From the NCBI GenBank assembly GCA_947474815.1, contig CANJJU010000013.1:1-33293 (forward strand): a stretch of DNA of 33,293 nucleotides, in the 5' to 3' direction. This DNA is from Chitinophagaceae bacterium. Lineage in GTDB: Bacteria > Bacteroidota > Bacteroidia > Chitinophagales > Chitinophagaceae. Position 1 is the stretch's first letter. Each line of letters starts with the position of its first letter. Of the stretch, positions 1 through 33,293 are shown in pieces. The notes below the pieces were generated by a model, which saw only the letters and a program-made list of their open reading frames with translations, did not search any database and was not told the origin of the DNA. A program made the translations under genes and the position numbers.

Positions 1-814
1 AATCGGCTTTATATGAAATGGAGAAATCGGGAATATGTTTTGCGATCTCTGCAGCAATCTCCTTTGGAGAGAAACTCATCCCAGCAACATTATACGATGT
101 ACGAATGGAGATTTTGGATGCATCCGCTTCCATTAATTCAATGGTGGCCCTAATAGCATCAGGCATATACATCATGGGCAAATAGGTGTCCTCATTCAAA
201 AAACACTGATACTTCTTATTTTCCAAAGCCTGATGGAAAATCTCTACTGCGTAATCGGTTGTTCCACCTCCTGGCGCACTTTTATAGCTAATCAACCCGG
301 GATAACGCAAACTTCTTACATCTACCCCATAGCGATGATGATAATAATTACACCAAAACTCACCTGCATATTTACTGATACCATACACCGTGATGGGCTC
401 TATAATTGTTTGTTGAGGACAATCTTTCCTAGGTGAGGTAGGACCAAATACAGCAATGCTACTGGGCCAATATACTTTTTTAAGTTTTTCTTCTCGCGCA
501 ATATCCAACACATTGAGAAGGCTTTGCATATTTAAATTCCATGCTAGATTAGGGTTCTTCTCTCCAGTAGCAGACAAGATAGCCGCCAATAAATAGATTT
601 GGGTAACCCCCTGCCTAACCACTTGTACATGAAGCAATTCTTTGTTCATTACATCTAGGCTCACATAAGGCCCAGTTCCTTTAAGCAATTCGTTTTCTTC
701 CCTTAAATCAGAAGCGATTACATTGTTATTGCCATAAATCTTTCTTAACGCCAAGGTTAACTCTACTCCTATTTGTCCACTTGCCCCAATGACCAATATC
801 TTTTCTTTTGCCAT
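1..814 (-). CDS. L-threonine 3-dehydrogenase, SDR/epimerase-like type (partial, 3' end outside window)
   Basis: Predicted to oxidise L-threonine to 2-amino-3-oxobutyrate with NAD+, the first step of threonine breakdown to glycine and acetyl-CoA. I translated the minus strand from the ATG at 814; the frame stays open to the window edge (271 codons), which is why the ORF track omits it. Residues 10-16 form the Rossmann motif GASGQIG. The extended-SDR catalytic set is visible as PSS at 117-119 and YGISK at 144-148. Further on are RYPGLIS, PGGGTTDYAVEIF and LPMMYMPDAIRATIELM, which resemble the GalE-like threonine dehydrogenases known from Bacteroidota rather than the zinc-dependent Tdh. It is divergent from kdsA across a 74-bp gap. 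Its usual partner Kbl is not in the window. A generic NAD-dependent epimerase is the alternative, but the WCNYYHHRYGVDVRSLRYPG block favours threonine dehydrogenase. Confidence 0.88.
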   Translation of the reverse strand, partial: MAKEKILVIGASGQIGVELTLALRKIYGNNNVIASDLREENELLKGTGPYVSLDVMNKELLHVQVVRQGVTQIYLLAAILSATGEKNPNLAWNLNMQSLLNVLDIAREEKLKKVYWPSSIAVFGPTSPRKDCPQQTIIEPITVYGISKYAGEFWCNYYHHRYGVDVRSLRYPGLISYKSAPGGGTTDYAVEIFHQALENKKYQCFLNEDTYLPMMYMPDAIRATIELMEADASKISIRTSYNVAGMSFSPKEIAAEIAKHIPDFSISYKAD

Positions 815-876
815 AGTATTTATTTATTGCGGTGTAAATGTAATTGGAAACATTTAGTCGTAGAAAAAATATTGAT

Positions 877-884
877 TAATTTTG
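877..884 (+). promoter_or_regulatory. Bacteroidota -7 element upstream of kdsA
   Basis: TAATTTTG matches the Bacteroidota -7 consensus TAnnTTTG exactly. Only four bases separate it from the kdsA ATG, so the expected transcription start falls on or next to the start codon. No clear TTTG -33 box is seen at the usual distance; TTTAG near 853-857 is the best candidate. Confidence 0.55.
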
Positions 885-888
885 TAAA

Positions 889-1704
889 ATGGAAAAGAAC
901 TCAACGATTATTCAAGGGCAACCCAATCCCCATCATAACTTTTTTTTAATTGCCGGCCCTTGCGTGGTTGAAAACGAAACAATGGTTTTTGAGATAGCTG
1001 AAAAAGTATCCACGATCTGTAAAAAACTATCCATCCCCTATGTTTTTAAAGCTTCTTATAGAAAAGCAAACCGCACCAGTGCTAATTCTTTTACTGGTAT
1101 TGGAGACGAAGCTGCACTAAAATTGATACAACAAGTGGGCAAGCAATTCAAGATTCCTACTACAACTGATATTCATACTGCACAAGAAGCAGCAATGGCT
1201 GCGGAGTATGTAGATATTTTACAGATCCCTGCGTTTTTATGCAGACAAACAGACTTGCTATTAGCGGCGGCTGCTACCAATAAAATTATCAATGTCAAGA
1301 AAGGCCAATTCCTAAGTGGGCCTTCTATGAAATTCCCAGTGGATAAAATAAAACAGGCTGGCAACTCACAGGTATGGCTAACTGAAAGAGGAAACAGTTT
1401 TGGCTACCAAGATTTAATAGTTGATTACAGAAACATCACCTGGATGAAAGAGCATGGCGTACCCGTGGTAATGGATTGTACTCATTCCCTTCAACAACCC
1501 AACCAAACTTCAGGTATCACAGGAGGCAATCCACAACTCATTGAAACAATCGCCAAAGCAGCGATTGCTACTGGCGCCGATGGATTATTTATTGAAACAC
1601 ATCCCAATCCTTTAGAAGCTAAAAGCGATGGCGCAAATATGCTACGATTGGAGTTATTGGAACCATTGTTGGAGAAGCTGGTGAAGATTAGAGCTGCGGT
1701 GTAA
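889..1704 (+). CDS. kdsA: 3-deoxy-8-phosphooctulonate (Kdo-8-P) synthase
   Basis: Condenses phosphoenolpyruvate with arabinose-5-phosphate to Kdo-8-phosphate in the cytoplasm, for the lipopolysaccharide inner core. At 271 aa it is close to the family length. Diagnostic blocks are IAGPCVVENE (about 21-30), KASYRKANRTS, TDIHTAQEA, KKGQFLSGPSMKFPVDKI, DCTHSLQQPN and IETHPNPLEAKSDGANML. Cys25 in AGPC, the His of DCTHS, the Glu of IETHP and the Asp of KSDGAN match the four metal ligands of the metal-dependent KdsA class; the E. coli-type enzyme has Asn in place of the Cys. The ATG follows a perfect -7 element by four bases. Other Kdo genes are not in the window, so it appears to stand alone. Confidence 0.96.
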   Translation: MEKNSTIIQGQPNPHHNFFLIAGPCVVENETMVFEIAEKVSTICKKLSIPYVFKASYRKANRTSANSFTGIGDEAALKLIQQVGKQFKIPTTTDIHTAQEAAMAAEYVDILQIPAFLCRQTDLLLAAAATNKIINVKKGQFLSGPSMKFPVDKIKQAGNSQVWLTERGNSFGYQDLIVDYRNITWMKEHGVPVVMDCTHSLQQPNQTSGITGGNPQLIETIAKAAIATGADGLFIETHPNPLEAKSDGANMLRLELLEPLLEKLVKIRAAV

Positions 1705-1712
1705 CATAAAAA

Positions 1713-1734
1713 GTTTAAGGTTTAAGGTTTAAAG
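1713..1734 (+). repeat. Short tandem repeat, heptamer GTTTAAG x3
   Basis: GTTTAAG GTTTAAG GTTTAAAG starts nine bases after the kdsA stop codon and leads straight into the octamer hairpin repeat. Its unit resembles the GTTTAG variants of that repeat, so the two may belong to one element. Confidence 0.7.
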
Positions 1735-1736
1735 AT

Positions 1737-1854
1737 GTTGAGTCGTTGAGTCGTTTAGGCGTTTGCTTATCATACCTGAATCAACAAGGAAAATAGAATA
1801 GATTTTTACACGCATCCAATTAACTCAACGACTAAACAGCTAAACCTCTAAACA
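1737..1854. repeat. Octamer-based inverted repeat, copy 1 (kdsA-aconitase gap)
   Basis: The left arm reads GTTGAGTC GTTGAGTC GTTTAGGC GTTT (1737-1764). The right arm, read on the minus strand, is GTTTAGAG GTTTAGCT GTTTAGTC GTTGAGTT (1853 back to about 1822). Bases 1737-1752 can pair with 1822-1837 at 14 of 16 positions. The element fills most of the 234-bp gap between two same-strand genes. No transposase or coding potential is seen. A second copy lies after aconitase. Confidence 0.7.
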
Positions 1855-1938
1855 ATTTTTTAAATCATCAACTTTCTCTGTTATTTCATCTTCTTTTTTT
1901 GTAATTTCGCCTTCCGTTAAACTTTAAAAATTACCCCC

Positions 1939-4212
1939 ATGGCATTTGATATTGAAATGATTAAGAAGGTATATGCAACCTTCCCTGAAAGAGTTGAAGC
2001 AGCAAGACAAATTGTAGGAAGACCATTAACCCTCACAGAGAAAATATTATACGCACATTTATGGCAAGGCAATGCCACCGAAATACAAGAAAGAGGAATA
2101 TCGTATGTAGATTTTGCACCAGACCGTGTTGCCATGCAAGATGCTACCGCACAAATGGCCTTGTTGCAGTTTATGCAATCTGGCAGAACAGCCGTTGCAG
2201 TTCCCAGCACAGTACATTGCGATCATTTGATTGAAGCAAAAGTAGACAGCCAAACAGATTTAAACAGGGCCGTAAATGAAAGCAGCGAAGTGTATGATTT
2301 CTTAGCCTCTGTTTCTAATAAATATGGTATTGGATTTTGGAAACCAGGCGCAGGTATTATACATCAAGTGGTATTAGAAAATTATGCATTCCCTGGTGGA
2401 ATGATGATTGGTACAGATAGCCATACCGTAAATGCAGGTGGCTTGGGAATGATTGCCATTGGAGTAGGTGGAGCGGATGCTTGCGACGTAATGGCTGGAT
2501 TGCCTTGGGAATTAAAAATGCCCAAATTGATTGGCATCAAATTAACGGGGAAATTAAATGGCTGGACAGCTCCAAAAGATGTAATTCTTAAAGTAGCAGG
2601 CATACTAACGGTAAAGGGTGGTACAGGAGCAGTAGTAGAATATTTTGGAGAAGGCGCTATCAATATGAGCTGTACAGGAAAAGGAACCATTTGTAATATG
2701 GGTGCTGAAATTGGTGCTACTACTTCTACTTTCGGATACGACGAAAGCATGAGTCGTTATTTAGCAGCTACTGGTAGAGAAGAAATTGCAAAAATGGCCG
2801 ATCAAATCAAAGAACATTTAACAGGTGACGCTGATGTATATGCTAATCCGTCAAAATATTTCGACGAAGTAATTGAAATCAATCTTAGTGAACTTGAACC
2901 ACACTTAAACGGACCCTTCACGCCAGATTTAGCAACGCCTATTTCTAAAATGAAAGAAGTAGCCGCTGCAAACAACTGGCCTACAAAAATTGAAGTAGGC
3001 TTGATTGGAAGCTGCACCAACTCTTCTTATGAAGACATCAGCAGGTCTGTAAGCTTGGCTAAGCAAGTGACAGAAAAAGGATTGAAATTAAATGCATCCT
3101 TTACGATTACTCCCGGATCTGAACAAGTCCGCTACACCATTGAAAGAGATGGATTCTTGGAAGTGTTTGATAAAATTGGCGCTACCGTTTTTGCAAATGC
3201 CTGTGGACCTTGCATAGGAATGTGGGCAAGAGTAGGTGCTGAAAAAGCAGAAAGAAATACCATTGTACATAGCTTCAATAGAAACTTTGCCAAGAGAGCT
3301 GATGGCAATCCGAATACATTTGCCTTTGTAGGCTCTCCTGAAATAGTAACGGCAATGGCTATTGCAGGAGATTTAAATTTCAATCCACTAACCGATACGC
3401 TTACCAACAATAAAGGTGAACAAGTAAAATTAGACCCTCCAACTGGTTATGAATTACCTGCCAAAGGATTTGCAGTAGAAGATGCAGGCTATCAAGCCCC
3501 CGCAGCCGATGGAAGTGGTGTGCAAGTAAAAGTGTCACCAGAAAGTAAAAGATTACAAATCCTTGAACCCTTTGCTGCTTGGGAAGGAACAGATATCAAG
3601 GGATTAAAGTTGTTGATAAAAGCAAAAGGGAAATGTACGACTGATCATATCTCTATGGCGGGGCCATGGTTGAAATTTCGCGGACACTTAGATAATATCA
3701 GCAACAACCTACTTATTGGTGCAGTGAATTATTTTAATGAAAAAACAGACAACGTTAAAAATCAATTAACAGGAGCATACGGAACAGTCCCATCTACACA
3801 AAGAGCATACAAAGCAGCTGGCATCGGAACCATCGTGGTAGGGGATGAAAACTATGGAGAAGGATCCTCTCGTGAACATGCTGCAATGGAACCGCGTCAC
3901 TTAGGGGTAAGAGCTGTTTTGGTAAAATCATTCGCACGCATTCACGAAACCAATCTAAAAAAACAAGGAATGCTCGCGTTAACTTTCAACGATAAAGCAG
4001 ATTACGATAAATTCAAAGAAGACGACAGTATTGATATTATAGGCCTACCTAGTTTTTCACCCGACAAAAAATTACAACTTGCTTTGCATCATAGCGATGG
4101 TACAACAGAAGTAATCATGGTAAATCATTCATACAACGAACAGCAAATTGAATGGTTCAAAGAAGGTGCTGCATTGAATATTATCAGAAGAGATTTTGCG
4201 AATAAGAAGTAG
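1939..4212 (+). CDS. acn: Aconitate hydratase, mitochondrial-type
   Basis: TCA-cycle [4Fe-4S] enzyme interconverting citrate and isocitrate. The 757-aa protein has the three iron-sulfur cysteines in GSCTN (Cys359) and NACGPCIG (Cys422, Cys425), almost the same numbering as mature mitochondrial aconitase. It is shorter than the AcnA/IRP type (about 890 aa) and lacks the AcnB domain order, so I place it in the mitochondrial-type family. The swivel domain with [15 protein letters not shown] (about 630-650) forms the C-terminal part. The ATG at 1939 is preceded by TAATTTCG at 1902-1909, one mismatch from the -7 consensus. It lies between two copies of the octamer hairpin repeat. Confidence 0.96.
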
Positions 4213-4218
4213 AGAATC

Positions 4219-4307
4219 GTTGAGTTGTTGAGGCGTTGAGTTGTTTAGGAGTAAGTAGGTTAGCAGTTGACATTAAAATTATCTACTCAACAACTCAACA
4301 ACTAAAC
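4219..4307. repeat. Octamer-based inverted repeat, copy 2 (after aconitase)
   Basis: The left arm is GTTGAGTT GTTGAGGC GTTGAGTT GTTTAGGA (4219-4250), followed by decayed units. The right arm (4283-4307) read on the minus strand is GTTTAGTT GTTGAGTT GTTGAGTAG. The 25-nt right arm can pair with 4219-4243 at 21 of 25 positions. The element starts six bases after the aconitase stop and ends four bases before the stop codon of the convergent SET-domain gene, so it could end transcription from both sides. Confidence 0.72.
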
Positions 4308-4311
4308 ATTA

Positions 4312-4698
4312 TTACTCCACAACATCAAACCATACTTTTGTTTGGTCGTCCCAATCTCCATTGTAATTAATCGTCAATTCCTCTCCTATTGATATTTCCC
4401 TAACCGTTTTTACAAAAATAGTTTCGGTTTCAAAATCCATAAAATATTCGCAATTGCTCGAATAGCTATGATTATACATAGGGATATATCCTAAGGCCAT
4501 ACAACATTGATCTTTCAAAGGGCCCCATTCAAATATATAGTCGTGCAATAGGGTTTTGTCAAGATGGAGTCGATCTTCTTTGGGCATCACAATAACCGGT
4601 GAAACTTCAATCACTACCCCACTTTCTATGATTGATGAGGTAAACACGCCCTTGCCTTTTTTTTCTGTGAAATCAATATATAATGATGGATTAATCAT
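4312..4698 (-). CDS. SET domain-containing protein (putative protein-lysine methyltransferase)
   Basis: A 128-aa protein that is essentially one SET domain. The start KGKGVFTSS resembles the N-terminal SET strand. MYNHSYSSNCEYFMDF (about 75-90) corresponds to the NHxxxPN cofactor and pseudoknot motif, and GEELTINYNGDW (about 105-116) carries the GEELxxxY catalytic motif with its tyrosine. No cysteine-rich post-SET zinc motif is present. SET proteins use S-adenosylmethionine to methylate protein lysines; the substrate here is unknown. It is convergent with aconitase, with the repeat hairpin between them, and divergent from mgtE. Confidence 0.85.
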   Translation of the reverse strand: MINPSLYIDFTEKKGKGVFTSSIIESGVVIEVSPVIVMPKEDRLHLDKTLLHDYIFEWGPLKDQCCMALGYIPMYNHSYSSNCEYFMDFETETIFVKTVREISIGEELTINYNGDWDDQTKVWFDVVE

Positions 4699-4718
4699 AA
4701 TTTAAGAAAAGAATAAAG

Positions 4719-4726
4719 TAATTTTG
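4719..4726 (+). promoter_or_regulatory. Bacteroidota -7 element upstream of mgtE
   Basis: TAATTTTG matches TAnnTTTG exactly, 64 bases before the mgtE start. It lies in the gap shared with the divergent SET-domain gene. The leader of about 58 nt shows no obvious Mg2+-sensing structure. Confidence 0.5.
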
Positions 4727-4790
4727 CGACACTTAGTAAAATTAACAAAATAAGATTTTTTACCCACTTAATTAAGAATTCATTCTGAAG

Positions 4791-6182
4791 ATGGCATTGG
4801 AAATGGATGATATAACATTGCAACAACAGTTTGAGGAGATGATTTCTTCAGAAGACAAGTTGAGTATTCAGGTCTTTTTAAATGACCAGAATATCAGCGA
4901 TGTAGCTAATCTAATTTACGATAATCCCGACTACGAATCTCAAATCATTTCTCATCTTTCTATTCATCGTGCGGCTAGTGTATTTAAAATTCTCGATGCA
5001 GGCGAACAGAAAAGAATCATCGAAGATCTTCCTCCCTTCAAATCAGCAGAATTATTAAATGAGCTCCCTGCCGATGATAGGGTGGCATTCTTGGAGATGC
5101 TTCCCAATAATGTGGTTAGAGAACTTATCAAAACACTCGACCCGGAAGAAAGAAAAATTACCTTAGAATTGTTGGGGTATCCAGAAAATAGCGTAGGACG
5201 TTTGATGAATCCTGATTACGTGTATGTATATGAATACAATACCGTAAAAGAAGTAATTGAAACCATTCGTCGATTTGGAACCAATAGCGAAACGATTGAT
5301 GTGATTTATGTTATCAATTACAAAGGAGAACTATTAGACGATATTAGAATTAGAGAAATCATCCTCGCCGCACCAGAAGTAAAAGTAAGCGAATTGATGG
5401 ATGAAAGATTCATTGCGCTAAATGCCAATGACGATCAAGAAATTGCCAACGAAGTATTTAAAATGAATAATCGAGTAGCGCTTCCCGTTACTGATAATCA
5501 AAATATCCTTTTAGGAATTATTACTATTGATGACGTACTGTGGATTACCAATGAAGAATTTGGAGAAGACATTCAAAAAATTGGAGGTACGGAAGCATTG
5601 GATGAACCCTACCTTGATATCAGCATTCCAAAGCTTCTTAAAAAAAGAGCCGGCTGGTTAGTGATTCTTTTCTTAAGCGAAATGCTGACCGCTTCTGCCA
5701 TGCAATTCTTTCAACATGAAATAGAAGTAGCCACTGTCCTTGCCTTGTTCATCCCGCTCATCATGAGTAGTGGAGGAAACAGCGGATCACAAGCTTCTAC
5801 TTTAATCATTCAAGCCATGGCATTGGGAGAGCTTACCATCAAAGATTGGTGGCGTGTAATGAGAAGAGAATTGATCACGGGAGCTTTACTAGGGGTCATT
5901 TTGGGAACCATAGGATTGATAAGGATTTCCATTTGGCAAAATTTACACATATTTGATTATGGCATTCACTGGGATTTACTAGCCATCACCATATTCTTCT
6001 CTTTAATGGCGATTGTTTTATGGGGTAGCCTTATTGGGTCCATGTTACCCATTTTTTTAAAAAGACTCAAATTAGATCCTGCTACTTCTTCAGCACCATT
6101 TGTAGCAACTTTAGTGGATGTAACTGGAATCGTTATTTATTTTTCAGTTGCCTATTTCTTTCTAAAAGGAACCTTATTGTAG
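4791..6182 (+). CDS. mgtE: Magnesium transporter MgtE
   Basis: Inner-membrane Mg2+ channel. The 463-aa protein has the full family order: a superhelical N domain (about 15-130) with DRVAFLEMLPNNVVREL, a CBS-domain pair (about 135-255) that senses cytosolic Mg2+, and a C-terminal membrane domain with five predicted helices (about 285-460). The pore region contains MSSGGNSGSQAST, and the last helices carry TLVDVTG with the conserved Asp of the selectivity site. A -7 promoter element lies 64 bp upstream. glmS follows after 125 bp on the same strand. Confidence 0.95.
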   Translation: MALEMDDITLQQQFEEMISSEDKLSIQVFLNDQNISDVANLIYDNPDYESQIISHLSIHRAASVFKILDAGEQKRIIEDLPPFKSAELLNELPADDRVAFLEMLPNNVVRELIKTLDPEERKITLELLGYPENSVGRLMNPDYVYVYEYNTVKEVIETIRRFGTNSETIDVIYVINYKGELLDDIRIREIILAAPEVKVSELMDERFIALNANDDQEIANEVFKMNNRVALPVTDNQNILLGIITIDDVLWITNEEFGEDIQKIGGTEALDEPYLDISIPKLLKKRAGWLVILFLSEMLTASAMQFFQHEIEVATVLALFIPLIMSSGGNSGSQASTLIIQAMALGELTIKDWWRVMRRELITGALLGVILGTIGLIRISIWQNLHIFDYGIHWDLLAITIFFSLMAIVLWGSLIGSMLPIFLKRLKLDPATSSAPFVATLVDVTGIVIYFSVAYFFLKGTLL

Positions 6183-6307
6183 CGCCTTCAATCTTTAGAT
6201 CCGCCAAGAATCCCCCTCCTTTTGACCCTAGTTTGAAAACAGCATTTTTTGACTACAAATTCATTAAATTGCAACAACTTAGTTGAGCATAACGAAAATA
6301 TTATACT

Positions 6308-8146
6308 ATGTGTGGAATTGTTGGCTATACTGGAACTAGACAAGCTTATCCTGTAATATTAAAAGGCCTTAAAAGGCTCGAATATAGAGGATATGATAGT
6401 AGTGGCGTAGCCCTGCTTAAAGAGGGAAAACTAAAAGTATACAAGAAAAAAGGTAAAGTGGCTGAGCTTGAAGAAGAGATGATTGGAAAAGAAATTGAAG
6501 CTACCATTGGAATCGGACATACCCGTTGGGCAACCCACGGTGAACCAAGCGATAGAAATGCTCACCCCCATTCTTCTGCTAGCGGCAAGCTTGCCATGAT
6601 ACACAATGGCATCATTGAAAATTATGCACAAATAAAGCAAGAGCTGCTCAACAAAGGGTACACGTTCACCAGTGATACAGATACAGAAGTGTTGTTGAAT
6701 TTCATTGAAGACATCAAAAAAAATAATGACTGTAGTCTAGAAGAAGCACTTCGCATTGCATTAAAAAGAGTCAGTGGAGCATATTGCATTCTTCTCATTG
6801 AGCAAGACAACCCAGATACTATTATTGCCGCAAGAAAAGGCAGCCCATTGGTAATTGGCATTGGCAAAGGAGAACATTTTTTAGCAAGTGACGCCTCTCC
6901 TATTATTGAATACACCAAAGAAGTGGTATATGTTAATGATTATGAACTTGCCATTGTTAGGCCAGATGAATTGATTTTAAAAAACATCGGAAATGAAAAA
7001 ATAACTCCCTACATCACTAAGCTCGATATGGAGTTGGCTGCTATTGAGAAAGGAGGATACGATCATTTTATGATTAAGGAGATTTTTGAGCAACCGAGTA
7101 CAATATATGATTGCTTACGCGGACGATTAGATGCAAAAGAATCTATTATTAAAATGAGTGGCATTGATCAAAATATAGATCAAATAATGAATGCCAATCG
7201 AATCATGATTGTTGCTTGTGGCACAAGTTGGCATGCGGGATTGGTAGCTGAATACATCATTGAAGAACTTTGTAGAATCCCCGTAGAAGTTGAATATGCC
7301 TCAGAATTCAGATACAGAAATCCCATTGTAAATAAAGGAGATGTAATCATAGCTATTTCTCAAAGTGGAGAAACAGCCGACACATTGGTAGCGCTTGAAA
7401 AAGCCAAAGAAAATGGAGCCTTTATCTTTGGCGTGGTAAACGCTGTTGGATCTTCTATTGCACGTATTTCTAATGCGGGCGCTTATACTCATGCAGGGCC
7501 AGAAATTGGCGTAGCATCCACCAAAGCATTTACAGGACAATTAGCCGTATTAATGATGATGGCATTGGCCATCGCGAAGCAAAAAGGAACTGTATCAAAA
7601 GAACGATACGATCATTTATTATTGGAACTAGAACAAATACCCGAAAAAGCAGAAGCCATTCTTAAAAATGCAAAGGAGCTTAAAAAGATTGCCGAAAAAT
7701 ATAAAAACGCTTCTGACTTTTTATTCTTGGGAAGAGGCTATAATTTCCCTGTAGCACTTGAAGGCGCTTTGAAATTGAAAGAAATATCCTACATACACGC
7801 GGAAGGCTACCCTGCAGCAGAGATGAAGCATGGCCCTATAGCATTGGTTGATGATCAATTGCCCGTTGTATTTATTGCAACAAATGATCCATATCACGAA
7901 AAAATCGTGAGCAACATGCAGGAAATAAAAGCCCGAAAAGGAAAAATTATTTCTATTATTACTGAAGGCGATACCGTTTGCCCTGGCTTAAGTGACGACT
8001 ACTTTTCAATTCCCCTAGTGGATGAATTAATAGCTCCTATTCTTACTGTAATCCCATTGCAATTATTATCCTATTACGTGGGTACAGCGAAAGGTATTGA
8101 CGTAGACAAGCCAAGAAATCTTGCCAAAAGCGTTACGGTGGAATAA
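6308..8146 (+). CDS. glmS: Glutamine--fructose-6-phosphate aminotransferase (isomerizing)
   Basis: Makes glucosamine-6-phosphate from fructose-6-phosphate and glutamine, the entry step to UDP-GlcNAc for peptidoglycan and LPS. The 612-aa length fits the family. The mature N-terminal nucleophile Cys2 is in MCGIVGYTG; the class II glutaminase domain spans about 1-220 with HTRWATHG and DTDTE. Two SIS domains follow (about 290-430 and 460-600), with CGTSWHAG, SQSGETADT and GPEIGVASTK, and the chain ends in the typical KSVTVE. The 5' gap shows no glmS ribozyme core that I can recognise. It precedes the DUF4954 gene. Confidence 0.97.
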   Translation: MCGIVGYTGTRQAYPVILKGLKRLEYRGYDSSGVALLKEGKLKVYKKKGKVAELEEEMIGKEIEATIGIGHTRWATHGEPSDRNAHPHSSASGKLAMIHNGIIENYAQIKQELLNKGYTFTSDTDTEVLLNFIEDIKKNNDCSLEEALRIALKRVSGAYCILLIEQDNPDTIIAARKGSPLVIGIGKGEHFLASDASPIIEYTKEVVYVNDYELAIVRPDELILKNIGNEKITPYITKLDMELAAIEKGGYDHFMIKEIFEQPSTIYDCLRGRLDAKESIIKMSGIDQNIDQIMNANRIMIVACGTSWHAGLVAEYIIEELCRIPVEVEYASEFRYRNPIVNKGDVIIAISQSGETADTLVALEKAKENGAFIFGVVNAVGSSIARISNAGAYTHAGPEIGVASTKAFTGQLAVLMMMALAIAKQKGTVSKERYDHLLLELEQIPEKAEAILKNAKELKKIAEKYKNASDFLFLGRGYNFPVALEGALKLKEISYIHAEGYPAAEMKHGPIALVDDQLPVVFIATNDPYHEKIVSNMQEIKARKGKIISIITEGDTVCPGLSDDYFSIPLVDELIAPILTVIPLQLLSYYVGTAKGIDVDKPRNLAKSVTVE

Positions 8147-8280
8147 TTAAGTTTGAAATCCTCCGAAAAATCAGTTTATTTATTAACTTCAAGTAGCAGT
8201 CATTGATTGCAGGAGCATCAGAATTAGTTGTATTAAGGAAAGAAAATAAAGTATTACTGATTGAATAATTTTCAAAAAAT

Positions 8281-10401
8281 ATGAACATAATCAAGCAGCA
8301 CCCTATAAATGAGATCGGGTATAATTTTATTGAGAAAAAATATATACCAAAAGGGAAAGACGAATACCATCTTAGAAATCAACAAAACAATCACAAGAAG
8401 CTATATCATGCTTTAACCAATGCGCAAATTGATATCTTAATTCGAAATCGAAATACCTCAGACAATTGGTCAAATGTGCTAGTGTCTAAAAAATTCGACC
8501 CTTCACTTGTTAAGAATTCGAAATTTTTTGGTTTGGTTCGGATTGGAAAAATAGAGCCTATTTGTCTTGAATTTCATGATTTTAAAATCCCTGCAGGCAT
8601 ATACAATAGCACCATCATCAGCAGCGATATAGGCGACAACGTATGCATTGAAAACGTAAATTATCTGAGTCATTACATTATTGAAGACAATGTGATACTC
8701 GTTAATATCAACGAGCTTGCTACAACCAACTATGCAAAATTTGGGAATGGAATTTTAAAAGAAGGAGAAGTTGATGAGAAACAAAGAATGATCATCGAAG
8801 TATGCAATGAAAATGGCGGGAGAAGCATTATTCCCTATAATGGAATGCTTGCAGGAGATGCCTATATGTGGAGTAAGTACAGAGATGATAAAAAATTGCT
8901 GCAAAAGTTTAAAGACCTAACTGAAAAGAAGTTTGATAAACAAAGAGGTTATTATGGTAAAATTGGTCAGCGTACCATCATTAAAAATACACGCATTATA
9001 AAAGACGTATTAATTGGATCTGATGCCTATATCAAAGGAGCAAATAAATTAAAGAACCTCACTATCAATAGCGATGGTAATAGGAAAACACAAATTGGAG
9101 AAGGATGCGAATTGGTTAATGGGATCATAGGCTACGGCTGCAGAATTTTTTATGGAGTAAAAGCCGTACGATTTATAACAGCCTCTCATTCTCAATTAAA
9201 ATACGGCGCAAGATTGATTAATTCGTATCTAGGAAACAACTCTACTATCTCTTGTTGCGAGGTTTTGAATACCATGATTTTCCCTGGTCACGAACAACAC
9301 CACAATAACTCATTCCTTTGCGCTTCTCTTATTATGGGACAAAGCAATATTGCTGCAGGAGCAACCATTGGCAGCAATCACAATACGCGTGGAGCAGATG
9401 GAGAAATAGTGGCTGGAAGAGGCTTTTGGCCTGGACTCTGCGTGAGCCTAAAACACAATTCAAAATTTGCTTCTTTTGCTATTTTAGCAAAAGGCGATTA
9501 TCCCTCCGAGCTAAATATTCCAGCTCCTTTTTGTTTGATTAACAACGACGTTGCAAATGATCGATTGGTGATTATGCCTGCCTATTGGTTTATGTACAAT
9601 ATGTATGCATTGGAAAGAAATGTAAGTAAATACCATAACAGAGATAAGCGAGAATATAAAATTCAAAATATAGAATACGATTATCTAGCTCCAGACACCA
9701 TCAATGAAGTGTTTGACTCTTTAAAAACATTCAGTAAATTAAAAATAAATGATGTAGGAGAAGCGGTTATTGATGGATGGGAAAATGCAAAACGAAAAAC
9801 AGTATTGATTAAACTTCCTGAAGCCATCAAAGTATATGAAGAGATTATTCAGCTGTACGCATGCACCCAAATGCTTAAAACCATTGAGGAAAATAAGATT
9901 CAACATTTCGATGCATTTAAAAAACAACTTCATGCTACATCAAAAAGAAGCAATTGGCTAAATATTGGTGGTCAATTGATTCTAGAAGAGGAAATGAGCA
10001 ACCTTAAAAAAGAATTAAAGTCAAATAAAATAAAAAGTTGGGATGATATTCATGCATTTTATCAAAAACAAGGAAAGAATTATGACAAAGACAATTTAAG
10101 TCATTCTTTCACTAGTCTTTTGGAACTTTGGAACATCGATGCAAAACAATTCACTCCTGCCTTATTTAAGAAACTACTTCAGAAAATGCTTCTAACCAAA
10201 GAATGGATGACGAAAAGCATTTATAGCACAAGAGAAAAAGATTATTCAAGTCCCTATAGAAAGATGGTGTACGATAATAATGAAGAGATGCTAAATGTTA
10301 TTGGGAAAATTGATGACAATACATTTATACAAGAGCAAACAGCTGCTTTTGACCAATTGCAAAAAAAGATAAATGGATTGATAAAAAAATGGAAGTTATA
10401 G
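8281..10401 (+). CDS. DUF4954 family protein (hexapeptide/beta-helix-like, function unknown)
   Basis: A 706-aa protein that I recognise as the Bacteroidota family DUF4954. No signal peptide or membrane segment is seen, so it is probably cytoplasmic. Residues about 95-440 have the pattern of a left-handed beta-helix of the LpxA/GlmU type, with irregular isoleucine-centred turns such as STIISSDIGDNVCIENV and SNIAAGATIGSNHNTRGADG. A strongly conserved-looking stretch, PGHEQHHNN followed by GSNHNTRGADGE, holds several histidines that could form an active site. Residues about 440-706 are helical and charged. It lies 134 bp after glmS, and the fold suggests a sugar-nucleotide or acyl-transfer role, but that is inference only. 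Confidence 0.85.
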   Translation: MNIIKQHPINEIGYNFIEKKYIPKGKDEYHLRNQQNNHKKLYHALTNAQIDILIRNRNTSDNWSNVLVSKKFDPSLVKNSKFFGLVRIGKIEPICLEFHDFKIPAGIYNSTIISSDIGDNVCIENVNYLSHYIIEDNVILVNINELATTNYAKFGNGILKEGEVDEKQRMIIEVCNENGGRSIIPYNGMLAGDAYMWSKYRDDKKLLQKFKDLTEKKFDKQRGYYGKIGQRTIIKNTRIIKDVLIGSDAYIKGANKLKNLTINSDGNRKTQIGEGCELVNGIIGYGCRIFYGVKAVRFITASHSQLKYGARLINSYLGNNSTISCCEVLNTMIFPGHEQHHNNSFLCASLIMGQSNIAAGATIGSNHNTRGADGEIVAGRGFWPGLCVSLKHNSKFASFAILAKGDYPSELNIPAPFCLINNDVANDRLVIMPAYWFMYNMYALERNVSKYHNRDKREYKIQNIEYDYLAPDTINEVFDSLKTFSKLKINDVGEAVIDGWENAKRKTVLIKLPEAIKVYEEIIQLYACTQMLKTIEENKIQHFDAFKKQLHATSKRSNWLNIGGQLILEEEMSNLKKELKSNKIKSWDDIHAFYQKQGKNYDKDNLSHSFTSLLELWNIDAKQFTPALFKKLLQKMLLTKEWMTKSIYSTREKDYSSPYRKMVYDNNEEMLNVIGKIDDNTFIQEQTAAFDQLQKKINGLIKKWKL

Positions 10402-10415
10402 TGAAATAGTTAGTG

Positions 10416-10832
10416 TTACTTCATAAAATGCTGCACTGCCAAATCGTACCCTTGCAACCCCATTCCCATAATGACTCCCGATGCATTGGGCGACACGAAG
10501 GATGTTTTTCTGAATTCCTCTCTGCTGTAGATATTTGAAATATGCACTTCAATTACTTTAGTGGATATCGCCGCAACTGCATCCCCTATTGAAACAGAGG
10601 TGTGTGTATATCCCCCTGGATTAAATACAATGCCATCATAGTCAAACCCTACACGATGCAATTCATTGATCAACTCTCCTTCTACATTGCTTTGAAAATA
10701 ACTAAACTCAATGTTTGGATATTTCATTTGAATAGTCTCGAAAAAAATATCAAAACTTTCATTACCATAAATAGCTGTCTCCCGCTTGCCTAAGAGATTC
10801 AAATTGGGGCCATTGATTATAGCAATTTTCAT
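10416..10832 (-). CDS. aroQ: 3-dehydroquinate dehydratase, type II
   Basis: Third step of the shikimate pathway, dehydroquinate to dehydroshikimate, in the cytoplasm as a dodecamer. The 138-aa length fits type II. Motifs are INGPNLNLLGKRE, the lid-loop Tyr in AIYG, FNPGGYTHTSVSI with the substrate-binding Asn, EVHISNIYSREEFR with the catalytic His, and the GVIMGMGLQGY end. It starts 15 bp after carA on the same strand and so is probably cotranscribed with it. It is convergent with the DUF4954 gene, and no terminator is evident in the 14-bp gap. Confidence 0.96.
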   Translation of the reverse strand: MKIAIINGPNLNLLGKRETAIYGNESFDIFFETIQMKYPNIEFSYFQSNVEGELINELHRVGFDYDGIVFNPGGYTHTSVSIGDAVAAISTKVIEVHISNIYSREEFRKTSFVSPNASGVIMGMGLQGYDLAVQHFMK

Positions 10833-10847
10833 TCGAATTTGATTGAA

Positions 10848-11948
10848 TTAATTATTTTGAATCATTGCAATAAAATCATCAAAAAGATAACGACTGTCAT
10901 GTGGACCGGGCGTTGCTTCAGGATGGTACTGAACAGAAAATGCTTTTTTATTTTTAATACGAATACCTTCAATGCTATCATCATTAAGATTGATATGGGT
11001 AATCTCAATATTACTACTATTTTTTACTGCAACAGGATCAATTCCAAATCCATGATTCTGTGTGGTAATTTCCGATTTCCCTGTAATGATATTTTTAACA
11101 GGATGATTAAGCCCTCTATGCCCATGATGCATTTTAAAAGTGGGAATATCATTAGCCAATGCCAATAACTGATGCCCTAAACATATTCCAAACAAAGGCT
11201 TATCTGCAGAAAGAATTCTTTTAACTGTTTGAATAGCATACTCCATTGGGGCAGGATCTCCCGGACCATTGCTTATAAAATAACCCGATGGATTGAATGC
11301 CGCTAATTCTTCGAAGGATGTCTTTGCGTTAAATACTTTTACAAAAGCACCTCTGTCAACCAAACACTGAAGGATATGTTGTTTTACTCCAAAATCAAGT
11401 ACCGCAATTCTAAGAGTGTTGTTTTTCTCTCCGAGTGTATAGGATTCTTTTGTACTCACAACGGAAGCCAATTCAAGGCCGGCCATAGACGGCACATTCT
11501 TCAATTGCTTCTTAAGAGACTCGATATCTGTATCTGTGGAAGAAAGAATGCAATTCATTGCCCCTTTGGTACGAATATGAGCCACCAATGCTCTCGTATC
11601 TATTTCATCTATGGCAACAATTTGTTGAGATTCGAAATAATGTTGCAAAGATTCATCCGCTAAAAATCGGCTAAAGTTTTCTTCTAGATTTCTTCCAATA
11701 ACTGCCTTTACTTTTACTCCAGCACTTTCTACGTCCTTAGGCATTGTTCCATAATTGCCAATATGGGCATTGTTCATGATGAGCACTTGTCCAAAATAGC
11801 TAGGATCGGTGAATACTTCTTGGTACCCTGTCATGCCGGTATTAAAACATATCTCTCCCGTTGCAATGCCTCTATAACCGAATGCTTTGCCATGCATAAC
11901 AGTCCCATCTTCAAGAATTAAAATACCTGTTTGATTATTTTTTTCCAT
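10848..11948 (-). CDS. carA: Carbamoyl-phosphate synthase small subunit
   Basis: Glutaminase subunit that hydrolyses glutamine and passes ammonia to CarB for carbamoyl phosphate, used for arginine and pyrimidines. The 366-aa protein has the N-terminal CPSase small-chain domain (about 8-135, with FNTGMTGYQEVFTDPSY) and a class I glutaminase domain (about 180-360). The nucleophile Cys is in GICLGHQLLALA, and the His-Glu pair is in YHPEATPGPHDS. carB is not in the window. It lies downstream of the alpha ribosomal operon behind a terminator, an arrangement I remember as common in Bacteroidota. TTTCTTTG upstream is one mismatch from a -7 element. Confidence 0.97.
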   Translation of the reverse strand: MEKNNQTGILILEDGTVMHGKAFGYRGIATGEICFNTGMTGYQEVFTDPSYFGQVLIMNNAHIGNYGTMPKDVESAGVKVKAVIGRNLEENFSRFLADESLQHYFESQQIVAIDEIDTRALVAHIRTKGAMNCILSSTDTDIESLKKQLKNVPSMAGLELASVVSTKESYTLGEKNNTLRIAVLDFGVKQHILQCLVDRGAFVKVFNAKTSFEELAAFNPSGYFISNGPGDPAPMEYAIQTVKRILSADKPLFGICLGHQLLALANDIPTFKMHHGHRGLNHPVKNIITGKSEITTQNHGFGIDPVAVKNSSNIEITHINLNDDSIEGIRIKNKKAFSVQYHPEATPGPHDSRYLFDDFIAMIQNN

Positions 11949-12003
11949 TGGCTAAGTATTATACAAAGAAAAAGAATGAAACCGAATTATTAAAAACAAA
12001 TCC

Positions 12004-12029
12004 AAAAAAAACCCCGAAAAATATCGGGG
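12004..12029 (-). terminator. Intrinsic terminator of the ribosomal alpha operon
   Basis: On the minus strand CCCCG, an eight-base loop and CGGGG are followed directly by a run of eight T. It lies 25 bp after the rplQ stop and before carA, so it ends the ribosomal transcript and separates it from carA-aroQ. Confidence 0.85.
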
Positions 12030-12054
12030 CTATATAAAGAATTTAAAGATTCAT

Positions 12055-12582
12055 TTATGCTTCTGTGTTTTCTTCAGTAGCAGCTTCTGTTGACTCAGCA
12101 GGGGCAACTGTTTCAGCAACTTCTGCAGAGGCTTTCTTCTTAGCTCCAGAACGACGCGTTGTTTTCTTAGCTGTATCAGCAGATTGCGCTGTTCCTTTAC
12201 CATAGATTTCGTTAAAATCAACGAGTTCTATCATTGCCATTTCTGCGTTATCGCCGATACGAGCACCTAGTTTGATGACACGGGTGTATCCACCAGGGCG
12301 ACCAGCTACTTTTGGAGCTACTACAGTAAAAAGTTCTTTTACTGCTTGCTTATCATTTAAATAACTGAAAACGATGCGATGATTGTGCATAATCAACTCC
12401 TTGGTAGAAGTTGCTTTTGTTTTGGTAATAATTGGCTCTATATAAGTACGCAATGCTTTTGCTTTTGCAAGAGTAGTGGTAATTCTCTTATACGTAATCA
12501 ATTGGCAACCTAAGTTCATCAACAATGCCTTTCTGTGAGAGGCTGTTCTGCTTAAGTTATTTTTTTTATCTCCGTGACGCAT
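12055..12582 (-). CDS. rplQ: 50S ribosomal protein L17
   Basis: Large-subunit protein near the exit tunnel. The core (residues 1 to about 125) begins [20 protein letters not shown] and contains [28 protein letters not shown] tail of about 45 residues rich in Ala, Glu, Lys and Thr follows, making 175 aa against about 120-127 in E. coli; long tails of this kind are usual in Bacteroidota L17. It is the last gene of the alpha operon, 68 bp after rpoA, with a small hairpin in that gap and an intrinsic terminator behind it. Confidence 0.97.
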
Positions 12583-12600
12583 GACTTATTGTTTTTATAC

Positions 12601-12625
12601 CCTGTACCGTGTCAGGAATTACAGG
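12601..12625 (-). promoter_or_regulatory. Candidate hairpin in the rplQ leader
   Basis: On the minus strand CCTGTA and TACAGG form a 6-bp stem around a 13-nt loop. A second CCTG inside the loop could pair with the same 3' CAGG instead, giving two exclusive folds. It lies 18 nt upstream of the rplQ ATG. No T-run follows, so it is not a terminator. Confidence 0.35.
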
Positions 12626-12650
12626 ATTGTGATAAATATTATTGATTAAT

Positions 12651-13646
12651 TTATTCGTCGTCTAATTTAAGTTTACTTAAATCCATTCCGAAACTCAATC
12701 CTCTTTCGTGTAATACTTGATCGATTTCACTTAAAGATTTTTGACCAAAGTTTCTGAATTTCATCAAGTCTTCTTGTTCGTATTGAACCAATTCACTTAA
12801 TGAATTGATTTTTGCTGCTTTCAAGCAATTGAATGCACGAACAGATAAATCAAGATCTTCTAGTGGAGTCTTCAACATTTTACGTAATTGTAAAGTTTGC
12901 TCGTCAACTAAATCTTCTTTTTTATCTTCTTTGGTATCAAAAGTGATGTTTTCATCAGTGATGATCATCAAATGTTGAATCAAAATACGGCTTGCTTGTT
13001 TAACAGCTTCTTCTGGATGAATTGTTCCGTCAGTTACTACGTCGATGATTAATTTTTCAAAATCAGTACGTTGTTCAACCCTTGTATTTTCTATCAAATA
13101 CTTCACATTCTTAATGGGAGTATAAATAGCATCTACAGGAATATATCCAAAATGAGAACTTTTTTCTTTATGCTCTTCTGCAGGAACATATCCACGACCT
13201 TTTCCGATAGTAATTTCGATGTCTAGTTTTGCGCTAGCATCCAAAGTACAAATCATTAATTCAGGATTCATCACTTCAAAAGCAGGAGAAGCTTCACCAA
13301 TCATACCAGCGGTAAAATCAGTTCTATTTTTTAATGATAGAGAAATCTTTTCAGTATTAACATCATGATCTACTTTCAATTTAAAGCGAACTTGCTTAAG
13401 ATTTAGGATCATTTCAGTTACGTCTTCAGTCACACCTTTGATGGTTGCAAATTCATGATCCGCACCAGCTATATTGATTCCAATGATAGCATAGCCTTCA
13501 AGTGAATTTAACAAAACTCTGCGCAAAGCATTTCCGATGGTTACACCATACCCTGGTTCCAGGGGACGGAATTCGAATTGAGCTTCAAAATCAGTTGCTT
13601 TCTGAAGAACGATTTTATCTGGTTTAACAAAATTAAAAATAGCCAT
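12651..13646 (-). CDS. rpoA: DNA-directed RNA polymerase subunit alpha
   Basis: Assembly scaffold of RNA polymerase. The 331-aa protein has the N-terminal dimerisation domain (about 1-235; EPGYGVTIGNALRRVLLNSLEG) and a C-terminal DNA-binding domain (about 265-325; LDLSVRAFNCLKAAKINSL and KFRNFGQKSLSEID) joined by an acidic linker. It lies 30 bp downstream of rpsD in the usual alpha-operon order and precedes rplQ. Confidence 0.98.
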   Translation of the reverse strand: MAIFNFVKPDKIVLQKATDFEAQFEFRPLEPGYGVTIGNALRRVLLNSLEGYAIIGINIAGADHEFATIKGVTEDVTEMILNLKQVRFKLKVDHDVNTEKISLSLKNRTDFTAGMIGEASPAFEVMNPELMICTLDASAKLDIEITIGKGRGYVPAEEHKEKSSHFGYIPVDAIYTPIKNVKYLIENTRVEQRTDFEKLIIDVVTDGTIHPEEAVKQASRILIQHLMIITDENITFDTKEDKKEDLVDEQTLQLRKMLKTPLEDLDLSVRAFNCLKAAKINSLSELVQYEQEDLMKFRNFGQKSLSEIDQVLHERGLSFGMDLSKLKLDDE

Positions 13647-13676
13647 TTGTATTTTGTTGTTTTAAAATTTAAAAGA

Positions 13677-14282
13677 TTATTTACTGTACAATTCTACAAT
13701 TAGTTGCTCCTTGATATTCTCTGGAACACTTTCCCTTTCAGGATAAGCGATGAAAGTACCTTTCAATTCGCTCTCGCTCCATTCTAGCCAACTAAATTTT
13801 GGATTTTTACCACGAACATTGCCTGTAATAGCATTGTTAGCAGCACTTTTATTTTTAAGACCAATTTTATCACCTGGCTTACAGCTATAAGAAGGTACGT
13901 TTAACACATCACCATTAACGGTTACATGCTTATGACTTACCATCTGACGAGCAGCCTGACGACTTGGTGCAATACCCATTCTGAATACAGTATTATCCAA
14001 ACGAGCTTCTAATAATTTGATTAGATTTTCACCTGTAACACCTTTTCTACGAGCAGCTTCTTCAAATGTTCTGCGGAATTGTTTTTCCAACAAACCATAA
14101 GTGTATTTTGCTTTTTGCTTTTCTTTTAGCTGAACACCATATTCACTCAGTGTTTTACGCTTTTTAGTACCGCCGTGTTGACCGGGAGGGTTACTGTTTT
14201 TAGTTAACCACTTACCATTTCCGGTAATGGGTTCTCCGAATCTGCGGGAGATTTTTGTTTTGGGGCCTGTATAACGTGCCAT
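13677..14282 (-). CDS. rpsD: 30S ribosomal protein S4
   Basis: Primary 16S rRNA-binding protein that starts 30S assembly; in E. coli it also represses its own operon. The 201-aa protein begins [18 protein letters not shown] without the zinc-type cysteine set. The S4 RNA-binding domain (about 92-155) carries [20 protein letters not shown] and [18 protein letters not shown]. It ends with the usual C-terminal block [14 protein letters not shown]. The 88-nt gap before it can fold into a pseudoknot on the mRNA, discussed separately. Confidence 0.98.
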
Positions 14283-14293
14283 AATTTGATTGG

Positions 14294-14347
14294 TGACCTT
14301 TTATTGTCGATGCATCATTGTAAAGGTCATTTAAAATGAATAATGCA
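14294..14347 (-). promoter_or_regulatory. Candidate pseudoknot in the rpsD (S4) leader
   Basis: In mRNA sense (minus strand), stem 1 is TGCATTATT (14347-14339) with AATGATGCA (14319-14311): eight Watson-Crick pairs and one U-G. Stem 2 is TGACCTTTA (14329-14321) with TAAAAGGTCA (14303-14294), nine pairs with one bulged A. The order of strands is that of an H-type pseudoknot, with loops of 9, 1 and 7 nt. The structure ends 11 nt before the rpsD ATG. Pairing is seen in the sequence; folding and S4 binding are inference. Confidence 0.5.
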
Positions 14348-14370
14348 CCCGTTAAAAAATAATATTGATA

Positions 14371-14784
14371 CTATACTCTTCTCTTTTTTGGAGGACGACA
14401 ACCATTGTGTGGCAATGGAGTTACATCTTTAATGATGGCTACTTCTAATCCGCTTTGAGACAAAGAACGAATGGCGCCTTCGCGACCACTACCCGGACCT
14501 TTCACATATACATCTACTCTTTTCAATCCAGCATCTATTGCAGTTTTGGCTGCATCAGAACCAGCCATTTGAGCTGCATAAGGAGTATTTTTTTTGCTTC
14601 CTTTGAAACCCATTTTTCCAGCTGAAGACCAAGAAATTACTTGTCCTTGCTTATTGGTTAAACTAATAATAATATTGTTAAAACTAGCAGTAACGTGAGC
14701 ATCACCATGTGGTTCTACTTTTACTACTCTCTTTTTTGAAGCTGCTTTCGCGCTTTGAACTTTCTGTCCTTGTGCCTTTGCCAT
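14371..14784 (-). CDS. rpsK: 30S ribosomal protein S11
   Basis: Platform protein of the small subunit that contacts mRNA near the E site. At 137 aa it is slightly longer than E. coli S11 because of a lysine- and alanine-rich N-terminus. Family blocks are [54 protein letters not shown] and the end [17 protein letters not shown]. It is separated from rpsM by an unusually long 149-nt gap that contains hairpins. Confidence 0.98.
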
Positions 14785-14815
14785 AATTTAATTAATAGAT
14801 GATCTTAAAAAATAA

Positions 14816-14929
14816 CTTCGAAAATTCGAAGCTGAACCAACCCTCCTGCCGACTTAAGCGATCCGGCGCTGATTCAAAATATACAAGTCGATATAAACAG
14901 CAATACCGGAAGATTCACCACCGGTATTG
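14816..14929 (-). promoter_or_regulatory. Structured spacer between rpsM and rpsK
   Basis: Read on the minus strand, a perfect 9-bp hairpin CAATACCGG/CCGGTATTG (14929-14901, 11-nt loop) starts four bases after the rpsM stop. GCCG/CGGC (14867-14848) follows, and then CTTCGAA-TT-TTCGAAG (14831-14816), which is followed by TTATTTTTT. The last hairpin plus T-rich tract resembles a weak terminator or attenuator. TATATTTTG (14883-14875) resembles a stretched -7 element. Confidence 0.4.
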
Positions 14930-14933
14930 ATTA

Positions 14934-15311
14934 TTACTTAACTACTTTCTTCTTACCTGCTACTGTCTTACGCTTACCTTTTCTAGTACGACTATTGGTA
15001 CGAGTACGTTGACCACGAACTGGCAATCCCTTACGATGACGCAAGCCACGGTAACATGCGATATCCAACAAGCGCTTAATGTTCATTTGAGTTTCACTGC
15101 GAAGTGCACCCTCTGTTTTAAACTCATTGTTGATTACATTACGGATGGCAGTTTGCTCATCATCATTCCACTGATTAACTTTTTTACTCAAATCAATTCC
15201 AGATTTGGTTAAAATGTACTTTGCAGTAGAACGGCCAATACCATATATATAGGTAAGTCCGATTTCTCCTCTTTTATTTTTTGGTAAATCTATACCGGCA
15301 ATACGCGCCAT
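14934..15311 (-). CDS. rpsM: 30S ribosomal protein S13
   Basis: Head protein of the small subunit contacting the P-site tRNA and the 50S bridge. The 125-aa protein begins [21 protein letters not shown] and contains [11 protein letters not shown] and [20 protein letters not shown]. The basic tail [16 protein letters not shown] is the usual tRNA-facing extension. It follows rpmJ by 40 bp in the alpha operon. Confidence 0.98.
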
Positions 15312-15351
15312 ATTATTTGTTGAATTTTGTTTTAAATAATTTAATTGAAAA

Positions 15352-15468
15352 CTATCCTTGCTTTTGCTTAAAGCGTGGATTTTTTTTGTTGATTACATAC
15401 AGACGACCTTTCCTTCTCACAATTTTGCAATCAGCACTGCGTTTTTTAATTGAAGCTCTAACCTTCAT
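15352..15468 (-). CDS. rpmJ: 50S ribosomal protein L36 (zinc-free form)
   Basis: A 38-aa gene too short for the ORF track; I translated it from the minus strand. It begins [17 protein letters not shown] and ends NPRFKQKQG, a full match to the L36 pattern. Of the four zinc ligands of the C+ form, only Cys14 remains; positions 11, 27 and 33 are Ser, Asn and Phe, so it cannot bind zinc in the usual way. It lies between infA (58-bp gap) and rpsM (40-bp gap), the standard place. Confidence 0.95.
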
Positions 15469-15526
15469 TTTATTTGATTTTATCTTTTAATAATAACCGC
15501 AAGCAGCGTGCCTTGCAGTCTAGTTT

Positions 15527-15745
15527 TTATTTATACCTAAATATAATTCTACCTCTTGTTAAATCGTATGGACTCATTTCCACCCCTACTTTATCACCTG
15601 GTAAAATACGGATATAATGCATCCTCATTTTTCCTGAAATCGTTGCCAATATTTCATGACCGTTTTCAAGTTTTACCTTAAACATAGCATTGCTAAGTGC
15701 CTCAATGATCGTTCCGTCTTGCTTAATTAATGCTTGTTTAGCCAT
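15527..15745 (-). CDS. infA: Translation initiation factor IF-1
   Basis: Binds the A site of the 30S subunit during initiation. The product is 72 aa, from [11 protein letters not shown] to GRIIFRYK, a single OB-fold with [29 protein letters not shown] and [15 protein letters not shown]. The ORF track runs to 15814, but that first codon is TTG and the -7 promoter element lies inside the extension, so the ATG at 15745 is the right start. It is the first gene of the alpha operon here; secY and map are not next to it. Confidence 0.97.
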
Positions 15746-15758
15746 AAATTTGGGAGCG

Positions 15759-15792
15759 CAAAGATAAGAGAAATATTTAATTATTAACCAAA
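15759..15792 (-). promoter_or_regulatory. Promoter of the infA-rplQ operon
   Basis: On the minus strand TATCTTTG (15766-15759) matches the -7 consensus exactly. TTTG at 15792-15789 is a -33 box with a 22-bp spacer. The -7 element is 13 nt before the infA ATG, which gives a short leader. Confidence 0.65.
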
Positions 15793-15828
15793 AAAACCTA
15801 ATATTACAACACAAAACACGATAAATTT

Positions 15829-16524
15829 ATGAAAAAAGTCCTTTTTGCCTGCTTAGGCCTAGCAATTCTAGCTGTTTCTTGTAAAAAAAGTGATCCCCCG
15901 GTAGTAGTTCCTAGCAAATTCATGACCTTTACTCCCGGCATTCAATGGAACTACGAAACCGTTGACAATATTGCCATCACCACTACCCCTTATACCCTCA
16001 CTTCTACTAGCAACGACTCTACTATCAACAGTAAGGTTTATCATATTTTTGAGTATACAGATATAAATGGCACTAGCCATGAATATTATAACAATACAAG
16101 CAATGATTATTATCAATATGCCGAACTGTCTGCTCAATTACCTGCATTAGAGTTAAAGTATTTAAATGACAACACTGCCGCTGGCGGAACTTGGTCGCAA
16201 GCATTTTCTACCACACAACAAGGAGTTACAATTACCGCAGACATTAAAAGTACTATTGAAGAAAAAGGAAACTCTTTGGTTGTTAACGGCGTAACATATA
16301 ATAATGTAATCAAAGTGAAGACTGAAATATTAAATCCTACCACAGACAATCCAATTGTTGTGATAGACCCTATCACACAAAGTATTCATAGTTACTTTGC
16401 ACCAAAATATGGATTGATTAAAAGAGAGTTTCAATTGCATATTAGTGGCAGTATTTTAGGAAACTCAAGCGATTTGATTAATACTAACACAACAACCAAT
16501 TTATTAAGCTCAACTGTTCAATAA
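15829..16524 (+). CDS. Hypothetical lipoprotein
   Basis: A 231-aa protein with no family that I recognise. The N-terminus MKKVLFACLGLAILAVSC is a lipoprotein signal, with Cys18 as the probable lipidated residue. It is followed by KKSDPP; charged residues after the Cys recall the surface-export signal of Bacteroidota lipoproteins, but this is inference. The rest is Thr-, Asn- and Ser-rich with alternating beta-strand character (for example VNGVTYNNVIKVKTEI) and ends with SYFAPKYGLIKREF, reminiscent of small periplasmic or surface beta proteins. It is divergent from infA across 83 bp and convergent with an OmpA-family gene through a strong terminator. Confidence 0.8.
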   Translation: MKKVLFACLGLAILAVSCKKSDPPVVVPSKFMTFTPGIQWNYETVDNIAITTTPYTLTSTSNDSTINSKVYHIFEYTDINGTSHEYYNNTSNDYYQYAELSAQLPALELKYLNDNTAAGGTWSQAFSTTQQGVTITADIKSTIEEKGNSLVVNGVTYNNVIKVKTEILNPTTDNPIVVIDPITQSIHSYFAPKYGLIKREFQLHISGSILGNSSDLINTNTTTNLLSSTVQ

Positions 16525-16548
16525 ACTATTTTAAATATTTTTAATACC

Positions 16549-16587
16549 CAAATAGAAAGGGTGGCAAATTGCCACCCTTTCTATTTG
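16549..16587. terminator. Bidirectional intrinsic terminator
   Basis: A perfect 18-bp stem, CAAATAGAAAGGGTGGCA and its complement, encloses a 3-nt loop AAT. The A/T-rich outer part provides T-rich tracts on both strands. It lies between the convergent lipoprotein gene and the OmpA-family gene and should serve both. Confidence 0.88.
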
Positions 16588-16600
16588 TAGGGATATCTCT

Positions 16601-17308
16601 TTACAAAATGGTAACTTCTGTCCTTCTATTTTCCGCTCTACCAGACTCTGTTTTATTATCGGCAATTGGTTGCGTTAACCCATATCCTTTTGTTGTAAGT
16701 CTGCCGCCATCAATTCCTTTGCCAATTAAATAATCCTTTACTGCATTGGCTCTATCCAAAGAAAGTTTTTGATTGCTCGTTGCATTACCCACATTGTCTG
16801 TATGACCGCCAATTTCTATTCGATCATCTTCCTTTCTTTTTAAATACGCAACCAATTCGTCTAATACAATATACGAACTCTCTTGTAGCGTTGCTTTCCC
16901 AAAATCAAAGTTGCAATTATCTAACACCCAATTTTTAGAAGGCATAAATTGAAAGTTTAGCACAAAAGGATTTTTGTAATACGCTTTCCCTTCAAGTGCC
17001 GGAATATCCAATACATCTAATGAGGTAGAATCTTTAAATCCAAGAATATAAATATCGTATTTGTCACCCGCAGGAAGCCTTACTGAAAATTTACCATTAT
17101 CATCTGTTAGCCCCTGATATTCTCTGCCATTATTTCTGCTTCTCAATACCATGATTTCATGTGACAAAATATTATTGTTGAAATCAGTCATCATTACATC
17201 TACTTGAGCATCTTTAGGAATGGAAGCATTTTGAATAGCGTCTGTTTGTGCAAACGTAAAGATGGGCAATGCGCATAATAAAAATGCATGAAAAAGGATA
17301 CGTTTCAT
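16601..17308 (-). CDS. OmpA family outer-membrane protein
   Basis: A 235-aa secreted protein. A signal peptide (MKRILFHAFLLCALPIFTFAQ) precedes a beta-sandwich-like region (about 30-125) resembling CNA-B or carboxypeptidase-regulatory modules (LRSRNNGREYQGLTDDNGKF). A C-terminal OmpA-like domain (about 130-235) binds peptidoglycan: IEIGGHTDNVGNATSNQ followed by LSLDRANAVKDYL has the conserved Asp and Arg that hold diaminopimelate. It ends AENRRTEVTIL. There is no N-terminal beta-barrel, so it is probably a periplasmic or outer-membrane-anchored tether. It lies downstream of tgt on the same strand, 83 bp away. Confidence 0.9.
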   Translation of the reverse strand: MKRILFHAFLLCALPIFTFAQTDAIQNASIPKDAQVDVMMTDFNNNILSHEIMVLRSRNNGREYQGLTDDNGKFSVRLPAGDKYDIYILGFKDSTSLDVLDIPALEGKAYYKNPFVLNFQFMPSKNWVLDNCNFDFGKATLQESSYIVLDELVAYLKRKEDDRIEIGGHTDNVGNATSNQKLSLDRANAVKDYLIGKGIDGGRLTTKGYGLTQPIADNKTESGRAENRRTEVTIL

Positions 17309-17391
17309 ATAAATTCAATCATTGAGTGATAGAATAAAGTTACTGATTAAAGTACTTTTTTATGAGGATGTATGAACAGAAAAAGAGAGTT

Positions 17392-18531
17392 TTACAATTT
17401 CTTTTGCAATTGGACTACCATATTCTCTTTCCAAGACTTAAAATCACCTTGAGCAATGTGCAATCTTGCCTGCTCTACCAGCCATAAATAAAATGAAAGA
17501 TTGTGCACGCTGGCAATGGTGAGGCCAAGGTACTCCTTAGCTTTCATTAGGTGTCTTAAATATGCTTTACTATAATAGCTACTCATGGCACAATTGATAC
17601 CGTCATCTATAGGCGAAAAATCTTTTTCCCATTTTTTATTGTCAATATTAATAACCCCATTGGAGGTAAATAACATGGCATTTCTTCCATTTCGTGTAGG
17701 CATTACACAATCAAACATATCTATCCCCATTTCGATGGCTTCAAGAATATTCCAGGGGGTACCTACTCCCATTAAATAGCGGGGCTTATTCAATGGGAGA
17801 TGTTCGCAACAAAAAGCACAAATCTCATACATTTTTTCAATGGGCTCTCCTACACTTAACCCTCCAATAGCATTCCCTGTTGCATTTTTACTGCTGATGT
17901 ATTCGCAAGATGCTTTTCTGAGATCGTGATGAATGCCTCCTTGCACTATGGGAAATAAATTTTGGGTATACCCATATTTATCAGAAGTTTCATTGAAACG
18001 AGCAAAGCATCTATCAAGCCACCGATGTGTTAAATCCATCGAAGTCTTTGCATAATTATATTCACTTCCACCAGGAGGGCATTCGTCAAATGCCATCATG
18101 ATATCCCCGCCGATGATTCGTTGAATATCCATCACTCTTTCGGGAGAAAAGAGATGCTTGCTTCCGTCGATATGAGATTGAAATACGACCCCTTCTTCAC
18201 TAATTTTCCTACTACCCGACAATGAAAAAACTTGAAATCCTCCACTATCAGTCAAAATAGGCCCATGCCAACCATTAAATTGATGAAGGCCGCTAGCAGC
18301 TTCTAGTACTTCTAACCCAGGTCTCAAGTATAAATGATACGTATTGCCTAAAATAATTTGAGCTCGCACTTCCTCCTTTAATTGTTGCTGGGTAACTGCT
18401 TTTACAGTGCCTACTGTGCCTACAGGCATAAAAATAGGAGTCAAAATGTCGCCATGATCAGTGGTGATTTTTCCTGTTCTCGCCTTCGTTGCAGGGTCGC
18501 TATGTAAAATATCGAAATGTAGTGCAGCCAT
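17392..18531 (-). CDS. tgt: tRNA-guanine transglycosylase (queuine tRNA-ribosyltransferase)
   Basis: Exchanges guanine-34 of GUN-anticodon tRNAs for the queuosine precursor preQ1. The protein is 379 aa from the ATG at 18531; the track's longer start is a TTG that overlaps the -7 element. Motifs are MPVGTVGTVKAV, ILTDSGGFQVFSLSG with the general-base Asp, GGLSVGEP and DMFDCVMPTRNGRNA with the nucleophile Asp. The usual zinc motif CxCxxC is degraded to INCAMSS, leaving one of three cysteines, while the SVHNL His is kept. From memory this loss is shared by other Bacteroidota Tgt proteins. It is divergent from a glycosyltransferase gene. Confidence 0.95.
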   Translation of the reverse strand: MAALHFDILHSDPATKARTGKITTDHGDILTPIFMPVGTVGTVKAVTQQQLKEEVRAQIILGNTYHLYLRPGLEVLEAASGLHQFNGWHGPILTDSGGFQVFSLSGSRKISEEGVVFQSHIDGSKHLFSPERVMDIQRIIGGDIMMAFDECPPGGSEYNYAKTSMDLTHRWLDRCFARFNETSDKYGYTQNLFPIVQGGIHHDLRKASCEYISSKNATGNAIGGLSVGEPIEKMYEICAFCCEHLPLNKPRYLMGVGTPWNILEAIEMGIDMFDCVMPTRNGRNAMLFTSNGVINIDNKKWEKDFSPIDDGINCAMSSYYSKAYLRHLMKAKEYLGLTIASVHNLSFYLWLVEQARLHIAQGDFKSWKENMVVQLQKKL

Positions 18532-18549
18532 GAATATATAAAATACAAG

Positions 18550-18577
18550 CAAATATAAATTTAAAAATTGCTACAAA
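18550..18577 (-). promoter_or_regulatory. Promoter of tgt
   Basis: On the minus strand TATATTTG (18557-18550) is a perfect -7 element 18 nt before the tgt ATG. TTTG at 18577-18574 gives a -33 box with a 16-bp spacer. Confidence 0.6.
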
Positions 18578-18606
18578 ATGATAACATCAATAATAATCCT
18601 AAAGCA

Positions 18607-18614
18607 TATTTTTG
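18607..18614 (+). promoter_or_regulatory. -7 element of the glycosyltransferase gene
   Basis: TATTTTTG matches the -7 consensus exactly and ends five bases before the ATG at 18620. With the usual distance of about six bases, transcription would start at the A of the start codon. No -33 box is clear. Confidence 0.5.
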
Positions 18615-18619
18615 CGTAA

Positions 18620-19756
18620 ATGAAACCATCCCTCTTTTTAGAACATTGGCCCCTTATTCTATTCGTTGCATTTTGCGTTGCAACAGGCATTCAGCTTTTT
18701 TATTTTTTATTCTTTTTTTCGAGACTGGCATTTTATAAAGCTCCTAGAAAAAAGAATTCGCAAACGCATCCTGTGAGTGTAGTGATTTGCGGAAGAGACG
18801 AGGCTGATAATTTAGCTAACTACCTTCCCGGTGTGTTGGTACAAGATTTCAAAACAAGCCATGAAGTAATTGTAGTGAATGACAATTCTTATGATGATAG
18901 CAAATACCTTTTAGAAGAATTCAGAAAAATATACAAGCAATTAAAGATTGTTGAGCTTACACAGGAAGCAAAAATGATTCCTGGAAAAAGATACCCTTTG
19001 AGCGTTGGTATCAAAACTGCCAAACATGAAATTCTTTTATTAACAGACGCAGATTGTGTTCCTGCAACAGAACATTGGATTGAAAGCATGCAAAACGCAT
19101 ATGATGATGATGGGACTGAAATCATTCTTGGCTATGGGGCTTATCATAAAAAGAAATCATTCTTGAATAAAGTAATCCGATGGGAAACTTTTCATGCGGC
19201 GCTCCAATACCTAAGCTATGCATTGGCAGGCACCCCCTACATGGGAGTAGGTAGAAATCTTAGTTACAAAAAAGCAGTCTTTATGCGACACAAAGGATTT
19301 TCATCACACAACAACATTCCTGGTGGAGATGATGACCTTTTTATAAATATGGCTGCTAATAAGAAAAATACAACAATCAATATCGACCCCAATAGCTTTA
19401 CGCTTAGTCTGCCTGCTACTAGCTGGTCGCAGTGGTTTAGACAGAAGAAAAGACATTACTCCACTAGCAAGTATTACAAGCCCTTGCATAAGATTCTATT
19501 GGGACTATACGCTTTTTCGCAATTCCTATTTTATCCTTTACTCATTACTAGTTGTATCTTTTACAATTGGCAATTAGGAGTGGGCATTTTTGGAATTCGA
19601 CTATTCATTCAGGTAGTTATATATTGGAAAACTTTACAAAAATTAAATGAGAAAGACCTGATGCCATTGTTTTTGTTTTTTGACTTATGGATGTTTTTCT
19701 ATTATATAATTTTCTCTTTCTCATTGGTTACAAAACCTAGACCAACCTGGAAGTAA
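18620..19756 (+). CDS. Membrane glycosyltransferase, family 2
   Basis: A 378-aa inner-membrane GT-A enzyme. One N-terminal membrane segment (about 12-34) is followed by the catalytic domain (about 48-270): PVSVVICGRDEADNL, VIVVNDNSYDDS, LLLTDADCVP with a DxD-like metal site, and GGDDDLFIN. QKKRHYSTS corresponds to the QxxRW acceptor motif with His in place of Trp. Two or three further helices (about 290-370) end the chain. Such enzymes make processive or lipid-linked sugars, but the sugar is not predictable. rsmG follows 32 bp later on the same strand. Confidence 0.87.
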   Translation: MKPSLFLEHWPLILFVAFCVATGIQLFYFLFFFSRLAFYKAPRKKNSQTHPVSVVICGRDEADNLANYLPGVLVQDFKTSHEVIVVNDNSYDDSKYLLEEFRKIYKQLKIVELTQEAKMIPGKRYPLSVGIKTAKHEILLLTDADCVPATEHWIESMQNAYDDDGTEIILGYGAYHKKKSFLNKVIRWETFHAALQYLSYALAGTPYMGVGRNLSYKKAVFMRHKGFSSHNNIPGGDDDLFINMAANKKNTTINIDPNSFTLSLPATSWSQWFRQKKRHYSTSKYYKPLHKILLGLYAFSQFLFYPLLITSCIFYNWQLGVGIFGIRLFIQVVIYWKTLQKLNEKDLMPLFLFFDLWMFFYYIIFSFSLVTKPRPTWK

Positions 19757-19788
19757 TCATTCACTCAACAACAGATCGATTTGCACAC

Positions 19789-20421
19789 ATGGAAATAATA
19801 AATAAATATTTTGATGATTTTACGGAAAAGCAGTTTACGCAACTAAGTTTATTAAAACCCCTATACACAGAGTGGAACAATAAGATCAATGTGATCAGCA
19901 GAAAAGACCTTGATAATTTTTATCTGCATCATGTACTGCATTCATTAGCGATTGCGGCTAATTTCAATTTCACTGAATCTACGAAAGTAATGGACCTCGG
20001 TTGTGGCGGCGGATTCCCTGGCATACCACTGGCAATATTATTTCCTACTACGTCATTTCATTTAGTAGACAGCATTAATAAAAAACTATTGGTAGTGCAA
20101 GAAATTGCAGCGGAAATTGGACTCCATAATATCACCGTAGAACATTCACGTGCAGAAGATATAAAAAACAAGAAATTTGATGTAGTCATTTCAAGAGCCG
20201 TTGCTCCTCTCGGAGATTTATGGCGCTGGAGCAAGCCACTCATCAAAAAAAATAATACCGTTGAAGACGAAATACCCAATGGCCTTATCTGTTTGAAAGG
20301 GGGTGATTTGGCAAAAGAAATTCAAGAAAGCGGATGCAAGCCATATATATGGGAAGTAGATAAGCTATTCGCAGAAGACTATTTTAAAGAGAAATTTATA
20401 CTCTACCAGCCAATTAAATAA
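19789..20421 (+). CDS. rsmG: 16S rRNA (guanine(527)-N7)-methyltransferase RsmG
   Basis: Methylates G527 of 16S rRNA with S-adenosylmethionine. The 210-aa length fits. Features are the N-terminal YTEWNNKINVISRKDLDNFYLHHVLHSL, the SAM-binding motif VMDLGCGGGFPGIPLAI (about 65-81), the acidic motif HLVDSINKKL, and FDVVISRAVAPL with the catalytic-site Arg. It is convergent with the M1-peptidase gene with only eight bases between the stops and no visible terminator. Confidence 0.95.
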   Translation: MEIINKYFDDFTEKQFTQLSLLKPLYTEWNNKINVISRKDLDNFYLHHVLHSLAIAANFNFTESTKVMDLGCGGGFPGIPLAILFPTTSFHLVDSINKKLLVVQEIAAEIGLHNITVEHSRAEDIKNKKFDVVISRAVAPLGDLWRWSKPLIKKNNTVEDEIPNGLICLKGGDLAKEIQESGCKPYIWEVDKLFAEDYFKEKFILYQPIK

Positions 20422-20429
20422 ACTTCAAG

Positions 20430-22358
20430 CTATTGCCAGTTGAGTTCCAATAAATTATTTTTCCTTTCCACGTCTGCCATTCTTTTTGAAGGATCGATTT
20501 CGACTTTTATAATATCAATCAATCGCGACTGAATAGACAACACATAAGTGGGGCTAGTCCAATGCCACTCTTGTTCTACGATCCATTTCTGACTATTATT
20601 TTCCTTTTGTTTGGCACCAAACATTAAGTCTAATGGAATAGAATGCATTTCAGAATGGCCATCTTTTAATGTAATTGCCAGATCAATAGGCATAGGCATT
20701 TGACCGATTCTTTTTAAACGAATTTTAGTCATATTATTTTCCTCCCATAAACTATCGATGCTGTAGTTAATTGTTTTTGTTGTGTTTATCCAATACATAT
20801 GATACCAATCTAATTGCAAGCCGCTCACCTTTTCGCATATGCGCATAAAATCAGAAGGGTTGGGATGCTTAAATTTCCATGCTTTATAATACTCAAGCAA
20901 GACTTTGTTCCTAGTGGTATCCCCTATTATATACCCCAGCTGCTCCATGAAAACTTCTCCCTTTGAATAAGCATCTGTACTATAAGCGAAATTTGTATTG
21001 TAATGATCGGCATGGGTTGTCATCGGCTCTTCCAATCCACTTCTTACCAAAGAAAAATAACTGTCATAGGATCCTGTATGGTTTTCAGGTAAGGCGGCTA
21101 CTAATTTTTTAAGTGCTTCGTTACCTGGATTATCTTTTAGTGCATTCTTATATTCTTCTATGGAGGGGCGTTTATAATAATAAGCTGAAACCAAGTCTTC
21201 TGCATAACTAGCAAACCCTTCGTCCATCCAGGCATACATGCTTTCATTGGTCCCTAATATCATCTGATACCAACTATGCATCCATTCGTGAAAAACTGTT
21301 CCCAAAGAAGGCCCGCTGATTAAAGTAGCCATGGGATATTCCATGCCACCATCACCCCCTTGTATAAACGAATATTGAGGATAAGGATATTTTCCAAAAT
21401 TCTTTTCTATAAAAGGCAGTACTGCAATCGCAGCATCTCCTACTTTTTCCCAGGAAGCATCATTTTGAATGTTGCCTGGCTTATCATTATACAACACATG
21501 AATGGTGGGACCATTGGTAATCTTTCTAACCAGATGTTTATAATCAGGATCTGCAGCCCATACAAAATCATGAATTTTTTGTCCTTTGAAATGCCAGATT
21601 CTCTTTTGCGAAGAGATTGATTTTAATTCAGTTCCGGGCTTATCATACCCCCAACCTATTTCTGCTGCGTTAACCAATATCCCTGTACCCCCTAATTTAT
21701 ATGATTTATCAATTGTTATGCTCACATCAAAATCACCCCATACTCCATAAAACTCTCTCGCAATATATGGGTTGGGATGCCAGCCTTCATTATCATATTC
21801 GCAGATCTTGGGATACCACTGACTCATGCTATACCTTATACCAGTTAGAGGATTGTCTCTTCCACTCCTTCTCACTTGCAATGGAACCTGCGCATCAAAT
21901 TCGATTTCAAAAACAACCGTTGATTTAGGCAATATGGGTTTCAGTAAATTAACTTCTAAAATTGTTTCATGGTAAGTGAAGGGCTGAGAAACACCGTTCA
22001 TTTTTAATGATAAAATATGTTGATACCCGATTTCATTTTCTTTTAAATTGAGAATCCTGTCTTTTACCCTGCCATCCCAATCTTGTCTACCATTGTTGAC
22101 AATCTTTCCTAGCTCTCTGCTACGAACATCCATGCTGCTATTGGGTTGAAACGCATTCCAATATAAATGATAAAAAACCTTGTCGAGCTTATCAGTAGAG
22201 TTATTTGTATACTCAAGCTTTTCTTTTCCTGCAAATCGATTAGCGAAAGTATCCACCTCCACATTGATGGTATACTTAACAGATTGCTGCCATCTTTCTG
22301 GCTGCGCTATTGCATTCATTGCAGTAAATAAAAATAAAACCAAAAAAATATTTTTCAT
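20430..22358 (-). CDS. M1 family metallopeptidase (secreted)
   Basis: Zinc aminopeptidase-like enzyme of the gluzincin clan. FHEWMHSWYQ gives HEXXH, and MDEGFASYAE supplies the third zinc ligand Glu downstream. GGMEYP stands where classical M1 aminopeptidases have GAMEN. I start at the ATG at 22358 (MKNIFLVLFLFTAMNAIAQ, a clear signal peptide); the track's start at 22382 is a TTG. The mature protein is about 620 aa: N-terminal beta domain (about 25-240), catalytic domain (about 250-540) and a short C-terminal beta domain, without the ERAP-like helical domain. It is the last gene of the pepP-pssA-purS-rsmI cluster, 58 bp after rsmI. Confidence 0.9.
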   Translation of the reverse strand: MKNIFLVLFLFTAMNAIAQPERWQQSVKYTINVEVDTFANRFAGKEKLEYTNNSTDKLDKVFYHLYWNAFQPNSSMDVRSRELGKIVNNGRQDWDGRVKDRILNLKENEIGYQHILSLKMNGVSQPFTYHETILEVNLLKPILPKSTVVFEIEFDAQVPLQVRRSGRDNPLTGIRYSMSQWYPKICEYDNEGWHPNPYIAREFYGVWGDFDVSITIDKSYKLGGTGILVNAAEIGWGYDKPGTELKSISSQKRIWHFKGQKIHDFVWAADPDYKHLVRKITNGPTIHVLYNDKPGNIQNDASWEKVGDAAIAVLPFIEKNFGKYPYPQYSFIQGGDGGMEYPMATLISGPSLGTVFHEWMHSWYQMILGTNESMYAWMDEGFASYAEDLVSAYYYKRPSIEEYKNALKDNPGNEALKKLVAALPENHTGSYDSYFSLVRSGLEEPMTTHADHYNTNFAYSTDAYSKGEVFMEQLGYIIGDTTRNKVLLEYYKAWKFKHPNPSDFMRICEKVSGLQLDWYHMYWINTTKTINYSIDSLWEENNMTKIRLKRIGQMPMPIDLAITLKDGHSEMHSIPLDLMFGAKQKENNSQKWIVEQEWHWTSPTYVLSIQSRLIDIIKVEIDPSKRMADVERKNNLLELNWQ

Positions 22359-22416
22359 TTTGTTGAGATTTTTTTTGTTCAACCTAAAACAATATAAATG
22401 TAAGATTGTTGAGTCG

Positions 22417-23088
22417 CTACTCCTTACCAGCTCCTTGTACTACAATTACGATTTCACCTTTAACGGTTTTTGCATTAAAATAATCATGCACTTCTTGCAA
22501 TGTCCCTCGTTTATTTTCTTCAAATTTCTTAGTAAGCTCTCTGCTAACGCAACAAAGTCTTTCTCCCCCGAAATACTCTATAAAATGAGACAGCGTTTTT
22601 ACCAAGCGCATAGGACTTTCGTAAAATACCATTGTACGCTCTTCTAGAGCCATCCTTTTTAAAAAAGTTTGTCTGCCTTTCTTTAAAGGCAAAAATCCTT
22701 CAAAACAAAAGCTATTAATTGGCAGTCCACTATTCACCAACGCTGGTACAAAAGCAGTCGCACCTGGTAAACACTGAACTTCAATATCGTGTTGTATACA
22801 AGCTTTCACTAATAAATAAGCAGGGTCGCTAATACCTGGGGTGCCCGCATCTGTAAGCAAGGCCATTGTTTTACCAGCCAATAATTGCTCAGCGAGATGC
22901 TCTACAATTTTGTGTTCATTGTGCTGATGATAAGATGAAAGAGGCTTATTGATTTGATAGTGATTCAATAATACAGCAGACGTTCGAGTGTCTTCTGCTA
23001 ATATAAGATCTACTGATTTTAGTATTTCAATGGCCCTGAAAGTAATGTCAGCTAGATTGCCTATGGGGGAAGGAATGAGATATAACAT
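22417..23088 (-). CDS. rsmI: 16S rRNA (cytidine(1402)-2'-O)-methyltransferase
   Basis: Methylates the 2'-OH of C1402 in the decoding centre. The 223-aa protein is a tetrapyrrole-methylase-fold enzyme with MLYLIPSPIGNLADITFRAIE, ILAEDTRTSAVLLNHY, LLTDAGTPGISDPAYLL and FYESPMRLVKTL. It lacks the C-terminal extension of E. coli RsmI (286 aa), which is usual for short Bacteroidota versions. It follows purS by 62 bp. A single exact GTTGAGTC octamer abuts its stop codon. Confidence 0.94.
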   Translation of the reverse strand: MLYLIPSPIGNLADITFRAIEILKSVDLILAEDTRTSAVLLNHYQINKPLSSYHQHNEHKIVEHLAEQLLAGKTMALLTDAGTPGISDPAYLLVKACIQHDIEVQCLPGATAFVPALVNSGLPINSFCFEGFLPLKKGRQTFLKRMALEERTMVFYESPMRLVKTLSHFIEYFGGERLCCVSRELTKKFEENKRGTLQEVHDYFNAKTVKGEIVIVVQGAGKE

Positions 23089-23150
23089 ACTTTTTAAAGG
23101 GAAATTTTGAGAGGAAACAGATAGATTAAAGAGTTATCGATATTGTTGAA

Positions 23151-23396
23151 TTAGATAATATTGATCTCAAACATTTCCATCACAGGATTGGCAAGTAGTT
23201 TTTTTGCAGCGTCAGATGCGATTTGATGAGCTTCCTCTTTCGAAAGCGCTTCTATCTGCAGATGAATGTGCTTGCCAATTCGCACATCCGATACGTTATT
23301 TAACCCTAAACTATGTAAGCCTCCTAGAACTGCTTTTCCTTGGGGGTCGAGCAAATCTTTTAAAGGCATCACATTAATTTGTGCAGTAAAAACCAT
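23151..23396 (-). CDS. purS: Phosphoribosylformylglycinamidine synthase subunit PurS
   Basis: Small bridging subunit of the PurSQL FGAM synthase, the fourth step of purine synthesis. The 81-aa length and sequence fit well: the start MVFTAQINVMPLKDLLDPQG, the G(K)AVLGGLHSLG block, VSDVRIGKHIHLQIEA, and the C-terminal LLANPVMEMFEI. One base separates its start from the pssA stop, so the two are probably translationally coupled. purQ and purL are not in the window, so purS stands apart from its partners here. Confidence 0.9.
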   Translation of the reverse strand: MVFTAQINVMPLKDLLDPQGKAVLGGLHSLGLNNVSDVRIGKHIHLQIEALSKEEAHQIASDAAKKLLANPVMEMFEINII

Positions 23397-23397
23397 G

Positions 23398-24156
23398 TTA
23401 CTTGTTTTTAAAAATCAAAGATAAAATAATGTACGCAAAAAATATAACAGGAACTGCCAACCAGTGTAATATTAATAAAGCGGTCATTGAAAACGCTATC
23501 AATATCAATTTAGGCATATTGTCTTTTACTAATTTACTCTTCAACTTTAATGACATTATAGGAATATTGCTCACCATCAAATAACACAGCAACAAAACCA
23601 TTCCATATAACACCCATTTATTCAACAATGCATTAATTATAAATAAATTTTCTTCCTGCCAATAAATGATTGGAAATGAAGCAATCAATAATCCTACTGC
23701 GGGGGTTGGAATTCCTTTAAAACTATATTGCTGGCTTGTATCGATATTGAATTTAGCCAAGCGATAGGCTGCTGCGGCAGCAACAAAAAAAGCCGGCACT
23801 AGCAATACAAAAGATATTTCAATGCCATTTTCTTCTTTGGCAAAACTCATTCGTAAAAATTGATATAAAATCATAGAAGGTGCTACACCAAAACTCACAA
23901 CATCTGCCAACGAATCGAGTTGTTTACCCATTTCGGATTGCGCGTTGAATAATCTTGCTACAAACCCATCTAAAAAATCAACTACAGCTGCCAATGCAAT
24001 GAAGAAAGATGCCATCCATATTTTTTCAGGGATATCAATCAATTGAGTGCCTTCTGCTGTATTTTGAATCGCAATTCCATTTTGCAATATGACCACAATA
24101 GCGAAGCAACCAAATAATAAATTGAGCAGGGTAAATAAATTAGGAATCTGTTTCAT
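23398..24156 (-). CDS. pssA: CDP-diacylglycerol--serine O-phosphatidyltransferase
   Basis: Integral membrane enzyme making phosphatidylserine, the precursor of phosphatidylethanolamine. The CDP-alcohol phosphotransferase signature DGx2ARx8Gx3Dx3D is intact at residues 63-85 (DGFVARLF, SEMGKQLDSLAD). The 252-aa protein has about seven or eight hydrophobic helices, and the N-terminus KQIPNLFTLLNLLFGC matches the family start. It lies 22 bp after pepP and abuts purS. A phosphatidylserine decarboxylase gene is not in the window. Confidence 0.93.
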   Translation of the reverse strand: MKQIPNLFTLLNLLFGCFAIVVILQNGIAIQNTAEGTQLIDIPEKIWMASFFIALAAVVDFLDGFVARLFNAQSEMGKQLDSLADVVSFGVAPSMILYQFLRMSFAKEENGIEISFVLLVPAFFVAAAAAYRLAKFNIDTSQQYSFKGIPTPAVGLLIASFPIIYWQEENLFIINALLNKWVLYGMVLLLCYLMVSNIPIMSLKLKSKLVKDNMPKLILIAFSMTALLILHWLAVPVIFFAYIILSLIFKNK

Positions 24157-24178
24157 TCAGCTTTATAATTTTAATAAA

Positions 24179-25468
24179 TTACTTCTTCATAAATGCTTCT
24201 ATCTCTTCCACTGTTATGGGAATATTTTTCATGAGATCTTTATTCCCATTTTTGGTAACCCAGAAATTATTTTCAATTCTGATGCCCATTTGTTCTTCCT
24301 CAATATAAATTCCTGGCTCTATCGTAAAGACCATACCTGCTTTGATAGGCTCAGTACGAGTACCTAGGTCATGCACATCAATTCCTAAATGATGAGAAAT
24401 TCCATGATACAGATATTTTCGATAGGCCCTATTTTCAGGATCTTCATTCTTCACATCTGACTTTCGCAACAATCCTATTTTTTGAAATACAACAGTCGCT
24501 TCTTCTCCCACTTTTTCAGTATAATCAACAATGCTAATTCCTGGCTTTAAAATACTAGCGGCATATTTATGCAAATGCAAACAAGCATTATATACTGTTT
24601 TTTGTCTTTTGGTGAATTTTCCATTTACGGGAATAGTTCTAGACAAATCAGCGCAATATCCACCATATTCGGCTCCAAAATCCATTAACAGCATTTCGCC
24701 ATCCTTACACATTTGATTATTATCTACATAGTGCAATGTTCTTGCCCGATCGCCACTAGCAATGATAGATCCATAAGCAGTTCCTGTTGCTCTTTGAGAT
24801 AAAAAAGAATGCCAAATTTCTGCTTCTATTTCATATTCCATCACACCCTCTTTTACAAACTTCAACACGCGTCTGAATGCGTTATCAGTAATATCAATGG
24901 CTTGTTGCATTACTTGTATTTCAGCAGCGGATTTAATGGCACGTAAATCTTTTAATATTTTTGCACTGCGTTGATATTGATGAAGTGGATAGCGCTCTTT
25001 CATCATAGAAGCATACCTATAATCCCTCACCGGAACCCAATTGGCTTTGCGGTCATTTTCATTAGAATTGAGATAAATAGTATCTGCTACATGTACCCAT
25101 GGCTGAAGCATCCCCTCTATGATATCGAGCCATACAATGGTTTGGATACCCGAAATTTTTTGAGCTTCTTTTGAACGTAGTCTATGACCATCCCATTTTT
25201 CTTTTACTTCATTGGGGCGAGTCAATACCAATACTTCTCTATATTTAGAATCCGGATTATCTGGAAAAAGAATCAACATGGTATCTTCCTGTTCAACGCC
25301 TGTTAACCAGAAAAGATCTGCATTTTGCTTAAACTTAAATACCTGATCTCCATTGGTAGGCAATTCATCATTACTGTTGAAAATCGCAATGGAATTTTTA
25401 CTCATTTTATCGGTAAACCTGCGACGATTACTGATAAAAATAGCTGGATCTAATGGAAGGTATTTCAT
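24179..25468 (-). CDS. pepP: Xaa-Pro aminopeptidase (M24B)
   Basis: Removes N-terminal residues that precede proline. The 429-aa cytoplasmic protein has an N-terminal AMP_N domain (about 5-130) and a C-terminal pita-bread metalloprotease domain (about 175-425). Metal ligands are visible: two Asp in MDFGAEYGGYCADLSR, His in HHLGIDVHDLG, Glu in TIEPGIY and Glu in IRIENNF. No signal peptide is seen. It heads the cluster pepP-pssA-purS-rsmI-M1 peptidase and is divergent from pckA across 301 bp. Confidence 0.94.
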   Translation of the reverse strand: MKYLPLDPAIFISNRRRFTDKMSKNSIAIFNSNDELPTNGDQVFKFKQNADLFWLTGVEQEDTMLILFPDNPDSKYREVLVLTRPNEVKEKWDGHRLRSKEAQKISGIQTIVWLDIIEGMLQPWVHVADTIYLNSNENDRKANWVPVRDYRYASMMKERYPLHQYQRSAKILKDLRAIKSAAEIQVMQQAIDITDNAFRRVLKFVKEGVMEYEIEAEIWHSFLSQRATGTAYGSIIASGDRARTLHYVDNNQMCKDGEMLLMDFGAEYGGYCADLSRTIPVNGKFTKRQKTVYNACLHLHKYAASILKPGISIVDYTEKVGEEATVVFQKIGLLRKSDVKNEDPENRAYRKYLYHGISHHLGIDVHDLGTRTEPIKAGMVFTIEPGIYIEEEQMGIRIENNFWVTKNGNKDLMKNIPITVEEIEAFMKK

Positions 25469-25572
25469 GAAAAAAAATTATTAGTAAAAAATGGACTAAT
25501 TTATAAATAAAATACAATATACGTTTTAAAAATGTTTCCTTTAAAATGCCCTAAAGCGCTGAAAATCTATTT

Positions 25573-25645
25573 GCTAATTAATCTATATTCAATATTAGCC
25601 CTTTTTTGATAATTCTATTAGCAAGAATATTTGATTATCGCTAAT
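25573..25645. promoter_or_regulatory. Four phased GCTAAT/ATTAGC hexamers
   Basis: GCTAAT occurs at 25573 and 25640, and its complement ATTAGC at 25594 and 25617. Start-to-start distances are 21, 23 and 23 bp, about two helical turns. The outer flanks form a larger dyad, TATTAGC-N17-GCTAATA, for the last pair. The last site lies within the near-palindrome CGCTAATATTAACG. This could be an array of operator sites for pckA or pepP; the regulator is unknown. Confidence 0.4.
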
Positions 25646-25737
25646 ATTAACGAATAAATGGTAATATTTTCAAATATATATTAACTAAAGGGGGAAAAAT
25701 TAGTGCTTTTTTAGTGTGTTTTAAAAAATCGCTCCCC

Positions 25738-25745
25738 TAACTTTG
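25738..25745 (+). promoter_or_regulatory. -7 element of the pckA promoter
   Basis: TAACTTTG matches TAnnTTTG exactly, 24 nt before the pckA ATG. The -33 region is weak (TGTG near 25715). Confidence 0.55.
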
Positions 25746-25769
25746 TTAAATAAATAAATACCGATTGCT

Positions 25770-27374
25770 ATGTCAGAAACTATCATTGCCAAAGATCCTA
25801 CTACAGCTTTGGTTGCACTAGGTTTAAAAATTTCAAATCCTATTCATTATCAACTCACTCCAGCAGAATTAACAGCACAAACCCTTGCACGTAAAGAAGG
25901 CGTTCTAAATGACACAGGTGCGTTGGTAATTAAAACAGGAGAATTTACAGGCCGTAGTCCAAAAGACAAATTCACTGTAAAAGATGACACTACCGCCAAT
26001 ACGGTACATTGGAATGATTTTAATATCCCTATCGAAGCGAAATATTTTGATAACATGTATAACAAGCTAATGAACCATCTTTCCTCAAAGGAAATTTGGG
26101 TAAGAGATTGTTACGCATGTGCAGATCCATCATATCGTTTAAACATAAGAGTTATTAATGAAAATCCTTGGAGCAACCTATTTGCTTACAATATGTTTTT
26201 AAGACCAGATAGTAAAGCACTTGAAAACTTTTCTGCCGATTGGCATATCATTCAAGCGCCCAGTTTTAAAGCAGACCCTGCTACTGATGGAACACGTCAG
26301 CATAATTTTGCGATGGTGAGTTTTACCAGAAAAACAATTCTTATCGGAGGAACAGGCTATACAGGAGAAATGAAAAAGGGAATTTTCACCATTCTAAACT
26401 ATCTATTACCGCATGAGAAAAATGTATTGAGTATGCATTGTTCTGCCAACATGGGAAAAGAGGGTGATACAGCTATTTTCTTTGGATTGAGTGGTACAGG
26501 TAAAACAACATTAAGTGCAGATCCCAATAGAAGCTTGATTGGTGATGATGAGCATGGATGGACCAACGATTCAGTATTTAATTTTGAAGGCGGATGCTAC
26601 GCTAAAACAATCGATCTTAGTGAAGAAAAGGAACCAGAAATATATCATGCAATCAAACCAGGTGCGCTTGTTGAGAATATCACTTTTATTGACGGCACAA
26701 ACAAGATCGACTTTAGCAGCAAAGACATTACTGAAAACACTAGAGTAAGTTACCCGCTGTCTTATATTAGCAATGCACTAGAACCATCGATTGGTAAAAC
26801 CCCTAAAAATATTTTCTTCCTAACGGCCGATGCATATGGCATTTTGCCTCCTATCAGCAAATTGACCCCAGGGCAAGCCATGTACCAATTCATCAGTGGT
26901 TATACCGCAAAAGTAGCGGGAACAGAAGCTGGAGTAACAGAGCCTAAAGCAACGTTTAGCGCTTGTTTTGGAGCTCCTTTTCTACCCTTACACCCAGGTC
27001 AGTATGCTGAAATGCTGGGAAAGAAAATGAAAGAACACAATGTAAATGTTTGGATGATTAATACAGGCTGGAGCGGTGGACCTTACGGAGTTGGGAGCAG
27101 AATGAAACTTCCTTATACTAGAGCAATGATTACTGCAGCGCTAGAAGGAAAACTAGATCAAGTTTCTTACGAACCACATCCAATATTTGGCATGATGATT
27201 CCATTAGAATGCCCTAATGTACCTTCAGATATTCTCAACCCAAGAAACACTTGGTCAAATAAAGAGAATTACGATTCCAAAGCAAAAGACTTAGCAAAAC
27301 AATTCATCAAGAATTTTGAAAAGTATGCTGCGGGAGTAAATGAAGAAACATTGGCCGCTGCCCCTAAGGTATAA
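25770..27374 (+). CDS. pckA: Phosphoenolpyruvate carboxykinase (ATP)
   Basis: Converts oxaloacetate and ATP to phosphoenolpyruvate for gluconeogenesis. At 534 aa it is typical of the ATP-dependent class. Motifs are TGEFTGRSPKDKF (substrate Arg), MHCSANMGKEGDTAIFFG, the kinase-1a P-loop GLSGTGKTTLSADP (about 238-251), the metal-binding GDDEHGW, and the C-terminal TGWSGGPYGVGSRMKL with the adenine-binding residues. It is convergent with the CoA-transferase genes, with 11 bp between stops. Confidence 0.97.
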   Translation: MSETIIAKDPTTALVALGLKISNPIHYQLTPAELTAQTLARKEGVLNDTGALVIKTGEFTGRSPKDKFTVKDDTTANTVHWNDFNIPIEAKYFDNMYNKLMNHLSSKEIWVRDCYACADPSYRLNIRVINENPWSNLFAYNMFLRPDSKALENFSADWHIIQAPSFKADPATDGTRQHNFAMVSFTRKTILIGGTGYTGEMKKGIFTILNYLLPHEKNVLSMHCSANMGKEGDTAIFFGLSGTGKTTLSADPNRSLIGDDEHGWTNDSVFNFEGGCYAKTIDLSEEKEPEIYHAIKPGALVENITFIDGTNKIDFSSKDITENTRVSYPLSYISNALEPSIGKTPKNIFFLTADAYGILPPISKLTPGQAMYQFISGYTAKVAGTEAGVTEPKATFSACFGAPFLPLHPGQYAEMLGKKMKEHNVNVWMINTGWSGGPYGVGSRMKLPYTRAMITAALEGKLDQVSYEPHPIFGMMIPLECPNVPSDILNPRNTWSNKENYDSKAKDLAKQFIKNFEKYAAGVNEETLAAAPKV

Positions 27375-27385
27375 CGATGATTTTA

Positions 27386-28042
27386 TTAGATGGCCATTTC
27401 TTGTATGTCGCCTTCGATGATAAGTTTGCCTGCAGTTTTGGATTTGATTTCATCAACCGAAACCCCCGGGGCTCTTTCTAATAATTTAAATCCTTGATGG
27501 GTAATTTCCAACACGGCAAGGTCTGTGACTATCTTTTTAACGCACCTTACTCCAGTTAAAGGCAAAGTGCAATCAACAAGTAATTTACTTTCGCCTTTTG
27601 GATTGGTATGCATCATAGCAACAATGATATTCTTAGCACTTGCTACTAAATCCATTGCGCCCCCCATTCCTTTTACCATCTTTCCTGGGATTTTCCAATT
27701 AGCAATGTCTCCGTTTTCACTTACTTCCATCGCTCCTAATACAGTCAAGTCAACTTTACCAGAACGAATCATTCCAAAGCTCAATGCACTATCAAAAAAA
27801 GCAGATCCAGGCAATGTCGTAATTGTTTGTTTGCCTGCATTGATAAGATCGGCGTCCTCTTCTCCTTCGATGGGAAAAGGCCCCATTCCCAATAATCCAT
27901 TTTCACTTTGCAATACCACATTAATACCAGCAGGTATATAATTAGCTACCAATGTAGGAATTCCAATGCCTAAGTTGACATAATAGCCATTCTTTAATTC
28001 TTTCGCAATTCTTTTAGCTATTTGAAATTTATCTAGTGCCAT
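27386..28042 (-). CDS. scoB: 3-oxoacid CoA-transferase subunit B
   Basis: Beta subunit of a succinyl-CoA:3-ketoacid CoA-transferase, moving CoA between succinate and acetoacetate. The 218-aa chain has [19 protein letters not shown], the catalytic Glu in [11 protein letters not shown] (about 50-60), [12 protein letters not shown] and the C-terminal [15 protein letters not shown] block. It follows scoA by 33 bp, and together they make the two-chain enzyme. AtoA-type acetate/butyrate CoA-transferases are close relatives, so the exact acyl partner is inferred. Confidence 0.92.
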
Positions 28043-28075
28043 TTTATTTAATTTGAATGATGTCTATAAGAAAAA

Positions 28076-28777
28076 CTACTCAGCAGATTTTCTAACGGTA
28101 AGCTGTTCAATTCTTTTTTCATAATTACTCCCCTTAAAAATCCTATGCACATAAATTCCTGGAGTATGAATTTGATTAGGATCTAATTCACCTGCAGGAA
28201 CCAACTCTTCCACTTCTGCAATGGTAATCTTTCCAGCCATCGCCATTAAGGGATTGAAATTTCTTGCTGTGTCTTTAAAAATAAGATTACCCATTGTATC
28301 ACCTTTCCATGCTTTTACAATTGCATAATCCGCATCAAAGGCCATCTCGAGCAAGTATTCTTTTCCATTAAAATTTCTAACTTCTTTTCCTATGGCTACT
28401 TCAGTACCCACCCCTGCAGGAGTAAAAATCGCCGGTAAGCCATATCCAGCAGCCATACACCTTGTGGCCAAAGTTCCTTGGGGAATTAATTCTACTTCCA
28501 ATTCGCCACTGAGTAACTGCCTTTCAAATTCAGCATTTTCGCCTACATAAGAGGATATCATTTTTTTAACTTGCTTTTGCTGCAACATCAACCCAATACC
28601 AAAATCATCTACCCCCGCATTATTTGAAATACAAGTAAGATTTTTAATCCCTTTTGCAACCAAAGCGGCTATGCAATTTTCGGGAATTCCACACAGGCCA
28701 AATCCACCGAGCATCAAAATTGATCCATCTTTAATATCCTCTGTAGCGTGGGCTGCGTCTTTATATATTTTATTCAT
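28076..28777 (-). CDS. scoA: 3-oxoacid CoA-transferase subunit A
   Basis: Alpha subunit partner of scoB. The 233-aa protein contains the CoA-transferase family I start SILMLGGFGLCGIPENCI, NNAGVDDFGIGLML, VELIPQGTLATRCMAAG and FTPAGVGTEV, typical of SCOT/AtoD alpha chains. It starts six bases after the stop of the DUF4296 lipoprotein gene, so it may be transcribed as the tail of the bamD-porD operon. Confidence 0.92.
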   Translation of the reverse strand: MNKIYKDAAHATEDIKDGSILMLGGFGLCGIPENCIAALVAKGIKNLTCISNNAGVDDFGIGLMLQQKQVKKMISSYVGENAEFERQLLSGELEVELIPQGTLATRCMAAGYGLPAIFTPAGVGTEVAIGKEVRNFNGKEYLLEMAFDADYAIVKAWKGDTMGNLIFKDTARNFNPLMAMAGKITIAEVEELVPAGELDPNQIHTPGIYVHRIFKGSNYEKRIEQLTVRKSAE

Positions 28778-28783
28778 ATGAAT

Positions 28784-29137
28784 TTATTGGGATTCAAACA
28801 ATTTTACATTCTTTCTTTGAGAGCTGGTTATACTATCAAGAAGAGTTGTCATTAATGCCGGATGAGATGAATAATATTGATAACTTTTGTAAAACTCTTG
28901 TCGGGTGATTTTGTAATGGCGAAAAATAGTTTGTTGCAATTGTATATTCATGAGTGAGTCATCTTGGGTAGAATCCTTCGTTTCATAATCGTTAGAATAA
29001 GCATCCGCTTTAAGGTAATCCCATAAAACGAGTTCCATTTTTTTCTGCGGTATAATACCCGTTGGTACATTGTTGTTATCTGTGCAAGAAATAATAATAA
29101 TGACCCCAATGAGTGTTGGATAAAATAGCTTCCTCAT
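28784..29137 (-). CDS. DUF4296 domain lipoprotein
   Basis: A 117-aa putative lipoprotein; the signal MRKLFYPTLIGVIIIISC gives a lipobox with Cys18. The body, with MELVLWDYLKADAY, FRHYKITRQEFYKSYQYYSSHP and LLDSI, fits the Bacteroidota family DUF4296, a small helical protein of unknown function. Its start overlaps the porD stop by four bases (ATGA type), which points to translational coupling and a periplasmic or outer-membrane role. Confidence 0.82.
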   Translation of the reverse strand: MRKLFYPTLIGVIIIISCTDNNNVPTGIIPQKKMELVLWDYLKADAYSNDYETKDSTQDDSLMNIQLQQTIFRHYKITRQEFYKSYQYYSSHPALMTTLLDSITSSQRKNVKLFESQ

Positions 29138-30051
29138 TTTAATTCATCTTTATATTTACTAGCGTTGGTAAGATCCAACTTGATTAACAGTGCTGCCACT
29201 TTTGCCTTATCTGGAGGAGCGGCTTTAGAAAAAACCTTGATCAACTCAGTTGACTTTCCTTGAAAAAAGAATTGATTAATCATCGTGTTTGGATTTTCAA
29301 TATTAAACGCATCCAACATATTGATTACGCTTGTTAACGCGATTCGTCCTGCATTTTCATCTGAATAAAATTTATCCATCCCTTGTCGGTAATACTTATA
29401 ATACACATCATGCATAATAGCATATCTAGAGTTGAGCATGTTTTCAACTAGCCAATACCTATTTCGACGTCCATCAAAAGCCTTCCACCCCGTAATATTT
29501 TTACCATCAGGAGCATTGTTTATTATGTTTTGTGCCTTTTGGAAATACATATCTCCCCCATGTGTTGCAAAAGAATCTCCATCAAAGGCAAGAATCATAT
29601 AAGCGTAATAGGCAAAAATTGCCGTTAAATTAGACACCTGAGGATCATTCCCCGTAACGCGATTTTCATTGAATTCTAATTGTTGAAATTCTTGGTATTT
29701 AATGCTGATATTATCGTCTTTGAAATTTATTATCGGCGAGAGATAAGACGTATTGAATATTGGTCGGGCTGATTGAATTGTAAGAGATCCACTGTACACA
29801 TTTGCTTCACTGGTAGATTCGAGATTTAAAAAAAAATTGCACTCTATTTTTTCATTTGCAGCATAGGAATCGTTGGTCCATTTTCGATTATTCAAAAAAC
29901 TATTCAAAGATGTTTGTAAAGTTTGAAATACATTTTTATTTACATTATTGCTTATTCGACTTGTCCCTATTGTAACCCTAGCTTTTAGCTCTTGTGCTTG
30001 CAAGTTCACAGATAAAATACTGAACAGCAATATGAATTTAAATTTATACAT
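29134..30051 (-). CDS. porD: Type IX secretion system protein PorD (DUF4835)
   Basis: A 305-aa secreted protein with signal peptide MYKFKFILLFSILSVNLQAQ. It starts with the family pattern LKARVTIGTSRISNNVNKNVFQTLQTSLN and NNRKWTNDSYAANEKIECNFFL. The central block FAYYAYMILAFDGDSFATHGGDMYFQKAQ and GWKAFDGRRNRYWLVENML are typical of DUF4835/PorD. In Porphyromonas, PorD belongs to the set of T9SS genes; its exact job is not defined. It overlaps coaBC by eight bases and DUF4296 by four. Confidence 0.9.
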   Translation of the reverse strand: MYKFKFILLFSILSVNLQAQELKARVTIGTSRISNNVNKNVFQTLQTSLNSFLNNRKWTNDSYAANEKIECNFFLNLESTSEANVYSGSLTIQSARPIFNTSYLSPIINFKDDNISIKYQEFQQLEFNENRVTGNDPQVSNLTAIFAYYAYMILAFDGDSFATHGGDMYFQKAQNIINNAPDGKNITGWKAFDGRRNRYWLVENMLNSRYAIMHDVYYKYYRQGMDKFYSDENAGRIALTSVINMLDAFNIENPNTMINQFFFQGKSTELIKVFSKAAPPDKAKVAALLIKLDLTNASKYKDELK

Positions 30052-31237
30052 GCGATAATTTAACTACGTAATTAATTATATCTGCAGCTACCAGCTTCTT
30101 TGATTTGACATCAAAAGCCGTTTGATTTCCCATTTTGTCAAAAATAGTAATTTTATTAGTGGCAGATCCAAATCCGGCACCCGCATCCTTCAAAGAATTC
30201 AATACAATCATGTCAGCATTTTTAGCGGTCAATTTCTTAAGCGCATTTTCCGTTTCGTTATCTGTTTCTAATGCAAAGCCAACTAAAAATTGAGTCGATT
30301 TCTTTTGGGTTCCCAATTCTTTCAATATGTCCTTTGTTTTTTCCAATGACAACACTAGCTCGTTTTCTTGCTTTTTAATTTTACTTGAAGAAGGATCGGT
30401 AATTGTATAATCAGCCACTGCGGCAGACAAAATTGCAATATCTGTATTTGTAAATTCACGTACACAAGCATCATACATTTCTGCAGCAGAAGTAACTTTA
30501 ATCAAATTTAATTCAGCGGGGATAGCTTCCGCAACCGGTCCAGCAACAAGAGTTACCGTGGCCCCCCTTTTTATACATTCTTCTGCCAAGGCTATTCCCA
30601 TTTTTCCGGAGGAGTGATTGCCAATAAAGCGAACTGGATCGATCGCCTCATGCGTAGGGCCTGCTGTGATTAATATTTTTTTTCCTGTTAACTGTTTTTT
30701 TTCTTCAAAAAACTCATTGAGCCAAGTAACAATATTTTCGGGTTCTGCCATTCTACCCGGACCATATAAACCGCTAGCAAGCTCTCCCGTTTCAACTGGA
30801 ATAATGGCATTCCCATAGGAGACGATTTTTTTAATATTTTCCTTTGTTGAATTGTGCAACCACATGTCTTCATCCATTGCAGGAGCGACTACAACGGGAC
30901 AAGTTGCAGAAAGGTAAACAGCAGTTAGTAAATTATCGCAAGTTCCCTGCGCCATTTTAGAAAGCGAATTGCAACTTAAAGGAGCGATAAGCATTACATC
31001 TGCCCATCTTCCCAACATTACATGATTGGCCCAAGAATCATTATCAACTAACTCAGAAAGCACTTCATTTTTAGAAAGCGTAGACAAGGTTAAAGGTGCA
31101 ATGAATTGATGAGCAGAAGGCGTCATGATAACTTTCACTTCAGCACCTGCCTTAATTAATAGCCTAAGCAACACGGCAGACTTATAAGCTGCAATGCTAC
31201 CGGTAATTCCTAAAAGTATTTTTTTTCCTTTCAACAT
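30044..31237 (-). CDS. coaBC: Bifunctional phosphopantothenoylcysteine decarboxylase/phosphopantothenate--cysteine ligase
   Basis: Two successive steps of coenzyme A synthesis. The 397-aa fusion has the N-terminal FMN-dependent decarboxylase CoaC (about 1-180; GITGSIAAYKSAVLLRLL, APLSCNSLSKMAQG, APAMDEDMW) and the C-terminal ligase CoaB (about 185-397; ITAGPTHEAIDPVRFI, GNHSSGKMG, ILSAAVADY and the KIKK loop). The ATG at 31237 lies eight nt after a terminator-like hairpin, so its expression may depend on readthrough from rpoZ. It overlaps porD. Confidence 0.96.
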   Translation of the reverse strand: MLKGKKILLGITGSIAAYKSAVLLRLLIKAGAEVKVIMTPSAHQFIAPLTLSTLSKNEVLSELVDNDSWANHVMLGRWADVMLIAPLSCNSLSKMAQGTCDNLLTAVYLSATCPVVVAPAMDEDMWLHNSTKENIKKIVSYGNAIIPVETGELASGLYGPGRMAEPENIVTWLNEFFEEKKQLTGKKILITAGPTHEAIDPVRFIGNHSSGKMGIALAEECIKRGATVTLVAGPVAEAIPAELNLIKVTSAAEMYDACVREFTNTDIAILSAAVADYTITDPSSSKIKKQENELVLSLEKTKDILKELGTQKKSTQFLVGFALETDNETENALKKLTAKNADMIVLNSLKDAGAGFGSATNKITIFDKMGNQTAFDVKSKKLVAADIINYVVKLSHV

Positions 31238-31245
31238 ATAAAAAG

Positions 31246-31265
31246 ACCCCGCTAGGTGGCGGGGT
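31246..31265 (-). terminator. Terminator-like hairpin between rpoZ and coaBC
   Basis: On the minus strand ACCCCGC-CACCTA-GCGGGGT is a 7-bp G+C-rich stem followed by CTTTTT. The T-run ends two bases before the coaBC ATG. There is no room for a promoter between the hairpin and the gene, which suggests attenuation or partial readthrough rather than a plain transcript end. Confidence 0.72.
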
Positions 31266-31319
31266 TAAAATTATAACAACTATTTTAAAAAGAATATTTA
31301 AAATTTGGGGCAGCTGATA

Positions 31320-31661
31320 TTAACTAAACAAATTCTCGTCATTTCTACGGAAATGTACTTTGTCTTCTAAGAATTCAGTAGTAGCTAATAAAGCAGGATT
31401 GGGCATTCTTTCATATGCACGAGAAATTTCAATTTGCTCTTTGTTTTCGTGGATTTCTTCCAAACTGTCAGTATGACTAGCAAATTCTTCTAGTTTGTTA
31501 TGAAGCTCTTCCTTAATTGTAATATTGATCTGATTAGCTCTTTTTGCTATAACAGCAATAGACTCATATAGATTGCCTGTTTTTTCTTTAATATCAGACA
31601 GTTTCTTAGGCTCTGCAGAGCTACTAGTATTAGTGCTTAGTTGACGACGAATTTTGCTCAT
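31320..31661 (-). CDS. rpoZ: DNA-directed RNA polymerase omega subunit (Rpb6-type)
   Basis: A 113-aa protein resembling the Bacteroidota omega/Rpb6 family. NLYESIAVIAKRANQI carries the conserved helix that clamps the RNA polymerase beta' C-terminus, and NPALLATTEFLEDKVHFR ends the chain. A Ser/Thr-rich N-terminal tail of about 20 residues precedes it. It sits between bamD and coaBC, the normal Bacteroidota order, and overlaps bamD by 32 bases. It is weakly similar to E. coli omega, so context supports the call. Confidence 0.88.
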   Translation of the reverse strand: MSKIRRQLSTNTSSSAEPKKLSDIKEKTGNLYESIAVIAKRANQINITIKEELHNKLEEFASHTDSLEEIHENKEQIEISRAYERMPNPALLATTEFLEDKVHFRRNDENLFS

Positions 31662-32460
31662 TTTTTATAGCTTTTATTTGATTATTACTTAATTCTACAT
31701 ATTTAACTGCATCATTTAGCAGTGCACTCTCTGGAAATCTATCCAAAAAATCTTGATATTCTGTAATTACTTTTTCAAAACGCTCCTCTTGTTTTTCTGC
31801 AACACTCATTTTTGCAAAGCGGTAATAAGATTTCACTACCATCAATTTGTATGAATCTCCAGATAAAGATTCTGGGTAGCTGTTTAGCAAATCTCCGAAT
31901 GCAATAGCGGCTGCTCTAAACTCTCCAAGGTTATAATATAATTCCGCGCCTCTAAATTCTTTCAATTCTAATTTAGCTCTAGATTTATCAATAATTTCCG
32001 TGGCTTCTTTTATTCTTGCAGATTCAGGATGTGTATTAATAAAAGTTTGCATCATCCCCATTGCCTTTACTGTGTTCACTTGCTCTAATTCAAGCTTGGG
32101 GGATTGCTTATAGAAGCAATACGCTCTCATATAATCCACTTCTTCTGCTTTGCTACTATTAGGAAACACTTCTAAATATCCTTTGAAAAGATTTTCGGCA
32201 TCTCTATACAAATCTTCGTAATAAAAGCAATATGCATATTTATAATAAAGATCTTCGAATTTTTGAGTTCCTTTAAAAACAGGAAACAATTCTTCAAATA
32301 ACTGTTGAGCGCTTCTGTATTTTTTCTTAGCAAAATACTCCTCTGCTTTTGCAAGCTTGTATTCGTAGTCTTTGCTTCTTTGAATCTTACTGAATTTATT
32401 ACAAGACGATACTAGGAATAAAGAAAGCAATACAGGCAATAAAATAATTCGTACTCGCAT
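31630..32460 (-). CDS. bamD: Outer-membrane protein assembly factor BamD
   Basis: Lipoprotein subunit of the BAM complex that inserts outer-membrane beta-barrels. I start at the ATG at 32460; the track's first codon at 32472 is TTG and overlaps the -7 promoter element. MRVRIILLPVLLSLFLVSSC gives a lipobox with Cys20. TPR-like repeats follow, starting AEEYFAKKKYRSAQQLFEELFPVFKG and FYYEDLYRDAENLFKGYLEVFP, with LGEFRAAAIAFGDLLNSYPES further on. The 276-aa length fits. It heads the operon bamD-rpoZ-coaBC-porD. Confidence 0.93.
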   Translation of the reverse strand: MRVRIILLPVLLSLFLVSSCNKFSKIQRSKDYEYKLAKAEEYFAKKKYRSAQQLFEELFPVFKGTQKFEDLYYKYAYCFYYEDLYRDAENLFKGYLEVFPNSSKAEEVDYMRAYCFYKQSPKLELEQVNTVKAMGMMQTFINTHPESARIKEATEIIDKSRAKLELKEFRGAELYYNLGEFRAAAIAFGDLLNSYPESLSGDSYKLMVVKSYYRFAKMSVAEKQEERFEKVITEYQDFLDRFPESALLNDAVKYVELSNNQIKAIKNEQNSSSTKH

Positions 32461-32469
32461 AAAGAACAG

Positions 32470-32477
32470 CAAAATTA
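32470..32477 (-). promoter_or_regulatory. -7 element of the bamD operon
   Basis: On the minus strand TAATTTTG matches the consensus exactly. Nine bases separate it from the bamD ATG, so the predicted leader is only a few nucleotides long. Confidence 0.55.
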
Positions 32478-32545
32478 ATAGTTTTTCTTCAAAAATGGCT
32501 GTTAAAATGTAAAAGTCTCAAAAACTAGCGTATTGTAGTTATCTA

Positions 32546-32581
32546 AAGCAGAAAGCCCTCTGGTTAGAGGGCTTTCTGCTT
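32546..32581 (-). terminator. Intrinsic terminator after the OmpA-like gene
   Basis: A perfect 16-bp stem AAGCAGAAAGCCCTCT with loop GGTT lies 18 bp after the stop codon. On the minus strand only TTT follows directly, so termination rests on the long stem. Confidence 0.8.
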
Positions 32582-32599
32582 GAAAGTATTTTAATTCAA

Positions 32600-33293
32600 T
32601 TAGTTAGACTTGATATCAATTGTATCCTTATCTCCACCCCCAACTTCACAGTTAGTAGTGATTCTGTCTTCCGTAATACCTCCTTGACGAACAAGGAAAT
32701 CTTTAGCAGCATCTAATCTTTTCTGGCAAGTTGCCTGAGCTGATTTTGACGCTTCAGGATATCCATTAAGAGTGATGGTACATTTAGGACTTGCTTTCAA
32801 TTTAGCAGCCACTGCACTTAGCATTGCTTTTGCGTCTTTGCTTAAGCTAGCTCCTTTAAATGAAAGACTTGGATAGTCTGATGGACATTCTGCTACTCTT
32901 GGATTTTTGCAACATTCTGGATCTGGGCATTTACCCACTCCATCTGCATTAACAGGCTGACACTCTGTAGGAGTAATCAATTGCTTATCGCTATAATCAG
33001 GAACACCATCGCCATCTGTATCATTAGAAACACCATGAGAATCAACTGGAGCTCCTTCTGGAGTGTTTGGTTCGCGATCTAACTGATCAACAACCCCATC
33101 ACCATCAGCATCATCAAAAGTTTGTTTAGGGAATTTAGTATGTCTTGGATTGTTAATTTCTCCATAAGCATAATCCAAAGGATTTAACCACCAAAGTGGC
33201 TCAACAGATTTTGAACCTAAGTTGAAGTTTAATCCCAATGAAAGATAATTATAAGAATCCCAGTTTGGCGTTAAAGCAGCGTCTCCAAGAGGA
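32600..33293 (-). CDS. OmpA-like outer-membrane protein with thrombospondin type 3-like repeats (partial, 5' end outside window)
   Basis: The reading frame is open to the window edge; the track's start is an internal TTG. Codons upstream of it give PLGDAALTPNWDSYNYLSLG, probably the last strands of an N-terminal beta-barrel. Then come Ca2+-binding DxDGDGVxD repeats (DADGDGVVDQLD, DTDGDGVPDYSD), a cysteine-rich linker (CPDPECC) and a C-terminal OmpA-like domain of about 95 residues. That domain is unusual: the peptidoglycan motif GHTD is replaced by GYPE, and eight cysteines lie in the last 120 or so residues. An intrinsic terminator follows. It is likely an abundant surface or outer-membrane protein tied to the cell wall only weakly or differently. 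Confidence 0.85.
   Translation of the reverse strand, partial: PLGDAALTPNWDSYNYLSLGLNFNLGSKSVEPLWWLNPLDYAYGEINNPRHTKFPKQTFDDADGDGVVDQLDREPNTPEGAPVDSHGVSNDTDGDGVPDYSDKQLITPTECQPVNADGVGKCPDPECCKNPRVAECPSDYPSLSFKGASLSKDAKAMLSAVAAKLKASPKCTITLNGYPEASKSAQATCQKRLDAAKDFLVRQGGITEDRITTNCEVGGGDKDTIDIKSN

Follow-up and report, generated by a model that had tools for sequence, protein, structure and literature searches.

A conserved pseudoknot before rpsD in Chitinophagaceae, a probable S4 operator in the alpha operon

In E. coli, ribosomal protein S4 represses the alpha operon via a pseudoknot in the mRNA at rpsM, and both in this species and in B. subtilis it is well established that leaders of the operon have S4 as their ligand (PMC10931766, PMC7247131). 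Does the corresponding operon of Chitinophagaceae have an S4 control site of its own, at another place and with another structure? The question is raised by the gap between rpsK and rpsD in a Chitinophagaceae bacterium (contig CANJJU010000013.1; the whole stretch of 33,293 nt that was analysed is called the window below). An earlier note on this DNA had described two interlocking stems in that gap and had suggested that they might be an independently evolved S4 control site in Bacteroidota.

The rpsK-rpsD gap and its interlocked stems

The identities of S4, S11, S13, RpoA and L17 were confirmed with NCBIfam. Their genes all lie on the minus strand of the window in the mRNA order rpsM-rpsK-rpsD-rpoA-rplQ, which is the order of the E. 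coli alpha operon, as had been stated earlier. The rpsD ATG is at 14282-14280 (minus strand). The relevant genes and the gap are as follows.

12055..12582, minus strand: rplQ (L17), downstream and possibly co-regulated (NCBIfam confirmation)
12651..13646, minus strand: rpoA, downstream and possibly co-regulated (NCBIfam confirmation)
13677..14282, minus strand: rpsD, encoding the presumed repressor S4 and presumably the first regulated gene (NCBIfam confirmation)
14283..14370 (88 nt), minus strand: rpsK-rpsD intergenic leader holding the pseudoknot (sequence; sole covariance model match of the genome)
14371..14784, minus strand: rpsK (S11), upstream gene (NCBIfam confirmation)

The interlocked stems described earlier are confirmed in this gap, with one correction of their length. 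Two stems of 9 bp had been given; stem 2, in which TGACCTTTA pairs with TAAAAGGTCA, does have its one bulged A, while stem 1, in which GGTGCATTATT pairs with AATGATGCATC, is 11 bp long, with a G-U and a G-C pair added. Reading along the mRNA, the parts are these.

14339..14349, minus strand: stem 1, 5′ strand GGTGCATTATT (11 nt); sequence, with covarying pairs 25-63, 27-60, 28-59 and 29-58 of alignment A1
14330..14338, minus strand: loop 1, CATTTTAAA; its ATTTT(A) core is almost unvarying across Chitinophagaceae
14321..14329, minus strand: stem 2, 5′ strand TGACCTTTA; sequence, with covarying pairs 46-80 and 48-78 of A1
14320, minus strand: loop 2, a single C; sequence
14309..14319, minus strand: stem 1, 3′ strand AATGATGCATC; sequence and covariation
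14304..14308, minus strand: loop 3, GACAA (5 nt), or TCGACAA (7 nt) with a 9-bp stem 1
14294..14303, minus strand: stem 2, 3′ strand TAAAAGGTCA (one bulged A), 11 nt from the rpsD start codon

The two stems interlock: stem 1 encloses one strand of stem 2 (5′) in its loop, and the other strand of stem 2 (3′) follows after stem 1. Each stem pairs into the loop side of the other, and a simple A-form estimate, which asks for about 5 nt in loop 1 and about 4 nt in loop 3, allows both loops to span the stems, as in an H-type pseudoknot. The loop lengths of 9, 1 and 7 nt reported earlier hold for a 9-bp stem 1, and loop 3 shortens to 5 nt with the 11-bp form; the distance of 11 nt from the end of the structure to the rpsD ATG was likewise read correctly. 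None of 60 dinucleotide shuffles of the gap reached its best interlocked helix pair. The nested minimum-free-energy fold of the single sequence is unexceptional (z = -1.0), a value that says nothing on the pseudoknot because the folding program cannot draw pseudoknots.

Covariation and distribution in Chitinophagaceae

The loci sampled were rpsD of 54 relatives, 80 further genome contigs, and class- and phylum-wide samples. Alignment A1 comprises 84 non-redundant Chitinophagaceae leaders, aligned with MAFFT with no use of structure. Cells of the pseudoknot were paired in 89.9% of cases, compared to 75.3% in shuffled data, and 224 cells had changed on both sides, compared to 65. The covariation score was 0.414, compared to 0.172 for shuffled data and at most 0.123 when the partners were slid by 1-3 columns. 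Significance was assessed with an APC-corrected G statistic against a null in which Fitch-inferred substitutions were re-scattered along a FastTree tree; this test was modelled on R-scape and is our own implementation, not R-scape itself. The top seven among 3403 column pairs all belong to stem 1 or stem 2, and six pairs have E ≤ 0.05 against this phylogeny-preserving null, four in stem 1 (25-63, 27-60, 28-59 and 29-58) and two in stem 2 (46-80 and 48-78). Compensatory changes in both stems, which the earlier note had asked for as support, are present across the family, and the gap holds a conserved RNA structure with covariation support, as is expected of an r-leader. That the pairing is mere chance complementarity in an AT-rich gap, as the unremarkable nested fold of the single sequence might have suggested, now has a negligible probability: both stems covary across the family, the shuffle tests were passed, and the alignments already refute it.

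A covariance model that treats stem 1 as pairs and the remainder as sequence only gave a single match in the window genome, at 14280-14364 (73.6 bits); of 150 genomes from the family, 110 had exactly one match each. When checked against the rpsD coordinates of the same genomes, all 110 matches end on the rpsD start codon; the element occupies this position exclusively and has the consistent placement before a ribosomal protein gene that characterizes r-leaders. The leaders of the 40 genomes with no match were retrieved and read, and were not scored as losses; two of them have no rpsD 5′ end. In most of the 40 the architecture is retained and stem 1 has diverged, a typical sequence being ..CCGGATC..TTTTACGATTTTTAAATGAGACGG..AAAAATCG... 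Stem 1 shows covariation within this divergent branch, at columns 39-79 and 43-75 among others. In stem 2, the pair 62-97 alternates between TA and CG in a few sequences, which is not significant alone.

Altogether, the pseudoknot is kept at rpsD in 143 of 148 evaluable Chitinophagaceae genomes. The five genomes with no pseudoknot are two of one genus (G066 and G454), two of another (G382 and G463), and one from a doubtful contig (G393). The loss in two genera indicates that the pseudoknot is not essential. Uncompensated loss of pairing with rpsK-rpsD adjacency kept, the pattern that had been named as contrary to the proposal, was not seen family-wide and was confined among the 148 genomes to these two genera and the doubtful contig.

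A pseudoknot finder was also applied to the leaders. Its unrestricted run sometimes chose other interlocked helices in these AT-rich gaps, and it was therefore rerun limited to the start-codon side. In this form, it scored 135 of the 146 distinct leaders of the family better than their 200 shuffles each at p < 0.05, compared to 4 of 34 gaps of comparable length from other families. In two leaders (L226 and L229) the pseudoknot was missed by the restricted finder and is readable by eye.

Some family members have a long form of the rpsD leader (L018, L024, L062, L077, L091, L102 and others), in which an outer helix, TTCATTT/AAATGAA, surrounds the pseudoknot. This helix has 6-9 bp and lies about 7-9 nt 5′ of the ATG, and its outermost pair varies among A-T, T-A and G-T. 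Some apparent extensions of stem 2 in this subtype cannot all coexist at the observed loop lengths; because an extended stem 2 would be strained in this way, AAATGAA may in fact pair within the outer helix instead. Long-form leaders also have an extra small hairpin upstream, for example GAATCG-CCATA-CGGTTC or GAGCC-AATTT-GGTTTC.

Known S4 leaders and the proposed control by S4

The element is absent outside the family. In a class-wide search of 247 genomes, the covariance model matched only the five positive Chitinophagaceae genomes and none of the 240 genomes of other Bacteroidia families. In other families of Chitinophagales the rpsK-rpsD gaps are often short (many 12-46 nt) and lack the element. 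Rfam 15 gave no match at the Chitinophagaceae rpsD leader at gathering or permissive thresholds. RF03141 had no match in the window or in 20 family relatives at its threshold, while it matched the positive controls, Flavobacteriales-type leaders (L141, L146, L147, L149 and L150); RF03139 had no match at its threshold in the window and family relatives, while it matched its own controls (L171 and L178). The best score of RF00140 was 15.1 bits (threshold 38), at rpsM and not at the rpsD leader. The Alpha_RBS pseudoknot is placed at the rpsM start codon, whereas the element described here precedes rpsD. The absence of an RF00140 match at this leader agrees with the earlier remark that the alpha-operon pseudoknot of E. 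coli has a different sequence. The literature searched, which was mainly open-access, held no report of a pseudoknotted S4 leader from Chitinophagaceae.

Two S4 leaders from Bacteroidota, RF03141 and RF03139, were published in 2020 by Eckert and Weinberg and have in common only that they are hairpins (PMC7247131). The S4-Flavobacteria leader RF03141 resembles the present element in that it belongs to Bacteroidota and is a predicted S4 leader immediately 5′ of rpsD-rpoA-rplQ, but it is a 33-nt hairpin with an internal loop and strongly conserved sequence, has no crossing stem in its model, and occurs in other families (PMC7247131). The S4-Bacteroidia leader RF03139 is also predicted before rpsD, but consists of a 34-nt hairpin whose 3′ tail, CGCGGCUG, is conserved (PMC7247131); this type of leader was not found at rpsD in Chitinophagaceae. 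In E. coli, RF00140 is an S4-linked mRNA pseudoknot in the same rpsM-rpsK-rpsD-rpoA-rplQ operon and acts at translation initiation; it differs in being upstream of rpsM and in forming a more complex structure at the rpsM start codon. S4 binding has been shown for Firmicutes leaders and predicted for those of Fusobacteria, but these have another structure and an rRNA-mimicking GUAA motif (PMC7247131) that is not seen here, GUAA not being prominent in the family consensus. In the mycobacterial S15 (rpsO) leader, a pseudoknot 5′ of the initiation site lets a ribosomal protein repress its own translation (PMC10931766), as is proposed here, although protein, sequence and lineage are all different. 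Because S4 leaders before rpsD have been published in Bacteroidota (PMC7247131), the site is already known in sister lineages and, measured against Rfam 15 and the literature searched, only the structure in Chitinophagaceae is new. The suggestion of an independently evolved control site stands insofar as the element is unlike both RF00140 and the Bacteroidota S4 hairpins; its range has to be narrowed from Bacteroidota at large to one family.

Other gaps in the wider samples have features of their own. Two genomes of another family (L116 and L117 in G057 and G036, family f2) have a different pseudoknot-like arrangement, with stems TATCCTTTCG/CGAAGTGGATA and AACTT/AAGTT. In other classes of the phylum (L192-L196 and L199-L200), rpsK-rpsD gaps of about 90-170 nt have group-specific motifs (AAGCCCGGTNACGG..CGTTTGTT and TCTTCGGGTGCACTTT..CCCCGAAAGC) and look like further unrelated rpsD leaders with no Rfam name. 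The gaps of family f61 (L173 and L182) are rich in hairpins (GGTGCGG..CCGCACC), unlike those of other families. In the flank of one relative (L051:3598-3679, minus strand) there is a match to the Rfam Flavo-1 sRNA at 56.3 bits.

The rpsK-rpsD gap probably carries an independently evolved RNA operator: by way of this H-type pseudoknot, S4 would repress its own synthesis. Here we infer S4 as the ligand, repression as the outcome, translation as the level of control, and an effect on the downstream genes. S4 in excess of its 16S rRNA sites would bind and stabilise the pseudoknot. The folded form would cover the 30S landing site at rpsD, because across the family the 3′ strand of stem 2 ends at a median distance of 11 nt from the start codon (range 0-20 nt, 20 nt being the finder's maximum). 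Initiation at rpsD would be lowered, either by direct exclusion of the 30S subunit or by trapping of an inactive 30S, and translation of rpoA and rplQ behind rpsD would perhaps be lowered too. Control at the level of translation within the polycistronic mRNA is likely, because the pseudoknot takes up most of the 88-nt gap and hardly leaves space for a promoter. Scans for promoters performed no better than chance. Initiation in Bacteroidota does not depend on Shine-Dalgarno pairing; in Flavobacterium johnsoniae, mRNA structure close to the start codon tunes it with no Shine-Dalgarno sequences involved (PMC6847099).

Instead of S4, an r-leader in this gap could sense a small molecule or another protein of the operon (S11, S13, L17 or the alpha subunit of RNA polymerase). 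The element sits inside a cluster of several genes, the ligand within an operon is often not the product of the nearest gene (PMC7247131), and the same family has a separate structured leader before rpsK. On the other hand, all 110 covariance model matches lie directly at the rpsD start, S4 is a known ligand in two model bacteria and is predicted for leaders that occupy this place in other Bacteroidota, and no additional copies were found before metabolic genes in any genome searched; a ligand other than S4 is thus unlikely. It is slightly less probable again that the pseudoknot is constitutive and has no protein ligand, serving to fix the rate of rpsD initiation, to insulate it from ribosomes ending on rpsK, or to protect or process the mRNA. 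Its intergenic position beside a start codon would suit such a role, and start-codon structure does tune translation in this phylum (PMC6847099). Fixed tuning, however, needs neither two long compensated stems nor a near-invariant loop 1 ATTTT, and the element is missing from other families that share this gene order, in which the gaps are often of 10-40 nt. Leaders that act as transcription attenuators are used by B. subtilis and other bacteria, and folding could in principle decide whether RNA polymerase stops before rpsD. This is very improbable here: attenuation is disfavoured because no intrinsic terminator or similar site was found in the rpsK-rpsD gap, the 3′ strand of stem 2 is A-rich with no T run after it, and the element abuts the rpsD start codon. 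Autoregulation by S4 at rpsD remains the preferred reading.

A second leader before rpsK and the meaning of the rpsD pseudoknot

The rpsM-rpsK spacer (149 nt; element at approximately 14785-14889, minus strand) is also strongly conserved in the family. Its consensus is GACTTA..TGAATCA-RCGCCGGATAGC..TAAGTC-GGCAGGAGGG-TTGGTTCA, followed by a variable hairpin and by AAGATYACCTA shortly before the rpsK ATG. The helices GACTT/AAGTC and TGAATCA/TGGTTCA cross, with a core of CCGGAT..GGAGGG. In an alignment of 44 sequences the crossing helices are at columns 17-22/60-65 and 36-41/79-84; one pair, 40-80, reaches significance, and several more are highly ranked. The spacer had no Rfam match. The same operon and family have a second, previously unreported structured leader before rpsK, which is apparently pseudoknotted as well. 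A pairing of GGAGG with ACCT within it was considered and dropped, only about three pairs being possible. Also inside this leader, just before rpsK, is a terminator-like hairpin, AGCTTCGAATTTTCGAAGTT, followed by ATTTTTT (14814-14833, minus strand); relatives have a covarying hairpin at its place.

The motif GATYACCT occurs near the rpsK ATG in 98 of 107 family leaders and was absent before rpsK in the other-family genomes that were read and in G066. In the genus of G066 (leaders L134 and L256) and G454 (L240) the rpsD pseudoknot is lost; because G066 has neither the rpsD pseudoknot nor the rpsK leader, a joint loss of both controls is suggested for this genome. We take the rpsK leader to resemble the 3′ tail of 16S rRNA, GGAUCACCUCC, on the basis of the conserved GATYACCT near the rpsK start and the conserved GGAGG. 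One possible, if doubtful, extension is that the alpha operon of Chitinophagaceae has two family-specific, independently evolved pseudoknotted leaders: an S4 operator at rpsD, and an rpsK leader that senses S11 and imitates the 16S rRNA 3′ end. The literature searched held no record of S11 as an r-leader ligand.

The pseudoknot leader at rpsD is real, conserved, family-wide and unreported in Rfam 15 and the literature searched, and it is a new structural form of a known kind of regulation. S4 autoregulation is already thought to have several origins with unrelated RNAs. The Chitinophagaceae pseudoknot would be another, structurally distinct S4 solution, in a phylum where relatives use plain hairpins or nothing at this place, and the convergent evolution of a single RNA-protein contact becomes directly testable. 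The family-wide alignment is sufficient for a new Rfam-type entry. The rpsK leader nearby suggests that the operon has more control points than are known, and the rpsD element would provide a pseudoknot operator for bacteria that initiate translation without Shine-Dalgarno pairing.
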